A program made the translations under genes and the position numbers. Below, piece after piece: positions 1 to 64,000 of a DNA stretch of 64,000 nucleotides (position 1 is the first letter of the stretch; each line of letters begins with the position of its first letter). The notes below the pieces were generated by a model. The model saw nothing but the letters and a program-made list of their open reading frames with translations, was not told the origin of the DNA and ran no database searches. Origin of the DNA: Algoriphagus sp. (GTDB lineage: Bacteria > Bacteroidota > Bacteroidia > Cytophagales > Cyclobacteriaceae); contig NZ_JABXIN010000013.1 in the NCBI RefSeq assembly GCF_013373065.1, positions 1-64,000 on the forward strand, read 5' to 3'.

Positions 1-17
1 CGTCTCTCGCTCAGATC

Positions 18-42
18 AAGCCCTTGAAAAAAGGGCTTTCTT
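18..42 (+). terminator. Rho-independent terminator at left edge
   Basis: An AAGCCCTT stem pairs with AAGGGCTT across a GAAAA loop and is followed by a T-rich tail. It probably ends a transcript that starts left of the window, just before the tRNA gene. Confidence 0.6.
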
Positions 43-82
43 GTTTCAAGTCACAAGTAGCTCAGGCATATGCCGGAGTGAA

Positions 83-166
83 GCCGGGATGGTGGAATTG
101 GTAGACACGCAAGACTTAAAATCTTGTGCCCATTTGGGCGTGCGGGTTCAAGTCCCGCTCCTGGTA
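83..166 (+). tRNA. tRNA-Leu (anticodon UAA)
   Basis: The 7-bp acceptor stem GCCGGGA pairs with TCCTGGT (two G-U pairs). The anticodon stem AAGA/TCTT encloses the loop CTTAAAA with anticodon TAA. A long variable arm follows, as expected for a class II tRNA, then a T arm (GCGGG TTCAAGT CCCGC) and discriminator A. The 3' CCA is not encoded. The length of 84 nt fits tRNA-Leu. It decodes UUA. Confidence 0.95.
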
Positions 167-170
167 CAGA

Positions 171-197
171 AGCCTCGCAGCAATGCGGGGCTTTTTG
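171..197 (+). terminator. Terminator of the tRNA-Leu transcript
   Basis: GCCTCGCA pairs with TGCGGGGC across a GCAA tetraloop and is followed by five T. It lies 5 nt after the tRNA 3' end, so it very probably ends the tRNA precursor. Confidence 0.85.
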
Positions 198-215
198 TAT
201 TAAAAGTCGTTGGTT

Positions 216-300
216 TCGTAATCGCGAGTGAAACGAAGCGATCTCAATTTTGATTTAAAATAAATCAAGGAAGATTGCTTCACTCCGTTCGCAATGACGA
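216..300. repeat. Palindromic intergenic repeat (REP-like) beside the tRNA
   Basis: A left arm at about 217-245 and a right arm at about 271-300 are imperfect reverse complements (right arm contains AGATTGCTTCACTCCGTTCG; the left arm reads as a diverged copy on the other strand). They flank an AT-rich 25-nt centre. Similar 'attgcgaacggagtgaagcaatct' words are dispersed through many Bacteroidota genomes, to my knowledge. The element fills the gap between the tRNA terminator and the downstream gene. No coding capacity is visible. Confidence 0.6.
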
Positions 301-342
301 AAATTTTTGAGAGAGCCTCTTAAATTTTTTTGGGTTTGGCAA

Positions 343-810
343 TTATTTTTCAATAATTCCTTTTAAATCAGCTGGAGAATAGTTGACCGATTTTAAGGTC
401 TTATGATCTCCTTCTCTAAAGACCAAATACAAATCGCCCTCTTTTTCATAAAAACAAGGAGTTCCTTTGGCTTCGTAATGTGCTACTGTTGCTTTGGCCT
501 CCTGTTCCGTTTTACAGGCTTTGCTCATATTAGAGCGTTGAACCTCGTCAAATAGGGCTTTGAATTTTTCTCCTAGTCCAAACTCTAGGATCGCACCCGA
601 CAATACATATTGTAAATCACAGAGAGCATCAGCGATTTCTACCAAGTCCTTATTCTCAATCGCTTCCTCTAGTTCTCTCAATTCTTCAGCTAAAAGAGAA
701 ACCCTGAGATTACATCTAGTATCGGAAGGAATGGTAGGCTCTTTCAATACAGGATGTTTGAAGGTCTCATGAAACAAAGCAACGGAAGTAAGGGATTTTG
801 GATCTTGCAT
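343..810 (-). CDS. MazG-like nucleoside triphosphate pyrophosphohydrolase family protein
   Basis: This 155-residue cytosolic protein has the all-alpha NTP pyrophosphatase signature. A Glu-rich helix (AEELRELEEAIE, about residues 42-53) and a second helix (EIADALCDLQYVL, about 58-70) supply the EExxE and ExxD residues that bind Mg2+. Family members hydrolyse non-canonical NTPs or phosphoribosyl-ATP-like substrates to monophosphate and pyrophosphate. The length and the C-terminal 'NMSKA' segment match the phosphoribosyl-ATP pyrophosphohydrolase-like proteins of Bacteroidota rather than HisE, and no his genes are nearby. The ATG start is supported by the preceding terminator, which isolates the gene from the superoxide dismutase upstream. 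The substrate is unknown. Confidence 0.75.
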   Translation of the reverse strand: MQDPKSLTSVALFHETFKHPVLKEPTIPSDTRCNLRVSLLAEELRELEEAIENKDLVEIADALCDLQYVLSGAILEFGLGEKFKALFDEVQRSNMSKACKTEQEAKATVAHYEAKGTPCFYEKEGDLYLVFREGDHKTLKSVNYSPADLKGIIEK

Positions 811-844
811 AGATTAATTATTCTTTTCGAAAATCGAATTAAAC

Positions 845-875
845 AAAAAAGACCGGAAAACCCGGCCTTTTTTGC
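845..875 (-). terminator. Terminator after the superoxide dismutase gene
   Basis: Read on the minus strand, GGCCGG pairs with CCGGTC (one G-U pair) across a short loop and is followed by a T6 tract. It sits 20 nt after the stop of the dismutase gene and separates it from the MazG-like gene. Confidence 0.75.
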
Positions 876-893
876 TTCGAAGTCTCGATAGTT

Positions 894-1652
894 TTACATG
901 GATGCTGCAGCAAATCGCTCTGCTACCGTTTTCCAATTGATGATATTCCAGAATGCAGAAACATAATCCGCTCGCCTATTTTGATAATGCAGGTAATAGG
1001 CATGTTCCCAAACATCAAGACCTAAAAGTGGCGTTCCTTTGAAATCCGAAATATCCATCAATGGATTGTCTTGATTTGGGGTAGAGCCCACTGCCAATTT
1101 TTTGTCTTCTCCCACTACCAACCAAGCCCAACCTGATCCAAATCGAGTTTTGGCAGCAGTCTCGAATTGTTCGGCAAAGGTTTCAAAACTTCCAAATGAT
1201 TCATTGATGGCTGCAGCAAGTGCTCCTTCCGGTCTTTCGGCGGCGTCTGGAGTCATGATTTTCCAAAACAATTCATGGTTGTAATGCCCCCCGCCATTAT
1301 TGCGCATTTTAGTAGAGTATTGAGAAATTTTCCCTAAAACTTCTTCCAACGGTTTGTTGGTATCGACATTTTCCTCGCTAATTGCCGCCTCTAAATTTCT
1401 AGCATAGCCTGCAGCATGTTTTGTATAATGGATTTCCATGGTCATAGCATCGATATGAGGCTCCAACGCAGAAAAGTCAAATGCCAAAGGAGTTTGGGTA
1501 AAGCTAGTGGCTAAGATAGCCTGCGAATCACCCTTTGCATCCCCTGCACAAGCACTTAAAATGGCGGTGCCCCCCAAACTTAAAGCTAGGCCGGCTTTGC
1601 TGCTATTTGACAAAAATGCTCTTCGTGAAAGGTTGAAATTTAAATTATCCAT
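894..1652 (-). CDS. sodA: Exported Fe/Mn superoxide dismutase with Tat signal and lipobox
   Basis: This enzyme converts superoxide to oxygen and hydrogen peroxide. The four metal ligands of the Fe/Mn family are present: His75 (in EIHYTKH), His126 (in HYNHELFW), Asp213 and His217 (in DVWEHAYY). The catalytic domain spans about residues 53-250. The N-terminus is unusual for a dismutase. SRRAFL at residues 9-14 is a twin-arginine motif, followed by a hydrophobic stretch and a lipobox ending at Cys35 (LSAC). The protein is therefore probably exported folded and lipid-anchored outside the cytoplasm. Fe versus Mn preference cannot be read reliably. It is monocistronic, with its own terminator downstream and a 176-nt divergent gap to dapF. 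Confidence 0.93.
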   Translation of the reverse strand: MDNLNFNLSRRAFLSNSSKAGLALSLGGTAILSACAGDAKGDSQAILATSFTQTPLAFDFSALEPHIDAMTMEIHYTKHAAGYARNLEAAISEENVDTNKPLEEVLGKISQYSTKMRNNGGGHYNHELFWKIMTPDAAERPEGALAAAINESFGSFETFAEQFETAAKTRFGSGWAWLVVGEDKKLAVGSTPNQDNPLMDISDFKGTPLLGLDVWEHAYYLHYQNRRADYVSAFWNIINWKTVAERFAAASM

Positions 1653-1828
1653 AGGGTATTAGATTCTTAAGATGATCATACAAATGAGATGCTGAAATTA
1701 AGGATTATCTGTCGAAATTAGAATTGGAATCGGACATATAGTCTGAAACTGTGACAAGATGTTAAAGTTTATAAGGATAAAACTCTCTTGGAGAAGTTTT
1801 TGAAACAAAGCCCATAGATTCGATAGCA

Positions 1829-2602
1829 ATGGAAATTACATTTTATAAATATCAAGGAACCGGAAATGACTTTGTCATGGTGGATGACCGTGAAGAAAAG
1901 CTGAATCTGCACGATATTTCATGGGTAAAGCAGCTTTGTGATCGCAAGTTCGGTATCGGTTCAGATGGCCTTATCGTTATTAGAAATCATCCCGATTTTG
2001 ATTTTGAGATGATTTATTTCAATGCAGATGGAAGCCAAAGCATGTGTGGGAATGGGGCCCGATGTGCAGTTGCTTTTGCAGGTTTTTTGGGAATTATTCA
2101 AGGCAAGACGCATTTTCTTGCCATTGATGGGCCTCACGATTCAGTTCTCAATGACAAGCAAGTAGAATTAAAAATGGGTAAGGTTTCGGGTGTAGACCCG
2201 AAAGGGTCTGACTGTTTTGTAAATACAGGATCTCCGCATCACATTCGATTTGTTTCCGAAATCGAGAATTATCCGGTTTTTGAGGAAGGTAAGAAAATCC
2301 GTTATGCAGAGACGTATGCCCCTGCTGGTACAAATGTGAATTTTGTAAAAGCAATTTCGGATCAGGAGCTATTTGTACGCACTTATGAACGAGGGGTAGA
2401 AAATGAAACCCTTTCCTGTGGAACAGGAGTGACGGCTGCGGCTTTGGCTTTTGCCCAAGAAAAAGATGCAGGAGAGGTCAAAATTCAAACCTTAGGAGGC
2501 AACTTGTCCGTTCGATTTGAAAAAGGTCCCCAAGGTGATTTTGAGACCGTTTGGTTGATTGGACCTGCCGAGCAGGTTTTTCATGGGAAAATCAGTCTTT
2601 AA
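1829..2602 (+). CDS. dapF: Diaminopimelate epimerase
   Basis: DapF interconverts LL- and meso-diaminopimelate in the lysine and peptidoglycan pathway, in the cytosol, without a cofactor. The two catalytic cysteines are visible: Cys73 in MCGNGARC and Cys197 in SCGTGVTAA. The N-terminal GTGNDFVMVDD motif is also typical. At 257 residues the length is normal. The gene precedes secA by 97 nt with no obvious terminator. Confidence 0.95.
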   Translation: MEITFYKYQGTGNDFVMVDDREEKLNLHDISWVKQLCDRKFGIGSDGLIVIRNHPDFDFEMIYFNADGSQSMCGNGARCAVAFAGFLGIIQGKTHFLAIDGPHDSVLNDKQVELKMGKVSGVDPKGSDCFVNTGSPHHIRFVSEIENYPVFEEGKKIRYAETYAPAGTNVNFVKAISDQELFVRTYERGVENETLSCGTGVTAAALAFAQEKDAGEVKIQTLGGNLSVRFEKGPQGDFETVWLIGPAEQVFHGKISL

Positions 2603-2699
2603 TCTGTTTTTCGAATACTCATCAGGCTTTTAAAGCCAATTATCAATTCTAATAAAAAGGGCTTAATTTTAGGCCCGCAAGTAGCATAAGAAAAGAAAG

Positions 2700-5600
2700 A
2701 TGTTAGATTTTATTGCAAAAGGAATAGCAAAAGTTTTCGGCACTAAGTCCGATCGAGATATTAAAGAGTTACTTCCCAAGGTTAAGGAAACAAATCAGAT
2801 TTTTGCAGGATTAGCCAAATTAAGTGACGAAGAACTCCGAGCCCAGACTTCCGAAATCAAAGATAAAGTAAATGCTTATTTGAAGGATTATGATGAAAAA
2901 ATCGAAAGCCTTCGCTCTGAGGTAGAATCCTTGCCTGCCGATGCCATTCACCAAAAGGACCAACTGTTTTCCCAAATCGAAGAAATCGAAAAAAACAGGG
3001 ACAAAGCTCTCGAGGAAGTATTGGAGCAGGTAATGCCGCAAGCATTTGCAGTAGTGAAAGAAACTGCCCGTCGTTTCAAAGAGAACGGTAAACTAGTGGT
3101 GAATGCCACCATTAAAGATAAAGAACTAGCTGCCCGAAAGCCGAATGTGGAAATTGACGGCGAACAAGCCATTTGGCACAATCGCTGGGAGGCTGCCGGA
3201 AGCGAGGTCGTATGGGATATGGTCCATTATGACGTGCAGTTGATTGGGGGTATGGTATTACACTCTGGTAAAATTGCCGAGATGGCGACAGGAGAAGGTA
3301 AAACATTGGTATCTACTCTTCCTGCTTACCTTAATGCACTTGCTGGACGAGGTGTACACATCGTAACGGTCAATGATTACCTAGCGAAGCGTGATTCCGA
3401 ATGGAATGCGCCACTTTTTGAATTTCATGGCCTTTCTGTGGATTGTATTGATAAATACCAACCCAATTCCCTGGGAAGAAAGAAAGCCTACCAATGCGAT
3501 ATTGTTTATGGTACCAATAACGAATTTGGTTTTGACTACCTCCGGGATAATATGGCCCGGGATGCTTCGGATTTGGTACAAGGAAAGCATCACTTTGCCA
3601 TGGTTGATGAGGTGGACTCTGTATTAATTGACGATGCTAGAACGCCATTGATTATTTCTGGGCCTGTTCCACGAGGAGATGTGCATGAGTTTGAACAAAT
3701 GAAACCTCGTGTGTCCACCTTGGTAGATGAACAGCGGAAGTTGGTTCAGGGATTTTTGACAACAGCAAAAAGACAAATTGCTGAAGGTGATGAAAAAGAA
3801 GGTGGTTTGGCTCTTTTCCGCGCCTATCGCGGAATGCCGAAATACAAGCCTTTGATTAAATACCTATCCGAGCCAGGCATTCGGGTGATTTTGCAAAAAA
3901 CCGAAAACTACTACCTGCAGGATAACAAGCGAAATATGCCGGAAGCGGATGAACCGCTACTTTTCACCATCGATGAAAAAAGTAATGTGGTGGATTTGAC
4001 AGACCGGGGAATTGAAACTCTGACTTCAAAAAATGAAGATCCTAATTTCTTTATTCTTCCGGATATCGGGATGGTGATCGCCGAACTTGAGAAAGATGAA
4101 TCGATAGAGGATAAAGAAAAGCTCATCCGAAAAGAAGAGGTCATCAAGGATTATAGTGTCAAGGCGCAACGTATCCACACAGTCAATCAGCTTTTGAAAG
4201 CATATTGTATGTTTGAGCGGGACACCGAGTATATCATCGTTGATGGAAAGGTGAAGATCGTCGATGAACAAACAGGGCGTGTGATGGAAGGTCGCCGTTA
4301 TTCAGACGGTTTGCACCAGGCAATTGAAGCGAAGGAAAATGTGAAAGTGGAGGATGCAACGCAGACCTACGCTACCATTACACTTCAAAATTACTTCAGA
4401 ATGTATCATAAGCTTGCCGGTATGACTGGTACAGCGGAAACGGAAGCTGGAGAGTTTTGGGAAATCTACAAGCTTGATGTGGTAGTTATTCCTACCAATA
4501 AGCCTATTCTTCGTCAGGACAAGGAGGATAAAGTATATAAAACAGTCCGTGAGAAGTTTAATGCAGTAGTAGACGAAATCAATGAATTGGTGGCTCAGGG
4601 CAGACCGGTATTGGTGGGTACTACGTCTGTGGAAATTTCGGAGGTGCTGAGCCGAATGCTGACTTTGAAGAAAATCCCTCATCAAGTATTGAATGCGAAG
4701 CAACATGCCCGGGAAGCGGAAGTTGTTGCGGAAGCTGGAAAGCCAGGTACCGTGACCATTGCAACGAACATGGCAGGTCGTGGTACAGATATCAAACTTA
4801 CAGCTGAATCCAGAGCAGCAGGTGGACTAGCCATCATTGGTACAGAACGCCATGAATCACGTCGAGTAGACCGACAGCTACGAGGTCGATCCGGTCGTCA
4901 GGGTGATGTGGGATCATCTCAATTCTTTGTGTCTTTGGAAGATTCCTTGATGCGTCTTTTTGGTTCCGATAGAATCGCCAAACTGATGGATCGAATGGGG
5001 CTGGAAGAAGGAGAAGTGATCCAGCACAGCATGATTACCAAATCAATTGAACGTGCGCAGCGTAAGGTTGAGGAAAACAACTTCGGTACCCGAAAGCGTC
5101 TACTTGAATATGATGACGTGATGAACTCTCAGCGGGAAGTGGTTTATCGCCGTCGTCGAAATGCCCTGAAAGGGGAGCGATTGGAGTTGGATATTCTGAA
5201 CATCATGTATGATGTAGCAGAAAGCATCATCGAAATGGCCAAATCAACCGAAGATGCGGAAAACCTTCGAATGAATATTTTCACTTCGCTTGGTTTGGAT
5301 TATCAAATCTCAGATGGGGATTTGAAATCCAAAGATGCAGGGGTATTGACTCAGGAATTGTACGAAGCCGCATTTAAAAATTATCAGCAGAAAAATCAGC
5401 GAATTCTTCAAACAGCCTTGCCAGTTCTTCAGCGAGTTCAGGATGAGCGAGGTGCTACTGTAAAAGACATCATGGTGCCAATTTCTGATGGAATTAAGCA
5501 GATTGGTGTGGTAGTGAATTTGGAAAAAATGCTTGAGTCCGAAGGCCGGGAATTAATCCGTTCGCTAGAGAAAAGCGTAACCCTGGCGATCATCGACCAA

Positions 5601-6080
5601 AACTGGAAAGAGCACCTTCGGGACATGGATGATTTGAAGCAGTCGGTACAAAATGCGGTTTATGAGCAAAAGGATCCTTTGTTGATCTATAAATTCGAAG
5701 CTTTTGAAATGTTCAAACGTTTCATTGGCAAATTGAATGAGGATATGATTTCCTTCCTTACCAGAGCGGAATTACCGAAGCAGGATCCTGCCCAAGTGCA
5801 ACAAGCTCAGGCACCGCGTACTTCTGAACCAAATGTTCAGGCATCGAAGGCGGAGGCTGGAAGTACCCTCAATCCGGGAGCGAATCGAGCTGCAGCAGCA
5901 GCTGCTACCGCAGGAAGACCTGCCCCTCAGGTTGTTGCTCCTCGAAAATCTGAAAAAACCTACGGTAGAAATGATCGCATTTCTGTACAATACAATGATG
6001 GCTCCACCAAAAAAGACGTCAAGTTCAAAAGTGTGGAACAGGATATCCATGAAGGAAAGTGTGTAATTATTGAAGATTAA
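2700..6080 (+). CDS. secA: Preprotein translocase ATPase SecA
   Basis: SecA is the ATP-driven motor that pushes unfolded preproteins through SecYEG at the inner membrane. The Walker A segment (MATGEGKTLVST), the DEVD Walker B (MVDEVDSVLID), GMTGTAET and TNMAGRGTDIKL of the second motor domain are all present. At 1126 residues it is about 200 longer than Escherichia coli SecA. The extra length lies mainly in the N-terminal region and the preprotein cross-linking domain (about residues 330-480), as usual for Bacteroidota. The C-terminus is Ala/Pro/Gln-rich and then ends in CVIIED. It lacks the CxCxSGxxxxxCH zinc motif that binds SecB elsewhere. It heads a likely three-gene operon. Confidence 0.98.
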   Translation: MLDFIAKGIAKVFGTKSDRDIKELLPKVKETNQIFAGLAKLSDEELRAQTSEIKDKVNAYLKDYDEKIESLRSEVESLPADAIHQKDQLFSQIEEIEKNRDKALEEVLEQVMPQAFAVVKETARRFKENGKLVVNATIKDKELAARKPNVEIDGEQAIWHNRWEAAGSEVVWDMVHYDVQLIGGMVLHSGKIAEMATGEGKTLVSTLPAYLNALAGRGVHIVTVNDYLAKRDSEWNAPLFEFHGLSVDCIDKYQPNSLGRKKAYQCDIVYGTNNEFGFDYLRDNMARDASDLVQGKHHFAMVDEVDSVLIDDARTPLIISGPVPRGDVHEFEQMKPRVSTLVDEQRKLVQGFLTTAKRQIAEGDEKEGGLALFRAYRGMPKYKPLIKYLSEPGIRVILQKTENYYLQDNKRNMPEADEPLLFTIDEKSNVVDLTDRGIETLTSKNEDPNFFILPDIGMVIAELEKDESIEDKEKLIRKEEVIKDYSVKAQRIHTVNQLLKAYCMFERDTEYIIVDGKVKIVDEQTGRVMEGRRYSDGLHQAIEAKENVKVEDATQTYATITLQNYFRMYHKLAGMTGTAETEAGEFWEIYKLDVVVIPTNKPILRQDKEDKVYKTVREKFNAVVDEINELVAQGRPVLVGTTSVEISEVLSRMLTLKKIPHQVLNAKQHAREAEVVAEAGKPGTVTIATNMAGRGTDIKLTAESRAAGGLAIIGTERHESRRVDRQLRGRSGRQGDVGSSQFFVSLEDSLMRLFGSDRIAKLMDRMGLEEGEVIQHSMITKSIERAQRKVEENNFGTRKRLLEYDDVMNSQREVVYRRRRNALKGERLELDILNIMYDVAESIIEMAKSTEDAENLRMNIFTSLGLDYQISDGDLKSKDAGVLTQELYEAAFKNYQQKNQRILQTALPVLQRVQDERGATVKDIMVPISDGIKQIGVVVNLEKMLESEGRELIRSLEKSVTLAIIDQNWKEHLRDMDDLKQSVQNAVYEQKDPLLIYKFEAFEMFKRFIGKLNEDMISFLTRAELPKQDPAQVQQAQAPRTSEPNVQASKAEAGSTLNPGANRAAAAAATAGRPAPQVVAPRKSEKTYGRNDRISVQYNDGSTKKDVKFKSVEQDIHEGKCVIIED

Positions 6081-6083
6081 GAA

Positions 6084-6623
6084 ATGCGTAGAATCTGGAT
6101 ATTGGCGTTCGTAATTCTTGGTTTTTCTTGCACTTCTAGCAAGACTGTGGTCAGTAGTGCAGAAAGCTTTGCAAACTATCAGGAGGATTTGAGTTCAAGT
6201 CTTCCTTCCTATCCGGATTATAAAGAACAATTAGAAGCGATTCCTGCTATTCCACTCGAAGAATCTCCTCAGGCCATTGATTCCAAACTAGCAGAATTAG
6301 GCCGTCTGGAATACGAAAAAAACACATCTGAGCCATATTTTAACGGGTTTAGAGTATTAGTGTATTCTGGATTGAACAGGGATGAAGCCTTCAAAACACA
6401 GGAGGAAATGGCCGAGGCTTTTCCCGAAATTAATGCAGAGATGCAATACGAGCAGCCTCGGTATCTTCTCAAAGTCGGAAGATATGGATATAAAGTGGAG
6501 GCCCTGAAAGTACTTTATGAAATCAAAAGTCTCTTCCCATCAGCAAGGATAATCAGAGATCGCATTCAACGTAAGGACTTTACCTTACCAAGCCAAACAA
6601 ACAATGCTGAAGGAGAAAATTAA
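6084..6623 (+). CDS. SPOR-like domain lipoprotein
   Basis: The 179-residue product starts with a short signal peptide and a lipobox (LGFSC, Cys16), so it should be lipid-anchored in the envelope. The C-terminal half (about residues 85-160; GFRVLVYSG, YLLKVGRYG) has the beta-alpha repeat pattern of SPOR domains, which bind denuded peptidoglycan glycan strands. No enzyme motif is seen. It begins 3 nt after the secA stop and overlaps the next gene by 20 nt, so all three are probably co-transcribed and translationally coupled. Confidence 0.65.
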   Translation: MRRIWILAFVILGFSCTSSKTVVSSAESFANYQEDLSSSLPSYPDYKEQLEAIPAIPLEESPQAIDSKLAELGRLEYEKNTSEPYFNGFRVLVYSGLNRDEAFKTQEEMAEAFPEINAEMQYEQPRYLLKVGRYGYKVEALKVLYEIKSLFPSARIIRDRIQRKDFTLPSQTNNAEGEN

Positions 6624-7794
6624 GTCCCTAGCCCAATCGTATAAAGAAGAAGTCATTTCCAATAGACGTCATCTTCATGCGAATCCGGAGCTTTCCTACA
6701 AGGAGTTTCAAACCGCTCAATTTGTAAAAGAAAAACTCCAGGAAATCGGTATTAACCAAATCGAATCCAAAGCCGATACCGGATGGACGGCCTTGATTGA
6801 AGGGGAAAACCCTACAAAAAAGGTCATTGCGCTTCGAGCGGATATGGATGCACTTCCGATTGTTGAGGCTAACGAAGTTCCCTATAAATCTCAAAATCCG
6901 GGAGTCATGCATGCTTGTGGGCATGATGCTCATACGGCTTCTTTATTAGGTGCTGCCAAGATTTTGTATGAAGTTCGGGATCAATTTGAAGGAACAATAA
7001 AATTGTTGTTTCAGCCGGGAGAAGAGGTGGCCCCGGGGGGAGCCTCATTCATGATCCGTGATGGAGCTCTTCAAAACCCCAAACCATCCGGAATTATTGG
7101 CCAGCATGTGATGCCTTTCATTCCTGCTGGAAAAGTAGGCTTTCGTCAAGGAATCTACATGGCCAGTGCGGATGAACTGTATCTCACTGTAAAAGGAAAA
7201 GGAGGTCATGGTGCCATGCCGGAAACCTTGATTGATCCGGTTTTGATTGCTTCGCATCTCATCGTCGCATTACAACAAGTGGTAAGCCGTGCAGCCAACC
7301 CTAAAATTCCTTCTGTTCTATCTTTTGGCCGAGTGGAGGCTTTGGGCGCAACCAATGTGATCCCGAATGAGGTTAAAATTCAGGGTACTTTCCGGACTTT
7401 GAATGAAGAATGGAGAGCAGCTGCCCATCAGAAAATGTTGCAGATCGCACATGGATTGGTAGAAGGGATGGGAGGAAAATTGGATTTTGAAATCCGGAAA
7501 GGGTATCCATTTCTCCAAAATGACCCGGAATTGACTGCAAGAGCAACAGACGCTGCCAAAGAGTATTTAGGGGAAGAAAATGTCTTGGATTTGGATATTT
7601 GGATGGCTGCTGAGGACTTTGCTTATTACTCCCAGGAAATCAATGGATGTTTTTATCGGCTTGGAACCCGCAATGAAGCAAAAGGAATTGTTTCGGGAGT
7701 TCATACACCGACATTTGATATTGATGAGGATGCCTTAGAAATAGGAGCCGGATTGATGGCCTGGTTGGCAGTTTCAGAATTACAGCAAGCATAA
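6604..7794 (+). CDS. M20 family metallo-amidohydrolase (N-acyl-amino acid hydrolase type)
   Basis: This 396-residue protein belongs to the M20D amidohydrolases, which remove acyl groups from N-acylated amino acids or peptides. MHACGHDAHTA (residues 101-111) contains the Cys/His/Asp metal-binding cluster typical of M20D. QPGEEVAPGGA has the catalytic Glu pair, and GHGAMPE marks the dimerisation-domain histidine. No signal peptide is present, so it is cytosolic. The substrate could be N-acetyl-L-amino acids, hippurate-like or indole-conjugate compounds; the sequence does not decide. The ATG at 6604 lies inside the SPOR gene. Confidence 0.88.
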   Translation: MLKEKIKSLAQSYKEEVISNRRHLHANPELSYKEFQTAQFVKEKLQEIGINQIESKADTGWTALIEGENPTKKVIALRADMDALPIVEANEVPYKSQNPGVMHACGHDAHTASLLGAAKILYEVRDQFEGTIKLLFQPGEEVAPGGASFMIRDGALQNPKPSGIIGQHVMPFIPAGKVGFRQGIYMASADELYLTVKGKGGHGAMPETLIDPVLIASHLIVALQQVVSRAANPKIPSVLSFGRVEALGATNVIPNEVKIQGTFRTLNEEWRAAAHQKMLQIAHGLVEGMGGKLDFEIRKGYPFLQNDPELTARATDAAKEYLGEENVLDLDIWMAAEDFAYYSQEINGCFYRLGTRNEAKGIVSGVHTPTFDIDEDALEIGAGLMAWLAVSELQQA

Positions 7795-7852
7795 TACTTG
7801 GATAACCTATTTATAAAACTCTGCTCCTAGTTTTGTGAGTAAATGATCACCT

Positions 7853-8626
7853 ATGAAAGCATTTAAACAGTTTTTACTATCCTTGATCCTTACCTTATTT
7901 GTTTCACAGGCTTTTGCTTGGGGCCAATTGGGTCATTATTTAATCGGATACATGGCCGAAAAGCAGATGAAGAAATCTGTTCTCAAAAAAGTAGAAAAAG
8001 TTTTGGACCCCATGTCCTTGGGAAGAAGTGGAACCTGGATGGATGAGATTCGATCAGATCGAGCCTATGATTATGCGACCACTTGGCATTATCTCACCAG
8101 CAAAAATGGTGAATATGATCCAACTATTCAGGAAAAAACTGGAGATGCGTACGAGGCGATCAATCGACTGAAAAGTGAATTGAAAGCTGGCGGCCTATCT
8201 GCTAAAGAAGAATCTGAGAAGCTCAAAATGCTCATTCATATGGTGGAGGATATCCATCAGCCACTTCATGTGGGTACAGGAGAGGACCGAGGAGGTAATG
8301 ATGTGAAAATCGAGTTTTTTGGACAACCCACCAACCTTCATGCTTTGTGGGATAGTGGAATGATTGATCGGCAGGGCATGAGCTATTCTGAATTGGGTGA
8401 TGAACTCTTTCGAAGAATCACGCCGGAACTTCAGGCAAAATATCGGTCTGCGTCCATGGAAGATTGGCTAAAAGAAGCAGTAAGTTTACGTGGAGATGTT
8501 TACAACTTGCCGGAAAGCCGCCGAATCAGCTATGCTTATATGTATGAGAATTTTCACATCGCGGAGGAGCGAATGATTGCAGCAAGCGTTCGGCTAGCTC
8601 AGATTTTGGAAGAGATTTACGAATAA
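7853..8626 (+). CDS. Secreted S1/P1-type nuclease
   Basis: S1/P1 nucleases are zinc phospholipase C-fold enzymes that cut single-stranded DNA/RNA and 3'-nucleotides. The signal peptide ends at AFA, so mature Trp23 becomes the N-terminus. That is required because the N-terminal Trp is a zinc ligand in this family. Further ligands lie in GQLGHYLIGYMA, HMVEDIHQPLHVG and NLHALWDSGM. The length of 257 residues is normal. The product probably acts in the periplasm or outside to scavenge nucleotides and phosphate. It is a single gene, followed by a strong terminator. Confidence 0.92.
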   Translation: MKAFKQFLLSLILTLFVSQAFAWGQLGHYLIGYMAEKQMKKSVLKKVEKVLDPMSLGRSGTWMDEIRSDRAYDYATTWHYLTSKNGEYDPTIQEKTGDAYEAINRLKSELKAGGLSAKEESEKLKMLIHMVEDIHQPLHVGTGEDRGGNDVKIEFFGQPTNLHALWDSGMIDRQGMSYSELGDELFRRITPELQAKYRSASMEDWLKEAVSLRGDVYNLPESRRISYAYMYENFHIAEERMIAASVRLAQILEEIYE

Positions 8627-8646
8627 CTTCTTTTTCTATAAGATTT

Positions 8647-8684
8647 TGACCGGTAGATGTTTAGCGCTACCGGTCATTTTTTTT
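8647..8684 (+). terminator. Strong terminator after the S1/P1 nuclease gene
   Basis: A perfect 10-bp stem (TGACCGGTAG with CTACCGGTCA) is followed by a T8 run. It insulates the following response-regulator gene. Confidence 0.9.
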
Positions 8685-8737
8685 ACATTGAATTCAGTTT
8701 CTTAAATAGGATTTGTTTAACTGAATTTTAGTGGGGT

Positions 8738-9387
8738 ATGGCGATCAAATTGGCTATTGCTGAAGACAATTCATTTTTATTAAAAGCGGTCAAAGAGAAA
8801 ATTTCCTTTTATCCAGAATTGAATCTGAAATTCCATGCTTTCAATGGCGAGGAATTATTGAAAAAATTGGAGGAAGACTCGAATGTCCAATTGATTTTAA
8901 TGGATATCGAAATGCCAAAATGGATGGGATAACCGCTGTATCCGAAGTAACGCGGCGCTATCCTCAAATCAAGACAATCATGTTGACTGTTTTTGATAAT
9001 GATGAAAATATTTTCAAAGCCATCCAAGCGGGAGCGAGTGGGTATTTTCTCAAGGAAGTTTCTCCTCTAGAGTTATTTCAAGGAATTTTGGACACTCTCG
9101 ACGGCGGTGCGGCCAGGTCCCCAAGTATTGCTTTGAAAACACTAAAACTTCTTCGGAATCCACCCCAGTTTGAAGAACCTAAAGAGGAAATTTCCCTTAC
9201 AAATCGGGAGACAGAAATTTTGGAGCAAATCGCAAAAGGGTTGAGCTACAATCAAATTGGTGAAAATTTATTCATTTCACCCAAGACGGTTCGAAAGCAC
9301 ATTGAGAATATTTACAGTAAACTCCAAGTGCACAATAAGATGGAGGCCGTTCAGAAAGCCATTAAAAATCGGATCATTGAAGGATGA
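8738..9387 (+). pseudogene. Orphan NarL/LuxR-type response regulator, split by a 1-nt frameshift
   Basis: A receiver domain and a LuxR-type helix-turn-helix are encoded in two frames. Frame one (8738-8932) ends after LILMDIEMPKW. Frame two resumes at ATG 8920 with MDGITAVSEV and runs to 9387. The family expects MDIEMPKMDG, and this is restored if the A run at 8917-8920 had five instead of four A. The 650-nt span would then be 217 codons. The phosphoacceptor Asp (LMDIEMP) and the DNA-binding part (LTNRETEILEQIAKG, PKTVRKHIENIYSKL) are otherwise intact. No histidine kinase is adjacent. It could be a sequencing error, a true inactivating deletion, or slippage at the A run. Confidence 0.85.
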
Positions 9388-10764
9388 TTAAAGATTCCGA
9401 ATTCTCCATTCCTTTGGGTAGTAGTTATTGACACGGTTACCGAGGTTTTTTACCCATCCCAGCGGGAGCTTTTGATAAGTCAAAAGCACCCATCCTACTT
9501 TTTCCAGTGTCAATTCAAGATCATTTTTTCTCAAAAATTCCAATGCCTCATTCTCAGAAATTTCTTGGTTTGAAAAGTCTTTTTTAGGCAAAATGGATAC
9601 AGCCCAATCATGAGAAGGAATCCATTCCTCTTTCTGTTTTTTGCCGATTTCAGTTCCAAAATATCGGATATTTAAACTTTGGAGAATTTGCTCAAAATGA
9701 GTTTTCCACATACTTGGAAACCGAAAATAGGAATCGTTTAAAAGGTAATATTGGCTGTTTTCAAAGCCCAATTCTTCATCTAAAGTCTGGCAGGTTTTTT
9801 CATCCACCATCTTCAAAAATGGATGCTTAAAGTCTTTTTTCTTTTTAGGCTCCTGATTGTAGGCATCATTGGGTCGCTTCAAAACTGAAATGAAAAATCC
9901 TTCACCCGGCACCCGATGTGGATAAAAACGGTATCCAAAAAATGTTCCTTCCTCCGTTGGAATGGAAGATTCTTCAATTTTCCACTTTGGGTCTAATTCC
10001 ATCCGAACAGGTTCGTAAGCAAACTCTGAAACTAGAAAGCGTATCATTTCTTCATTTTCCTGCTCATTGAAGGTGCAGGTACTGTAAATGAGATAACCGC
10101 CTCCTTTTACCAAGCCGCCAACTTGATCCAAAATTCGCTGTTGCCGTCCTGCACATAGCTTGACGTGGTCAGGACTCCATTCATTTCGGGCTTCAGGATC
10201 TTTCCGAAACATTCCTTCACCTGAGCAGGGAGCATCAATCAAAACCAGATCAAAAAATCCTTCTAGTTCTTGAAAATGTGCCGGATCGTTATTGGTGACT
10301 ATGGTATTTCCCAAACCCCATTTGATCAAATTCTCCTTTAAAATCTGATTTCTGCTTTGGATAACTTCATTGGCAACCAAAAGGCCTTCCTGCGCGAGGT
10401 AAGTAGAAAGAAGGGTGGATTTTCCTCCGGGTGCAGCCGCCAAATCCAAAAAGATTCCTTTCGGAACTTGAAGCTGGCGGAGGATCTCCGAAATAAACAT
10501 GGATGAAGCTTCCTGGACATAGTATGCCCCCGCATGAAAAAGAGGATCCAAGGTAAATCCTGGCCGTTTCTTTAAGGTAAACCCATTCGAGGACCATGGA
10601 ATAGGGTTTCCTTCAAAAGGGCAAGTCGAAATTTTGAAAGGGTTTAGCCGGATGCTCGTTAAAGAATCTTCCTGTAGGGCCATTTCAAACTCCTGATATT
10701 CTACCTCTCCCAGTAGAAGATTCATTCGCTTTTGAAATTCCGGATGAATAGTTATCTCGCTCAT
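9388..10764 (-). CDS. RsmF/Sun-family rRNA cytosine-C5 methyltransferase
   Basis: SAM-dependent m5C methyltransferase of the NOL1/NOP2/Sun family. The SAM-binding loop LDLAAAPGGKST, the catalytic motif DAPCSGEGMFRKDP and the second cysteine in STCTFNEQENE are all present. The C-terminal extension (about 150 residues ending in YPKEWR) resembles the PUA-like domains of RsmF (YebU), which modifies 16S rRNA. I chose ATG 10764 because the protein then begins MSEITIHPEFQKRM, as family members do. A longer frame exists only from a TTG at 10851. It converges end-to-end with the response regulator (stops adjacent at 9387/9388). Confidence 0.88.
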   Translation of the reverse strand: MSEITIHPEFQKRMNLLLGEVEYQEFEMALQEDSLTSIRLNPFKISTCPFEGNPIPWSSNGFTLKKRPGFTLDPLFHAGAYYVQEASSMFISEILRQLQVPKGIFLDLAAAPGGKSTLLSTYLAQEGLLVANEVIQSRNQILKENLIKWGLGNTIVTNNDPAHFQELEGFFDLVLIDAPCSGEGMFRKDPEARNEWSPDHVKLCAGRQQRILDQVGGLVKGGGYLIYSTCTFNEQENEEMIRFLVSEFAYEPVRMELDPKWKIEESSIPTEEGTFFGYRFYPHRVPGEGFFISVLKRPNDAYNQEPKKKKDFKHPFLKMVDEKTCQTLDEELGFENSQYYLLNDSYFRFPSMWKTHFEQILQSLNIRYFGTEIGKKQKEEWIPSHDWAVSILPKKDFSNQEISENEALEFLRKNDLELTLEKVGWVLLTYQKLPLGWVKNLGNRVNNYYPKEWRIRNL

Positions 10765-10865
10765 GGCTTCCAAGATTCTTCGACTTAAAATTGGGGCTTT
10801 TTTCTGAATTGCCTGTTTCGATCTTCTCTGGAAATATCTAACTTCCTGCAAATCAAATTCTTGGT

Positions 10866-11225
10866 ATGGAAATCTTTTTAAAAATCTTGATTGGTACTAT
10901 TGCCCTGCTTCATATCTTCTTTTTTTGGATGGAAAGTGTGGCTTGGACTACACTGGGTCGTAAGGTTTTTGGTGGGAAAAAGGATTTTTTCCAAACCACT
11001 AAATCACTTGCAGCTAACCAAGGCCTTTATAATGGATTCTTGGCTGCAGGCTTGCTATGGTCAATCTGGTCAAAAAATCCAGAGGTTTCAGGTCCTGTTT
11101 CTCATTTTTTTCTGGCCTGTGTGGCTATTGCAGGAATTTTTGGTGCCCTTACCGTCAGTAAAAAGATTTTTTGGGTACAAGCTTTTCCTGCTATTTTGGG
11201 ATTAATTCTTCTTCATTTGCAGTAA
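10866..11225 (+). CDS. DUF1304 family small integral membrane protein
   Basis: A 119-residue protein with four predicted transmembrane helices. It matches the DUF1304 pattern: an N-terminal helix with HIFFFWMES, a central LAANQGLYNGFLAAGL and a GALTVSKK loop. The function of this family is unknown. It is transcribed divergently from the rRNA methyltransferase and lies 14 nt before the fumarylacetoacetase-like gene, so the two may share a transcript. Confidence 0.8.
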   Translation: MEIFLKILIGTIALLHIFFFWMESVAWTTLGRKVFGGKKDFFQTTKSLAANQGLYNGFLAAGLLWSIWSKNPEVSGPVSHFFLACVAIAGIFGALTVSKKIFWVQAFPAILGLILLHLQ

Positions 11226-11239
11226 ACAAGCTATTCGAT

Positions 11240-12082
11240 ATGAAACTGTATAAAACCGCTCTAGGCACTCTTTTGTGTGATTCAGATCAAAATTATTTAG
11301 GCCCAAACTATAACTGGGATCAGTTATTGGCTAAGGAAAATTTAAAGGAATATCTAAAGTCAGTAATTAAAAATTGGGAAAAGATATCCTCTGATCGGGC
11401 CCGAGAAATTCAAGAATCGGGCTTGATGGCACCCATGGGAAATCAAGAAATATGGGCAGCGGGAGTTACTTACTATCGAAGCCGAACAGCTCGAATGGAA
11501 GAATCCAAGGATGCAGGTGGTGCTGACTTTTATGATAAGGTTTATGCAGCAGACCGCCCCGAGCTATTTTTCAAAGCAACCGCCTCAAGAGTTTCTAATC
11601 CTGGAGAGGCAGTGAATATCCGCCAGGATTCTACATGGGATGTACCAGAACCTGAGTTGACGCTGTTGATTTCGCCATCGGGAAAAATTCAGGGTTTCAC
11701 GATAGGGAATGATATGAGTAGTCGGAGCATTGAAGGAGAAAACCCGCTCTATTTGCCTCAAGCGAAGGTTTACCAAGGCTGTGCATCCATTGGTCCTTGC
11801 CTTCTGATTCAAGATGAGTTGGATCCATCTACAGCCATTGAGCTAGTGATTGAACGTAACGGGAAGCAAGTTGCAAGCGGAAAAACTGATTTGACACAAT
11901 TAAAACGTAAACCACAGGAATTAGCGGACTGGTTGTTTCGCGCAAACACATTTCCTAATGGATGTTTTTTAATGACAGGTACTGGAATTGTTCCGGATGA
12001 TTTTACCCTACAAGCAGCTGACTTGGTAAAAATTAGTATTTCGGGAATTGGTACGTTGACCAATGCGGTGGAAAAAATATAA
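11240..12082 (+). CDS. Fumarylacetoacetate hydrolase family protein
   Basis: The 280-residue protein has the FAH-fold signatures: the acidic metal-binding motif DVPEPELTLL, GFTIGNDMSSRSIEGENPLYLPQAK, and GVTYYRSRTARMEES upstream. This set most resembles the subgroup containing 2-keto-3-deoxy-pentonate dehydratases, rather than the tyrosine-pathway fumarylacetoacetase. I infer a Mg2+-dependent sugar-acid or 2-oxo-acid enzyme. ATG 11240 is the start that gives the family N-terminus (MKLYKT). Confidence 0.82.
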   Translation: MKLYKTALGTLLCDSDQNYLGPNYNWDQLLAKENLKEYLKSVIKNWEKISSDRAREIQESGLMAPMGNQEIWAAGVTYYRSRTARMEESKDAGGADFYDKVYAADRPELFFKATASRVSNPGEAVNIRQDSTWDVPEPELTLLISPSGKIQGFTIGNDMSSRSIEGENPLYLPQAKVYQGCASIGPCLLIQDELDPSTAIELVIERNGKQVASGKTDLTQLKRKPQELADWLFRANTFPNGCFLMTGTGIVPDDFTLQAADLVKISISGIGTLTNAVEKI

Positions 12083-12141
12083 AAAACAGTAGCGAATTCC
12101 AGATGCTATGCGTTAAAGAATTCGTGAACCAATAAAATACC

Positions 12142-12585
12142 ATGAAAAAAGTATTCGGCACCTTCTTCATAATTCTAGTAATTTTTTCCTGTCAAGATGA
12201 AACTGATCCCATTCATCCGGTTTTCGATCGGGACTGGGTTTTTTCAGGCTATCAAAGTAGCTGGTCACCCGATCCAACCTTTTACCCGATTTCAGACTCC
12301 TTATATACTTATCGGTTCAATTCCAATGGGGATTTTTCAAAAATCATAGGATCGTATACATTGACCGGTACTTTTGAGATTGAGGATGATCAGGTAAATG
12401 AGCGTGAATATTTGCTCTTGGAATATGATGAAGACTCTTATCAATTGCACCGAAACTCCAACGGTTTTCCTTTGATTCACTCTTGTAATGCAGGAATCGA
12501 AACATTATTTTTTGAAGACCCTGAAACCCTTTTTGGTTCTTGGAGCGCCTGTGATGGACCGGTTTTGTTTTTTACCAGAAAATAA
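12142..12585 (+). CDS. Uncharacterised lipoprotein
   Basis: A 147-residue product with a signal peptide and lipobox (IFSC, Cys15). It is rich in aromatic and acidic residues and has a beta-strand pattern (GTFEIEDD, YLLLEYDED) reminiscent of lipocalin-like small lipoproteins of Bacteroidota. A pair of late cysteines (HSCNAG and WSACDG) may form a disulfide. I do not recognise a specific family. It stands alone between the FAH-family gene and yjbQ. Confidence 0.65.
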   Translation: MKKVFGTFFIILVIFSCQDETDPIHPVFDRDWVFSGYQSSWSPDPTFYPISDSLYTYRFNSNGDFSKIIGSYTLTGTFEIEDDQVNEREYLLLEYDEDSYQLHRNSNGFPLIHSCNAGIETLFFEDPETLFGSWSACDGPVLFFTRK

Positions 12586-12646
12586 AAAGCATTCCCAAAT
12601 TCAAATGTTGTTTCATTTCCTGAGGCAGCTTTTTTTAATTTGCTTC

Positions 12647-13081
12647 ATGAGCGAATTCTTCCAGAAAAAACTTAGTCTTCCTCCATTTCCTAGTGGATAT
12701 CATTTAATCACTGATTTAGTGGAGGAAGGAATTCCCGAAATCCGGCAGATTCAGACGGGGTTTTTGCAGGTTTTTATTCAGCATACCTCAGCGGCTTTGA
12801 CTATTAATGAAAATGCTGATCCAACCGTTAGAAAAGACTTCCAAACCTTTGTAAATGAGTTAATTCCAGAAAATTATCCACGCTTTATCCACACGTATGA
12901 AGGGCCGGATGATATGCCTGCGCACATTAAAGCCAGTTTTTTTGATTCCAGCCTTCAAATTCCCATTTCCGGTGGAAAACTTGCGCTTGGCATTTGGCAA
13001 GGGATTTATCTCTGTGAATTTCGAAGATATGCCTCCCCTAGAAGCTTGATTTTGACCGCTTTTGGGACTGTTAATAAATGA
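12647..13081 (+). CDS. yjbQ: YjbQ (UPF0047) family protein
   Basis: The 144-residue protein matches the UPF0047 fold: FIQHTSAALTINENADPTVRKD, the AHIKASFF segment and the C-terminal GIWQGIYLCEFR. Conserved His/Asn/Asp residues form the presumed active site. Family members have been linked to low-level thiamine-phosphate synthase activity, but the physiological role is unclear. ATG 12647 is chosen because the family N-terminus begins shortly before FQKKLSL. The longer open frame upstream overlaps the lipoprotein gene. Confidence 0.88.
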   Translation: MSEFFQKKLSLPPFPSGYHLITDLVEEGIPEIRQIQTGFLQVFIQHTSAALTINENADPTVRKDFQTFVNELIPENYPRFIHTYEGPDDMPAHIKASFFDSSLQIPISGGKLALGIWQGIYLCEFRRYASPRSLILTAFGTVNK

Positions 13082-13107
13082 AATTATACCATTCATAAAA
13101 TTGTCCT

Positions 13108-13136
13108 CTTGATCGTATAGGACTAGTGTACTTTTG
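13108..13136 (+). promoter_or_regulatory. Predicted Bacteroidota-type promoter for the DUF5916 gene
   Basis: TACTTTTG at 13129-13136 is an exact match to the Bacteroidota -7 box TAnnTTTG. A CTTG at 13108-13111 lies 17 nt upstream as a weak -33 element. The start codon is at 13153, giving a short leader. Confidence 0.45.
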
Positions 13137-13152
13137 TGAGATCAACTAGTCT

Positions 13153-15366
13153 ATGAGAGTTCTATTAAGCCTATTAATCCTAGGAAATGTCTTGCTGTTT
13201 GGTGCCCAGCAACAGGCATTTTCCCAACAAGTCAATGCCTTCGCTTTTAAAGTAAAGGATCCGATTGTTCTTGATGGAGTTTTGGATGAGGAAATTTGGA
13301 CTTCAGAAGAAGGTTGGAACGATAATTTTACCCAATATTTTCCCTACGATACTTCTGCCGCCGCCGCACAAAGTCGGGTGAAAATTGCATTCGATGAAAA
13401 TAACCTGTATCTCGCTGCGGTCATGTTTAATAATGGTCCAAGGAAATATGTGTCTACTTCCTTGCGTCGAGATTATCGGGGAGAGCAAAATGATGGGATT
13501 AGTTTTGTCTTCGATACCTTTAACGACAAGACTAATGCCTTTCAGTTTGGAATCAATCCTTATGGTGTGCAACGAGAGGCACTTTTGGCAAATGGGGGGG
13601 CACGATCCGAAGACCTGAATTTGGCTTGGGACAATAAATGGTTTGCAAGAGCCTCCATTCATGAAAACCATTGGCAAATAGAGGCAATTATTCCACTTTC
13701 AACTTTACGTTTCAAGGACGGCGCTCAAAACTGGAATGTCAACTTTTACCGAATCGATAGCCATTTGGGTGAACGTAGTACTTGGGCACCAATCCCCCGA
13801 AATTTTCCGATTATTTCTACTGCATTTAGCCGAAAGCTAATTTTTGAAGAACCGCTCAAAAAAAACTCAGCCAATATTTCCCTGATCCCTTACATGGCTG
13901 CCCGAACCTCCACGAATTATTTGGAGGGTACTTCTGAAAAACTCACTCCGGCATTTGGAGGGGACGCCAAGGTTGGAATTGGCCCAGCTCTGAATTTGGA
14001 TTTGACTTTTAATCCAGATTTTTCTCAAGTGGAGGTCGATCAGCAGGTAACCAACTTGGACCGATTTGAGATTTTCTTTCCTGAAAGGCGACAGTTCTTT
14101 CTTGAAAATGGAGACCTTTTTGCCAGCTTTGGTCACCCTTTAGCAAGGCCATTCTTTTCCCGAAGAATTGGAGTCGACCGAGATGAGGCTACTGGTCAAA
14201 ATGTGCAAAATAAAATTATCTATGGAGCCCGACTTTCTGGGAAAGTGACGGATGATTGGCGCGTTGGTTTGATGAATATGCAAACTGCTACCGAGGAAGA
14301 ACGCGGCATTGTAGGTAAGAACTTCAGTGTCATGGCAGTTCAGAAAAAAGTCTTTTCTCGTTCCAATGTGGGGTTGATTTTTGTGGATCGGGAGTCCTTG
14401 GCTGTGGATGAATTCCAAAGCCTTTTTGATCCAACTGCCTACAATCGTATGTTGGGTGTAGAGTACAACTTAGCCTCTGAGGATAATCGTTGGACTGGAA
14501 AGGCTCTTTACCACAGGACTTTTGAAAGTACTGAAAAGGAGGCTCCCCGAACGCTCAATGCCTATCTTTTGTACAGTGATTTGCATTGGCGATGGAGCAT
14601 CAGTTATTTGGATATCGGCGCGGGATACAATCCAGAGGTTGGTTTTGTACCTCGGGTAGATTACAAAAGATTTAATCCTGATTTAGGCTATCGATTTTTC
14701 CCAAAATCAACGTTTATCAATAGCCATGGCCCGCAAGCGGAATATGAATTGAGATGGAATGAGGCCTTTGGGTCGACAGACCGGGACATCAAATTTCAAT
14801 ACGAAGTTCGGTTCCAGTCTTTAGCCCAACTGACGTTCGGCTATACGAATAGTTATATCTATTTGTTTGATGATTTTGATCCTACACGAACGGGAGGTGA
14901 GCCATTGCCTGCTGGCACGGACTATACTACCGACCGCTTTGGGTTTGAATTTCGAAGCAATCCTCGACAGCCGTTCAATGTCAGATTAGAAGGTCAGGCA
15001 GGAGAATACTTCACTGGAGATATTGCCTCGCTTCGAAGCGAAATTGCTTGGCGAATTGGGTATATAGCAAATATCGGAATGAATTTTAGTTATAATCGCA
15101 TCCGTCTTCCGGAGCCTCAAAATGATGCGGATTTGCTTTTAGTTGGCCCTAGAATCGATCTTACCTTTTCAAAATCCCTTTTCTGGACAACGTTTATCCA
15201 ATACAATAATCAGATCGAAAATATCAATATCAACACGCGCTTGCAGTGGCGTTTTGCCCCTGTATCCGACTTCTTCCTAGTTTATACAGACAATTATTTC
15301 CCAGATTCCTTTAGCCCCAAACAGCGAAGCTTGGTATTGAAGTTGAATTACTGGTTGAATATTTAA
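13153..15366 (+). CDS. DUF5916 outer-membrane protein with CBM9-like N-terminal domain
   Basis: The 737-residue protein starts with a signal peptide (cleavage near FSQQ). Residues 30-200 resemble a family-9 carbohydrate-binding-like domain (PIVLDGVLDEEIWTS; VKIAFDENNLYLAAVM; FQFGINPYGVQREA). The rest is the DUF5916 region with NPDFSQVEVDQQ, FFPERRQFFLENGDLF and SRRIG, followed by alternating strands ending in a C-terminal beta-signal (LVLKLNYWLNI). It therefore probably forms an outer-membrane barrel with a periplasmic domain. Its function is unknown; such genes often lie near hydrolases. Confidence 0.85.
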   Translation: MRVLLSLLILGNVLLFGAQQQAFSQQVNAFAFKVKDPIVLDGVLDEEIWTSEEGWNDNFTQYFPYDTSAAAAQSRVKIAFDENNLYLAAVMFNNGPRKYVSTSLRRDYRGEQNDGISFVFDTFNDKTNAFQFGINPYGVQREALLANGGARSEDLNLAWDNKWFARASIHENHWQIEAIIPLSTLRFKDGAQNWNVNFYRIDSHLGERSTWAPIPRNFPIISTAFSRKLIFEEPLKKNSANISLIPYMAARTSTNYLEGTSEKLTPAFGGDAKVGIGPALNLDLTFNPDFSQVEVDQQVTNLDRFEIFFPERRQFFLENGDLFASFGHPLARPFFSRRIGVDRDEATGQNVQNKIIYGARLSGKVTDDWRVGLMNMQTATEEERGIVGKNFSVMAVQKKVFSRSNVGLIFVDRESLAVDEFQSLFDPTAYNRMLGVEYNLASEDNRWTGKALYHRTFESTEKEAPRTLNAYLLYSDLHWRWSISYLDIGAGYNPEVGFVPRVDYKRFNPDLGYRFFPKSTFINSHGPQAEYELRWNEAFGSTDRDIKFQYEVRFQSLAQLTFGYTNSYIYLFDDFDPTRTGGEPLPAGTDYTTDRFGFEFRSNPRQPFNVRLEGQAGEYFTGDIASLRSEIAWRIGYIANIGMNFSYNRIRLPEPQNDADLLLVGPRIDLTFSKSLFWTTFIQYNNQIENININTRLQWRFAPVSDFFLVYTDNYFPDSFSPKQRSLVLKLNYWLNI

Positions 15367-16362
15367 GGTCTGGGATTTCCAAATAGGGCTTCCATTTTAC
15401 TGAGGATTCTTCCTTTGCGGTAGCTATTCCAGGTTTTTTCGATTTTTCCCTCTGGACTGATTAAAATATAGGTGGGCCAAACTTTTACTTCATAAAGCTG
15501 GGTAACCTTCCCGGTTTTATCCCAGAGATCCGTCCAGCGAATCAATTCTTTGTGCTTTTTGGCTCCATTGAGCCAAATATCCCGACTTTTATCATTCCAA
15601 ATACTTATTACCTCGAGGCTTGCACCAAATCGGCTAATAATCTCGCTTATTTCCGGAAGTGCATCCAGGCATGGTTTGCATCCGGTAAAGGAAAATTCCA
15701 AAAAGGCAGTATTTTCCTTCAAAATCATTTAAAGAAACCTGTTTTCCTTCTCGACTTTCTAGAGAAAAATCAAGGCTTTCCGACCCTTCTTTTACTTCAA
15801 AGGACATCCCAGTTAATTCGAAATTAGAGGCAAAGCGTTTAAAGGAATTTAAATTTTTTAGCTCAGGAGAAACTTGATTAAGTGCCTTCTCTAATTCCTG
15901 CTTTGAAAAAATTTCAGATTTCGAAATAAGCGCATTCAAGGCGACTTCTTTGTCCAGATTTTCCAGAATTAACGCCTTTTTCTTTTCAATTCCGCTTTTC
16001 TCAATCTCACGGGAGAGTTCTTCAAAAGGATGCTTCTGATCAATTTCTAATGTGGATAAGTCATTCACCTGACCACTAATTTGATATGTTCCATCCCCAA
16101 CCCAGAATTCTCGTTGGTCAATTATTTTACCGTTGTTTTTTATGATATAAAAGGAAATCTGGGAAGGTTTTTCCAATTTCGCCCTCAATTCCCCTTCAAA
16201 CTTATTCACACTTTGATAAACCTGCTCGTCAAAACTGGTTCTCAAAACATCTTTTCCCGAAAGCGAACCTTCTAAATCAATGATGATTTGAGTTTCTTGA
16301 GCTGCTACGGGTAAATAAAGAATATAAAATAAGAGAGGAAAAAGCAGTCTAGACTTTATCAT
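15363..16362 (-). pseudogene. TlpA-like thiol-disulfide protein, frameshifted near its active site
   Basis: Two minus-strand frames together encode one exported thioredoxin-like protein. Frame one (16362-15634) has a signal peptide, an N-terminal DUF4369-like region (about residues 20-130) and the lead-in VSLNDFEGKYCL. Frame two (15728-15363) carries FTGCKPCLDALPEI, with the CxxC redox motif, and the thioredoxin C-terminal half with the cis-Pro region (VKVWPTYILI). Removing one base from the five-base A run at 15700-15704 (plus strand) joins them as CLLEFSFTGCKPC and makes exactly 333 codons. As sequenced, the gene would give an inactive product without CxxC. The indel could be real or an assembly error. 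Confidence 0.85.
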
Positions 16363-16407
16363 AAGTAAAGCTAAATTATTGAATAGCTTTACGGGAAATT
16401 TTGTTTG

Positions 16408-18816
16408 TTAGTTTTTACTAGCCTCAATTCTAACCTTTGCTCCCGTCATCAGGATTCGTCGATAGCCTTGTTGAGTATCCGAACTTACCTCCTTGCCTAA
16501 GATTTTTACTTTGGAATAACTTTCAGGAATTTCAATCGATAAGCCCCATTTCTTTTCGCTTTGTTCTACTTCAATGACAAGTTCCCCGTTTGATTTTTGA
16601 TAGCTGAGTGAAATTTCATTTTCTCCTACATGTACTTTTTGAATGGAAGCATTTTCCCAAGAGCTAGGCATCTGAGGACGAATGTGGATAACTTTATTGC
16701 CTGTATCGGGCTGTATACCAAAGAATTGAGTCACCATGGGAACCGCATAACTGTACAAATTCCAGGCTTGGGTAAACATTCCATAATCTGGCGATACTTC
16801 GTAAATGGAGCCGGGCAAGGCAAAGCCAAAGCTTCGTGTCATTCGTTTTAGGTAATCTAGTGCTGCATCGGGATTCCCATACTTGTTCTCCCCGATGGCA
16901 GAAACACCGGTAGGCAAAGTCATAACGGCACCGGTATAGGAAAAGGCCTTACTTCCTGCAAACGAACCATCCTCATTTTCTGCGCTTTCATCCCGGTCGA
17001 TTCCAGTGACAAATACGCCAAATGGATTGGTATATTTCCTTCCCGTCTCTAAGGCAATTTTAGCTTTTTCGGGATCAGCAACCCCCACTTCCATGGGTGT
17101 ATTGACCACCCAATTGTGATAAAGGACAAATCCTCTCTTTTTATCGTTGGGCAATGTGGATAACTTCGCTTTGGTGGCTTTTAGTTCTTCCACTGCCCAA
17201 GGTTTGTTTAGTGTATCGGCTCGGATGATAGCTCCATCAATAAGATGAAGCGCATCTTCCACTGTACCGATAAAATCTGCATAGCTTCCAAATTCATCAA
17301 CCCAGAAATCGGAATTGATTTTCTCAGCCAAGGTATCTGCTGTCTGTTGATAACTTTCAGAAAGGGCTGTTTTTCCCAAAATTTCAGCCATTTTGGAGGC
17401 ATCTGAAAATGCTTTGTAACTATAAGCCGCCACATCAATCATTTCTGATTTCAAGCCATGGATTTCCATCATGCCATAGCCGTCAGCTAATAGATTCCCA
17501 TCCGAATCATTTTCCTCCAAAAGCCAATTCAGACCTTTTTCCGCAGATGGAAAATACTTCTCCAAAAATTCCCGGTCCCCGGTCCAACGATAAACTTCCC
17601 AAATAGTGGATACCCACTGGGGAGTTTCGTTGATATTTCCTGGATTGAAAACCACGCCATTGGTAGAAGCTTCATGAATGATGCGCCCATTGCCATTGGT
17701 TTTTTCGGAAAGATTGTGGATTAACGCTATGGTACTGTAAACCAGATCTTTTTGTCCCGTTGCCAGCAAACCTTGAATTGTGTATTCACTATCCACACCA
17801 AAATACCAGGGATAATCCGGTAGTCCTGCTCCAAACCCTCTTCCCATTTCAGGCACTTCTCTGACTAGCCACTGCGTGTTGTATTTCACCCATTCAAAGG
17901 CTTTTTGGAGTTCTGGGTCTGGAATTTCAATTTTTGATTTTTCAAAAACCGCTTGAAAATTGCTTTTCTTCGAAAACCAATCAGATTGGAGATTATTCCG
18001 CAAGTCTGCTAAGGTCTCCAATGCCTTCAATTCGCTTTCTGTAGAGCCTGCAATGAAAATCGGGAAAATCAATGTTGAGTTTCCGGGTATAGTCAAATTT
18101 ACCCCAAAGGCAGCTTTCTTGCCCTTGCCTAATGATTCGAAGGAACAAATCTCCTCTCTTGGAGTAAGGGGAATTCCTGCTTCACTTCCCCAAACCGTAT
18201 ACCAATCGTTTCCTTGGTCTTTTGCGGTAAAGGTACCTGTCAATTCATTGAAGTTAATCTCATCTTCTAGATCGATCATTCCGCTTCTATCCCCCAACCA
18301 AACGGGTCGAAGATCCACTTGTGCCACCCATGAAAAATCGATGCTTTTCTCCTCAGAGGATCCATTTTCAAAACGATAAAAAATAGCCAAGCCTTCCCTA
18401 CCATCTGGAACGAAGTGAAGCCGGTCTATTTTTAAGTCTGAAGCAATAGTTCCGAAATGGATCCGGTTAGAGAATGGATAATTGATGAAATTTTGGCCTT
18501 GATTTAGACAAATTGCTTGCCCTTCTATTTCAACTTGGGCAGAAAAACCATCCATTAATTTGATGGGATGCATCCAAATGCCACCCATTTCTCCCTCCAC
18601 ATGCCACCCTAAATCCGGGAAACTCCCATCTTGATGCCCAATCAAATAAACCCGATCTCCAGCCGTGACGAATGGAGAGTTTAAATAATTTGCATTGCCT
18701 GAAAGCCCTTCCTGATTTTCAAGATCATTAAAAAGGACCGCATAGGGATTACTTTGCTCTTGGCATGAGGCCAATAGTAAAGAGATTAAAAAAAGATAAA
18801 CAAGTGTATTTCGCAT
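16408..18816 (-). CDS. Lipoprotein with (alpha/alpha)6 glycosidase-like domain
   Basis: The 802-residue product has a signal peptide and lipobox (LLLASC, Cys18), so it is lipid-anchored. An N-terminal beta-sandwich (about residues 30-280) precedes an (alpha/alpha)6-barrel (about 300-680). The barrel resembles amylo-alpha-1,6-glucosidase/glycogen-debranching and MGH1-type enzymes (GLPDYPWYFGVDSEYTIQG, TPQWVSTIWEVYRWTGD, MEIHGLKSEMIDVAAYSY). Acidic residues in these motifs are candidate general acid and base. A C-terminal beta-domain follows. The substrate is not evident, and no SusCD pair is adjacent. Confidence 0.78.
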   Translation of the reverse strand: MRNTLVYLFLISLLLASCQEQSNPYAVLFNDLENQEGLSGNANYLNSPFVTAGDRVYLIGHQDGSFPDLGWHVEGEMGGIWMHPIKLMDGFSAQVEIEGQAICLNQGQNFINYPFSNRIHFGTIASDLKIDRLHFVPDGREGLAIFYRFENGSSEEKSIDFSWVAQVDLRPVWLGDRSGMIDLEDEINFNELTGTFTAKDQGNDWYTVWGSEAGIPLTPREEICSFESLGKGKKAAFGVNLTIPGNSTLIFPIFIAGSTESELKALETLADLRNNLQSDWFSKKSNFQAVFEKSKIEIPDPELQKAFEWVKYNTQWLVREVPEMGRGFGAGLPDYPWYFGVDSEYTIQGLLATGQKDLVYSTIALIHNLSEKTNGNGRIIHEASTNGVVFNPGNINETPQWVSTIWEVYRWTGDREFLEKYFPSAEKGLNWLLEENDSDGNLLADGYGMMEIHGLKSEMIDVAAYSYKAFSDASKMAEILGKTALSESYQQTADTLAEKINSDFWVDEFGSYADFIGTVEDALHLIDGAIIRADTLNKPWAVEELKATKAKLSTLPNDKKRGFVLYHNWVVNTPMEVGVADPEKAKIALETGRKYTNPFGVFVTGIDRDESAENEDGSFAGSKAFSYTGAVMTLPTGVSAIGENKYGNPDAALDYLKRMTRSFGFALPGSIYEVSPDYGMFTQAWNLYSYAVPMVTQFFGIQPDTGNKVIHIRPQMPSSWENASIQKVHVGENEISLSYQKSNGELVIEVEQSEKKWGLSIEIPESYSKVKILGKEVSSDTQQGYRRILMTGAKVRIEASKN

Positions 18817-18939
18817 TTTTAAACTAGTCCGATTCGGGGTAAAATGAGTTTTCAGATAAACTGTGAATATAAAAAATCACGTCATTCTTAGAATTTAAAT
18901 TTTTTAAAACACTTCGATTCCACAGCCTGTTGGGACTAC

Positions 18940-20373
18940 ATGAATTTCAAAAGAATCATTGTTTGGTTTCGAAATGATCTTCGAACTAGAGATCAAGAGG
19001 CACTTTATAAGGCTTGCCAAACCGGGGCTGAAGTGATTCCGGTCTATTGTTTTGATCCTCGTCATTTCGAAGCAACTGTGCTTGGATTTCCGAAGACTGG
19101 GAACTATCGAACAAAATTTCTTTTGGAATCCATTCAAGACTTGCGAAAGAACTTACAAGATCTGGGAGGAAATCTGGTTTTATTGAGGGGTAAACCTGAG
19201 TTAGAGGTAATCACCTTTGCGGAGCGGATTGGAGCTGATGCAATTTTCTTCTCAGAAGAAGTAACCGCTGAAGAGCGAAATGTGGATAAGCCTTTGGAGA
19301 AAGCAGCCTGGAGTAAAGGTATTGCTACAGAAAGCTTTTGGCAGAGCACCTTGTATCATATCGATGATCTTCCATTTCCAGTAGCTCAAATTCCTGAAGT
19401 TTTTACGCAGTTTCGAAAATCTGTGGAAAAAATGGCGGCTGTTCATTCCACTTATCCACAGCCAAGTTCCATTAATTTTCCCTCGAAAGATCTTATTCCT
19501 TTGGAAGGTACACTTCCTGATATTACTACTTATGGTTTGGAGGAGCCTGAGGCCGAGCACCGGTCGGTGATGCAGTTTGATGGTGGAGAAAGTGCTGGTC
19601 TCAGGCGAATCCAGTCCTATTTTTGGGAAGAGGATAGATTAAAATTCTATAAGGAGACTAGAAACGGGCTTATTGGTTCCGATTATAGTTCCAAGTTTTC
19701 GGCATGGTTAGCACTGGGATGTATTTCTCCTCGAACTGTTTATGAGGAGGTAAAGCGCTACGAAAAAGAGCGGAAAAAGAACCAGAGCACTTATTGGTTG
19801 GTATTTGAGCTGATTTGGCGGGATTATTTTCGTTTCATCTGTAAAAAACACGGCAATCAAGTTTTCCACATTGGTGGCATCAAACATCAAGAGGACTCCT
19901 GGCGAAGGGATAATGCTGATTTTCAGCGTTGGTGTGAGGGGCAGACGGGAGTTCCTTTTGTTGATGCCAATATGCGGGAATTAAAATACTCTGGTTTCAT
20001 GTCGAATCGGGGCAGACAGAATGTGGCTAGTTTTCTGGTCAATGATTTGGGAATTGACTGGACGTGGGGAGCAAGCTATTTCGAAAGTCAATTGATCGAT
20101 TATGATGTTTGCTCCAATTGGGGAAATTGGATGTATGTAGGAGGCGTTGGGAATGACCCTCGAGAAAATCGCTACTTCAATATTTTGCGTCAGGGTAAAA
20201 ATTACGACCGAAATGGAGATTATGTGCGTTTGTGGATTCCTGAACTTTCCAAACTGAACGGATTTGGAATCCATCATCCTTGGGACTTATCCACAGCTGA
20301 ATTGAAAAGTGCTGGAGTGATTTTGGGAGCTACTTATCCACAGGCTATGGTTGATTTAGAGGGAGTATATTAA
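18940..20373 (+). CDS. cry: Cryptochrome DASH
   Basis: This flavoprotein of the photolyase/cryptochrome family typically binds FAD and an MTHF antenna and repairs pyrimidine dimers in single-stranded DNA. The N-terminal antenna domain begins IIVWFRNDLRTRDQEAL. The FAD-binding region contains GESAGLRRIQSYFWE, YSSKFSAWLALGCISPR, ELIWRDYFRF and WGNWMYVGGVGNDPR, all characteristic of the DASH clade. At 477 residues the length is typical. It is a single gene with several DnaA boxes inside it. Proximity to the light-regulated carotenoid locus (9 kb away) fits a photoprotection theme, but no CarH-type half-site is visible in its 123-nt AT-rich upstream gap. Confidence 0.95.
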   Translation: MNFKRIIVWFRNDLRTRDQEALYKACQTGAEVIPVYCFDPRHFEATVLGFPKTGNYRTKFLLESIQDLRKNLQDLGGNLVLLRGKPELEVITFAERIGADAIFFSEEVTAEERNVDKPLEKAAWSKGIATESFWQSTLYHIDDLPFPVAQIPEVFTQFRKSVEKMAAVHSTYPQPSSINFPSKDLIPLEGTLPDITTYGLEEPEAEHRSVMQFDGGESAGLRRIQSYFWEEDRLKFYKETRNGLIGSDYSSKFSAWLALGCISPRTVYEEVKRYEKERKKNQSTYWLVFELIWRDYFRFICKKHGNQVFHIGGIKHQEDSWRRDNADFQRWCEGQTGVPFVDANMRELKYSGFMSNRGRQNVASFLVNDLGIDWTWGASYFESQLIDYDVCSNWGNWMYVGGVGNDPRENRYFNILRQGKNYDRNGDYVRLWIPELSKLNGFGIHHPWDLSTAELKSAGVILGATYPQAMVDLEGVY

Positions 20374-20391
20374 AAAAATGATTGTGGATAA
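20287..20391. other. Three evenly spaced DnaA boxes
   Basis: Perfect boxes start at 20287, 20334 and 20383, spaced 47 and 49 nt. The third is inverted and lies in the 19-nt gap between the convergent cry and small membrane-protein genes, next to an AT-rich run. This is the densest point of the larger DnaA-box cluster. Confidence 0.6.
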
Positions 20392-20392
20392 G

Positions 20393-20662
20393 TCAATTTG
20401 ACTTGCTACGTTTCTGTTTAATTTTTTCGCGAAAATTTGGATTGGGTTTCCAAAAAAGAAAAAACTCAAATGCAGCCCAAAATAGGATATAGAATAAAAG
20501 TGATAAATAGGATTCTGGTTGTTCAAGAAAACTCCAATCAAATCCTAACTTTAATCTGTAATTGCCTAAGGTTACGATCCAATTGACCACACCAACCAGA
20601 ACCGTCCAAATCCAAAATGTTTTTAGAAAAAGCGTAAAATCAGGGAATCGCTCTTTTTTCAT
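20393..20662 (-). CDS. Small two-helix membrane protein, unknown function
   Basis: An 89-residue protein with two hydrophobic helices (about residues 12-32 and 50-70) and a basic C-terminus (KIKQKRSKSN). I recognise no family. It lies 4 nt downstream of the serine-hydrolase gene and so is probably the last gene of the minus-strand cluster that begins with the VOC protein. Confidence 0.55.
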   Translation of the reverse strand: MKKERFPDFTLFLKTFWIWTVLVGVVNWIVTLGNYRLKLGFDWSFLEQPESYLSLLFYILFWAAFEFFLFWKPNPNFREKIKQKRSKSN

Positions 20663-20666
20663 TTTT

Positions 20667-21899
20667 CTAATAATCCATTTTTAATTCCCCAAAATCCGGC
20701 TTCAAAATCTTTTTGCGTCCTAATTCCAATTGATACAAATATTCCCCTAACTCTGCAAAGAATGGTAAGCCAATCGTCTCGGTTTCATAGGTATCATCGT
20801 TCAACGTTTGATTCTTATTGGTGTAAATAATCGCTGAGACAAAGAATTCCACTCCGTTTTCATAATCCACAAAATAGGTTCCGTCAATTAGGTGTCCATA
20901 AGCCCAACCGGTTTTATTAAAGATTCGGAACCGATCAGGAATGGGACTTTTGTCAGTTCCAAACTTGAAAAATTTGGAATAACTGTCGTAGAAATCGGGA
21001 CCCTCATACTTTGGAAAATCGGATTCACCCGGTAGCATACTCATGTATGTTAGGATGAATTTTCGATGCTCATCATTCAAATGAAAGCGCTCATCCTCCA
21101 TAAAGGATCGAGGAAAAATGATGCGTTGTACTACCCCATGAAGGTCTGACAATGCAAATTTGTTTTTATAGGTAAACTCCATCCCTTTTTCAATCAAGGA
21201 ATCACCTGCATAGTAAGCTAGTCCAATAACTGGTCGCTCTGGGTTGGAATAGATACTTTCCGTCTTTCGTTCTGGAATTTCAAGGATTACTTCTCCGGAT
21301 TTATCCACAAATCGAATTGGATTGAAATAGCGATTTTCAATTTCGTTTGCTGGATAACTTAATCGATGGTTGATAACGGTATGATTCAGACCTTTTTCAG
21401 CTAATTTTTGATTAATATAATCCTGACCCAATAGCTCATAAAGGCGATTGTATGCATCATTGTCAGATACCAATAGGATTTTCTTGATGTAATGCCCAAT
21501 GCTTGGAAGCGAGTCTGCTGATGAGTTATCCACATTAGCGGGTAATTGGGAAGGGCGAACCGAATCAGTCAGCATGGGGGTATTCAAAGTGAGGTTATCC
21601 ACATTTTGTTCTTCCAGCCATTCTAGAGCTAAAATGGCTACTGGAAGTTTGACCGTTGAAGCGGGATAAAAGTATCGTTCATCATCTAAGTTGAATGAAA
21701 AAGTTTCGAACATAGGATTCATATGTTCATTTCGGTCAATCCTGGTGAATAAGATTTGAACCTGGTACTTATCCACACTATCTAGGACCTTTTGAAGGAT
21801 GGGATAAGGTTCTATACCATCTTCAAAGGGTACTGGCTCTTTGGGGGAACAAGAAAAAATCAATAAAGCAATCGTAAAGAAATAAAGAAAGATTCGCAT
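20667..21899 (-). CDS. Beta-lactamase-fold serine hydrolase lipoprotein
   Basis: The 410-residue protein has a signal peptide and lipobox (LIFSC, Cys17). The class-A-like active-site motifs are in order: SxxK at Ser81-Lys84 (PASTVK), SDN (VSDNDAYNRLYELLG) and KTG (NKTGWAYGH). It therefore belongs to the beta-lactamase/penicillin-interacting superfamily (beta-lactamase2-like). The canonical Omega-loop ExxLN is not evident, so true beta-lactam hydrolysis is doubtful. A peptidoglycan- or ester-directed hydrolase is equally possible. Four DnaA boxes (21301, 21526, 21595, 21769) lie within this gene. Confidence 0.8.
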   Translation of the reverse strand: MRIFLYFFTIALLIFSCSPKEPVPFEDGIEPYPILQKVLDSVDKYQVQILFTRIDRNEHMNPMFETFSFNLDDERYFYPASTVKLPVAILALEWLEEQNVDNLTLNTPMLTDSVRPSQLPANVDNSSADSLPSIGHYIKKILLVSDNDAYNRLYELLGQDYINQKLAEKGLNHTVINHRLSYPANEIENRYFNPIRFVDKSGEVILEIPERKTESIYSNPERPVIGLAYYAGDSLIEKGMEFTYKNKFALSDLHGVVQRIIFPRSFMEDERFHLNDEHRKFILTYMSMLPGESDFPKYEGPDFYDSYSKFFKFGTDKSPIPDRFRIFNKTGWAYGHLIDGTYFVDYENGVEFFVSAIIYTNKNQTLNDDTYETETIGLPFFAELGEYLYQLELGRKKILKPDFGELKMDY

Positions 21900-21905
21900 G
21901 CTGTT

Positions 21906-22964
21906 TTATGAAACTAGGTTATCCAGAATATCGGCTAAGAATTGAATATCTTCTTTTTCGTGAAAAGCTGAAAGAACAATCCGATTTACCTTTGGACTAT
22001 GGGAGTGTGGATAAGGAAAACTGGAGGTTATGATTCCTGATTTTTCAAGCTGTTCAACCCAGAGATCTTTTGTGTATCGAAAAATCGGAAAATCTGCATA
22101 TCCCACCACTTGAGGGAGAAAGGCTGTTCGCTCATAGAAATATTGGATGTTTTCTTTGAGCTGTTCTTGAGCAACCTCATAGGTATGCTGCATTTCGAGG
22201 AAGGTCTGTAGATGAGCAGGTGAACCCGGAGAGGCACCGGTAAAGAGCGGTGTTGATTGTATTTTTTCCAATTGTTGCTGATCACTCAAGACAATACCTG
22301 CGGGGAGACCCAAGCCTTTTCCAAGCGAACCGGAAACCGTCAAATGAATCGAACTGTGTTTCCATTTCGAATAGGTTCCGAAGATTCCATCTCCCACAAT
22401 TCCAAAAGCATGGGAATCATCAATCAGAAGAAATACCTTGTGTTTTTTGGCGATTTCTTGCACCCAAGCATAATCGTGTATTTCAACATGTAAGGCATCT
22501 ACCGCATTCCCAATAATTAGAATGCTCTGTGGAGACAGGCTTTCCGAAAGTTCTAAGCAGTGATTTTTCCATTGTTTAAAACTTAATTGGATACCTGCCT
22601 TAAGGCCGTCAGGGATGATTGACGGATGGGCATCGGGACCAATCCAGACTTCTTCAGATACCTCCCTTAAACTTTTCCATGCAGCAATGCCAGCTAGGTA
22701 GCCGGAACTAAACACTGCAGCACCTTCAGCTCCAGCTGATTGAGCAAAATATTCCTCAAACTCATCAAAAACCTGGAGTTGTATGTTGTTTTTGCGGCTT
22801 TGCCCAAAATTGGACCCGTATTCGAAAATATTATTGGCCAAGACGTCCAAAAAGTCTGAATTCTGAGCAATACCCAAATAGGAGGTGCCACTGAAATAGA
22901 AGTATTCCTTTCCTTCTACTTCAATCAACCTTCCTATTCCGGTATTTATATTGTGTTTTTTCAA
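21906..22964 (-). CDS. Alpha-oxoamine synthase-like PLP-dependent enzyme
   Basis: This fold-type I PLP enzyme of the 8-amino-7-oxononanoate synthase/2-amino-3-ketobutyrate ligase family normally condenses an amino acid with an acyl-CoA. VFSSGYLAGIAAW, the PLP-ring region IDDSHAFGIVG and the Schiff-base lysine in SGSLGKGLGLPAG are visible. At 352 residues it is about 40 shorter than typical members, and the usual GSRLxxG glycine motif is replaced by GQSRKNN. No ATG is available. The start is a TTG 6 nt after the stop of the VOC gene and in the same frame. The substrate is unknown; no biotin genes are nearby. Confidence 0.8.
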   Translation of the reverse strand: MKKHNINTGIGRLIEVEGKEYFYFSGTSYLGIAQNSDFLDVLANNIFEYGSNFGQSRKNNIQLQVFDEFEEYFAQSAGAEGAAVFSSGYLAGIAAWKSLREVSEEVWIGPDAHPSIIPDGLKAGIQLSFKQWKNHCLELSESLSPQSILIIGNAVDALHVEIHDYAWVQEIAKKHKVFLLIDDSHAFGIVGDGIFGTYSKWKHSSIHLTVSGSLGKGLGLPAGIVLSDQQQLEKIQSTPLFTGASPGSPAHLQTFLEMQHTYEVAQEQLKENIQYFYERTAFLPQVVGYADFPIFRYTKDLWVEQLEKSGIITSSFPYPHSHSPKVNRIVLSAFHEKEDIQFLADILDNLVS

Positions 22965-22970
22965 GTAGGA

Positions 22971-23393
22971 TTATTTCGCAAAAATCTGTGATTCGTCTTG
23001 GAATGATTTAAACTCCAAAGCATTTCCACAGGGGTCCAAGAAAAACATGGTGGCCTGCTCTCCTACTTCTCCTTTGAATCGAATATAAGGTTCGATCACA
23101 AAGTCGATTCCATGGGCCTTGAGCTTATCTGCCAAATCATGCCACTCTTCCCAAGGAAGAATTACTCCAAAATGTCGGACAGGTACATTTTTCCCATCTA
23201 CTGCATTGGTTTTTGCTTGAGCTAATTCTTCAGGCTTGATATGCGCAGAGAGCTGATGTCCGAAGAAGTTGAAATCAATCCATTTGTCCGTGCTTCTACC
23301 AATATCGCAACCCAAAAGGTCGCCGTAAAATTTCCGGGTTTCCTCGATATCCCGAATCGGGAATGCCAGATGAAAGGGTTTAAATTGGCTCAT
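22971..23393 (-). CDS. VOC (glyoxalase/dioxygenase superfamily) protein
   Basis: Two beta-alpha-beta-beta-beta modules of the vicinal-oxygen-chelate fold are seen ([23 protein letters not shown] and [20 protein letters not shown]). Candidate metal ligands are His in FHLAF, His in RHFGV and Glu in GNALEFKSF. Its reaction cannot be assigned; glyoxalase-, dioxygenase- or epimerase-type chemistry is possible. I prefer ATG 23393 (MSQFKPF). A longer start at 23423 would leave only 9 nt to the divergent patatin gene. It heads the minus-strand cluster. Confidence 0.8.
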
Positions 23394-23432
23394 ATTGTGT
23401 ACATTCGTTTGTAAATTTTTCATCCTAAAGAT

Positions 23433-24338
23433 ATGGCAAAAAAGCAGAAAGTTTCATTGGTTTTGAGTAGTGGTGGAGCTCGCGGATTAGCCCATGTCGG
23501 TGTCATTGAAGAATTGGAGGAAAGAGGCTTTGAAATTGCTGAAATTGCGGGTTGCTCCGCTGGTGCACTGGTTGGCGGCATGTATACTGCAGGCAAGCTG
23601 GCAGAGTTTAAAAACTGGATATGCAATCTGGATCGGATTGATGTCTTTTCCTTGATGGATTTCACCTTCTCTAGCCGAGGTTTTATTAAGGGAGAGAAAG
23701 TCTTTTCCGCGTTGAAAAAGGTGGTCCAAGATTGTCAAATTGAAGATCTTCAGATTCCATTTTCCTGCAATGCTGTAGATGTCCATAGTGGGAAAGAGGT
23801 GGTGTTTTCAAAAGGAAGTTTGTTAACCGCCATTCGAGCTTCCGGTAGTATTCCTTCTGTGATTATTCCGGCAAAGCAAGGGAAACAGCAATTGATTGAT
23901 GGAGGTGTATTAAATCCAATTCCGATCTCACTCTTAAAAAAAGCGGAAAATAACCTGGTGATGGTGGTGGATGTAAATGGACTCGATCAGGATTATGTTT
24001 CGCCTCCAAAAAAGGATTCCGAAGGAAACCGCTTTATTTCGCTTCCAAAATGGCTTTCTGAATACCGAGATAAGATGAAGCAATATTTTCCAGATGATGA
24101 AGAGGAAGAAGAAAAGCCCACCTCTTTTTCAGCCTTGGATTTGGTGAGCCGTTCCTTTGATTTGCTGCAGGACCGCTATTGTGAAATGGTGATCGCTCAA
24201 AATAATGTGGAGGTTTTAGTCAAGATTGCACGAAAGCAGGCAGGAACTTTAGAATTCCATCGATCGGCAGAAATGATCGAAGTAGGCCGAATTAAAGCAA
24301 AAGAAGCCTTAGATAAATGGGAAAATGGAAATAGCTGA
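23433..24338 (+). CDS. Patatin-like phospholipase
   Basis: Patatin-family lipid acyl hydrolase with a Ser-Asp dyad. The oxyanion loop [12 protein letters not shown], nucleophile motif GCSAG (GxSxG, about residues 42-46) and catalytic DGG ([11 protein letters not shown]) are all present. There is no signal peptide, so it is probably cytosolic or membrane-peripheral. An acidic DDEEEEEKP insert lies near residue 220. It overlaps the following methyltransferase gene by 14 nt, suggesting translational coupling. Confidence 0.9.
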
Positions 24339-24939
24339 GCTAAATCGCCTGCTGGGCAATGTGGATATCTATCTTTTGGACCAAATTTTAAAAGGACGGT
24401 TTTCCAAGGAAATGCGAATCCTGGATGCGGGCTGTGGAGAGGGAAGAAATACGGTATATTTTATCAACCAAGGCTATCAGATTTTTGGTATTGACCCCAA
24501 TGAACTGGCCATTCAATATTGCCGATATCAGGCAAAAAGCCTTCAATCTGAATACGATGTTCATCGCTTTCAAGTTGGGCGGCTTGAGGAAATCCCTTTT
24601 CATGCAGAGGCCTTTGATGCCGTTATTTGTTCAGCAGTGCTGCATTTTGCGGAAAGTGTGGATAACTTTTGGCAAATGATTTCAGAAATCCACCGAGTTC
24701 TAAAACCAGGAGGAATCTTTTGGTTTCGGATGTGTACCGGCTTTGGCGGGATTTTAGAGCAATCCAAACCTTTGGGAAAGGGTAAGTTCTTGCTTCCAGA
24801 TGGAACAGAGCGCTTTGTTTTGAGTAATGAGCAACTGAAAGAATTAGAGCAAAAGGGGTTTCGGTTCTTAGAAGCTACCAAAACCGTTTTTGTCCTTGAT
24901 CAGCGGGAAATGGGTGTTTTTTTGCTAGAAAAAATATAA
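24325..24939 (+). CDS. Class I SAM-dependent methyltransferase
   Basis: A 204-residue Rossmann-type methyltransferase. Motif I is ILDAGCGEGRNTVYF, the acidic strand-2 residue is in FGIDPNE, and motif IV lies around AVICSAVLHF, followed by HRVLKPGGIFWFRM. The pattern matches the Methyltransf_11/25 group (UbiE- or tellurite-resistance-like). The substrate cannot be inferred. It overlaps the patatin gene by 14 nt and precedes the TRIC gene by 27 nt. One DnaA box (24657) lies inside it. Confidence 0.85.
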   Translation: MEIAELNRLLGNVDIYLLDQILKGRFSKEMRILDAGCGEGRNTVYFINQGYQIFGIDPNELAIQYCRYQAKSLQSEYDVHRFQVGRLEEIPFHAEAFDAVICSAVLHFAESVDNFWQMISEIHRVLKPGGIFWFRMCTGFGGILEQSKPLGKGKFLLPDGTERFVLSNEQLKELEQKGFRFLEATKTVFVLDQREMGVFLLEKI

Positions 24940-24966
24940 ATACAATTTAATTGTAAACAATATAAA

Positions 24967-25569
24967 ATGACGCTTCAATACGCCTTAGAACTTGTAGGAA
25001 CCTTTGTTTTTGCCATTTCTGGTGCCTTGGCAATTCGTGAACGGGAGCATGATCTGTTTGGAGCGGGCTTTACCGGTTTTATTACGGCTATAGGTGGAGG
25101 AACCTTGCGAGATATTTTATTGGATGCCTATCCGCTGGTTTGGATAGGTGATATTTATTTTTTGTATGCGATTTTATTGGGCGTATTAGCAGCTTTTATA
25201 TTTCCGAATTTTCTCAGTCGATTGAGAAAGACTTTTTTCCTATTCGATACATTGGGGATAGGGTTTTTCACGGTTTTGGGGGTGGAAAAGGCACTGAGTT
25301 TGGGGGTTAGGCCAGAAATCGCTGCCATTATGGGGATGTTTTCTGCCGTGATGGGAGGAGTGATTCGGGATACCCTGACGAATGAAATTCCGATTTTATT
25401 CCGAAAGGAAATTTATGCATCCGCCTGTCTAGCAGGAGCGATTTTATACCTGGTATTGAATTATTTTGGATTGGATCGAGATTGGAATTTATTGATTTCC
25501 ATGTCCACGGTGATTTCTATTCGAATGATTGCGGTGAAGTATCAATTGAGTTTACCGAGATTGGATTAA
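24967..25569 (+). CDS. Trimeric intracellular cation (TRIC) channel family protein
   Basis: The 200-residue protein has about seven transmembrane helices in two repeats. Each carries the glycine-rich motif with a conserved arginine (FITAIGGGTLRDIL and FSAVMGGVIRDTL), which is diagnostic of bacterial TRIC (formerly UPF0126/YadS). Characterised bacterial TRICs are trimeric monovalent-cation channels in the inner membrane. It lies 27 nt after the methyltransferase gene, so it may be the last gene of a three-gene operon. Confidence 0.92.
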   Translation: MTLQYALELVGTFVFAISGALAIREREHDLFGAGFTGFITAIGGGTLRDILLDAYPLVWIGDIYFLYAILLGVLAAFIFPNFLSRLRKTFFLFDTLGIGFFTVLGVEKALSLGVRPEIAAIMGMFSAVMGGVIRDTLTNEIPILFRKEIYASACLAGAILYLVLNYFGLDRDWNLLISMSTVISIRMIAVKYQLSLPRLD

Positions 25570-25575
25570 GGAGTT

Positions 25576-25690
25576 TGGCGCGCCAAGACGCAAAGTCGCA
25601 CCGGATTTTTTCTCCCGCAAAGAATCGAAGAGGCATAGGTTTGGTTCCGTCACTACGAGCGAAGCTTGTGGAGCGCGTTAGTATCAAACT
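25576..25690. repeat. Degenerate intergenic repeat remnants
   Basis: The 379-nt gap between 25570 and 25948 has no credible gene. At 25581-25600 it contains a CGCAAAGTCGC-type word also found, inverted, at about 25921-25942. At 25637-25690 it holds an imperfect palindrome containing CACTACGAGCGAAGC. Words of these types form dispersed, decayed repeats in many Bacteroidota genomes, to my knowledge. No transposase or terminal repeat is present. Confidence 0.45.
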
Positions 25691-25748
25691 ACTATTGGAT
25701 ATAGCTTTTTGACTTCACTCTAAAAAAAGAAGGTCTTTTCTATGTGAC

Positions 25749-25777
25749 TATGTGGTTCTTTTTTTTAAAACCACATA
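25749..25777. repeat. Perfect 9-bp hairpin in the repeat-bearing gap
   Basis: TATGTGGTT pairs perfectly with AACCACATA across an 11-nt T/A-rich loop. No T run follows on either side, so it is not a typical terminator. Confidence 0.4.
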
Positions 25778-25920
25778 AAAACATTGCACATAAAACAGAG
25801 CTTATTAGAGGCTTAATGCCTTGCAAAATCATTTGCTCTATCCAATTTGGAAAAAAGAAAATCAGCCTATTCTTTAGGTTGGAGATGCGGAAAAGAATTA
25901 CTCCACTTTAGATTTAAATC

Positions 25921-25945
25921 TTTGCGCCGTCGCGACTTTGCGATG
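25921..25945. repeat. Inverted copy of the CGCAAAGTCGC repeat
   Basis: GCGCCGTCGCGACTTTGCG is an inverted relative of the word at 25581-25600, about 340 nt away. It ends just before the stop of the DUF4221 gene. Confidence 0.4.
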
Positions 25946-25948
25946 GCA

Positions 25949-27106
25949 TTAAAATTTAAAATCCATCACCGCAAAGCCCAATTCGTCCTCCACATTGACA
26001 TAGGACCAGAGCTTGCCGTCTTTGAAAAAGGGGCTGCTAGGTGTTTTGTCTAATTCGGGAAGAGCTGTCTCTCCGATAAGATTCAAGTTATTATCAAAGG
26101 CAAACAAAAATACTTCTGCCTTGGAGGGAGCCTCGGGATCATCACCTTTGGGCTCATAGATCCTCCCAAAGCGATAGAAACGTTTGGTTTGCTCATCGTA
26201 CAGGAGTTTTTCAAACCCGATCTGGGTCCTTGCCTTTTCCATTTCAGCCCTAAACTCCTCCAAGGAGGAGACCTCTCTTCGGATCGGAGTCTCCTTTTGA
26301 TTAGATACTAGGCTAAAGTCATACTCAAATAGTTGGAGAGAATCCTGACCCGGTTCCAATCGATAAATGCTATTGCTCGTTTCAGCAGTGATATAAAATT
26401 TCCCAGCTATTTCCTGTAGTGAAACCTCTTCCATGTAGATAGAAAAACCATCGCCGGATTGCCAGAGAATTAGATATTCTCCCGCAATGTCCAAAGCTGG
26501 AATGGGTAGAACAGTTCCGCTTTTGGTTTCCAGATTGATTTTTGCCATTTGGGTGGTACCCTCCATAAAGTCACCTGGAAGAGAATAGGCTATTTTTCTA
26601 TCGGGAGAGAGGCGGATGGAGTTGGTGACATTGAATTGGGCATTTTCTCCCAGGCCCTCAATGTCGAGTTCCTCCGGCTTAAGGGTCAGATCGAGAACCT
26701 TTTTGCCTTGTTTATTAAAAATTCCCGTCGATTGAAAATTGGAAAACAGGAACTCTTCACCCGGGAGATATCGGGAAGTGGTAATAAAATTAGATCCGAT
26801 GCCATTTGGACCTTCCTTCTCAAATGGAATTTGCTCCTCTAAATAAAGTTCATCCAAATTGATTTTATTCATCTGGGTGGTCGCCTCATCAAAAAGATAG
26901 AAATAGGTTTTGGTCTCATCCAAAGAGCTTCCCCTTACTCCCCTAGAGAGATTGATAATTTCTTCCCCTGGATCAACCACCAGTGTATCCACACTGAAAG
27001 TGAAGTTTTCGAGGATATTGGATGGTGTTGATTCGGCAGAATCATTTTCTCCGCCACAGGAAAAAGCCAATGCAGCGAACAGGCTTGGAAAAAGTAGTTT
27101 TTTCAT
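25949..27106 (-). CDS. DUF4221 family lipoprotein (paralogue 2)
   Basis: A 385-residue lipoprotein with lipobox LAFSC (Cys17). The body consists of beta-rich repeats suggestive of a beta-propeller (FYLFDEATTQMNKINLDEL, LSPDRKIAYSLPGDF, YRLEPGQDSLQLFEYDF). It ends in GFAVMDFKF. The motif order is the same as in its neighbour, so the two arose by tandem duplication. DUF4221 proteins are common in Cyclobacteriaceae and have no known function; some relatives resemble 6-bladed NHL-type propellers. It is probably co-transcribed with the upstream copy (11-nt gap). Confidence 0.78.
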   Translation of the reverse strand: MKKLLFPSLFAALAFSCGGENDSAESTPSNILENFTFSVDTLVVDPGEEIINLSRGVRGSSLDETKTYFYLFDEATTQMNKINLDELYLEEQIPFEKEGPNGIGSNFITTSRYLPGEEFLFSNFQSTGIFNKQGKKVLDLTLKPEELDIEGLGENAQFNVTNSIRLSPDRKIAYSLPGDFMEGTTQMAKINLETKSGTVLPIPALDIAGEYLILWQSGDGFSIYMEEVSLQEIAGKFYITAETSNSIYRLEPGQDSLQLFEYDFSLVSNQKETPIRREVSSLEEFRAEMEKARTQIGFEKLLYDEQTKRFYRFGRIYEPKGDDPEAPSKAEVFLFAFDNNLNLIGETALPELDKTPSSPFFKDGKLWSYVNVEDELGFAVMDFKF

Positions 27107-27117
27107 AAAATAGTTAT

Positions 27118-28278
27118 TCAGAAATCTAAAGTCATGATCACAAAGCCAGGATCCTCGTCGACGGGAAGGTAGTTGTATATTTTCCCTTCGTAGAAAAAGC
27201 TTTGATAAAAGAAATTGGAGAGGTTTTCAAGTTCGGTTTCGCCGAGTAAGTTGAAATTTTCATCGTATGAAAAAAGATACCAATCGGATTTTCGCGGTTC
27301 GCCGGTTTCCAAAAGGCCATTTTGTTTGTTGGCAAAACGGAAATATTGCTGACGGCTATCATCCCAAAGTAAACCCATGAAAGAGACCTGATTCCGGATT
27401 TGCTGGGCAATTTCCATCAGTTCCTCTCGCGATCCTGCCTCCGTTGGGAAGTCGCCGCTTTTTCCATTAGGGACCAATTGATGGTCAAATTCGATCAATT
27501 TCAATTCTTTACTATTCCAGTCATATACATAGATGTCGGCTGTACTGGCAGAATATATGACAAATTGATCGCGAACTTCCTGAATAACCAGATTATCCCC
27601 CATAGTCGTGGTGCCGCCACCTTGTGAAAAGGAAGCCCTGAATTTTTTGGTGATTTCCAATCCGGGTAAAGAAAGTACTTGTCCTGTTTTGTTTTCCAAA
27701 TCCATCAATACGAGGCTTACGGACTCCTTTCCGTATTCTAAAGGTCTGGAAATAGCCAACTTTTTATCCGGACTGACATGCAAAAAGCCATACAAACTGC
27801 TTAAGGACTCATCCAAACCTTCATATTCTTCAGGCAGGGCTTTGATATCCAGGATTTTTTCTGTCTGATCATTAAAAACTGCCTGAATGGCATAGTTGGC
27901 TAGCATGAATTCTTCGTTGGGGAGAACTTGAAAAAAGTTGATAAAATCGGGAGCTTGATTTGGTCCGTCTTTTTCAAAAACAATTCGACGCTCCAGCTTC
28001 CTTTCTCGCAGATTATACCCATGAACTTCCGTATTCATGCCATCTGCGAAGTAGATTCGTTTCTTATCCGTGCTAAGTCCAAAGCCAAAATAGGCAGTGG
28101 CATTTATGATCTCTTCTCCGACGTCTACTTTGATGGTATCCATTGTAATTTGGAGATTTTCTAGTTGGTTTTCGGTATAGGAATGAGAGCCTGAGGGATT
28201 TTCTTTTTGTTGATCAGGTGTGCCGCAGGCAAAAAATAGGGCAAGGGAAAGCAGCAGGATGATTTTTTTCATAGGCAT
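27118..28278 (-). CDS. DUF4221 family lipoprotein (paralogue 1)
   Basis: A 386-residue lipoprotein (lipobox LFFAC). It shares with the downstream copy the segments VDVGEEIIN, KKRIYFADGM, FEKDGPNQAPDFI, VSPDKKLAISRP and a C-terminal PGFVIMTLDF. Sequence divergence is considerable, so the duplication is old. Two starts are possible, ATG 28278 and ATG 28272; the second gives the usual MKK signal peptide. Function is unknown. A propeller-type binding protein on the cell surface or in the periplasm is my inference. Confidence 0.78.
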   Translation of the reverse strand: MPMKKIILLLSLALFFACGTPDQQKENPSGSHSYTENQLENLQITMDTIKVDVGEEIINATAYFGFGLSTDKKRIYFADGMNTEVHGYNLRERKLERRIVFEKDGPNQAPDFINFFQVLPNEEFMLANYAIQAVFNDQTEKILDIKALPEEYEGLDESLSSLYGFLHVSPDKKLAISRPLEYGKESVSLVLMDLENKTGQVLSLPGLEITKKFRASFSQGGGTTTMGDNLVIQEVRDQFVIYSASTADIYVYDWNSKELKLIEFDHQLVPNGKSGDFPTEAGSREELMEIAQQIRNQVSFMGLLWDDSRQQYFRFANKQNGLLETGEPRKSDWYLFSYDENFNLLGETELENLSNFFYQSFFYEGKIYNYLPVDEDPGFVIMTLDF

Positions 28279-28360
28279 TTTTAAAATCTCCCGTAAAACT
28301 AAATTTATACAGCTAAAAACCTAGTGAATAATTGTTAAACCCGTTGATATGATAAGGACT

Positions 28361-28825
28361 TTAATTTAACCACCAAATCGAAAAATTGAGCACGCTTGCA
28401 AAGGTCACCCAAGCCAGGTAAGGAATCATCAACCAAGAAGCCCAGGAAGAAACAGGCTTGAATTTTTGGATACAAATGAAAATCAAAACCAACAAGGGCA
28501 AAATGATGATCAGTCCCATTAGCGGAGATTCCATTCCAAAAAATGCCGGGGACCAAATTCCATTTAGGGCAAGCTGTACAAAATACAAGGTCAACAGGTT
28601 CTTTTTCTGGGGGTGATCACTTTTCCAAATTAAGTAGCAAGCGATACCCATCAGAATGTATAAGGTGGTCCATACTGGACCGAAAAGCCAATTGGGTGGA
28701 TTGAAGCTTGGTTTGGAAATGGTTTGATACCAGCTTCCAACCGAAGAAATGGTGAAATAAGCCCCTGTTCCACCGACCAATTGTGGAAGAATGAGGCTAA
28801 TGATCAATTTGAGCCAATTGGGCAT
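28361..28825 (-). CDS. tspO: TspO/MBR family tryptophan-rich sensory protein
   Basis: TspO (CrtK) is a five-helix membrane protein that binds porphyrins, and in Rhodobacter it modulates photopigment gene expression. The 154-residue sequence has the family hallmarks: KPSFNPPNWLFGPVWTTLY, QLALNGIWSPAFFG and AWVTFASVLNFSIWWLN, with many tryptophans. It lies 2 nt after the DUF4286 gene, and the pair diverges from cruF. Its position at the edge of a carotenoid locus recalls the original crtK context. Confidence 0.95.
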   Translation of the reverse strand: MPNWLKLIISLILPQLVGGTGAYFTISSVGSWYQTISKPSFNPPNWLFGPVWTTLYILMGIACYLIWKSDHPQKKNLLTLYFVQLALNGIWSPAFFGMESPLMGLIIILPLLVLIFICIQKFKPVSSWASWLMIPYLAWVTFASVLNFSIWWLN

Positions 28826-28827
28826 TT

Positions 28828-29130
28828 TTAGAGAATTTCTAGTAAGGTACGGAAAGCCAAGGCCTTGTCCTGATAACGTTCCAGGGTTTTTGCACGCAAT
28901 GTGGGAGCAAAATTCTTTTCGTAATCCTGCATTCGCTCCATGCTTTCTGTAAAGAACTGAACCGCATAATTGGTGCTTCCATCATCGGCTTCATGCAAGA
29001 GTCGAAGAAATTTGTGTTCGGTAAACATACCTGTAGCCATGACTTCCGGAATATGCGTTTCCCTCATCCATTGGATAAAATCAGACTCAATTTCCGGTGA
29101 CACGTTGATGGTTACATTATAGAGAATCAT
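28828..29130 (-). CDS. DUF4286 family protein
   Basis: A 100-residue soluble protein with a ferredoxin-like dimeric alpha/beta pattern. It matches DUF4286 (MILYNVTINVSPEIESDFIQWM, HIPEVMATGMFTEHKFLRLL, YAVQFF). Function is unknown. I choose ATG 29130; an upstream TTG at 29142 is less likely. It is probably co-transcribed with tspO. Confidence 0.82.
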   Translation of the reverse strand: MILYNVTINVSPEIESDFIQWMRETHIPEVMATGMFTEHKFLRLLHEADDGSTNYAVQFFTESMERMQDYEKNFAPTLRAKTLERYQDKALAFRTLLEIL

Positions 29131-29177
29131 CCTTTTTTTCAATTAATTACTTTCCTTTGTCAACAAATTACGATTTG

Positions 29178-29185
29178 CAAAGTTA
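29178..29185 (-). promoter_or_regulatory. Candidate -7 box for the DUF4286-tspO operon
   Basis: On the minus strand TAACTTTG matches the TAnnTTTG consensus exactly and lies about 48 nt upstream of the DUF4286 start. No clear -33 TTTG is found at normal spacing, so support is limited. Confidence 0.35.
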
Positions 29186-29230
29186 GGAATCCCAAACAGA
29201 AAAAAGTATTTCTGCCAACCCAAGCACCCT

Positions 29231-29893
29231 ATGCATCAAGTAGTACCCGAGCGCGGCACCTCTTATCAACTTCGATTAACCATTGCGAAGGCAGTGATTA
29301 TTATTCTTCATGTGGTTGGAATCGTGGGGTTGAGTTTGCCGGAATACCAAGATTGGTTTCTGTCCTTGACGCCGGTGCAGTTGTTGACCAGCTTATTGAT
29401 CATTTTGCTGTTTCATCGAGGCTGGACGGATGCATTTCCGATTTTTGCAGCGGCAGCATTTTGGATTGGGTTTGGAGCTGAATTGATCGGGATTCATACG
29501 GGATACCTGTTTGGGGATTATGTATATGGACCGACTTTAGGACCAAAATTGTGGGAAGTTCCCATCATAATTGGAGTCAATTGGTTTATCCTGTCCTATT
29601 TGACGGGTTCTGTTTTCCATAGAGTTCCTAATGATTATTATGCTGCCTTTTTGGGAGCTTTTGCTATGACCGCCTTGGATTACATCATGGAGCCAGTTGC
29701 CGTTGCCTTGGATTTTTGGTATTGGAAATTCGACATTATTCCAGTTGGAAATTACATCGGTTGGTTTGGGGTTTCCTTTGTGGTTCATTTAATATATCGG
29801 AAGGCAAATTTTGAAAAATACAACCCCATTGCGTTGTTGTTATTGCTGACGCTTGTGGCTTTTTTCACCATCTTGAATTTTACGGTATTGTAG
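29231..29893 (+). CDS. cruF: CruF-type carotenoid biosynthesis protein (DUF422), probable 1',2'-hydratase
   Basis: The 220-residue protein has about seven membrane helices and matches the DUF422 carotenoid family (FWIGFGAELIGIHTGYLFGDYVYG, ALDYIMEPVAVALDFWYW). Members include CruF, which adds water across the 1',2' double bond of the psi-end of acyclic or monocyclic carotenoids, and C50 carotenoid enzymes. In this locus, with a single cyclase, the hydratase role fits best. It starts the plus-strand side of the locus, 98 nt before crtZ. Confidence 0.85.
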   Translation: MHQVVPERGTSYQLRLTIAKAVIIILHVVGIVGLSLPEYQDWFLSLTPVQLLTSLLIILLFHRGWTDAFPIFAAAAFWIGFGAELIGIHTGYLFGDYVYGPTLGPKLWEVPIIIGVNWFILSYLTGSVFHRVPNDYYAAFLGAFAMTALDYIMEPVAVALDFWYWKFDIIPVGNYIGWFGVSFVVHLIYRKANFEKYNPIALLLLLTLVAFFTILNFTVL

Positions 29894-29991
29894 TTGCTGA
29901 TGAAAATCATGAAATTTTCTTATACAAATTCAAAACACAAAAGCCTTTTGTAAGATTAAACATAAGGTGAAGTCTATCAGTTATTAACGTC

Positions 29992-30438
29992 ATGTTGGAA
30001 GCTATTGGGTTTACATTCTTAGGTTTTCTTTTGATGGAACTTGCGGGATGGTTCATTCACAAGTATATCATGCATGGACCTTTGTGGATGATCCACAAGA
30101 CGCACCATCAACCTTCCAAGTCATTCTTTGAGTTGAATGATTTGTTTTCCTTAGGGTTTGGTACAGTCGCAGTAGTATTGATTTTCCTAGGAATGGAAAG
30201 CATGGACTATCGATTTTGGATAGGAATGGGAATCAGCCTTTATGGCATTTCGTATTTCTTTCTTCATGATGTTTTAGTTCATCGGAGATTAAAATGGTTT
30301 GATCGCCCAAAAAATGCCTTTTTGAAAGGAATTTTCCGGGCCCACCAAGCACATCATCGGACCAATAAAAAAGATGATGCCGTTTCATTTGGCCTTTTTA
30401 TTGTTCCCAAGGAATTCTTTAAAAACAAAAAGCAGTGA
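29992..30438 (+). CDS. crtZ: Beta-carotene 3-hydroxylase CrtZ
   Basis: Non-heme di-iron membrane hydroxylase that adds the 3-OH to beta-ionone rings. The four histidine motifs are clear: HKYIMH (about residues 23-28), HKTHH (35-39), HDVLVHRR (about 92-99) and HQAHH (117-121). It has four membrane helices, and its 148-residue length is typical of bacterial CrtZ. Its stop overlaps the GTG start of the MerR-type regulator by 4 nt, so the two are coupled. Confidence 0.93.
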   Translation: MLEAIGFTFLGFLLMELAGWFIHKYIMHGPLWMIHKTHHQPSKSFFELNDLFSLGFGTVAVVLIFLGMESMDYRFWIGMGISLYGISYFFLHDVLVHRRLKWFDRPKNAFLKGIFRAHQAHHRTNKKDDAVSFGLFIVPKEFFKNKKQ

Positions 30439-31331
30439 GTACTTATTCGATTAAGGATTTAGAACAACTTTCTGGTATCAAAGCGCACACCTTGCGGATT
30501 TGGGAGCAGCGCTATAACCTTTTGAGCCCGAAACGAACTGACACGAATATTCGCTATTATGATGATGCGGATTTAAAATTGATTTTGAATGTAGCCTTGT
30601 TGAATGACAATGGTTTCAAGATCAGCAAAATCGCATCCATGGAAGAGCGCGAACTTCGGGAAGAAGTCATGAAGTTAACAGAGCGTTCTCTTACTCATGA
30701 CGATCAAATTCATGCTTTGACCATCTGCATGATTGAAATGGACGAGGAGCGATTTGATAAAATTTTGTCCTCCAATATTCTCAAGCTTGGATTTGAGCAG
30801 ACCATGCTTAATATCATTTATCCCTTTATGTCAAAGATAGGGGTACTGTGGCAGACCGGTGCGATAAACCCTGCCCAGGAACATTTTATTTCCAATTTGG
30901 TACGGCAGAAGCTCATTGTGGCGATTGACGGCCAGCTTTCAAATGGTGGAGGAAAGAAATTCTTGTTGTTTCTTCCAGAAGGTGAATTGCACGAGATATC
31001 CATTCTTTTTGCTTCTTACTTGATTAAAAGTAAAGGGCATAAAGTTGTGTATTTGGGACAAAGCACTCCCAATGATGATTTATTGGCTGTTTATAAGTTG
31101 CATCAACCGGATTATTTGATGACTGTCGTGACCACCTCTCCAAGCTCAGAATACGTTCAAGAATACGTTAATGCATTGGCTGATCGATTTAAAGATGCAA
31201 AAATCCTGATTTCTGGTTATCAGGTGATTGGGCAGGATTTGAAGCTTCCAGCAAACGTCGAACAGCTTAATTATATCCGAGATGTCAAGGATCTCTTGGA
31301 GGAAATAGACCGGGTTCCACAGGAAAAATAG
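30435..31331 (+). CDS. carH: B12-binding MerR-type regulator of the CarH/LitR family
   Basis: The N-terminal MerR helix-turn-helix (residues 4-70; SIKDLEQLSGIKAHTLRIWEQRY) is followed by a four-helix bundle with the cobalamin-capping signature W139-x9-E149-H150 (LWQTGAINPAQEH). A Rossmann B12-binding domain follows, with the lower-axial-ligand motif PEGELHE (His186). CarH-type proteins bind adenosylcobalamin, repress crt genes in the dark and release DNA in light. The residue after Trp139 is Gln140. In Thermus CarH that position is His132, the residue that ligates cobalt after photolysis. The start is GTG 30435, coupled to crtZ. Confidence 0.93.
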   Translation: MSTYSIKDLEQLSGIKAHTLRIWEQRYNLLSPKRTDTNIRYYDDADLKLILNVALLNDNGFKISKIASMEERELREEVMKLTERSLTHDDQIHALTICMIEMDEERFDKILSSNILKLGFEQTMLNIIYPFMSKIGVLWQTGAINPAQEHFISNLVRQKLIVAIDGQLSNGGGKKFLLFLPEGELHEISILFASYLIKSKGHKVVYLGQSTPNDDLLAVYKLHQPDYLMTVVTTSPSSEYVQEYVNALADRFKDAKILISGYQVIGQDLKLPANVEQLNYIRDVKDLLEEIDRVPQEK

Positions 31332-31345
31332 ATTGGTCTAATTAA

Positions 31346-31529
31346 TTTAACAAAAACTTAAACAAAAGGCGGTTTCCAAAAACCGCCTTTTTTTTGCCAT
31401 TTATCCTCCAGAATCTCCATTTAGCTGGATTAATAGAGCCTCAGATTTATTTTGTTTAAGAAAAAGAGAAAAAAATTAGACAAAATGTTTTCATTTTGTT
31501 TAATCATTCCTACATTTGGTTAAACAAAA
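31346..31529 (+). promoter_or_regulatory. Promoter-operator region of the sigma-crt operon
   Basis: Six copies of a TTAAACAAAA-like half-site lie here: 31346, 31358, 31450 (inverted), 31476, 31494 (inverted) and 31520. The 31476-31503 pair forms a near-perfect palindrome, TTAGACAAAATG and CATTTTGTTTAA, separated by four T. A -7 box TACATTTG (31511-31518) fits the consensus. The 31520 half-site would cover the transcription start, and the palindrome would cover the -33 region. This is the expected geometry for repression by the adjacent CarH-type protein, but binding is inferred. Confidence 0.6.
31364..31394. terminator. Terminator between carH and the sigma-crt operon
   Basis: AAAGGCGGTTT pairs with AAACCGCCTTT and is followed by a T8 run; the preceding A run lets it also work on the minus strand. 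It separates the cruF-crtZ-carH genes from the following operon, so that operon needs its own promoter. Confidence 0.88.
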
Positions 31530-31542
31530 AATCGCTACGGCC

Positions 31543-32055
31543 ATGACAACTCTAGAATTCAGTTACTCACTAAACAAATTGTCCAGTACACTGAAGCCTT
31601 TTGCGCTGAAGTTGACCCGGGATATGGATGATGCCAACGACCTTCTCCAGGATACTATGGTAAAGGCGTTCACCAATCGAGATAAATTTACGGAGGGTAC
31701 CAACTTGAAAGCTTGGTTGTATACCATTATGAAGAATACCTTCATCACGAATTATCAGCGAATGGTTCGACGTGGGACATTTGTCGATACGACAGACAAC
31801 CTTCACTATATCAATTCCAGTGATTCATTAATCGAGAATGATGCCTATGGTAATTTTACAATGGATGACATTACCGAGGCAATCGAAAGACTAGACGATG
31901 TTTATAAAACTCCTTTCATGATGCATTACCGAGGTTTTAAGTATCATGAAATTGCAGACAAGCTTCAAATTCCAATTGGAACTGTCAAAAATAGGATTCA
32001 TATTGCCAGAAAGCTACTCAAGGAGGATTTGGTAGTGTACAGACACAAAAATTGA
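31543..32055 (+). CDS. ECF-type RNA polymerase sigma factor at the head of the crt operon
   Basis: The 170-residue protein has sigma region 2 (RDMDDANDLLQDTMVKAF, LKAWLYTIMKNTFITNYQR) and region 4 (YKTPFMMHYRGFKYHEIADKLQIPIGTVKNRIHIARKLL). No anti-sigma gene is adjacent. Control is therefore probably transcriptional, through the operator-rich promoter just upstream. It lies 4 nt before crtI. A pairing of a B12-binding MerR repressor with an ECF sigma matches the LitR-LitS circuit of Streptomyces. Its targets could include its own operon and distant photoprotective genes. I use ATG 31543; a TTG 27 nt upstream is unlikely because it overlaps the last half-site. Confidence 0.9.
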   Translation: MTTLEFSYSLNKLSSTLKPFALKLTRDMDDANDLLQDTMVKAFTNRDKFTEGTNLKAWLYTIMKNTFITNYQRMVRRGTFVDTTDNLHYINSSDSLIENDAYGNFTMDDITEAIERLDDVYKTPFMMHYRGFKYHEIADKLQIPIGTVKNRIHIARKLLKEDLVVYRHKN

Positions 32056-32059
32056 TCCT

Positions 32060-33544
32060 ATGAATCAAAAACATGTGGTGGTGATCGGTTCTGGTTTTGC
32101 CGGACTATCGGCAGCCACCCATCTAGCAGAGGATAGTAGTTGTAAAATCACCCTTTTAGAAAAAAACAGTACCCCCGGTGGTCGAGCCCGAAAGTTCGAG
32201 CACCAGGGGTTTGTTTTTGACATGGGGCCCAGTTGGTATTGGATGCCGGATGTATTTGAAGACTATTTTGCCAAGTTTGGGAAAAAGCCTTCGGATTACT
32301 ACGATTTGGTCCGATTGGATCCTTCCTATGCGGTGGTCTACGGCAAAGACCGAATTTTAGATATTCCGGCCAATTTGGATGAATTTAAATCCATGTTGGA
32401 TCAGTTGGAACCCGGTGCTGGAAAGCAACTCGATAAATTTTTAGAACAAGCCAAATACAAATACGAGGTTGGAATTCATGATTTGGTCGAAAAGCCAAGC
32501 CGTTCCCTTTTGGAATTCGCTTCCCCTGGTTTATTGGTGGATGTGGTTCGGATGGACATATTCCAATCCATGGCGAAGCATATACGGAAATTTTTTAAGT
32601 CTGAGGAAATTATCCGCTTGATGGAATTTCCGGTTTTGTTCCTAGGAGAGACCGCTGAAAATATTCCTGCACTTTATTCCTTGATGAACTATGCTGATAT
32701 CGCTTTGGGAACTTGGTATCCCAAAAAAGGAATGCATGAGATTATCAAAGGAATGGTGGCTCTAGCAGAAGAAAAGGGTGTAGAGATCCGCTTAGATGCT
32801 GAAGTGGAGGAAATCGAAATTGAAAACGGCTTGGCAAAATGGGTTCGCCTGGTTTCAGGTGAAAAAATTGAGGCGGATGTCATCGTAGCGGGAGCAGATT
32901 ACCATCATGTGGATAAACACCTCGTCAACCCTAAATACAGCAACTATTCAGATGACTATTGGGACAAGCGTGTGATGGCCCCTTCCAGTTTGCTTTTCTA
33001 TTTGGGAATTGATAAAAAATTAAAAAATCTACGCCATCATAATTTGTTTTTTGATGAGCCACTAGGGCCACATGCTGATGCGATTTATAAAAATCCGAGA
33101 TGGCCTGAAAAACCGCTCTTTTATGCATCGGTTCCTTCAATGACTGATCCAACGGTAGCTCCCGAGGGGAAAGAAAATATGTTCCTGCTAGTTCCTTTAG
33201 CACCGGATTTGGAAGATGGTGAAGAGATGCGGGAAAAGTATTTTGACATTATCATGGATCGTTTGGAAGAGATTACGGGACAAGAAATCCGGTCTCACAT
33301 TATCTACAAACGTTCCTATGCGCATTCAGATTTCAAATCAGACTACCATGCATTCAAGGGAAATGCGTATGGACTGGCAAATACCTTGTTGCAAACGGCT
33401 ATTTTGAAGCCGTCTTTGAAAAACAAAAAGGTTAGAAATTTGTATTACACAGGCCAGTTAACCGTTCCCGGTCCCGGCGTACCACCCTCCTTGATTTCAG
33501 GAGGAGTCGTTGCTCGGGAAGTGATCAAAGAAAACAATCTGTAA
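32060..33544 (+). CDS. crtI: Phytoene desaturase CrtI
   Basis: FAD-dependent membrane-associated desaturase converting phytoene to lycopene. The N-terminal dinucleotide motif VVVIGSGFAGLSAATHLAE, the GGRARKFEHQGFVFDMGPSWY region and the C-terminal bacterial-type signature (LYYTGQLTVPGPGVPPSLISGGVVA) are complete. The 494-residue length is normal. It is the only CrtI-type gene in the window, so a separate 3',4'-desaturase (CrtD) would have to lie elsewhere. crtB follows after 15 nt. Confidence 0.96.
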   Translation: MNQKHVVVIGSGFAGLSAATHLAEDSSCKITLLEKNSTPGGRARKFEHQGFVFDMGPSWYWMPDVFEDYFAKFGKKPSDYYDLVRLDPSYAVVYGKDRILDIPANLDEFKSMLDQLEPGAGKQLDKFLEQAKYKYEVGIHDLVEKPSRSLLEFASPGLLVDVVRMDIFQSMAKHIRKFFKSEEIIRLMEFPVLFLGETAENIPALYSLMNYADIALGTWYPKKGMHEIIKGMVALAEEKGVEIRLDAEVEEIEIENGLAKWVRLVSGEKIEADVIVAGADYHHVDKHLVNPKYSNYSDDYWDKRVMAPSSLLFYLGIDKKLKNLRHHNLFFDEPLGPHADAIYKNPRWPEKPLFYASVPSMTDPTVAPEGKENMFLLVPLAPDLEDGEEMREKYFDIIMDRLEEITGQEIRSHIIYKRSYAHSDFKSDYHAFKGNAYGLANTLLQTAILKPSLKNKKVRNLYYTGQLTVPGPGVPPSLISGGVVAREVIKENNL

Positions 33545-33559
33545 ATAAATGGGTATATT

Positions 33560-34408
33560 ATGGCAATGGATGCTAAAAAACTTTTTGACCAAACTACCCT
33601 AGAGTGTAGTCGTTTGATTACACAACGCTACAGCACAAGCTTTACCCTGGGCATCAAAACCTTGGATAAAAAGTTTCATTTGCCGATTTATGCGATTTAT
33701 GGATTCGTTCGCTATGCTGACGAAATCGTAGATACCTTTCATGATCAGGATAAAGCTGGTCTTTTGGAACGATTCAAGGCTGATACCTATGAAGCGATTG
33801 AAAGGAAAATTTCCCTTAATCCTGTTTTACATGCATTTCAGCTGATTGTCAATGAATATGAAATCGGCTTAGATCTAATCGAGGCTTTCCTGCACAGCAT
33901 GGAAATGGACCTTGATTTCAAAACCTACAATGACTCCCGATACAAGGAATATATTTATGGTTCAGCCGAAGTAGTAGGCCTCATGTGTCTCAAGGTCTTT
34001 TGTGGAAACGATACAGCATATTATGAGCGATTGAAAGAACCTGCCTGTAAGCTGGGAGCCGCTTTCCAAAAGGTGAATTTTCTTCGGGATTTAAAGAGTG
34101 ATTACGAAGAACGTGGTCGCGTTTATTTCCCTGGGGTGGACTTCAAACTATTCGATAGCATTGTAAAGGAGGAAATCGAAAAAGACATCCAACAGGATTT
34201 CGATGATGCCTTGGTAGGCATCGAGGCTTTGCCTGAAGGAGCCAAATTGGGTGTAAAAGTGGCCTATCTGTATTACCAAAAATTATTTGACAAGATCAAG
34301 GGCCTTCCTGCAGAAACCATCACCCAGCGAAGAATCCGTATTCCAAACTCACAAAAACTTTCCTTATTGGTAGGAACCTATTTTGGAACCAAATTGGGAA
34401 TCAGCTGA
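33560..34408 (+). CDS. crtB: Phytoene synthase CrtB
   Basis: Squalene/phytoene synthase family enzyme joining two geranylgeranyl diphosphates into phytoene. The two Asp-rich Mg2+-diphosphate motifs are YADEIVD (about residues 54-60) and NFLRDLKSDYEERGRVYFP. SYSTSF-like RYSTSFTLG near the N-terminus is also typical. The 282-residue length is normal. ATG 33560 or 33566 could be used. Its stop overlaps the cyclase start (TGATG). No geranylgeranyl diphosphate synthase gene is in the window. Confidence 0.96.
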   Translation: MAMDAKKLFDQTTLECSRLITQRYSTSFTLGIKTLDKKFHLPIYAIYGFVRYADEIVDTFHDQDKAGLLERFKADTYEAIERKISLNPVLHAFQLIVNEYEIGLDLIEAFLHSMEMDLDFKTYNDSRYKEYIYGSAEVVGLMCLKVFCGNDTAYYERLKEPACKLGAAFQKVNFLRDLKSDYEERGRVYFPGVDFKLFDSIVKEEIEKDIQQDFDDALVGIEALPEGAKLGVKVAYLYYQKLFDKIKGLPAETITQRRIRIPNSQKLSLLVGTYFGTKLGIS

Positions 34409-35118
34409 TGGAAAAGTACCTGTATTTCGGCGTCTTACTTTTTGCCATATCCTATCCTTTGGCACAATCCTTTGAGCATCGAATTCGCTATGCTACCAAA
34501 TGGGGGCAGATGCTGCCGGGGATGGTTATTACGGCAGCCTTTTTTATCATTTGGGATGTTTGGTTTACAGATATTGGTGTATGGGAATTTAACCCAACCT
34601 ACATTTCCGGTTTGTACCTTTTGAATCTTCCGGTGGAGGAATGGCTTTTCTTCTTTGTTATTCCCTTTGCCTGTCTATTTATATATGAAGTATTGATCTA
34701 TTTTTTTCCCAAAGATCCTTTTCGGGATTGGGGCAAGCCTTTCGTCTACATTATGGTCCCTTTTCTGATAGGATTCGCGCTTTTGCATTTAGACAAATGG
34801 TATACTTCTGTCAATTTTTTGGTGGGAGGTATTGCCTTATTGACTCATTTTCTGCTATTTAACGATAAGTATTTGGGTAAATTTCTCTTTGCTTATTTTG
34901 TGCATTTGATTCCCTTCTTTCTGTGTAATGGAATTCTGACAGGAGGTTTAACCGAAGAACCGGTCGTGATTTACAACAATGCGGAGAATTTGGGAATCCG
35001 TATTTGGACCGTTCCGATTGAGGATAGTATTTATTCGATGACCCTGCTCCTGATGAATGTTAGTTTCTTTGAAGCTATTCGTGGAGCAAAAACAATTCAT
35101 TCTGTCAAAAGTTTATAG
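34408..35118 (+). CDS. crtY: Lycopene beta-cyclase, fused CrtYcd type
   Basis: The 236-residue integral membrane protein (about seven helices) carries the two active-site signatures of heterodimeric CrtYc/CrtYd cyclases in one chain. PVEEWLFFF lies in the first half (about residues 75-83) and PIEDSIYSM in the second (about 206-214). Fusion-type cyclases of this kind are known from Algoriphagus. It should close one or both ends of lycopene to beta-ionone rings. Overlap with crtB implies coupled translation; ispH starts 3 nt later. Confidence 0.93.
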   Translation: MEKYLYFGVLLFAISYPLAQSFEHRIRYATKWGQMLPGMVITAAFFIIWDVWFTDIGVWEFNPTYISGLYLLNLPVEEWLFFFVIPFACLFIYEVLIYFFPKDPFRDWGKPFVYIMVPFLIGFALLHLDKWYTSVNFLVGGIALLTHFLLFNDKYLGKFLFAYFVHLIPFFLCNGILTGGLTEEPVVIYNNAENLGIRIWTVPIEDSIYSMTLLLMNVSFFEAIRGAKTIHSVKSL

Positions 35119-35121
35119 GCT

Positions 35122-35967
35122 ATGAAAAATCTCCATGTAGAAATCGACCAACACTCAGGATTCTGTTTCGGGGTGGTCTATGCCATTGAAATGGCAGAGG
35201 AGATTTTGGATGAACAGGGATATCTCTACTGCTTGGGAGATATTGTCCACAATGATGAGGAGGTAAGTCGACTTACCCGAAAGGGCCTACGAATCATCGA
35301 CCATCAAGAACTCAAGCAACTTACCAATGAAAAGGTTTTGATTCGAGCTCATGGTGAGCCACCCTCTACCTACGAGCTATCCATACAGAATAACCTTACG
35401 TTAATTGACGCTTCCTGTCCGGTTGTTTTAAAGCTTCAGAATCGTATCAAAAATTCCTTTGATAAGGATGAGACGATCTATATCTATGGAAAACATGGAC
35501 ATGCGGAGGTTATTGGGCTTTTGGGACAGACGAATAATAAAGCTGTTGTTTTTCAGGATATTTCAGAGTTGGATATTCCTTCCCTTCCTAAAAATTTGAC
35601 GCTTTACAGTCAAACGACCAAGAGTACCGACAAATTCTATGAGATTAATCAAGTGCTTCGGGAAAATGGGATTACGGTAAATACCAATGATACCATCTGT
35701 CGTCAAGTATCCAATCGAGACAAGGAACTCCGGGAATTTGCAGATAAATACAACAAAATTGTATTCGTCAGCGGAACAAAATCCTCAAATGGGAAGGTTC
35801 TGTATAATGTCTGTAAAGAAAAAAACCCGAACACCTACTTTGTTTCCAATCCAGATCAGATTGAAGAATCTTGGTTTAATCAAAATGATTCGGTGGGCAT
35901 TTGTGGAGCTACCTCAACACCTATGTGGTTGATGGAGCAAGTTCGGGAACGTATCCTCACTTTCTAA
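35122..35967 (+). CDS. ispH: 4-hydroxy-3-methylbut-2-enyl diphosphate reductase IspH (LytB)
   Basis: Last enzyme of the MEP pathway, making IPP and DMAPP with a 4Fe-4S cluster. The three cluster cysteines are Cys15 (GFCFGV), Cys99 (DASCPVV) and Cys193 (DTICRQVSNRD). The catalytic region VSGTKSSNG and C-terminal GATSTPMWLMEQV are present. The 281-residue length fits the short form of the family. Its place inside the crt operon ties isoprenoid precursor supply to carotenoid induction. Whether another copy exists elsewhere cannot be seen. Confidence 0.95.
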   Translation: MKNLHVEIDQHSGFCFGVVYAIEMAEEILDEQGYLYCLGDIVHNDEEVSRLTRKGLRIIDHQELKQLTNEKVLIRAHGEPPSTYELSIQNNLTLIDASCPVVLKLQNRIKNSFDKDETIYIYGKHGHAEVIGLLGQTNNKAVVFQDISELDIPSLPKNLTLYSQTTKSTDKFYEINQVLRENGITVNTNDTICRQVSNRDKELREFADKYNKIVFVSGTKSSNGKVLYNVCKEKNPNTYFVSNPDQIEESWFNQNDSVGICGATSTPMWLMEQVRERILTF

Positions 35968-35981
35968 ATCGGAAGGCCTTT

Positions 35982-36698
35982 ATGGCTCAAATTCGAAAAA
36001 TTTACAAAAAAGTTGATCCGCAGGGACTCCTCATCGGTTGGGGTATAATTTTGCTGTGGGCGGCCAGTCTGATTTTTTTGTTGCAAGTTGAAATCAATTG
36101 GAAAAGCCCACTGACCTATTTGGGAATACTTATTCAAATGCATTTATACACAGGGCTTTTTATCACAGCCCATGATGCCATGCATGGAGTAGTATCGAGT
36201 AATAAGCGACTTAATCATTTGACAGGCTGGATCGCTGCCATCCTTTTTTCTTATAATTTCTATTGGAAATTATTTCCAAAGCATCATGAGCATCACCGAC
36301 ATGTGGCTACAGATCAGGATCCGGATTATCACCCTTCTGGGAATTTCTTCATTTGGTATTTCTCCTTTATTCGTCAATATGTCAATCTTTGGCAGATCTT
36401 ACTGATGGCGGTCACTTTTAATATTCTAAAGCTTTTTCTTCCCACGGAAAATCTTATCGTTTTTTGGATGCTGCCAGCGGTTCTTTCTACGCTTCAGTTG
36501 TTTTATTTTGGAACCTATCTTCCTCATCGGGGGGAAAGCGACAACATTCACCATTCCAAATCCCAGCCTAAAAACCACATGTGGGCCTTCTTGAGCTGTT
36601 ACTTTTTCGGATATCATTACGAGCATCATGATTCTCCCGGTACGCCATGGTGGAGACTTTGGCGGGTCAAGGAGCAACAAACGGCCGATTTTCGATGA
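35982..36698 (+). CDS. crtW: Beta-carotene 4-ketolase CrtW
   Basis: Membrane di-iron oxygenase of the fatty-acid-desaturase fold that introduces the 4-keto group on beta-ionone rings. The histidine clusters are ITAHDAMHG, PKHHEHHRHVATDQDPDYH, IHHSKS and YHYEHHDSPGTPWWRLW, as in bacterial CrtW. At 238 residues it is complete. ATG 35982 is chosen; an upstream extension would overlap ispH. It is the last gene of the operon; no clear terminator follows before the TonB receptor gene. Confidence 0.95.
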   Translation: MAQIRKIYKKVDPQGLLIGWGIILLWAASLIFLLQVEINWKSPLTYLGILIQMHLYTGLFITAHDAMHGVVSSNKRLNHLTGWIAAILFSYNFYWKLFPKHHEHHRHVATDQDPDYHPSGNFFIWYFSFIRQYVNLWQILLMAVTFNILKLFLPTENLIVFWMLPAVLSTLQLFYFGTYLPHRGESDNIHHSKSQPKNHMWAFLSCYFFGYHYEHHDSPGTPWWRLWRVKEQQTADFR

Positions 36699-36773
36699 TT
36701 TATGTCAAAATCTTCTGATTTTCTGAAACTATCCTAGGCGAATTTGATTTTCATAGTAATTGAAAAACCAACT

Positions 36774-39176
36774 ATGAAATCAAAACTACTTTCACTGATT
36801 CTGGTCTTTTTGTCTTTGCAGCTTTTTGGGCAGGGAATTATCCGGGGAAGGATATATAATCCCGTGAATAATGAGCCCATTGCGTATGCCAATATTTTGA
36901 TCTTGGAGACTGATTTGGGAGCAATTTCTGATGAAGATGGGAACTATGAAATCCAAGGAATTCCTCCAGGGTTGTACAACGTGCGAGCAAGCTTTGTAGG
37001 CTATAAAACATCCACCAAGTACGAGATTCAAATTACCCAAGCGAAGGCGGTTCAGCTTGATTTTGAATTATTGGAGGATGCATCTGAGCTAAATGAGGTA
37101 GTGGTAAGCTCTGAGTTTTCACGTTCAGAAGAAACGCCTCTTTCCGTAAGGCGATTGAATACCAATGAAATTGAACGTTATCCTGGAGGAAATCGTGATA
37201 TTTCGCGGGTTATTCAGGCATTGCCGGGAGTAGCAAGTACGCCTAGCTTTCGGAATGACATTTTGATTCGTGGTGGGGCTCCCAACGAGAATAAATTTTT
37301 CATTGACGAAATCGAAGTTCCAGTCATCAATCACTTCGCAACTCAAGGTTCTTCTGGAGGTCCAGTGGGGATTTTGAATGTAAATCTGATCAAAAATGTG
37401 GATGTGATTACAGGAGGATTTCCTGCTAACCGGATGAATTCATTGAGTTCGTTTTTTGAAATTCAGCTTAAAGAAGGACGCCGCGATCAAATGTTCACCC
37501 AGTTGACCTTGGGTGCTTCTGAATTGACCCTGTCTAACGAAGGGCCTATTGGTGAGAATACTACCTATTTATTGTCTGCCCGCCGTTCTTATTTGCAAGG
37601 ACTTTTCAGGCTGCTTGGTCTTCCTTTTCTACCAACATTCAATGATTTTCAGCTTAAGACAACCACCAAGCTTAATGACAAAACTGAATTGACATTCTTG
37701 GGAGTTGGTGCGATTGACAACTTTGTTCTCAATCAAGATATTCCAGATGATGAGACGGAAGAAGAACGTGAAAATAGGCTCTATTTATTGGATGTTTTAC
37801 CCATTCAGGAGCAATGGAATTATACTACGGGATTAAAGCTCAAACGCTATCGCGATAATGGCTTTTGGACTTTCGTGCTCAGTAGGAATATGCTGAATAA
37901 TCATTCCTACAAATACGCCAATAATGACGCGAGCAATGAGGATAATTTATTGTTTGATTACTTATCCCAAGAATCGGAAAATAAATTCAGGGCAGAAAAT
38001 TCCATTTTTGGGGCCGGTTACACGTTGAAGTATGGGGTCAACTACGAATATTCCCGATACTTAATTGATAATTTTGATCGGGCGACTCTTGCTGGCATTG
38101 GAGAGGTAATTGATGTACAAGCCACTTCCAATTTTAGCTCGTACGGAGCCTTTATTTCCGGAAGCCGCACCTTGGATAATGAACGCTTGTTGTTGACGGG
38201 TGGAATTCGAATGGATGGGGCAGATTTTGGATCTACAGCCCAAAACCCCCTCAATCAAATAAGCCCTCGGTTTTCTGTTTCCTATCAGTTGAAGCCAAAT
38301 TTATTTTTGACTGCCAACTCTGGGATTTATTACCAAAGACCTCCTTACACGGTTCTTGGGTATCGAGACAATGAGGGAAATTTGTTGAACCAGGAAAATG
38401 ACGTTCGTTTTATCAGGAATACACAGTTTATTGCCGGGTTTGAGTTACTGAAGCCTGAGAAAAACCGCCGCTTTACAGTGGAAGGATTCTATAAAAAATA
38501 TTCCAACTATCCCTCCTCGATCCGAAATGGAATCTCATTGGCAAACTTAGGAGCTGATTTTGGGGTAATTGGAAATGAGCCTGTGGTTTCCAATTCAGAG
38601 GGAAGAGCCTATGGTTTGGAGTTTTTAGCGCAACAGCGCTTATTCCAGGATTTTTATGGAATTGCAGCATTAACCTTAGTTCGAAGCGAATTTACCAACC
38701 CGAATACGGACGGGTTTATTCCTTCCTCCTGGGATAATCGGGTGATTGTGAGTTTGACTGCGGGAAAAAGGTTTTCCAGAAACTGGGAAATCGGAGCACG
38801 TTGGCGGTATTTAGGGGGAACACCGTATACCCCTTATGATTATGAAGAATCTTCCTTGATCAGCAATTGGGATTTGAGAAATCAAGCTGTTTTGGATTAT
38901 GATCGGATCAATGAGGAGCGCCTGCCTGCCTTTCATCAGCTGGATCTTCGCATAGACAAAAAATACTATTTCAAAAACTGGAATTTGAACTGGTATCTGG
39001 ACATTCAGAATGCCTATAATTTTGAGGCTCTACAGGCCCCATTATTGGTTCCTGTACGCGATGATGCAGGGCAAATTCTGATTGACCCAAATGATCCTTC
39101 CCGTTATCAGTTGAAAGAGATTAAGAATACAGCAGGAACGATTCTTCCAACTGTCGGGATAATCGTAGAATTTTAA
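36774..39176 (+). CDS. TonB-dependent receptor with carboxypeptidase-like N-terminal domain
   Basis: The 800-residue outer-membrane receptor has a signal peptide (ending near LFGQG). A carboxypeptidase-regulatory-like Ig domain (about residues 22-105; IIRGRIYNPVNNEPIAYANI, ISDEDGNYEI) is followed by a plug (ALPGVASTPSFRNDILIRGG) and a 22-strand-type barrel ending in VGIIVEF. No SusD-like partner is adjacent, so polysaccharide uptake of the SusCD kind is unlikely. A siderophore, cofactor or peptide substrate is possible. The 75-nt gap after crtW leaves room for its own promoter. Confidence 0.9.
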   Translation: MKSKLLSLILVFLSLQLFGQGIIRGRIYNPVNNEPIAYANILILETDLGAISDEDGNYEIQGIPPGLYNVRASFVGYKTSTKYEIQITQAKAVQLDFELLEDASELNEVVVSSEFSRSEETPLSVRRLNTNEIERYPGGNRDISRVIQALPGVASTPSFRNDILIRGGAPNENKFFIDEIEVPVINHFATQGSSGGPVGILNVNLIKNVDVITGGFPANRMNSLSSFFEIQLKEGRRDQMFTQLTLGASELTLSNEGPIGENTTYLLSARRSYLQGLFRLLGLPFLPTFNDFQLKTTTKLNDKTELTFLGVGAIDNFVLNQDIPDDETEEERENRLYLLDVLPIQEQWNYTTGLKLKRYRDNGFWTFVLSRNMLNNHSYKYANNDASNEDNLLFDYLSQESENKFRAENSIFGAGYTLKYGVNYEYSRYLIDNFDRATLAGIGEVIDVQATSNFSSYGAFISGSRTLDNERLLLTGGIRMDGADFGSTAQNPLNQISPRFSVSYQLKPNLFLTANSGIYYQRPPYTVLGYRDNEGNLLNQENDVRFIRNTQFIAGFELLKPEKNRRFTVEGFYKKYSNYPSSIRNGISLANLGADFGVIGNEPVVSNSEGRAYGLEFLAQQRLFQDFYGIAALTLVRSEFTNPNTDGFIPSSWDNRVIVSLTAGKRFSRNWEIGARWRYLGGTPYTPYDYEESSLISNWDLRNQAVLDYDRINEERLPAFHQLDLRIDKKYYFKNWNLNWYLDIQNAYNFEALQAPLLVPVRDDAGQILIDPNDPSRYQLKEIKNTAGTILPTVGIIVEF

Positions 39177-39213
39177 TAATTGCCGGAAGAATCTTTCTTA
39201 TTTGGTGGGGGCT

Positions 39214-39666
39214 TCAGGAAAGCTTATCCAACAATTGGATGATTCTTTCGGCTTTTTGATTTTCTGATTTTGCAGCGTAGATAAAGGCTAGCCAGTCAGA
39301 TTTTTCCTTTATCTCTAAGGCAAAAAACGTTTCTAACTTCCCAGGATAGTCTTTTAGACATTCGATTAATTCTGCTGGAGCCTTTGTAGGATCTTTGGGA
39401 ATTACCAGAAGTAAATGGATGGGATCTCCTGCCTCTTTGCCAATGGCTTTTCGGATAGGTTTGGAAATAGGAAGAAAAACCTGTCCATCACCTTTGGGCA
39501 TTAGATGCTTTTTTTCAAAGGGAAACTCATCGATTTTTCCGGAGACCATGTGCATTCCAAAGTAATAGCCTTTCTTTTCAAACGAAAGGGGTATTTGGGC
39601 ATAGGTCCAACCTCCTATTCCTAAGAATTTTTCCAGGTAAATCGTTCCTTCAAAAATTTTTTTCAT
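39214..39666 (-). CDS. DUF1905 / YdeI-type protein
   Basis: The 150-residue protein begins with a DUF1905 beta-barrel-like domain (about residues 1-80; KIFEGTIYLEK, GGWTYAQIPL, HLMPKGDGQVFLPISKPIRKAIG). It ends in a helical bacteriocin-protection YdeI/OmpD-associated module (about 95-150; PAELIECLKDYP, IYAAKSENQKAERIIQLLDKL). Function is unknown. ATG 39666 is used; the reading frame extends upstream only from a TTG through a terminator hairpin. Confidence 0.75.
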   Translation of the reverse strand: MKKIFEGTIYLEKFLGIGGWTYAQIPLSFEKKGYYFGMHMVSGKIDEFPFEKKHLMPKGDGQVFLPISKPIRKAIGKEAGDPIHLLLVIPKDPTKAPAELIECLKDYPGKLETFFALEIKEKSDWLAFIYAAKSENQKAERIIQLLDKLS

Positions 39667-39694
39667 AAAAAAAGCAGGACAAAATTGCCCTGCT
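39665..39694 (-). terminator. Terminator after the outer-membrane beta-barrel gene
   Basis: On the minus strand AGCAGG pairs with CCTGCT across a 10-nt loop and is followed by T7. It lies 17 nt after the stop at 39711 and runs directly into the start of the DUF1905 gene, so that gene's transcription must begin at or through this hairpin. Confidence 0.7.
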
Positions 39695-39710
39695 ATCAAA
39701 TTTTTAAATC

Positions 39711-40166
39711 TTAATCATTCGGTCCAAATCGCCATCTGACGTTAAATCCAAATCCATCTCCCACGAATCGGGTATTTTCTACGATAACGAATACCGGTCT
39801 GTAATCTGCACCGATGGTGATGGGCACATCCGCAAATGCATATTCAATCCCGATTTCACCTGCTGCTCCTAAGGTAAATGGATCACCAAGAAACAAAGAA
39901 GGACCAAAACCAGCATACCAATTAAAATCGCTGCTGCCCACAGGTTTGAAAATCGGATTCCACAATGCATCGATCCCTACACCTCCACCGCCGAAGCTGA
40001 CGTCAGCATGGATTCTGGAAAATTCTCCTAAAGCAAATACTCCGTCAACAGCAACATTATTTCCTGAGAAATTTCCGAATCGGATACCTACTTCCTGAGA
40101 GTAGGCTTCTACACTGACAAAAAGAGTCAGAAAAAAGAAGATTGAAAGTAATTGTAGTTTTTTCAT
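39711..40166 (-). CDS. Small outer-membrane beta-barrel protein
   Basis: The 151-residue product has a signal peptide (cleavage near AYSQ) and alternating amphipathic strands rich in Gly and aromatic residues (GIRFGNFSGNNVAVDGVF, WYAGFGPSLFLGD, ITIGADYRPVF). It ends in FNVRWRFGPND. This is the pattern of small 8-stranded OmpX/OmpA-like barrels. No specific ligand or role is evident. Confidence 0.72.
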   Translation of the reverse strand: MKKLQLLSIFFFLTLFVSVEAYSQEVGIRFGNFSGNNVAVDGVFALGEFSRIHADVSFGGGGVGIDALWNPIFKPVGSSDFNWYAGFGPSLFLGDPFTLGAAGEIGIEYAFADVPITIGADYRPVFVIVENTRFVGDGFGFNVRWRFGPND

Positions 40167-40220
40167 ATAAAATTAGAGTTAGATGGTTCTCATTTCGACC
40201 AGTATTAGCTGCCAAAATCG

Positions 40221-40245
40221 CACCAATTTTTGATTTTTATTGGTG
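40221..40245 (-). terminator. Weak hairpin downstream of the decarboxylase start side
   Basis: CACCAAT pairs perfectly with ATTGGTG across 11 nt in the 168-nt gap between the decarboxylase and the beta-barrel gene. On the minus strand the tail is only CGATTTTGG, so termination is uncertain; the hairpin could be regulatory. Confidence 0.3.
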
Positions 40246-40334
40246 AGGAGGATCAGATAGTACCTATTAAATTAATCCAAGTCCTACTTTAAGGCTTTAG
40301 ATAAAGGTAAAAATTATTGACATAGATGTTGCTT

Positions 40335-41810
40335 TTACTTGGCCATTTGCCCAGGTATTTTTTGAATCTCGAAACCAATCCTTAAAATTTCTTTCACTAG
40401 CAAATCCATATCCTCAAATCGGGTGCGTTGATTTACATTAGCCACTCTAAGTGTGAATTTTCCATTTAATATAGTAGAACTAGGAGAAGCGATGCCTTCC
40501 TCTTGAAGTCGAACTAATATCTCCCGATTGAGATCTCGAATTTGTTCCTCCGTAAAATTGGGTGGAGACATTCGGAAGCAGGTAATACTCATGGAAGTAG
40601 GAGCCATGAGTTCCAAATAGGGATTCTCCAGAACCAACTGGGTTAGGTATTCTGCCTGTCGGTTGTTTTGTGCAATCATTTGGGCATACTTTTCTCTCCC
40701 ATGTTCTTTGATTGACATCCATATTTTTAGGGCTTTAAAACCCCGGGAAAGTTCGAACCCATAGTGATTGATGGAGTCCAGCCCTCCTGACAAACCCCGA
40801 CTTTCCTGAAGAAGATAGTTTGGTGTGTATGCAAAGGCATCCCGATGCTTTTTGGCATCCCGAATGAGGGTACATCCTACTTCATAAGGTACATATAGCC
40901 ACTTGTGGAGGTCGAATGCCAAGCTATCTGCTTCTTCTATGGCTTTTAATCGATCGGAATAAACGGGGTCTAATTTCGCCAAGGCACCATAGGCGCCATC
41001 CACATGAAACCATAAACCATAGGATCGGGCAATTTCCGACAAATCGTCCAAGGGATCGATAGCTCCTGTATTGACAGTTCCGGCAGTTCCAACAATTGCA
41101 AAGGGGCTGAGTCCTGATTTTAAATCCTCCTCAATTTGAACCTTTAATAGGTCGGACCGCATTTCAAAGGCTTCATTTACAGGAATATTTCGAACAAATT
41201 CACTCCCTATTCCCAGAATCTCAGCAGCTTTTTTGATGCAGGCATGGGTCTCCGTGGAGCAATAAAGTACCAACTGTTCTGCATTTCCAAGTAAGCCTTT
41301 TTCACGGATTTTTCCTTCACCAAAGGCATTTCGGGCAACAGTGAGCGCTGTTATATTGGCCATGGATCCACCACTTACCAAAATTCCGGAAGCATCGCTT
41401 GGGAAGCCCATTAATTCCTTGCACCAGTTGACCACTTGGCGATCCACATACATGGCCGAGTGCTCCCCAATGGTGGTGTTTGGGTTCATTCCTGAAGCTA
41501 GGAGATCTGCAAAAGTTCCCATGGGGGTGCCTGTCCCTTGAATCCATGCAAAGAATCGAGGATGAACATTTCCTTTGTTGTAAGGAAAAATGGTTTTCTT
41601 GAAATCCTCGTAAACAGCTTGTGGATCCAATCCATCTTCCGGAATGGGTGTGTCCAAGCGTTCCTTAATCTCTTTCGGAATCGGTCTCCAAATTTTTTCT
41701 TCTCGGATTCCTTTCCAATAATCGATGAGGTCATCAATCATTTGATGTCCCAATTCTCGCATAGCTTCCCAATCCTGGGGGTCGAGGGTAAGGTTTTTAG
41801 AATTGTTCAT
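40335..41810 (-). CDS. Group II PLP-dependent (aromatic) amino acid decarboxylase
   Basis: The 491-residue protein matches the aromatic-L-amino-acid/tyrosine/histidine decarboxylase family. NVHPRFFAWIQGTGTPMG, GILVSGGSMANITAL, the PLP-ring His in STETHACIKKAAEILG, FHVDGAYGA and the Schiff-base lysine in FDLHKWLYVPYEVG are all present. Substrates in the family include DOPA, tryptophan, tyrosine and phenylalanine; the sequence does not settle it. It is cytosolic. ATG 41810 is preferred over an upstream TTG. Confidence 0.9.
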   Translation of the reverse strand: MNNSKNLTLDPQDWEAMRELGHQMIDDLIDYWKGIREEKIWRPIPKEIKERLDTPIPEDGLDPQAVYEDFKKTIFPYNKGNVHPRFFAWIQGTGTPMGTFADLLASGMNPNTTIGEHSAMYVDRQVVNWCKELMGFPSDASGILVSGGSMANITALTVARNAFGEGKIREKGLLGNAEQLVLYCSTETHACIKKAAEILGIGSEFVRNIPVNEAFEMRSDLLKVQIEEDLKSGLSPFAIVGTAGTVNTGAIDPLDDLSEIARSYGLWFHVDGAYGALAKLDPVYSDRLKAIEEADSLAFDLHKWLYVPYEVGCTLIRDAKKHRDAFAYTPNYLLQESRGLSGGLDSINHYGFELSRGFKALKIWMSIKEHGREKYAQMIAQNNRQAEYLTQLVLENPYLELMAPTSMSITCFRMSPPNFTEEQIRDLNREILVRLQEEGIASPSSTILNGKFTLRVANVNQRTRFEDMDLLVKEILRIGFEIQKIPGQMAK

Positions 41811-41871
41811 GTAGAAATTTTTTGTTGGCAAAGGGTTGAATGGGATAAGAATGCAAGCGTTCCTGTCGGAT

Positions 41872-43965
41872 TTATGATATCCTGCTCCAATTGACAGCTG
41901 TTTTTTTCTGTTGTTGGATTTGCTTTAAAACAGGCTGATTTTCAGGTAAAGATAAATGTGGATCAGCTGTCAATAGTTGCTGTGCGGCATCCCGAGCTAA
42001 GGTCAAAAGTCCCGCATCCTTACTTAAATCTGCTATCAGTAAGTCAGTTACCCCGCTTTGTTGGGTTCCCATGAGATCCCCAGGGCCTCGAAGCCGAAGA
42101 TCTACATCTGCGATTTCAAATCCATCATTGGTTCGCACCATGGTTTCCAACCGAATTCTAGAATCTTTGGACAATTCATACTTGCTCATCAGGATGCAAT
42201 AGCTTTGCTCCGCTCCCCGTCCTACACGGCCTCGCAACTGATGCAATTGGGAAAGGCCAAAGCGCTCTGCATTTTCGATGATCATGACGGAAGCATTGGG
42301 TACGTTTACGCCTACCTCAATGACTGTAGTCGCTACCATGATTTTAGTCTCTCCCTTTACGAATCGCTGCATCTCAAAATCCTTTGCTTCGGCTTTCATG
42401 CCTCCATGGACTATGCTTAGCGGGTATTGAGGAAAAGCCCTTGCAATACTCTCATAGCCATCCATGAGATTTTTTAAATTCAATTTTTCTGACTCCTCGA
42501 TCAAAGGATAAACGATGTATACCTGACGCCCTTTTTGGATTTCTTGATTGATAAAGCCAAATACCTTCAGCCGGTCTTTGTCGTAGCGATGGACGGTTTG
42601 AATCGGTTTTCGTCCTGCGGGTAGTTCATCAATGACAGAAACATCCAAATCTCCATACAGGGTCATGGCAAGAGTTCGAGGAATGGGCGTTGCGGTCATG
42701 ACCAGGACATGGGGATAAAACTCCTCATTTTTTGCCCACAACTTTGCCCGTTGGGCTACGCCAAATCGATGCTGCTCATCCACAATGGCCAATCCCAAAT
42801 TTTGAAATTGTACTATATCCTCCAAAAGCGCGTGGGTGCCGATCAGGATTTTAAGTTCTCCTGATAACAACCCCTCATGAATTACCTTTCGGCTGGATTT
42901 TTTCACGGAACCAGTCAATAAAGCGATGGGTATGCCCATCATATCAGCATATTCCTTCAAGCCTTCATAATGCTGATTGGCTAGGATTTCTGTCGGTGCC
43001 ATCAAGCAGGCTTGTGCACCAGATCCTATGGCAAGCAACATACAGATAAATGCCACCATGGTTTTTCCACTGCCTACATCTCCCTGAATCAGTCGATTCA
43101 TTTGTTTGCCCGACTTCATGTCTTGGTAGGACTCCCGGATGACTCGTTTTTGGGCTCCTGTCAATTCGAAAGGAATATTGTTCTGGTAAAAGTCCGTTAC
43201 CAACGCGGTGTTATCCAAAACTTGACCCCGGAATTTCTCAGTTCGAGCGACTTTCATCTTGAGTAGCCGCAATTGCAAAAAGAAAAACTCTTCGAATTTC
43301 AAACGCTTTCGAGCTTGTTGTAGAAGTTCGGGACGACTCGGAAAGTGAATTTCCCGCAAGGATTCCTTCTTTCCAATCAATTGGTATTGTTCTAAAATAT
43401 TCAAGGGCAGTGTTTCCTGAACATGAGGCAGGCTCACTTGAACCAGCTGCTCCATAAGTTTGGAGATTCCTCTTGAATCCAGGAATCGGGACCTTAGTTT
43501 TTCAGTAGTTGAATAAACCGGCTGAAAACTGTTTCGATTTTCGGAAGCGTGACTTAGGGGCTCCATTTCCGGATGGGCAATGCTCCACTTTCGACCGAAT
43601 TGGGCAGGCTTTCCGAAGAAAATGAAGACACTACCGATGGGTAATTTCTTTTGAACCCACTGGATACCCTTAAACCAAGTCATTTCCATTTCCCCGGTTT
43701 CATCGGCTACATGCGCTACCAAACGCTTTTTTCCGCCTACACCGACGATTTCCATTTTCATTACCCGTGCAATGACCTGGACATTTTCCAAATCAGGATT
43801 GAGTTGGTGGATTTTATAAAACTTGCTCCGGTCCTCATAGCGAAAGGGATAATGCTGTAATAAATCCCCATAGGTAAAAATTTGGAGCTCTTTATTGAGC
43901 AGCTCGGCGCGTTGTGGACCGACTCCTTTGAGGAACTCTATTTTGGTGGAAAAAAAACCAGACAA
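41872..43965 (-). CDS. recG: ATP-dependent DNA helicase RecG
   Basis: RecG remodels stalled replication forks and branched recombination intermediates. The N-terminal wedge/OB domain (about residues 1-170; VEDRSKFYKIHQL-like RYEDRSKFY, WFKGIQW) is followed by superfamily-2 motifs QGDVGSGKTMVA, VDEQHRFGVAQRAKLW and TATPIPRTLAM. The C-terminal RGRVGRGAEQSYC and DLRLRGPGDLMGTQQSG complete the set. At 697 residues it is full length. No ATG gives the family N-terminus, so the start is probably TTG 43965 (SGFFSTKIEFLKGVGPQR). Confidence 0.95.
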   Translation of the reverse strand: MSGFFSTKIEFLKGVGPQRAELLNKELQIFTYGDLLQHYPFRYEDRSKFYKIHQLNPDLENVQVIARVMKMEIVGVGGKKRLVAHVADETGEMEMTWFKGIQWVQKKLPIGSVFIFFGKPAQFGRKWSIAHPEMEPLSHASENRNSFQPVYSTTEKLRSRFLDSRGISKLMEQLVQVSLPHVQETLPLNILEQYQLIGKKESLREIHFPSRPELLQQARKRLKFEEFFFLQLRLLKMKVARTEKFRGQVLDNTALVTDFYQNNIPFELTGAQKRVIRESYQDMKSGKQMNRLIQGDVGSGKTMVAFICMLLAIGSGAQACLMAPTEILANQHYEGLKEYADMMGIPIALLTGSVKKSSRKVIHEGLLSGELKILIGTHALLEDIVQFQNLGLAIVDEQHRFGVAQRAKLWAKNEEFYPHVLVMTATPIPRTLAMTLYGDLDVSVIDELPAGRKPIQTVHRYDKDRLKVFGFINQEIQKGRQVYIVYPLIEESEKLNLKNLMDGYESIARAFPQYPLSIVHGGMKAEAKDFEMQRFVKGETKIMVATTVIEVGVNVPNASVMIIENAERFGLSQLHQLRGRVGRGAEQSYCILMSKYELSKDSRIRLETMVRTNDGFEIADVDLRLRGPGDLMGTQQSGVTDLLIADLSKDAGLLTLARDAAQQLLTADPHLSLPENQPVLKQIQQQKKTAVNWSRIS

Positions 43966-44028
43966 GGGATGGATGAATTTGTAAGAGGCAATTTACTCTT
44001 GGCAGGAAAATTTTACCAAGTTTTCAAG

Positions 44029-45114
44029 CTAATTGTCTGAGGACTGCACTTTTTCAAGTGATTTTTCCCAAATATCCCGCAAAATTGCTCGTTTTGCCTG
44101 TTGATCACGTAGCAAGATCATTTGGTTTTTTGCCCGATGGAGGTTTTGCTCCGGATAGTTTACTCGATAATACACATTCCCTTGAAGGTGATCGGTAAAA
44201 AAACGTAGTCCCATCATGCAGGTCATGACCTCTCCGCCGATCAGAAGTGATTCAAACTCTGCTGGACTCCCCATATGTTTGATCCCTTCTAAATATCCTA
44301 CTACCAATTGCTCAAAAATTTCCTCCTGAAGACGAATTTCCTCCCAGTGAGTGCTGGTTTCAGGTTGACTACATGTGACCGTTCGCACCAAATCCCCAAA
44401 ATCATAAAGCAGCAAACCCGGCATGACGGTATCGAGATCGATAAGGGCCTTTATTTGTTGAAGGTCTTCCGAAAAAATCAAGTTGTTGATTTTGGTATCG
44501 CTATGGGTTAATCGAAGTGGAAGTTGCTTTCGTTGGATTTTGTAGAATTCGATTAAAGGTTTTTGGTTGAGGTAAAAATGCAAAAGCCCTTTCTCCTCCT
44601 CAGACAAATGAGTTGCAGTACTCGCTACCTCCTGAAAACGATCAAACCGAAGGTCCAATCGATGAAAGTTGGGAATGGTCTCTTGGAAAGCCTCCATGGA
44701 TAAATTTTTCCCTGCTGCAGAAAAGGCTCCGAACGCCCTAGCTGCTAACCAAGCTTGATTTGGCGCTTGAATTTGTTCCAAAGTTCTACCAGCCACAAAA
44801 GGAAAGATCCGCCATCGTTTTCCTTGAAATTCAGTTAGCTGTTGTCCTTCTTGGTTGGGAATCGGAAGGGGTAATTCAAAAGGGAGCGTGTCGGCAACTT
44901 GATTTTGAAAGAGAATTTCCAAATTATTCTGAATCCGTTCAGGATAGGGAAATACAGATTGATTGTAGCCCTGCAAAACTACCTGCTTTTGTGGGGTGGA
45001 TATTTTCCATGTTTCGTGAATTAAGCCATTTCCCAAGGCTTCAATTGAAAAATCATTCGAATCAAAAAGATTCGGATAATAGGTGAGAAGTAGGCTGATT
45101 TGATCCAGATTCAT
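44029..45114 (-). CDS. Aminoglycoside-phosphotransferase-fold sugar kinase
   Basis: The 361-residue protein has the APH/choline-kinase fold. An N-lobe containing LGNGLIHETWKIS is followed by the catalytic loop RLTHSDTKINNLIF (HxDxxxxN) and the metal-binding LIDLDTVMPG. The overall arrangement, including PYPERIQNNLEILFQNQ, resembles N-acetylhexosamine kinase-like proteins rather than antibiotic kinases. It is divergent from the sodium:solute symporter 223 nt away, so I infer phosphorylation of an imported sugar. ATG 45114 is preferred over TTG 45120. Confidence 0.78.
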   Translation of the reverse strand: MNLDQISLLLTYYPNLFDSNDFSIEALGNGLIHETWKISTPQKQVVLQGYNQSVFPYPERIQNNLEILFQNQVADTLPFELPLPIPNQEGQQLTEFQGKRWRIFPFVAGRTLEQIQAPNQAWLAARAFGAFSAAGKNLSMEAFQETIPNFHRLDLRFDRFQEVASTATHLSEEEKGLLHFYLNQKPLIEFYKIQRKQLPLRLTHSDTKINNLIFSEDLQQIKALIDLDTVMPGLLLYDFGDLVRTVTCSQPETSTHWEEIRLQEEIFEQLVVGYLEGIKHMGSPAEFESLLIGGEVMTCMMGLRFFTDHLQGNVYYRVNYPEQNLHRAKNQMILLRDQQAKRAILRDIWEKSLEKVQSSDN

Positions 45115-45337
45115 TCTCAAAAGTAGGGAGATTTTGGTCTGTTTTGAAAACTAAAAATCTTTTGGTGCCATCCTAAGTAACTCAAAAATTCATGGGATTT
45201 CATGTAGGTTCTTAAATAGCAGTTGTGTTTTAATGGATAGATGCTGATATCTAGAGTGTTTTTAAAATTTATTAAAAAAGTGAAAAGACATTCAAATAAA
45301 ATTTTGTTTATTGGATGATTGATTAATCCCTCATACT

Positions 45338-47113
45338 ATGAATGTTACCGCGATTGATTGGGCGATTATCGGCGCCTTCTTTGTCATCTCATTGCTAATC
45401 GGAATTTTTACTTCCAAAAAAGCAGGTACCTCGGCGAAGGAATTTTTCCTTTCAGGTCGAAATATGCCTTGGTGGTTATTAGGTGTAAGTATGGTGGCGA
45501 CCACCTTTTCTGCAGATACCCCCAATTTGGTAACGGATATTGTCCGAAAAAATGGGGTCAGTGGAAACTGGGCTTGGTGGGCTTTTCTTTTGACAGGGAT
45601 GTTGACTGTTTTTGTCTACGCCAAGCTATGGCGAAGATCCGAAGTCACGACGGATTTGGAGTTTTATGAACTTCGATATTCTGGAAAAGGAGCAGCCTTC
45701 CTGCGTGCATTCCGAGCACTTTATCTTGGGGTATTTTTCAATGTGGTAATTATGGCTACGGTTTCCCTTGCGGCCATTAAAATCGGAGGGGTCATGCTTG
45801 GTCTCAGTCCTATTCAGACCTTGTTGATGGCCTCGATCGTGACAGTTATTTATAGTTCCTTGGGTGGATTAAAAGGGGTTTTATTGACCGATTTCTTTCA
45901 GTTTTTCATAGCGATGATCGGAGCCTTTGGAGCGGCTTATTTCGTCTTGGATCTCCCTGAAATAGGAAGTTTACAGGGCTTACTGTCTCATGAAAATGTG
46001 ATTGAAAAATTAGACTTTGTTCCGGATTTTGATGATCCGAATGTATATATCCCATTATTTATCATTCCTATTGCCATTCAATGGTGGGCTACCTGGTATC
46101 CTGGAGCCGAACCGGGAGGTGGAGGTTACATCGCGCAGCGAATGCTTTCTGCAAAGGATGAAAACAATGCCGTAGGAGCGACCCTGTTTTTCAATATTGC
46201 TCATTATGCTTTGAGACCTTGGCCTTGGATTATCATTGCGCTTTCTTCCTTGGTGGTTTTCCCATCGATTTCTGATATCCAAACCGCATTTCCCGATATC
46301 CCTGTTGATAAATTAGGAGATGATTTAGCTTATTCAGCGATGTTGACCTTCCTGCCAACAGGCCTATTGGGAATTGTTTTGGCATCTCTGATTGCAGCCG
46401 TGATGTCCACACTTTCTACCCACCTCAATTGGGGTTCTTCTTATATTGTGAATGATTTTTACCTTCGATTTATCAAGCCGGAAGCTTCGGATAAAGAACT
46501 AGTTGCTGTGGGAAGAATTTCTACGGTGGGTTTGATGGTTTTATCAGCATTTTTGGCCTTGGCGCTATCCTCTGCTTTGGATGCTTTCAATATTTTGCTT
46601 CAGATCGGAGCAGGTACCGGTCTTATCTTTATCCTAAGATGGTTTTGGTGGCGAATCAATGCCTTCACGGAAATCTCTGCTATGGCGATTTCCTTCGTGG
46701 TCGCGATTTTCTTTGAAGTTATCAACCCGAAAGTCAACTGGATTATGATTCCGGAAAATCAAGCCTACCTCAAATTGATTTACTCGGTTTCTATTACCAC
46801 TGCAGGCTGGTTATTGGTGACTTTCTTGACACGACCTGAAAAGGATGAGGTATTGTTGAGTTTCTACAGAAAAGTCCATCCTGCTGCTTGGGGATGGAAA
46901 AAAGTGTTGGATCGCTATCCCGCCGAAAAGCAGTTTACCGGTCAGCTTCCACGAGAAATTGGATTGATGCTGATTGGGTCCATAATGATCTACTCAGCCC
47001 TTTTTGCTACGGGTTTCTGGATTTACGGAGAGGCTTTAGCAGGAAGTATTGCCACAGTAGTTGCTTTGGCCGGAGGGGTAATTGTATACAGATCTTGGAA
47101 GTATATCAGCTAG
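45338..47113 (+). CDS. Sodium:solute symporter family transporter
   Basis: The 591-residue inner-membrane protein has about 14 helices and the SSS (LeuT-fold) signatures. ATTFSADTPNLVTDIV, VTVIYSSLGGLKGVLLTDFFQF and LASLIAAVMSTLSTHLNWGSSYIVNDFY are all seen. Members import sugars, proline, pantothenate or inositol with Na+; the STHLNWGSSY-type region is common in Bacteroidota sugar/unknown-solute members. The divergent APH-fold kinase suggests a sugar or amino-sugar substrate. Its 3' end overlaps convergent gldD by 4 nt. Confidence 0.9.
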   Translation: MNVTAIDWAIIGAFFVISLLIGIFTSKKAGTSAKEFFLSGRNMPWWLLGVSMVATTFSADTPNLVTDIVRKNGVSGNWAWWAFLLTGMLTVFVYAKLWRRSEVTTDLEFYELRYSGKGAAFLRAFRALYLGVFFNVVIMATVSLAAIKIGGVMLGLSPIQTLLMASIVTVIYSSLGGLKGVLLTDFFQFFIAMIGAFGAAYFVLDLPEIGSLQGLLSHENVIEKLDFVPDFDDPNVYIPLFIIPIAIQWWATWYPGAEPGGGGYIAQRMLSAKDENNAVGATLFFNIAHYALRPWPWIIIALSSLVVFPSISDIQTAFPDIPVDKLGDDLAYSAMLTFLPTGLLGIVLASLIAAVMSTLSTHLNWGSSYIVNDFYLRFIKPEASDKELVAVGRISTVGLMVLSAFLALALSSALDAFNILLQIGAGTGLIFILRWFWWRINAFTEISAMAISFVVAIFFEVINPKVNWIMIPENQAYLKLIYSVSITTAGWLLVTFLTRPEKDEVLLSFYRKVHPAAWGWKKVLDRYPAEKQFTGQLPREIGLMLIGSIMIYSALFATGFWIYGEALAGSIATVVALAGGVIVYRSWKYIS

Positions 47114-47685
47114 TTTTCAAATTTCAATGAGTTCATCAAGTGGGCCATGTCCACTTTGATGTACTCTATGACAGGTGCCAACGAGTCATTTTTCATGGCA
47201 GTGTTGAAATACAAGGCGCCACGCAGGAAATGTTCCGTTGAGTCGGTAACAAAAAACTGAAATTGTGTAGGAACTTCCCCTGATAGCTCAGCCACTACTC
47301 CTGTATAACCTTCTGGGGTCATGAGAACAGATTCTTCGATTCCATAGGCTTTGATTTGATGCTTGGCTGTCAGCTTAAAGGCATCATTGGATAAGGTTCG
47401 AAAATCTACCTCATCAGAAATGGCTTTGTAGGTTAGGTGCACCTTAGCCCCAAAATCCTTATAGTTCAAATTGATCCAAGCTTTTTCTTGTAGGTTAAAG
47501 GAATCCGGTTCTATTTCACTGAATCTTGAATATTCCAATTGGTAAGGATATCCCTCTTCCAGTGCTTGATAATTGTGATTAGGTAAGTCAATTCGGTTGT
47601 ACCCTTTGGGTTTGGGCAAAAAGGTATTTTCACAACTTGCTAATAATCCAGCAATTAGAAAGAAAATCAGGAATCGTTTCATCAT
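47110..47685 (-). CDS. gldD: Gliding motility lipoprotein GldD
   Basis: GldD is one of the lipoproteins needed for gliding and type IX secretion in Bacteroidota. The 191-residue product has lipobox LLASC (Cys18) followed by the GldD hallmark PKPKGYNRIDLP and YPYQLEYSRFS. It also has WINLNYKDFGAKVHLTYK and the C-terminal IEYIKVDMAHLMNSL. Start ATG 47685 or the next codon 47682. No other gld gene is in the window, so motility cannot be concluded from this gene alone. Confidence 0.93.
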   Translation of the reverse strand: MMKRFLIFFLIAGLLASCENTFLPKPKGYNRIDLPNHNYQALEEGYPYQLEYSRFSEIEPDSFNLQEKAWINLNYKDFGAKVHLTYKAISDEVDFRTLSNDAFKLTAKHQIKAYGIEESVLMTPEGYTGVVAELSGEVPTQFQFFVTDSTEHFLRGALYFNTAMKNDSLAPVIEYIKVDMAHLMNSLKFEN

Positions 47686-47759
47686 ATAAAATTAGCCTTT
47701 CGATTTGATTTCATTTTGGAATAGTGGAACTTTAATATCTAACTAACCTAATCCAAAAA

Positions 47760-48290
47760 ATGAAAAAGCAAGTTAAAACACTTTTATCCAGCCTCTTTAC
47801 TTTGGTATTTTTGTTTGTCTTGGGAAATCTTCATGCTCAAACGACGATGGATGAATTTCTCAGTAAATGGAGAAATGGAAAGCAGTTTACTATAGATGTA
47901 TTAAATGCCATGCCTGAATCCGGTATGGATTACAAAACGGATCCGGAGGCAATGAGTTTCAAAGAGCAGATTCACCACATAGCTTCTTCAGCTGTGGGGA
48001 TTTCTCAGGGATATTTAATGGGTAAAGACCCTGGTTTTAGCATCGATGTGGCTACTGCAAGCAAGGCAGAATTAGCAGATTATGTAGCAAAGGCCTACGA
48101 TTATGCTGAAGCAACGATGAAAGCAGTGCCTGCTGACAAGGCTGGTGAAGTGATTGAAGTTTTTGGAATGAATGCCAGCAGAAGACAGATTATGGCATTG
48201 ATCATGGACCATAGTACACACCATCGCGGCGCAGCTATCGCATACTTAAGGGCGAATGGGATCACTCCTCCTGCATTTGTAGCACTTTAA
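47760..48290 (+). CDS. Exported DinB-family protein
   Basis: The 176-residue protein has a cleavable signal peptide (NLHAQ) and a four-helix DinB/YfiT-like domain. Its three metal-binding histidines are in QIHHIASSAVG and MDHSTHHRGAAIAYLRANG. DinB-fold proteins bind divalent metals and often act as thiol S-transferases or have unknown roles; most are cytosolic, so export is notable. It is a single gene with a strong terminator. Confidence 0.82.
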   Translation: MKKQVKTLLSSLFTLVFLFVLGNLHAQTTMDEFLSKWRNGKQFTIDVLNAMPESGMDYKTDPEAMSFKEQIHHIASSAVGISQGYLMGKDPGFSIDVATASKAELADYVAKAYDYAEATMKAVPADKAGEVIEVFGMNASRRQIMALIMDHSTHHRGAAIAYLRANGITPPAFVAL

Positions 48291-48291
48291 T

Positions 48292-48327
48292 AAAAATGGC
48301 CGCTAATTTTTAGCGGCCATTTTTTTA
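48292..48327. terminator. Bidirectional terminator between DinB and nitroreductase genes
   Basis: AAAATGGCCGCTAA pairs with TTAGCGGCCATTTT, with A runs on the left and T runs on the right, so it can stop transcripts from both converging units. Its right flank reaches the nitroreductase stop codon. Confidence 0.9.
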
Positions 48328-48933
48328 TTCTCTGATCCAACCAACACGGTCTGCGATCGGCTCCCGCTTACCAGCAGGCCAATTATCCGTTGCAGGTTTG
48401 GCTACATAGAAGAATCCCATCAACATGTCTTCACCTTCCAAACCGAAATCTTCCCGCGCTTCCTCCCAGAAAGTCGGTCCACCGGTGCCCCAGTAACAAG
48501 CTAATCCATGAGCACAAGCCGTCAAATACATATTTTGAATGGCCATTGAAACAGCAGCGATTTCTTCCATCACCGGAATACCGGAACCTTCTGTTCGGTT
48601 CATCAAAATGGCAATCACGTGTGAGGCTTTCAGTGGATTTTCCTTGAATCGCTGATAGGTTGCCTCGATGAAAGGAGTCCCGTTTTTCTCAGCTCGCTTT
48701 TTATACAACTCTGCCTGATAGTCAGCAAATTTCTTTAATCCGGCTCCTGTGTACACGATGAATCTCCACGGTTGAGTCAATTTGTGAGTAGGTGCCCAAT
48801 TGGCATTCTCCAGCATTTCCTCAATGATGGCATCATCTACCGGGTCATTTTCTTTGAATTGAGCGACGAACATCGATCGTCTGCCGCGAATGATTTTAGT
48901 AACTTCTTCGCTATTGAAATTTGGTTTTTCCAT
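48325..48933 (-). CDS. Nitroreductase family flavoprotein
   Basis: The 202-residue FMN-dependent oxidoreductase has RGRRSMFVAQF and WAPTHKLTQPWRFIVYTG (FMN phosphate and isoalloxazine contacts), VSMAIQNMYLTACAHGLACYW and the C-terminal GKREPIADRVGW. Physiological substrates are unknown; quinones, nitroaromatics or pyridine-type compounds are possible. It lies 5 nt after kmo as the last gene of the kynurenine operon, so a role in that pathway's redox chemistry is possible but unproven. Confidence 0.9.
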   Translation of the reverse strand: MEKPNFNSEEVTKIIRGRRSMFVAQFKENDPVDDAIIEEMLENANWAPTHKLTQPWRFIVYTGAGLKKFADYQAELYKKRAEKNGTPFIEATYQRFKENPLKASHVIAILMNRTEGSGIPVMEEIAAVSMAIQNMYLTACAHGLACYWGTGGPTFWEEAREDFGLEGEDMLMGFFYVAKPATDNWPAGKREPIADRVGWIRE

Positions 48934-48938
48934 TGGAA

Positions 48939-50291
48939 TTAAACGGCTTTTGAGGTTTCCATTTTGTTGATAATGTCTTCATAGTCTAGGCGCTCCCAAT
49001 TTTCAGTGATCAAGGGATCTGCCATTACCCGATCCATGATGGCTTCTTGCAATTTTCCCTGTGCATAGGCTTCTGCATAGCCCATATCCGAAAAGGTCAC
49101 CATAGAATAGAGGGGAATCCAGTCCTTCGGATATAATTCATGGAGCTTATTTTCGATGTTTTTGCGGATAGTAAATTTGGGATCTGCCACTGTATCGCGC
49201 ATTTCGATGAAATTTTCCATTGCTAATCGGCAAATCGCATCGGTATCAGGCTTTCTCTTCTTCTGAAATTTTTCAAAAACCAAATCCCAGGAGTTATGCC
49301 CATACTTATCTATCAATTGGTTGAGGATATAGCAATCCTCGAAGCCACAATTCATGCCTTGTCCATAGAAAGGAACCATCGCATGAGATGCATCTCCCAA
49401 AAGCAAACTGTGACCCTGTACCCAAGGATAGCATTCGATATTGATCAGCGCTGAAGTAGGGTTTTTGAAAAACTCGGTTTTCAAGTCCGGCATCAATTCG
49501 TAAGCATCATTGAAGTAGCTTTGGAATACGGTCTCCAAATCATCCTCGTCATTGATCTTGTCGAAGCAAACTTTGGTGCCTTCAAAAGGCAAAAAGAGGG
49601 TACAAGTGAATGATTTATCTGGATTGGGAAGAGCAATCAACATGAATTTTCCTCGCGGCCAGATGTGCAGTGCATTCGGGTCCATGGCAAATTCCCCCTC
49701 TTCAGTTGGTGGGATAGTCAATTCCTTGTAACCATGGGAGATGTATTCTTGCTTATAGTTGAAGCGAACTTGCTTCTGCATGGACATGCGCAAAGAGGAA
49801 TATGCCCCGTCCGCACCAATGATGACCGGAGCTTCCTTTTCCAATGTTCCATCAGGGGTCGAAAAGGTGATTTTTTGGTCACGAAAATCCACTTCTTCAC
49901 ACTTATGCTCAAAATTTATTTGAGCACCCAGTCGCTCCGCTTCCTCCATAAGGAGTTGATTGAACTTGCCACGGGAAATGGAATAAATAGCCTGCCCTTC
50001 CAGCCCATAAGGCATGAATGATGTTCCTCCATGTTCATCATGAATCCGGCGCCCATACATGGGAATGGCGAGTGGCTTGACTTGGTCGATTAGGCCAACT
50101 TGTTCGAGACTTTTCCATCCACGATGACTCAACGCCATATTGATGGTTCGTCCACCTTCATAATATTGGGATTTTCGCATATCAGGGCGCTTGTCGTACA
50201 CCTGTACGTCTAGTCCCTGTTTTTTGAGAAAGATGCTGATTAGGGAGCCGATCAAGCCCGCCCCTAGCACCGTAATTTCTTCTTTTTTCAT
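48939..50291 (-). CDS. kmo: Kynurenine 3-monooxygenase
   Basis: FAD-dependent aromatic hydroxylase converting L-kynurenine to 3-hydroxykynurenine with NADPH and O2. The N-terminal dinucleotide motif ITVLGAGLIGSLISIFL, GGRTINMALSHRG, VIIGADGAYSSLR and LLLGDASHAMVPFYGQGMN identify it. The C-terminal YPKDWIPLYSMVTFSDMGYAEA is typical of Bacteroidota Kmo. The 450-residue start at ATG 50291 (MKKEEITVLGAG) is chosen, because the longer frame would overlap kynU. The gap to kynU is 25 nt. Confidence 0.94.
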   Translation of the reverse strand: MKKEEITVLGAGLIGSLISIFLKKQGLDVQVYDKRPDMRKSQYYEGGRTINMALSHRGWKSLEQVGLIDQVKPLAIPMYGRRIHDEHGGTSFMPYGLEGQAIYSISRGKFNQLLMEEAERLGAQINFEHKCEEVDFRDQKITFSTPDGTLEKEAPVIIGADGAYSSLRMSMQKQVRFNYKQEYISHGYKELTIPPTEEGEFAMDPNALHIWPRGKFMLIALPNPDKSFTCTLFLPFEGTKVCFDKINDEDDLETVFQSYFNDAYELMPDLKTEFFKNPTSALINIECYPWVQGHSLLLGDASHAMVPFYGQGMNCGFEDCYILNQLIDKYGHNSWDLVFEKFQKKRKPDTDAICRLAMENFIEMRDTVADPKFTIRKNIENKLHELYPKDWIPLYSMVTFSDMGYAEAYAQGKLQEAIMDRVMADPLITENWERLDYEDIINKMETSKAV

Positions 50292-50316
50292 GGGGGATGA
50301 ATTAATCCTCGCTTCC

Positions 50317-51603
50317 TTAAGCGAATTTCTCCAAGGATTGTTCCAAAATCTTTGCAAAACGGAACACATCCAAGTAGCTGTTATACAGAGGAGTAGGCGC
50401 TAGGCGAATCACATTGGGGTTGCGCCAATCCCCTACTACTCCATGCTGATACCATTCATCGAATACTGCTTTACCTCCTCGATGAATCAGCAAAGATAAT
50501 TGACATCCCCGTTCAGCCGGGTTTTCGGGAGTAATAATTTCCAAAACCCCTGATTCTCCGCTGATTTGCTGGATAAGGTAAGCCAAATAACCGGTCAGTT
50601 TTTCGCTTTTTTCCCGTAGGTTTTTGATGCCTGCTTCCTGAAAAATATCCAAGGAAGCTTGATGGGCTGCTAAAGCTAAGACGTTGGAATTGGCAAGTTG
50701 CCAACCGTCTGCACCAAACATGGGGATAAAGCCTTTTTCCATCAAGAAGCGTTTTCCCTCATCATACCCCCACCAGCCAGCAAAACGTGGAAGATCAGGT
50801 CGTTCTGCATATTTTTCATGGACAAAAATTCCAGAGACATTCCCGGGACCGGAATTCAGATATTTATACGAACACCAAGTTGCAAAATCTACCTCCCATT
50901 CATGCAAAGCCAAGGGAGCATTCCCTACCGCATGTGCCAAATCAAATCCAGCATAGGCACCTACTGAATGAGCCGCTTCGGTTATGGCTTTCATATCAAA
51001 AATCTGCCCTGTATAATATTGCAGCCCAGCCATATTGACCAAAGCCAATTGATCGCCTTGATTTTTGATTTCTGTAATGATGTCTTCGGTTCGAAGGGTA
51101 TGTTCTCCAGGCCTAGGCTTTAATTCCACAATTGCTTCAGCGGGATCATAGCCATGAAACTTCACCTGACTTTCCAGCATATACTGATCGGAAGGAAAAG
51201 CTCCTGCTTCGATGATAATCTTAAATCGCTCAGAAGTAGGTTGGTAGAATGAAACCATTAGCAAGTGCAAATTCACACTGAGGTTATTCATGGCAACTAC
51301 TTCATGCTCATGTGCTCCTAAAATTTCCGCTAAGGCAGGTTTGGATTTTTTTCGGATATGATACCATGCATCTTCCCCATGAAAATGTCCATCTACTGCT
51401 AATTCAGCCCAATTCGAAAGTTCTCGATCCAAATAATCCCGAACACTTTTGGGTTGAAGTCCGAGAGAATTCCCGCAAAAATATAGGGCCTCTTGACCGT
51501 TTACTTTTGGGAAATGAAAGCGGTTTCGAAAATCCTTCAAAGGATCCTCTGCATCCATTTTTCGGGCAAATGATTCTGAAAATTCGTAGTTCTGATGACT
51601 CAT
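50317..51603 (-). CDS. kynU: Kynureninase
   Basis: PLP-dependent hydrolase cleaving 3-hydroxykynurenine or kynurenine to (3-hydroxy)anthranilate and alanine. LYFCGNSLGLQPKSV, MNNLSVNLHLLMVSFY, DLAHAVGNAPLALHEW, the Schiff-base lysine in ATWCSYKYLNSGPG and GWWGYDEGKRF are all characteristic. The 428-residue length is normal with the start at ATG 51603 (MSHQNYEFSE). It sits between the dioxygenase (26-nt gap) and kmo genes. Confidence 0.95.
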   Translation of the reverse strand: MSHQNYEFSESFARKMDAEDPLKDFRNRFHFPKVNGQEALYFCGNSLGLQPKSVRDYLDRELSNWAELAVDGHFHGEDAWYHIRKKSKPALAEILGAHEHEVVAMNNLSVNLHLLMVSFYQPTSERFKIIIEAGAFPSDQYMLESQVKFHGYDPAEAIVELKPRPGEHTLRTEDIITEIKNQGDQLALVNMAGLQYYTGQIFDMKAITEAAHSVGAYAGFDLAHAVGNAPLALHEWEVDFATWCSYKYLNSGPGNVSGIFVHEKYAERPDLPRFAGWWGYDEGKRFLMEKGFIPMFGADGWQLANSNVLALAAHQASLDIFQEAGIKNLREKSEKLTGYLAYLIQQISGESGVLEIITPENPAERGCQLSLLIHRGGKAVFDEWYQHGVVGDWRNPNVIRLAPTPLYNSYLDVFRFAKILEQSLEKFA

Positions 51604-51629
51604 AGGAAATAGGGTGGTTTGAGATGGGC

Positions 51630-52142
51630 TTATTTTTCCATGACAGTTCCGCAATTCTTACAGGTGCGGAGTTCTAGATTGGACCAGAAGCGTTCCATAA
51701 TAGGAGGCAGCTGGTTGACGATATCGGTCAGTTCCACATATTCTTCATGGAGGAGGTGATTGCAGTTTTCACAATACCACATAAAACCATCCTTTTCTCC
51801 TTCTCGTCGGTAGCGTTCCATGACCAAACCGACCGTATTGGCAGGACGTTGTGGAGAATGTGGAACGCGGGGTGGTAGCAGGAATATTTCCCCTTCCTTG
51901 ATGGGAATATCTTTTGGCACTCCCTCATCAATCACTTTGAGGACAATATCCCCTTCCAATTGATAGAAAAACTCCTCACCTTCCTCATAATGATAATCTT
52001 TCCGCGCATTGGGTCCACCGACTACCATCACGATAAAGTCGTCATTCCCTTTGAATACTTGTTGATTCCCTACAGGGGGTTTCAATAAATGTCGATGTTC
52101 ATCAATCCATTTTTTGAAACTGAAAGGAGGAGTAAGTGCCAT
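51630..52142 (-). CDS. nbaC: 3-hydroxyanthranilate 3,4-dioxygenase
   Basis: Fe(II) cupin dioxygenase opening 3-hydroxyanthranilate to 2-amino-3-carboxymuconate semialdehyde, the quinolinate precursor. The catalytic iron ligands are His51, Glu57 and His95, the same spacing as in the characterised Ralstonia enzyme. A rubredoxin-like second iron site is formed by Cys124/Cys127 and Cys161/Cys164, as in bacterial members. The 170-residue length fits. It is the first gene of the operon, divergent from an M19 dipeptidase gene. Confidence 0.96.
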
Positions 52143-52244
52143 GTCGTGATTTTTTTGATGATCTTAAAATCTAACTCGCTGAGGTGCTAAAAGTATTAAA
52201 AAACACGCATTTTTTTGGTTTACTTTGTTTGAAACTACCTGCCA

Positions 52245-53225
52245 ATGAACTTTCCCATTTACGACCTTCATTGCGATATGCTCTCCTATTTGGCGAAAGT
52301 GCCAAATGCGAATCCCTTTTCTTCGGAGGATATTGCCTGTGCTGTTCCCCTACTTCAAAAAGGGAATGTGAAGCTCCAAGTGATGGCGATTTACACGGAT
52401 GTCCGTCCAGGCTCAATGGCGTTGGCCAGAAAACAAGCCGATATTTTTCAGGAGCTTTTGCAAAACCACCCCGAAACCTTTGCCTTTTTTGAGCCGGATA
52501 AGGAAATTAAATCCGACCAAATCGGAATCATGGCATCCATTGAAAATGCTGCTGGCCTGGGTGAGGAGCATGCAAGTTGGAAGGAGATTGAGCAGCAGCT
52601 GGAGGCAATTCTTGAATCCGTTGGCAAATTGGCCTATATCAGCCTGACCCATCATACTGAAAACCGATTTGGAGGAGGAAATTACACAGAAGCAATTGGC
52701 CTGAAAGCAGATGGAAAACGACTGCTAGATTGGATGAGTGGAAAACGCATCCCCATCGACTTATCCCATACCTCGGATTTATTGGCAGCAGGGATTTTGA
52801 ATCACATTGATCAGCAAAACCTAGATATCCCAGTGATTGCCAGCCATTCCAATTACCGGTCAATTTGGGATCACAAGCGAAACTTAACGGATGAATTTGC
52901 CCAAGAGATTATCCGAAGAAAAGGGATTATTGGCGTAAACTTTTTACGGGCTTTTTTGGATAATTCGGTACCTGAGCGTCTATTTGAGCATATTTTACAT
53001 GGATTTGAAATTGGAGGAGATAATGCGCAAAGTTTTGGAGCCGACTTTTTCTATACAGGTGATTTTCCGGATCCAAGTCGATATCCTTTTTACTTTCCTC
53101 TGGCTGAAAATGCATCTAAGTATCCTGAAATACTAGAAACATTGAAGGGATCCTTATCTGCTAGCCAATTGGGAAAATTGGCCTATCAAAACGTTCGAAA
53201 CTTCTATCAAAATCTCTATACCTGA
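52245..53225 (+). CDS. M19 family dipeptidase (membrane dipeptidase-like)
   Basis: The 326-residue zinc amidohydrolase-fold enzyme has the M19 DxHxD motif (YDLHCDML, residues 6-13), the LTHHTENRFGGG segment, PIDLSHTSDL and IASHSNYRSI. It also has the C-terminal GADFFYTGDF region. It should hydrolyse dipeptides, possibly with D-residues, in the cytosol; no signal peptide is present. Its stop overlaps the start of the following gene by 1 nt. Confidence 0.9.
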   Translation: MNFPIYDLHCDMLSYLAKVPNANPFSSEDIACAVPLLQKGNVKLQVMAIYTDVRPGSMALARKQADIFQELLQNHPETFAFFEPDKEIKSDQIGIMASIENAAGLGEEHASWKEIEQQLEAILESVGKLAYISLTHHTENRFGGGNYTEAIGLKADGKRLLDWMSGKRIPIDLSHTSDLLAAGILNHIDQQNLDIPVIASHSNYRSIWDHKRNLTDEFAQEIIRRKGIIGVNFLRAFLDNSVPERLFEHILHGFEIGGDNAQSFGADFFYTGDFPDPSRYPFYFPLAENASKYPEILETLKGSLSASQLGKLAYQNVRNFYQNLYT

Positions 53226-53824
53226 TGTCTTCCCATCATTTTGTCAAAGAGCAGCAGGAGCCAGCAGTAGTAATACTTGATATCGAGGATTTTACTTGGG
53301 ATCAATTATCGGGGCTCTTGGAATGGGTACCAACGGTTTTAGTGGCCGAGCCTGCTGTAGAGCAAGTCCTTTCTTGGGGAATTAAAGTTGATGTGATCTT
53401 GGCATCAGCAGCATTTCAAAAGGAAAACATTCATCTACTAGAAGAGCAATACCCATTACGATTTTATGAAAGTGGAAAAGGGAAATTTATCAATGATGCC
53501 CTACACTATTTGATGGCATCTGATCATCGGGCTGCTCATTTGGTGGGTTTTCCCATCGGTCAATTTGAAGAGTTGCAGCTATTCATGGAAAAAATGGATT
53601 TGTGCATTTTCGATCAAGGCAGAAAGTATTTTCCAGTCAAATCAGGGGAATTAAAAAAGTGGTATCCGAAAGGAGAATTGGAGCTTTTTGGACGAAAAGG
53701 GCAATCTGTTCAAATAGAAAATCAGGAAGAAGTCCTTGACCCTTCAGCTTCTATCTGCATCTCGGAAGGTTTGAATCACTTTTATTCGGAAAAGCTCTTT
53801 TGGATCGGGGAATCCTTAGCTTAA
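53225..53824 (+). CDS. Uncharacterised protein, distantly thiamine-pyrophosphokinase-like
   Basis: A 199-residue soluble protein. The segment VLVAEPAVEQVLSWGIKVDVILAS weakly resembles the nucleotide-binding start of thiamine pyrophosphokinases. However, the family GDxDS motif is missing (ILASAAFQ), so kinase activity is doubtful. Strand-rich C-terminal sequence (GELELFGRKGQSVQI, SICISEGLNHFYSEKLFWIG) would fit the pyrophosphokinase beta-sandwich. It is coupled to the dipeptidase (TGATG overlap) and converges on the fRMsr gene with a 4-nt overlap. Confidence 0.55.
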   Translation: MSSHHFVKEQQEPAVVILDIEDFTWDQLSGLLEWVPTVLVAEPAVEQVLSWGIKVDVILASAAFQKENIHLLEEQYPLRFYESGKGKFINDALHYLMASDHRAAHLVGFPIGQFEELQLFMEKMDLCIFDQGRKYFPVKSGELKKWYPKGELELFGRKGQSVQIENQEEVLDPSASICISEGLNHFYSEKLFWIGESLA

Positions 53825-54303
53825 ATCTGTCGGGCAAGGATTTCCATCAACTGCTCTAAATAGTGCTGATCCTCCTTGTCAAAGTCATTCAATTGATCAC
53901 TGTCCACATCCAAGACCAGTTGGACCTCCCCGTTTTTAATCAATGGAACCACAACTTCGGATCGGCTAGCTGAACTGCAGGCAATATGTCCAGGGAATAA
54001 ATCCACATCGGGAACGAGTTGGGTTTTGGCTTCTTTCCAAGCGGTACCGCAAACTCCCTTTCCAAAATTAATCCTAGTACAGGCGATGGGTCCCTGAAAT
54101 GGTCCCAAAACGAGTTGATCATTTTTTACCAGATAAAAGCCCACCCAAAAAAATCCAAATACCTCCTTAAGCGCGGCGGCGATATTGGACAGATTTGCAT
54201 AGAGGTCTGGTTCTCCATGGATAAGCGCCTCAATTTGTGGGAGCAAATTCTCGTATTTTTCAGCCTTGGTGGCTTTTTCAGGGATATATAAATTTTCAGC
54301 CAT
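53821..54303 (-). CDS. msrC: GAF-domain free methionine-(R)-sulfoxide reductase
   Basis: fRMsr reduces free methionine-R-sulfoxide in the cytosol. The 160-residue single GAF domain has the three catalytic/resolving cysteines Cys75 (IACTRI), Cys85 (GVCGTAW) and Cys109 (HIACSSASRSE). Their spacing of 10 and 24 matches the E. coli enzyme. FFWVGFYLV and VLDVDSDQLNDF are further hallmarks. It overlaps the ribD stop by 8 nt, so it is co-transcribed with it. Confidence 0.94.
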   Translation of the reverse strand: MAENLYIPEKATKAEKYENLLPQIEALIHGEPDLYANLSNIAAALKEVFGFFWVGFYLVKNDQLVLGPFQGPIACTRINFGKGVCGTAWKEAKTQLVPDVDLFPGHIACSSASRSEVVVPLIKNGEVQLVLDVDSDQLNDFDKEDQHYLEQLMEILARQI

Positions 54304-55321
54304 GGATGTAAAAGGAAAGTAAATCGTCTTCTAATTGTATCTGTGAGCTCGGCGGAATAGGCATGACAGGGGCAGCAATTCCCTCACCAAATCGAACTTG
54401 GCTGGTAAACACTCTGGCCTCGTCCCAAAGTTCAGCATTCAGAAATTTTTTCAATATAAAAGCACCGCCTTCTATGAGGACACTTTGAATTTTCCGCTGC
54501 TTAAGGTCAGTCAAAATTTCTGATGGGTGCATTTCGGGCGAGACTTGGACATATGCCAGATTTTCGGATTCCTCGGTTTTTAGGGTATTGTAGCAGATGG
54601 TTGCCTGATTGCGATCAAAAAGCTTAAGCCCGGGATCCAAACTTAATTCGGGATCGAGGACGATGCGTATAGGATCTTTCCCTTCCCAGTCCCGCACATT
54701 CAGGGAGGGATTGTCATAAGCAGCGGTATTTTTTCCAACGAGGATAGCGTCTTCCTCCCCTCGCCAGCGGTGTACGAGTTGACGGCTCAGCGCATTGGAA
54801 ATCCATTTGGAAGAAAAGTCCTTCCTCGCCACAAAGCCATCTGCTGTTTGAGCCCATTTCAGGATTACATAGGGTCTGTTTTGTTCGATTTGTGTAAAAA
54901 AGCGTCGGTTTTGTGTACGTGCTTCCTGTTCCAACAATCCCGTTTCAACCTCGATACCCGCTCGCTTCAAAATTTCAACACCCTTTCCACCTACCAAGGG
55001 ATTGGAGTCCATTGCTGCAATCACCACTTTTTTTACTCCTTTCTGAACCAATAAATTGGCGCAAGGAGGTGTCTTTCCAAAATGAGCGCAGGGCTCTAGG
55101 GTAACATAAACCGTAGCTTTCGAAAAAAGACTCGAGTCTTGAACGGAATTGACTGCATGAACTTCTGCATGCGGACCTCCATACTGTTGATGATAGCCTT
55201 CACCAATGATTTTTCCATCCGCTACAATGACACATCCCACCATTGGATTAGGACTGACACTGCCCTTCCCCAATTCGGCCAGTTCCAAAGCTCTGCGCAT
55301 GTATGCTGCTGGATTTTCCAT
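54296..55321 (-). CDS. ribD: Bifunctional riboflavin deaminase/reductase RibD
   Basis: RibD carries out the second and third steps of riboflavin synthesis: deamination of the pyrimidine intermediate and reduction of its ribosyl group. The N-terminal deaminase has the zinc motifs PHAEVHAV and EPCAHFGKTPPC (about residues 50-90). The reductase domain follows (about 145-340; VILKWAQTADGFVA, RWRGEEDAILVGKNT, VLIEGGAFILKKFL). The 341-residue length is normal. Its start overlaps the DUF4382 stop (TAATG), so these genes form an operon. Confidence 0.95.
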   Translation of the reverse strand: MENPAAYMRRALELAELGKGSVSPNPMVGCVIVADGKIIGEGYHQQYGGPHAEVHAVNSVQDSSLFSKATVYVTLEPCAHFGKTPPCANLLVQKGVKKVVIAAMDSNPLVGGKGVEILKRAGIEVETGLLEQEARTQNRRFFTQIEQNRPYVILKWAQTADGFVARKDFSSKWISNALSRQLVHRWRGEEDAILVGKNTAAYDNPSLNVRDWEGKDPIRIVLDPELSLDPGLKLFDRNQATICYNTLKTEESENLAYVQVSPEMHPSEILTDLKQRKIQSVLIEGGAFILKKFLNAELWDEARVFTSQVRFGEGIAAPVMPIPPSSQIQLEDDLLSFYIHG

Positions 55322-56121
55322 TAGGGTTTGGGTCTAAAGCTGATTCGGTCCAAGGTTATACTCTTACGATTAATAATTTCCACTCCAAAAAGCGTATCGG
55401 CAAGAAAAGCATCATCCTTGGGATCTAAGTAAATATCATAGATTCCTTCAGGAAGTCGAAATAAAAAAGAGCCGGAGGAATTCGTATGGGTGCTGGTACT
55501 GTCTCCATTTCGGATCGCAAAAATGGCAGGCCTTAAGGTGGTTTGGGAGATACTTCCTTTTAGTTCACCAAACTGACCGGGATAGATGGTTTCGATTTTT
55601 GGGTCTAACTCGAAAGAAAAGGGTTCTAGTGAGATAGTTCGAATGGATTTTTCCAAATCAAAATCTAAAATCAAATCATAGGAAAGGCCAGCGTCTAGGC
55701 TCAGTTCTGCATCAATGGGAATAAGCGGATCCAAATCGGATTTTAAGGGAAGGGGATATGATTTTTCATTTTCCCAAAGACTATGGCTACTTCCTAAGCG
55801 CATTTCCATCCCAATAATTTGACCGGGAGGAAGTGTACCTCGACCTAGGAGAAGAACCTCCCCTGCTACTAAATCAGAAATTTTAATCCGTTTATCACCT
55901 AGCTCATACGGAATGAAAAAAGATTGCTGTTCGGTATCCCTGCCTTCTACATTCATCAGGACATCTACTCCGAGGATCTCTACGAAGACAGAATCATAAG
56001 CGGGAGGAGCGTCGACCAGAACCAGATTGAGCAGGGCCTTGGGGCTTTCGTCACCACTGGAGCAGCCGAGAAAGCTCAGGGAAAGGATAGAAAAAATAAA
56101 AAGGGCGTGGATTTTTCTCAC
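55321..56121 (-). CDS. DUF4382 lipoprotein, short paralogue
   Basis: A 266-residue lipoprotein (lipobox LSFLGC). The DUF4382 domain covers about residues 28-165 (LNLVLVDAPPAYDSVFVEILGVDV, LPPGQIIGMEMRLG, YDLILDFDLEKSI). A short carboxypeptidase-regulatory-like segment follows (SGSFLFRLPEGIYDIYLDP). No ATG is available. GTG 56121 gives a normal signal peptide, and TTG 56127 is the alternative. A TAAATTTG box lies immediately upstream, raising the possibility of a leaderless transcript. Function is unknown; it is coupled to ribD. Confidence 0.8.
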   Translation of the reverse strand: MRKIHALFIFSILSLSFLGCSSGDESPKALLNLVLVDAPPAYDSVFVEILGVDVLMNVEGRDTEQQSFFIPYELGDKRIKISDLVAGEVLLLGRGTLPPGQIIGMEMRLGSSHSLWENEKSYPLPLKSDLDPLIPIDAELSLDAGLSYDLILDFDLEKSIRTISLEPFSFELDPKIETIYPGQFGELKGSISQTTLRPAIFAIRNGDSTSTHTNSSGSFLFRLPEGIYDIYLDPKDDAFLADTLFGVEIINRKSITLDRISFRPKP

Positions 56122-56185
56122 GCCCAAATTTAGGTCAAAACTTTGATGGAATCGAGTTCCAATTCCGGAAAATTGAGTTTTTGCT

Positions 56186-56998
56186 TTATTCCACAGGGAC
56201 TAAAACAATAGGGTCGGCTGTTGTGATTTTTCCTTCTTCGACCACTACGTCAATTACTTCCAAAGCTTGGAATGATTCATTGGGTGTGATTTTCAAGGTA
56301 TAGGTTCCGGGTTCCAAGCCTTGAATGACAAAGGCTCCTTCTCCATTGGTAAAGGTGGAGAATGAATTCCCATTTTGGAGGGCTTCAACTAAGACAGGTT
56401 GAGCTTCTGTAGGAAGAACCTGTCCCTGAATACCTGCTGTTTCCTGCAAAAATGCCCGAAGTACTGGCTTTAAGTTGATGTTTCCTGAATTGCCTGCGAC
56501 GATAATGGATTTAGCTACATCAAAATCAATGATAATTCCATAGGCATTTCCTGCTATGATTTCCTGATCCAATTTGATTTTGAGTCCGCTTTGCTGGGCG
56601 GAAGGTGTTTTCAATTCAAATTGCTCCTCCCCTTTGACTACGTAGTTATTTTCTCCAAGAACAAGCCGGATTTGATTGATTCTTCCGGATTCAAACCCTT
56701 CTGTCCCAATCAAGAAAGAATTTTCTCCTGTTAATTCCATCAGGTTAACCAGTTGGCTACCTCCTTGGACGGGGATTTCTTCCCAAGTAGATTCGTCCTC
56801 ATTTTCTGCTTCATTCTCCGAAATATGCTGAACGCGTACTGATAGCACTTCAACCCATACCTCGTCAAAATCACCTGGGGCATCCACTAAAGTAAAGCTG
56901 ACAGAGGCCTTGGGGTCTTCTGGGGAGTCATTGAAATCACAAGAAAAAGAAATGAGAAGAATGGATAGGATTAAGAATTTTTGGATAAGATTTTTCAT
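56186..56998 (-). CDS. DUF4382 lipoprotein, long paralogue
   Basis: A 270-residue lipoprotein (lipobox ending LISFSC). The DUF4382 domain (about residues 31-180; VSFTLVDAPGDFDEVWVEVLSV, RINQIRLVLGENNYVV, YGIIIDFDVAKSI) is followed by a carboxypeptidase-regulatory-like Ig domain (about 190-268; GIQGQVLPTEAQPVLVEAL, EGAFVIQGLEPGTYTLKI). It shares domain order with its downstream neighbour, indicating tandem duplication. Relatives occur on bacterial and archaeal surfaces with unknown role. Confidence 0.82.
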   Translation of the reverse strand: MKNLIQKFLILSILLISFSCDFNDSPEDPKASVSFTLVDAPGDFDEVWVEVLSVRVQHISENEAENEDESTWEEIPVQGGSQLVNLMELTGENSFLIGTEGFESGRINQIRLVLGENNYVVKGEEQFELKTPSAQQSGLKIKLDQEIIAGNAYGIIIDFDVAKSIIVAGNSGNINLKPVLRAFLQETAGIQGQVLPTEAQPVLVEALQNGNSFSTFTNGEGAFVIQGLEPGTYTLKITPNESFQALEVIDVVVEEGKITTADPIVLVPVE

Positions 56999-57104
56999 AG
57001 TATGGTTTAATTTCTGGTTATAACATACAAGGGTGATGCCAAGGAATAACGAATCAAGGAAAGATTTCGCATGAAGATTGAATAAAATTGCGGAATTGGA
57101 GCCC

Positions 57105-57143
57105 GGGATTTTAGTATCAAAGCGAAATCCCTAAAAATCCCGT
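57105..57143. repeat. Imperfect inverted repeat upstream of dgt
   Basis: CGGGATTTTAG pairs with CTAAAAATCCCG (one bulge) across a 16-nt loop. It lies in the 176-nt divergent gap between the DUF4382 gene and dgt. With no T run it is not a terminator; it could be an operator or an mRNA leader structure of dgt. Confidence 0.45.
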
Positions 57144-57174
57144 GAATTCTTTGTGAGCCTTCTTATTTTTGGGC

Positions 57175-58521
57175 ATGATGAAATGGGAACGCCTCCTCAG
57201 CCGAGGAAGATTTGGAGAAAAACCGGGATTTATTCCCACACAAGCAGCACGTAGTGAATTTGAAGTCGACTATGATCGGATCATTTTTTCAGCGCCTTTT
57301 CGAAATCTGCAGGATAAAACGCAGGTTTTCCCCCTGCCCGAACAGGCCTTCGTGCATACGCGGTTGACCCATAGTCTTGAGGTTTCTTCTGTAGGGCGCT
57401 CTTTAGGGAAAGCTGCTGGGGAATACTTACTTGAAAAATATCCCAACCTGAAAAAAACGGAGCTTTCTGCTTCTGAAATTGGGGGGATTGTGGCAGCCGC
57501 TGCCCTAACCCACGATATTGGGAATCCACCTTTTGGTCATGCAGGTGAGGAAGCCATCTCCGATTTCTTCAAATTCCACCCAAAAGGAATGGCCTGGGAA
57601 AAGCACCTTCGTCCAGAGCAATGGGTAGACCTTTGCAATTTTGAAGGAAACGCCCAAGGCTTCCGTATATTGGTTTCCAAGCAAAATGGACTGAAACTTA
57701 CCTATGCGACGCTGGCGGCCTTTACCAAATACCCAAGACCAAGTTTTATTTCCCATCGGGATATTGCCCGCCGAAGTCAGAAGAAGTTTGGCTTTTTTAT
57801 CAATCAGCTTTCGGATTTTGAGCAATTGACCGATTTTCTGGGAATTGAAAAATCCAGTGAGGAATGTTGGTTTCGCCACCCTTTGGCCTTCTTGGTGGAG
57901 GCAGCAGATGATATCTGTTATTCCATTATAGATTTGGAAGATGGTTGTACCATGGGCTTGGTCAGCTTTGAAGAGACCCTCGCTTTACTAAAGCCTATTT
58001 TAGGCGACAAGTTTGATTCCAAAAAACTGCAAAACCGAACTCTTTCGCAAAACTTGGGGGCCTTGCGCGCCTTGACAATCGGGATTTTGATCCAAGAGAC
58101 GGTGGAGGCTTTTGCTCAATATGAAGAAAGTATGTGCAAAGGCCATTTCGACAAAGCTCTGACGGATGTGATCCCTTCCGCAAAAGCTTTACAGGCCATC
58201 TCAGAACTCTCCATTCAAAATATTTATCGTTCCAAGGTGGTGTTGGAAAAAGAAGCCGCGGGATTCCAGGTTTTGGAAGGACTGCTGGATGTATTTGGGC
58301 AAGCCTTGTATCATAAATTCTATGCCCCAGAATTATTCTCCGGTCAGGACAAAAGCATTTTACGTTTGCTTCCTGAAGATTTCCCGCTGAAGGGCTGGGG
58401 AGCAGAAGTAAACCCCTATCCTTTATTGAGGCAATTGATTGATTTTATTGCTGGGATGACTGATAAATATGCACTTAATCTCTATCGTCGCGTAAAAGGC
58501 ATCTCCTTCCCGGGAGTTTGA
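57175..58521 (+). CDS. dgt: Deoxyguanosinetriphosphate triphosphohydrolase (dGTPase)
   Basis: HD-domain enzyme hydrolysing dGTP (or dNTPs) to deoxynucleoside and triphosphate. The N-terminal FEVDYDRIIFSAPFRNLQDKTQVF-type segment (here from residue 25), HTRLTHSLEVSSVGR and the HD pair in ALTHDIGNPPFGHAGEEAI are complete, as is EAADDICYSIIDLEDG. The 448-residue length fits. The start is ATG 57175 or 57178; a TTG just upstream is not needed. ccmB follows after 32 nt. Confidence 0.94.
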   Translation: MMKWERLLSRGRFGEKPGFIPTQAARSEFEVDYDRIIFSAPFRNLQDKTQVFPLPEQAFVHTRLTHSLEVSSVGRSLGKAAGEYLLEKYPNLKKTELSASEIGGIVAAAALTHDIGNPPFGHAGEEAISDFFKFHPKGMAWEKHLRPEQWVDLCNFEGNAQGFRILVSKQNGLKLTYATLAAFTKYPRPSFISHRDIARRSQKKFGFFINQLSDFEQLTDFLGIEKSSEECWFRHPLAFLVEAADDICYSIIDLEDGCTMGLVSFEETLALLKPILGDKFDSKKLQNRTLSQNLGALRALTIGILIQETVEAFAQYEESMCKGHFDKALTDVIPSAKALQAISELSIQNIYRSKVVLEKEAAGFQVLEGLLDVFGQALYHKFYAPELFSGQDKSILRLLPEDFPLKGWGAEVNPYPLLRQLIDFIAGMTDKYALNLYRRVKGISFPGV

Positions 58522-58553
58522 TAAGTTTGCCTTCTTCCTCCTATCTTTGGCCT

Positions 58554-59219
58554 ATGTGGAAAGAAATCAGCGTCTTGATCCGAAAGGAAATTACCTTAGA
58601 GTGGCGACAAAAGTATGCTCTGAATGGGATTCTCCTTTACGTGGTCTCGGCTGTTTTTATCACCTATCTGAGCGTAGGAGCCAAGATGGGAAATCTTTCC
58701 GTACCGACCTGGAATGCACTGTATTGGATCATTATCCTGTTTTCAGCAGTGAATGCCGTGGCCAAAAGTTTTGTACAGGAGCATCAGGGGCGGCAACTTT
58801 ATTACTATATGATCGCATCTCCTGAAGCGATCATCCTTTCCAAAATCATCTACAATACGGCCCTAACCCTGATATTGGCGTTGTTGGGCTATGTGGTTTT
58901 TTCAGTGATTTTGGGAAATCCTGTCCAAGATCAAACCCTCTTTTTACTCAACTTGGTTTTAGGAGCTATGGGCTTTTCAGCATGCCTGACAATGGTTTCG
59001 GGTATCGCTTCAAAAGCTGGAAATAATGCCACCTTGATGGCAATTCTGAGTTTCCCTGTGATTATTCCGATTTTGTTGATGGCCATCCGAATTTCCAAAA
59101 ATGCCCTAGATGGATTGGACTGGTCAGTTAGTGCAGACAAGTTGTTGAGTTTGCTAGCGATCAATGCGATTGTAGCCGCAGCCGGGTATTTGCTATTTCC
59201 TTATCTGTGGAGAAGCTAG
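58554..59219 (+). CDS. ccmB: Heme exporter membrane subunit CcmB
   Basis: CcmB is the membrane component of the CcmABCD system, which handles heme for cytochrome c maturation. The 221-residue protein has six predicted helices and the family features: IRKEITLEWRQKYALNG, FVQEHQGRQLYYYMIASPEAIILSK, and GASMGFSACLTMVSGIASKA-like GAMGFSACLTMVSGIA. No ccmA, ccmC or other ccm gene is adjacent, so the partners must lie elsewhere. ATG 58554 gives the family N-terminus (MWKEISVLIRKE). Confidence 0.9.
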   Translation: MWKEISVLIRKEITLEWRQKYALNGILLYVVSAVFITYLSVGAKMGNLSVPTWNALYWIIILFSAVNAVAKSFVQEHQGRQLYYYMIASPEAIILSKIIYNTALTLILALLGYVVFSVILGNPVQDQTLFLLNLVLGAMGFSACLTMVSGIASKAGNNATLMAILSFPVIIPILLMAIRISKNALDGLDWSVSADKLLSLLAINAIVAAAGYLLFPYLWRS

Positions 59220-59250
59220 GACAGTATACAGTTAGCAGTTAACAGGAGGC
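59220..59250. repeat. Short CAGTTA/ACAGT tandem-like repeat
   Basis: ACAGTATACAGTTAGCAGT followed by TAACAGG makes a run of near-repeated ACAGT/CAGTTA units just after the ccmB stop. Such short intergenic repeats are seen in Bacteroidota genomes. The rest of the 170-nt gap before the next gene shows nothing clear. Confidence 0.3.
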
Positions 59251-59389
59251 AAGCCCGATGTTGGTCAAAGCAGGGATGGTTTGAGAATTTGTGGAAAGTA
59301 GAATTATCCTAAACTTAATGATCGGCTTTTCCATTCCGGGAAAGAATTTTTTACCTTTCATCAAGCACTATTTAAAAATCCCCCTCAAT

Positions 59390-60577
59390 ATGAAGAATTC
59401 GATCATTTGGATCAGTCTTTTTGCGATCAGCTTTTTCTCCTGCTCTCCCCAAAAGCAATGGTACAAAGGAAATCTGCACACCCATTCCTATTGGAGTGAT
59501 GGGGATAATTATCCGGAGATGATCATGAATTGGTACAAAAACCAAGGCTATGATTTCGCTGTGCTTTCCGATCACAATACCCTGCAAGTAGGAGAAAAGT
59601 GGAAATTGATTCCCAAGTCTCCAATGCACGAACAAGCTTTTGAAAATTATCTCGAAAAATATGGGACTGATTGGGTGGAGTATCGAAAGGATACTGCAGA
59701 GCGGATTCACGTGCGCTTGAAAACCTTGGAGGAATATCGTCCGCTTTTTGAAGAAGAAGAGAAATTTTTAATCATCCCCTCTGAAGAAGTAACGGCAAGT
59801 TTTGAAAAGAAGCCGATACACATGAATGTTACCAACATTCAGGAATACATTGAGCCAGCCACTGGTAACTCTGTCTCGGAGGTTTTGCAGCGGAACATTG
59901 ACCTTGTAAAAAAGCAACGGGAGGAAACGGGGCACCCCATGTTTTTACATATCAACCATCCGAATTTTATTTGGGCTATCACGCCGGAAGACATGATGAG
60001 TTTAACGGGAGAGCGATTTTTTGAAGTTTACAATGGTCATCCGGAGGTTCATAATTATGGCGATAGCCTCCGCCCAAGTATGGAGGCACTTTGGGATAAA
60101 GTTCAGGTGTCTTACCTCCTCTCGGGGAAGCCCTTACTTTATGGCTTGGCAGTAGATGATGCCCATCATTACCATGTTTTTGGAGAAAAGCAAAGTAATC
60201 CCGGCAGAGGATGGGTCCAAGTTTGGTCCAAATCCCTGAGCGCTGAAGATTTGATTGAGGCGATGGAAATGGGGGATTTCTATGCAAGTACGGGGGTCTT
60301 GTTGAATGAAGTTGATTTCAATGGTAAGCGGCTTGAAGTATCCGTAAATCAGGAGGAGGGAGTAACTTATACCATTCGCTTTTTTGGAACTAAAAAGTCC
60401 GATCCTCAAGCAGCAGGGGTCTTACTTGAGGAGATTCAAGGAACGGAAGGATCTTATACCTTAGCGGATAACGACCTTTATGTCCGAGCCAAAGTCACCT
60501 CTTCTAAATCCAAAGAAAACCCCTATCGACCCGGGGATTTTGAGGAGGCTTGGACCCAGCCTGTAGTGAAAAGGTAA
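59390..60577 (+). CDS. PHP-domain metallo-hydrolase lipoprotein
   Basis: The 395-residue protein has a signal peptide and lipobox (SFFSC). The PHP domain has the first metal motif GNLHTHSYWSDG (HxH) and the second FAVLSDHNTL (DHN). It also has ILHINHPNF-like FLHINHPNF and AVDDAHHYH as further ligands. PHP domains act as phosphoesterases or nucleases using a trinuclear metal site. A C-terminal beta-domain (about residues 310-395) may bind a substrate. Being lipid-anchored, it acts outside the cytoplasm. ATG 59390 gives the proper signal peptide. Confidence 0.85.
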   Translation: MKNSIIWISLFAISFFSCSPQKQWYKGNLHTHSYWSDGDNYPEMIMNWYKNQGYDFAVLSDHNTLQVGEKWKLIPKSPMHEQAFENYLEKYGTDWVEYRKDTAERIHVRLKTLEEYRPLFEEEEKFLIIPSEEVTASFEKKPIHMNVTNIQEYIEPATGNSVSEVLQRNIDLVKKQREETGHPMFLHINHPNFIWAITPEDMMSLTGERFFEVYNGHPEVHNYGDSLRPSMEALWDKVQVSYLLSGKPLLYGLAVDDAHHYHVFGEKQSNPGRGWVQVWSKSLSAEDLIEAMEMGDFYASTGVLLNEVDFNGKRLEVSVNQEEGVTYTIRFFGTKKSDPQAAGVLLEEIQGTEGSYTLADNDLYVRAKVTSSKSKENPYRPGDFEEAWTQPVVKR

Positions 60578-60596
60578 AGAAGGGAGCTCAAAAAGT

Positions 60597-61502
60597 TTAT
60601 CCCTCCCAATCCAAATAATTTCTCCAATTATGCTGCTCTTTGAAACCAAGGACCTCGCGAATTTTACGGTTGGAAAAAAGGGCTTCGTGTTCTTCGAGTT
60701 CGCGGGTGAGAGGCACTCCCGGGAAAAAGCGTTCGGCTAACTCCTTACTAGGAATGACAGCTCCATTGTGGTCATTGCCAGCATTAAAAACCTGATACCC
60801 CAGTCCGTCTTTTTTCAGACATAAGTCCACAATCTGTCCCAAATCACGCGCATCGATGTAGCAAAAAGCATTTCTGCGACGTACCTCTGGATGTTTAAAA
60901 TAGTGAGGAAAAAGTTCGGCATATTCATGTGGCTCGATGACATTTCCAATTCGAAGCGCATAAATATCCACTCCAGATCTGCGCTGAAAACTTCTGGCTG
61001 TTTGTTCATTCACCACCTTGGAAAGCCCGTAGCTATCCATAGGATCCACATCATATTCTTCATCTAGCGGAAGGTACTTTGGGTTGGTTTGCCCATCGGA
61101 AAAACAAATGCCATAAGTCGTTTCTGAAGAGGCAATGATGATCTTCTTGATTCCCAATTTTACCGCAGCCTCTATTACATTGTAAGTCCCGATGGTGTTG
61201 ACGCGAAATGTTTCATTGTCCGGTTTGAGTAGGATTCGGGGAACTGCCGCAAAATGTACGACTGCATCAAATTTGGGAACGCCAGTGCCCAGTTCTAGTT
61301 CATCGAAGCCTGCATACATGCTCATGGCATTGAACATTTGCCCCGAATCGGTGATATCGGCTGTAAGATTATCTACCCCCGGATAATCCAAGGGAGTAAG
61401 GTCTACATTCATCACACGATGGCCTTGTTGAAGCAGATATGGGATGACGTGCTTTCCGGCTTTTCCTGATCCTCCGGTGAAGAAAATTCGCATTTTTTTC
61501 AT
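60597..61502 (-). CDS. NAD(P)-dependent epimerase/dehydratase (extended SDR)
   Basis: The 301-residue enzyme has the Rossmann motif FTGGSGKAGKHV (GxxGxxG), the substrate-side VVHFAAVPR and the catalytic SSETTYG Ser/Thr with YGLSK (YxxxK). It is of the UDP-glucose-4-epimerase-like group, acting on a nucleotide sugar or sugar lactone. Uronate-dehydrogenase-like and epimerase activities are both possible. Starts ATG 61502 or 61493. It is a single gene. Confidence 0.87.
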   Translation of the reverse strand: MKKMRIFFTGGSGKAGKHVIPYLLQQGHRVMNVDLTPLDYPGVDNLTADITDSGQMFNAMSMYAGFDELELGTGVPKFDAVVHFAAVPRILLKPDNETFRVNTIGTYNVIEAAVKLGIKKIIIASSETTYGICFSDGQTNPKYLPLDEEYDVDPMDSYGLSKVVNEQTARSFQRRSGVDIYALRIGNVIEPHEYAELFPHYFKHPEVRRRNAFCYIDARDLGQIVDLCLKKDGLGYQVFNAGNDHNGAVIPSKELAERFFPGVPLTRELEEHEALFSNRKIREVLGFKEQHNWRNYLDWEG

Positions 61503-61660
61503 GGCTTCTGGTAAATGGGGTGAAATTCAAACTAAATACGAGGTAGGAAATCCCTCTAAAGAATCCAAGTGATTTTACGCAGAAAGTTGGTCATAGTGAA
61601 GTAGCGGAACTCCAAAAAATTCCCATTTCAGGGTGCTTGTGAAAATTGTAAAGCTGAGTC

Positions 61661-62089
61661 CTAGTCCATTCTGGCCCAGCCTTGGACCAATTCGGTTCGA
61701 CCTGCCTTGTATGATAATATCAAATAATCCCGATCCGCATTCATTGAATAGGAAGCTAGGATATCTGTACCGTCTTTCCCCCGAAAAATGAGTTCTTGTT
61801 TGGTAGGATCCACAATAAAAACCCCATCAATGTTCCCGGAATTGTCCTCAGAATAGGTGTATTCACCTACTAAATCATTGGGATTTCCATCCAGGTAAAA
61901 ATTAAAATACTTGCAACATTTCTGAAGCAAGTCAGATGACCCATTGATTGACTCTTCTGATATTTCCCAAGAACCTGAGAAGCCGTTTTCCAATAAGGGG
62001 TCATCTTCCGAAAAAATTTCCTCTCCACATTGAAATGCCATCAAAAAGGGCAGAAAAATTAAAAGTCTTGAAAATTTTATCTTATTCAT
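61661..62089 (-). CDS. Uncharacterised lipoprotein with lipocalin-like pattern
   Basis: A 142-residue product with lipobox LMAFQC (Cys21). The mature part has strand-rich sequence (FSGSWEISEESI, FNFYLDGNPNDLVGEYTYSED, YLILSYKAGRTELVQGWAR) and a Cys-Cys pair (KCCKYF). I recognise no precise family. It stands alone. Confidence 0.65.
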   Translation of the reverse strand: MNKIKFSRLLIFLPFLMAFQCGEEIFSEDDPLLENGFSGSWEISEESINGSSDLLQKCCKYFNFYLDGNPNDLVGEYTYSEDNSGNIDGVFIVDPTKQELIFRGKDGTDILASYSMNADRDYLILSYKAGRTELVQGWARMD

Positions 62090-62410
62090 AATAACTTCAA
62101 GATACGAGGTGCAATCCTTCAGGTTTTATTTTCTACGTTTTTTAATTGTTAAGAATGGGTCAGAGAGAATTTTTGCTGAAATCCTATCCGCTGTGGTTTC
62201 CCATTTTCCCGGTAGGCTTTCTGGAGATTTTCTACAAAATCCTCAGTTCGTTAGTTTGGGGCAGGCAAATTTTAATGATGATTCAGGCGTAGGCTAAAAT
62301 AGGCGGGGGTAAGAAAACTCTATCTAAGTGTACATTTAATCCGCTTATATATTTTTCTTTTTCCCTCACGTGGACTTTTTCTGATATTCCCATTCTAAAA
62401 TCACCATGAC
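62090..62410. other. 321-nt gap without a credible gene
   Basis: A short open frame (62109-62297) has no recognisable domain or signal and unlike codon use, so I do not call it. I see no terminator or repeat. The right part (about 62300-62410) presumably holds the promoter of the M28 peptidase, but no clear TAnnTTTG box is placed correctly. Confidence 0.5.
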
Positions 62411-63775
62411 ATGAAACCATTTAAATACCTTACGCCTATCCTGTTTTTTGGATTGATCGGTATCAGCTATGCGCAGGAAGCTCCACCGCAGATTGATACC
62501 CGCATTTATGAAATCATAGAAAACACCTCTTCCGAGCGTATCGAAAAAGATATTCGGACCTTGGCAGGATTTGGAACGAGAAATACCTTTTCAGATACAG
62601 TTTCTAATACGCGCGGAATTGGAGCAGCCCGAAGATGGATCAAGGCGCAGTTTGATCAAATTTCTGAGGAATGTGGGGGATGCTTAGAGGTCTTCTATCA
62701 AAAGGATTTTGTGACGAAAGAAGGAAATCGTCGCGTTCCAAAAGACGCCTATGTGGTGAATGTGGTCGCTATCCTTCGAGGAACGGATTATCCGAACTCT
62801 CACGTAATCATGTCAGGAGATATTGACTCACGAGCTTCGGATACCATGGATTTTGAAATCGATGCACCAGGTGCCAATGACAATGCCTCTGGAATGGCTG
62901 GTACTATCGAAGCGGCTCGGGTTCTTTCAAAGTATAAATTCAAGCATAGCATCGCCTTTGTTGGTTTATCCGGCGAAGAGCAGGGCTTGTTTGGAGGAGC
63001 AGGTTTGGCACGATATGCCCAGGAAAACGGCTGGGAGATCGTCGGTGTTCTGAACAATGATATGATCGGAAATATCGAGGGCGTGGATGGAGTTATTGAT
63101 AATCGAACCTTCCGGATTTTCTCAGAGCCTACTCCTGCAAATGAAACCGAGCAGGAGCGAAGAGCTCGAAGATTCACAGGGGGCGAAGTAGATGGGATTT
63201 CCAGACAATTGGCTAGATATATCCATAAGCAAGTCAAAACATATATGCCCGAAATGAACCCCATGATGATTTATCGCTTGGATCGATTTGGCCGTGGTGG
63301 TCATCACCGACCGTTTAATGATCTAGGATTCGCCGGGGTGCGAATCATGGAGGCGCATGAAAATTACAACCGTCAGCATCAGGATATCCGTGTGGAAAAT
63401 GGAATAGCCTATGGCGATGTGATCGAGGGAGTGAATTTTGACTATGCAGAAAAGTTAACTTCCGTTAATGCCATTTCATTGGCAGGCCTGGCCTGGGCAC
63501 CACCAGCTCCTAAAGATGTACGAATTGGGGGAGCCGTTCGTCCTTCTACGACCTTGGCTTGGGAGGAAAGTAATGACCCAAATATTGCAGGCTACAAGAT
63601 CTATTTCCGATTGACGACTTCTCCTACCTGGGATAATTTTGTGTATGTATCTGGGGTGAATGAGCACACCTTGGAGGGAATTGTCATTGACAATTACTAC
63701 TTCGGTGTGGCTGCCGTCGGCAAAGATGGCAATGAGTCCCCAGTGGTATTCCCTTATCAACAAATTAGGAGATAA
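62411..63775 (+). CDS. Secreted M28-family metallopeptidase with FN3-like domain
   Basis: The 454-residue protein has a signal peptide (SYAQE), an M28 catalytic domain (about residues 35-355) and a fibronectin-III-like C-terminus (about 360-450; PAPKDVRIGGAV, NIAGYKIYFR). Metal-site motifs are SGDIDSRASD, GANDNASGMAGTIEAA, GEEQGLFGG, LNNDMIGN and EAHENYNRQHQD. The first motif in M28 usually reads HxD; here an Asp stands in place of the His. It may be a subfamily variant of the site or reduced activity. It is probably periplasmic or secreted. Confidence 0.85.
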   Translation: MKPFKYLTPILFFGLIGISYAQEAPPQIDTRIYEIIENTSSERIEKDIRTLAGFGTRNTFSDTVSNTRGIGAARRWIKAQFDQISEECGGCLEVFYQKDFVTKEGNRRVPKDAYVVNVVAILRGTDYPNSHVIMSGDIDSRASDTMDFEIDAPGANDNASGMAGTIEAARVLSKYKFKHSIAFVGLSGEEQGLFGGAGLARYAQENGWEIVGVLNNDMIGNIEGVDGVIDNRTFRIFSEPTPANETEQERRARRFTGGEVDGISRQLARYIHKQVKTYMPEMNPMMIYRLDRFGRGGHHRPFNDLGFAGVRIMEAHENYNRQHQDIRVENGIAYGDVIEGVNFDYAEKLTSVNAISLAGLAWAPPAPKDVRIGGAVRPSTTLAWEESNDPNIAGYKIYFRLTTSPTWDNFVYVSGVNEHTLEGIVIDNYYFGVAAVGKDGNESPVVFPYQQIRR

Positions 63776-63832
63776 TTCAATGGGCTCGGACCCATTGAGA
63801 ATCTTAGAAAGAGGTTTTTAGCTTTTTGAATA

Positions 63833-63880
63833 CACCGTGAGTGAAGACACTCACGGTGGCATTTAAGCGCTTTCGCTTTT
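63833..63880. terminator. Two consecutive hairpins between M28 gene and the right-edge gene
   Basis: A perfect 11-bp stem (CACCGTGAGTG with CACTCACGGTG, loop AAGA) is followed by a smaller one (AAGCG/CGCTT) with a T5 tail. The second hairpin can terminate plus-strand transcription. The first could be a REP-like element or help termination. Confidence 0.5.
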
Positions 63881-63909
63881 TGGAAATTTAGAATTTTCCT
63901 TGAAGGGGG

Positions 63910-64000
63910 TTAAAATTTTTCAGCCAAGGTAATAATAGCCATGGCTGCAAATAGTAAAATACCACCGAATAAGAAGTATAAAATGTAGTTGAGGAAAGTT
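63910..64000 (-). CDS. C-terminal end of a membrane protein (partial, runs off the window)
   Basis: On the minus strand an open frame enters from the right edge and ends at a TAA at 63910-63912. Its last residues, NYILYFLFGGILLFAAMA followed by ITLAEKF, form one hydrophobic helix and a short polar tail. That looks like the end of an inner-membrane protein. The family cannot be determined from 29 residues. Confidence 0.45.
   Translation of the reverse strand, partial: TFLNYILYFLFGGILLFAAMAIITLAEKF

Follow-up and report, generated by a model that had tools for sequence, protein, structure and literature searches.

DnaA boxes outside the replication origin have been described in several bacteria, and those of Bacillus subtilis, Escherichia coli and Streptomyces are the closest counterparts of the locus described here. 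In one passage of PMC5295017, the combined removal of six DnaA-box clusters in B. subtilis is reported to lead to early initiation; elsewhere, the same paper calls the clusters of this organism not significant. The B. subtilis clusters are oriC-proximal and, like the present locus, consist of boxes outside oriC that are read as binding DnaA away from it (PMC5295017, in part). They are six in number and separate, whereas the locus in question is a single dispersed array of 8.6 kb, in another phylum, with 13 of its 14 boxes in genes and with an extended motif. The E. coli datA locus, as summarised in a section of PMC5295017, is approximately 1 kb in length, carries five boxes, needs IHF, promotes hydrolysis of ATP-DnaA and restrains initiation; a passage of PMC12371093 describes it as non-coding. 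Both datA and the array are loci outside oriC with high-affinity boxes (predicted, for the array), and a box in the datA stretch shares the AG extension considered below. The array is not compact, however: datA occupies about 1 kb of non-coding DNA, whereas the array covers 8.6 kb, is mostly coding and is irregular.

In E. coli, boxes are over-represented around oriC, which is argued to favour titration (Olivi 2025, PMC12371093), and sites near oriC double soon after initiation, which is argued in the same source to suit titration; the paper also states that, until that 2025 work, the titration model had wanted for experimental evidence in E. coli. The E. coli enrichment is a broad maximum seen with 10-centisome windows (also with windows of 2 and 6), in contrast to the discrete group of 14 perfect boxes in 8.6 kb reported here, for which there are also codon-level selection tests and cases of different placement. 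A Streptomyces DnaA-box cluster (Smulczyk-Krawczyszyn 2006) is said to repress untimely initiation, as cited in a passage of PMC10950094; it is alike in being a cluster of such boxes, but belongs to a different phylum from the host of the array. As a separate observation, excerpts of PMC4447404 report that, in the organism studied there, only the eight strongest of 269 in-vitro DnaA sites were seen bound in vivo, and that an intragenic site was not bound in vivo, perhaps because of transcription; sparse binding and an unbound intragenic site of this kind count against the reading of the array given below. Clusters of DnaA boxes are thus known. What was not found in print for the group to which Algoriphagus belongs, among open-licence papers, is an array dispersed through six genes, with codon-level selection, an extended motif and differing placement in relatives.

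The window is the whole 64,000-nucleotide stretch analysed, and corresponds to positions 1-64000 of contig C30 in a draft genome of 3.645 Mb and 38 contigs. It contains 17 exact copies of the DnaA box TTATCCACA, counting both strands, 14 of which lie at 16051-24665 and 13 at 16051-22014 (Table 1). In 100 dinucleotide shuffles of the entire 64 kb, the mean was 0.62 copies and the largest number 3, so it is apparent that the array is a concentration of consensus boxes beyond chance. The count of 14 in 8.6 kb, with 13 in 6.0 kb, given in an earlier note on this DNA was reproduced, but three copies rather than two lie elsewhere in the window (9917, 12885 and 32908), that at 12885 having been missed. 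The same note placed the boxes in six genes and one intergenic gap, on both strands and in three reading frames, and found all but one to be preceded by C or G. Both statements are borne out, with 13 of the 14 boxes inside six genes of unrelated families, one intergenic, and 21301 as the exception to the preceding C or G. The ORF at 15634-16362 (minus strand), which carries the first box, had no Pfam match.

Table 1. DnaA boxes of the array and the genes that carry several of them. "Extended" denotes a fit to A[CG]TTATCCACA; "filled" refers to the number of photolyase sequences with a box at that site.
Feature	Position	Strand	Context
DnaA box TTATCCACA	16051..16059	-	Preceded by GAC, extended; in ORF 15634-16362(-), Leu-Ser-Thr phase
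DnaA box	16683..16691	-	Preceded by AAG, extended; in glycosidase gene 16408-18816(-)
DnaA box	17155..17163	-	Preceded by AAG, extended; in glycosidase gene 16408-18816(-)
DnaA box	19281..19289	-	Preceded by GGC, not extended; in photolyase gene; filled in 17/51, own included
DnaA box	19452..19460	+	Preceded by CAC, extended; in photolyase gene; filled in 9/51
DnaA box	20287..20295	+	Preceded by GAC, extended; photolyase Leu-Ser-Thr; filled in 32/51
DnaA box	20334..20342	+	Preceded by TAC, extended; photolyase Thr-Tyr-Pro-Gln; filled in 38/51
DnaA box, sole intergenic one	20383..20391	-	Preceded by GAC, extended
DnaA box	21301..21309	+	Preceded by GAT, not extended; in Beta-lactamase2-family gene 20667-21899(-)
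DnaA box	21526..21534	+	Preceded by GAG, extended; in Beta-lactamase2-family gene 20667-21899(-)
DnaA box	21595..21603	+	Preceded by AGG, not extended; in Beta-lactamase2-family gene 20667-21899(-)
DnaA box	21769..21777	+	Preceded by TAC, extended; in Beta-lactamase2-family gene 20667-21899(-)
DnaA box	22006..22014	-	Preceded by TCC, not extended; in class I/II aminotransferase gene 21906-22964(-)
DnaA box	24657..24665	-	Preceded by AAG, extended; in methyltransferase gene 24325-24939(+)
Six-hairpin glycosidase gene (Bac_rhamnosid6H)	16408..18816	-	2 boxes
Cryptochrome/photolyase gene (Pfam DNA_photolyase + FAD_binding_7; cry-DASH in the earlier note)	18940..20373	+	4 boxes
Beta-lactamase2-family hydrolase gene	20667..21899	-	4 boxes

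Genome-wide, TTATCCACA occurs 55 times in the 3.645 Mb, against 34 for a reversed control pattern. The second-densest group in the genome consists of three copies in 106 bp (C30:247499-247604). Over the 364 kb of C30 examined, TTATCCACA is also the most locally repeated 9-mer, with 14 copies in 8.7 kb against 8 for the runner-up. A strand bias of DnaA boxes has been reported for E. coli; none was seen among the array boxes, seven of the 14 lying each way.

It was of interest to determine how the boxes are distributed in relatives. The photolyase is 90% identical to that of a Cyclobacteriaceae MAG and 81% identical to those of Algoriphagus formosus and A. marincola, which places the genome of the window in Algoriphagus or very close to it. 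Thirty-nine photolyase loci of relatives (L034-L072; 720,575 bases) contain 358 boxes, compared with 4-15 for eight permuted 9-mers, and five box-poor loci among them account for only 5 boxes in 94,302 bases. The other 34 contain 353 perfect boxes, single-mismatch variants being rare by comparison (the commonest, TTTTCCACA, occurs 72 times). A further 40 loci (L074-L113; 665,913 bases), from cyanobacteria, other Bacteroidota and a few Cyclobacteriaceae, hold 11 boxes against a mean of 6.2; L073 belongs to neither group. Across whole genomes, 11 of the 12 genus members have more copies of TTATCCACA than of the reversed control and the twelfth has as many of each, and in six order-level relatives the respective counts are 67 and 46, 46 and 44, 50 and 33, 77 and 116, 39 and 33, and 26 and 25. 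The genome searches covered relatives other than L042 and L062; box positions for G043, G063 and G055 are those among the matches listed, and G064 and G027 stand outside the position listing.

The most probable interpretation of the array, and one that we favour with some confidence, is that it is an origin-proximal DnaA-titration reservoir written into codons. We infer from the boxes that DnaA binds the array, that it does so more strongly than at oriC, and that the effect is titration; the array would then probably act as a sponge limiting how often replication starts. In eight genomes, the oriC candidates contain 5-9 boxes with at most one mismatch, at most one of them perfect; the candidate in Cecembia rubra is weak, with four near-boxes. 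With oriC boxes mostly degenerate, the consensus boxes of the array would be the first to take up DnaA, and the amount required at oriC would be available only after they had been saturated. Lying close to oriC, the array would be copied soon after initiation, which suits titration: the capacity of the array would double, free DnaA would drop and re-initiation would be delayed. The idea of a reservoir or titration locus, already raised in the earlier note, gains support from conservation at the DNA level, nearness to mnmG in 16 box-rich relatives, box groups at other places near mnmG or oriC in some lineages without this one, and a shared motif, while titration itself keeps the standing of a probable reading. 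The model in which chromosomal boxes titrate DnaA is an old one; the array offers an evolutionary test case for it, and makes it testable in Bacteroidota. Most of the 14 boxes in these 8.6 kb should be changeable by silent codons, so that recoding the array would alter the proteins little or not at all.

The bases that precede the boxes bear on which protein reads them. The motif A[CG]TTATCCACA is present in 270 of the 353 boxes of the 34 loci, a count in which related sequences are not independent and many boxes are shared by descent, and in 1 of 16 boxes of the box-poor and outgroup loci. The A[CG] extension precedes 38 of 119 one-mismatch boxes of the same 34 loci and 12% of all TTAT words. 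Within the genome of the window, 10 of 14 array boxes carry it, compared with 1 of the 15 other boxes whose context was read. It holds in each of the five phase and orientation classes seen (56-84%), and the third bases of the codons before the box are strongly biased: AAG 73 v AAA 18, AAC 68 v AAT 4, GAG 25 v GAA 0 and GAC 12 v GAT 2, in loci where usage of the G/C form is 32-34%. This synonymous third-base bias argues that the extension is enforced at the DNA level.

The perfect oriC boxes and the boxes of the intergenic triplet at C30:247499-247604 that were read are without the extension, so the array boxes are a separate class, possibly with a reader other than DnaA. On this basis, A[CG]TTATCCACA could be recognised by some other protein with a role in organising or segregating the origin domain, and would then only resemble a DnaA box. 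The difference in flanking bases and the spread of the sites through genes across tens of kilobases close to oriC are in keeping with this; the core, however, is a full consensus DnaA box. Of three TTATCCACA boxes read in E. coli K-12, moreover, two have the extension: the box in the datA stretch (assigned from what we take to be the place of datA) and that just right of the annotated oriC both read AGTTATCCACA (AG), and the box inside oriC reads TGTTATCCACA (TG). The AG-extended E. coli boxes, although they come from only three boxes, fit DnaA as the reader. The segregation site parS is a 16-bp palindrome, TGTTTCACGTGAAACA; it is a different motif and is found beside mnmG, as a parS-like pair at C18:78053/78087 and as two exact copies at the same place in G039. 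The array was likewise rejected as a parS/ParB site: the one parS match on C30, with three mismatches, is at 32851, outside the array. A separate protein of this kind is therefore doubtful. A broader conjecture, also unlikely but conceivable, is that A[CG]TTATCCACA constitutes a second class of DnaA site, apart from the oriC boxes and spread through codons near oriC, and that a moving, gene-embedded array sets the timing of initiation; in its boldest form the reader would be an undescribed origin-domain protein and not DnaA.

If DnaA is the reader, as in the titration reading, the array might still be an active element like datA, on which a DnaA complex promotes ATP hydrolysis by DnaA beyond passive binding. 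Its consensus boxes are origin-proximal, three of them (20287-20391) are closely spaced, at 47 and 49 bp, and the extended form recurs in the box read from the datA stretch of E. coli. Spacing and orientation are nevertheless irregular over the 8.6 kb, and the box sites differ between lineages, which is a poor fit to a fixed complex. The triplet at C30:247499-247604, which is separate, intergenic and of fixed spacing, suits a datA role better. An active array is accordingly improbable; because of the irregular layout, passive titration is the most likely mode of action and active hydrolysis a less likely one. The triplet itself matched no RNA family at E 0.1, and was rejected as an oriC candidate, since in G039 and G009 it is remote from the point where skew changes.

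Hda, which carries a Bac_DnaA domain, was of interest in this connection. Scans of six genomes returned one Bac_DnaA-domain match per genome, and so no second, Hda-like protein of this type was found in those six; this is relevant to the titration model in Bacteroidota. DnaA has a full helix-turn-helix domain IV. The dnaA gene is situated away from oriC (at C17:109421 here, 1380 kb in G039 and 3359 kb in G009), and the 20 kb around it in the genome of the window contains no perfect box.

Regulation of the host genes by DnaA as a transcription factor, a role that DnaA has elsewhere (according to part of PMC4447404), is very improbable, as 13 of the 14 boxes are inside coding sequence rather than upstream, the host genes are of unrelated families, and other genes bear boxes in other lineages. 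In Aquiflexum, Belliella, Cecembia lonarensis and Mongoliibacter, the boxes occupy other sites within the photolyase gene. Some lineages without boxes at the array locus carry them in other genes, with groups nearer mnmG in C. rubra and A. sediminis. On the contig of Cecembia rubra that carries mnmG at 151 kb, 16 boxes lie at 166-196 kb and a further 18 at 232-264 kb; in A. sediminis, where mnmG is at 186 kb, there are 5 at 222-227 kb and another 4 at 321-323 kb; and G009, a genome without a close photolyase orthologue, has at least 7 at 4257-4263 kb, approximately 137-143 kb from oriC. The extension was present in 8/11, 3/5, 1/7 and 7/11 boxes of the C. rubra groups, in 4/5 and 3/4 of those in A. 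sediminis, and in 2/5 in G043. The homologues of these box-bearing genes of C. rubra, A. sediminis and G009 that were found on C18 and C30, some of them distant, have no box.

The position of oriC was deduced from GC skew, gene content and boxes. A protein read as MnmG, an identification backed by the mnmG gene annotated next to oriC in E. coli, is encoded at C18:76174-78036. Beside it, at C18:73204-73586, is a group of near-boxes, one of them perfect, where the third-codon-position skew changes sign. Together, skew, mnmG and the box group place the predicted oriC on C18 near 73.2-73.6 kb. In G021, the closest well-assembled relative, the end of C18 and the first base of the window adjoin, approximately 18 bp apart, and joining C18 to the start of the window by this synteny (a join predicted by gene order and not given by the assembly) puts the array at approximately 32 kb (its start) to 40 kb (its end) from oriC. 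The high density of consensus boxes had suggested in the earlier note that the array could itself be oriC. That suggestion is hardly tenable: across the 364 kb of C30 examined, no 10-kb bin departs from a positive strand-corrected GC skew, the sign changes on C18 near 73 kb, where mnmG, near-boxes and two parS-like sites also lie, and in G039 the skew minimum, at approximately 605-625 kb with the oriC site at 618.5 kb, lies apart from the array at 551-563 kb. In G009 the low point, at approximately 4394-4404 kb, is beside mnmG, with a matching oriC site at 4399.9-4400.3 kb; a minimum near 4570 kb proved to be local once a gap was filled. Skew in both genomes was derived from sampled stretches and from stretches filled in near oriC.

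The position relative to mnmG was also compared in relatives, origin-proximal sites being copied early. Distances from photolyase to mnmG were compiled for genomes with both genes on one contig, the remainder having them split across contigs or having no orthologue. In 16 box-rich genomes these distances are 26, 32, 33, 49, 51, 54, 56, 57, 59, 78, 113, 116, 119, 128, 136 and 197 kb, and in four box-poor genomes 91, 125, 157 and 374 kb; pairs that appear to be identical genomes (G044/G047, G030/G054 and G028/G062) were counted once each, and for G004 (contamination 6), with two identically scoring photolyase copies, the copy on the contig of mnmG was used. A. sediminis, L059 and Lunatibacter, at 91, 125 and 157 kb, have only 1-2 boxes. 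Being near mnmG and yet box-poor, they indicate that nearness alone does not keep boxes, and they argue against distance from oriC as the sole cause of box loss. Genome-wide, the boxes are concentrated around oriC: those within 200 kb of it number 24 of 49 in G039 (5.1 expected), 30 of the 100 listed among 103 in G009 (8.3 expected) and, in A. formosus, 36 of 74 (6.6 expected), the distances in this last genome being from one contig and any box on a different contig being scored as far.

The boxes appear, on the evidence of sequence comparison, to be kept by selection acting on the DNA itself. When the host genes were shuffled among synonymous codons, the mean was 1.17 boxes and the maximum 4 in 1000 shuffles, compared with 13 observed. 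Over 51 photolyase sequences, the three codons of box 20287 are at the 97th-99th percentile of synonymous conservation, and those of box 20334 at the 99th, 94th and 98th, with the final codon, which the box covers in part, at the 30th; the two other photolyase boxes are less conserved (74th-96th and 31st-75th percentile). Retention was scored in 28 relatives, picked from 80 loci, with G021 and G039 added, and assigned in advance to a box-rich or a box-poor class, and included boxes 9917 and 12885 wherever their genes aligned. Among these sequences, again not independent, 133 of 289 boxes are retained, as against 3-11% for other 9-mers of the same genes. The figure is 131 of 245 in the 23 box-rich relatives and 2 of 44, about background, in the five box-poor ones (A. 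sediminis, L059, C. rubra, M. lutea and Lunatibacter). The claim that selection at the DNA level is likelier than protein conservation is therefore supported by codon shuffles, codon conservation, retention and third-base bias. Loss of boxes at a neutral rate in relatives had been named in the earlier note as the observation that would refute selection; retention speaks for selection in the 23 box-rich relatives, but is no more than about background in the five box-poor ones. It is scarcely credible, given those four lines of evidence, codon conservation being at two sites, and the occurrence of boxes in several phases and on both strands, that the array merely reflects a repeat family, the codon usage or the protein sequences encoded, even though some boxes fall on the recurrent peptides LST, TYPQ and VDK/VDN. 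These data suggest that codon choice in genes of unrelated function can be shaped by a signal for chromosome maintenance. Retention is high in the near relatives A. formosus, A. marincola and HL-49, each of which has kept 11 of 12 boxes.

It is apparent that the three perfect DnaA boxes lying in an intergenic gap between two convergent ORFs of our draft genome form a conserved element, with the spacing fixed at 76–77 and 20 bp. In five of the six aligned genomes they are accompanied by a fourth box, TTATCCAC. The element is situated about 68–266 kb from oriC, and its flanking ORFs in our genome are presumably a ClC channel gene and an mtgA-like gene. An Rfam search of the element yielded no match (E 0.1). 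Because its layout is fixed, this element is a better candidate than the array of 14 boxes at the photolyase locus for an active role of the datA or DARS type.

Locations of the features described, in our genome unless stated otherwise
Feature	Location
Three-box element	C30:247447-247604 (= L002:7447-7604)
Three-box element, other genomes	L117, L149, L231, L232, L233
dnaA	L003:10019-11443 (contig C17)
parS-like palindromes	C18:78053 and C18:78087
Paired sites in the window	12874-12893
Periodic boxes, relative G009	L153 (G009:C1:4682478-4684083)
First dense group, A. ornithinivorans (G055)	C10:363212-369325
Second dense group, A. ornithinivorans (G055)	C10:441759-444794

Other groups of boxes were observed in relatives. 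Perfect and near-perfect boxes recur in G009 with a 321-bp periodicity; judged by spacing only, this locus looks like a tandem-repeat gene, and its boxes, therefore, like a by-product of repetition. The two dense groups in A. ornithinivorans, of at least 10 and at least six boxes, respectively, are additional to the photolyase locus and on a different contig. Within the window, the perfect box at 12885 has a TTATCCACG of identical orientation immediately upstream, and neither site is preceded by the A[CG] typical of array boxes.

No perfect boxes were found within the 20 kb surrounding dnaA in our genome, where that gene and oriC are on separate contigs. The dnaA–oriC distance is 0.76 Mb in the relative G039 and 1.04 Mb in G009. 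Two parS-like palindromes, one TGTTCCACGTGGAACA and one AGTTCCACGTGGAACA, adjoin mnmG in our genome, and exact TGTTTCACGTGAAACA occurs twice at the corresponding place in G039.
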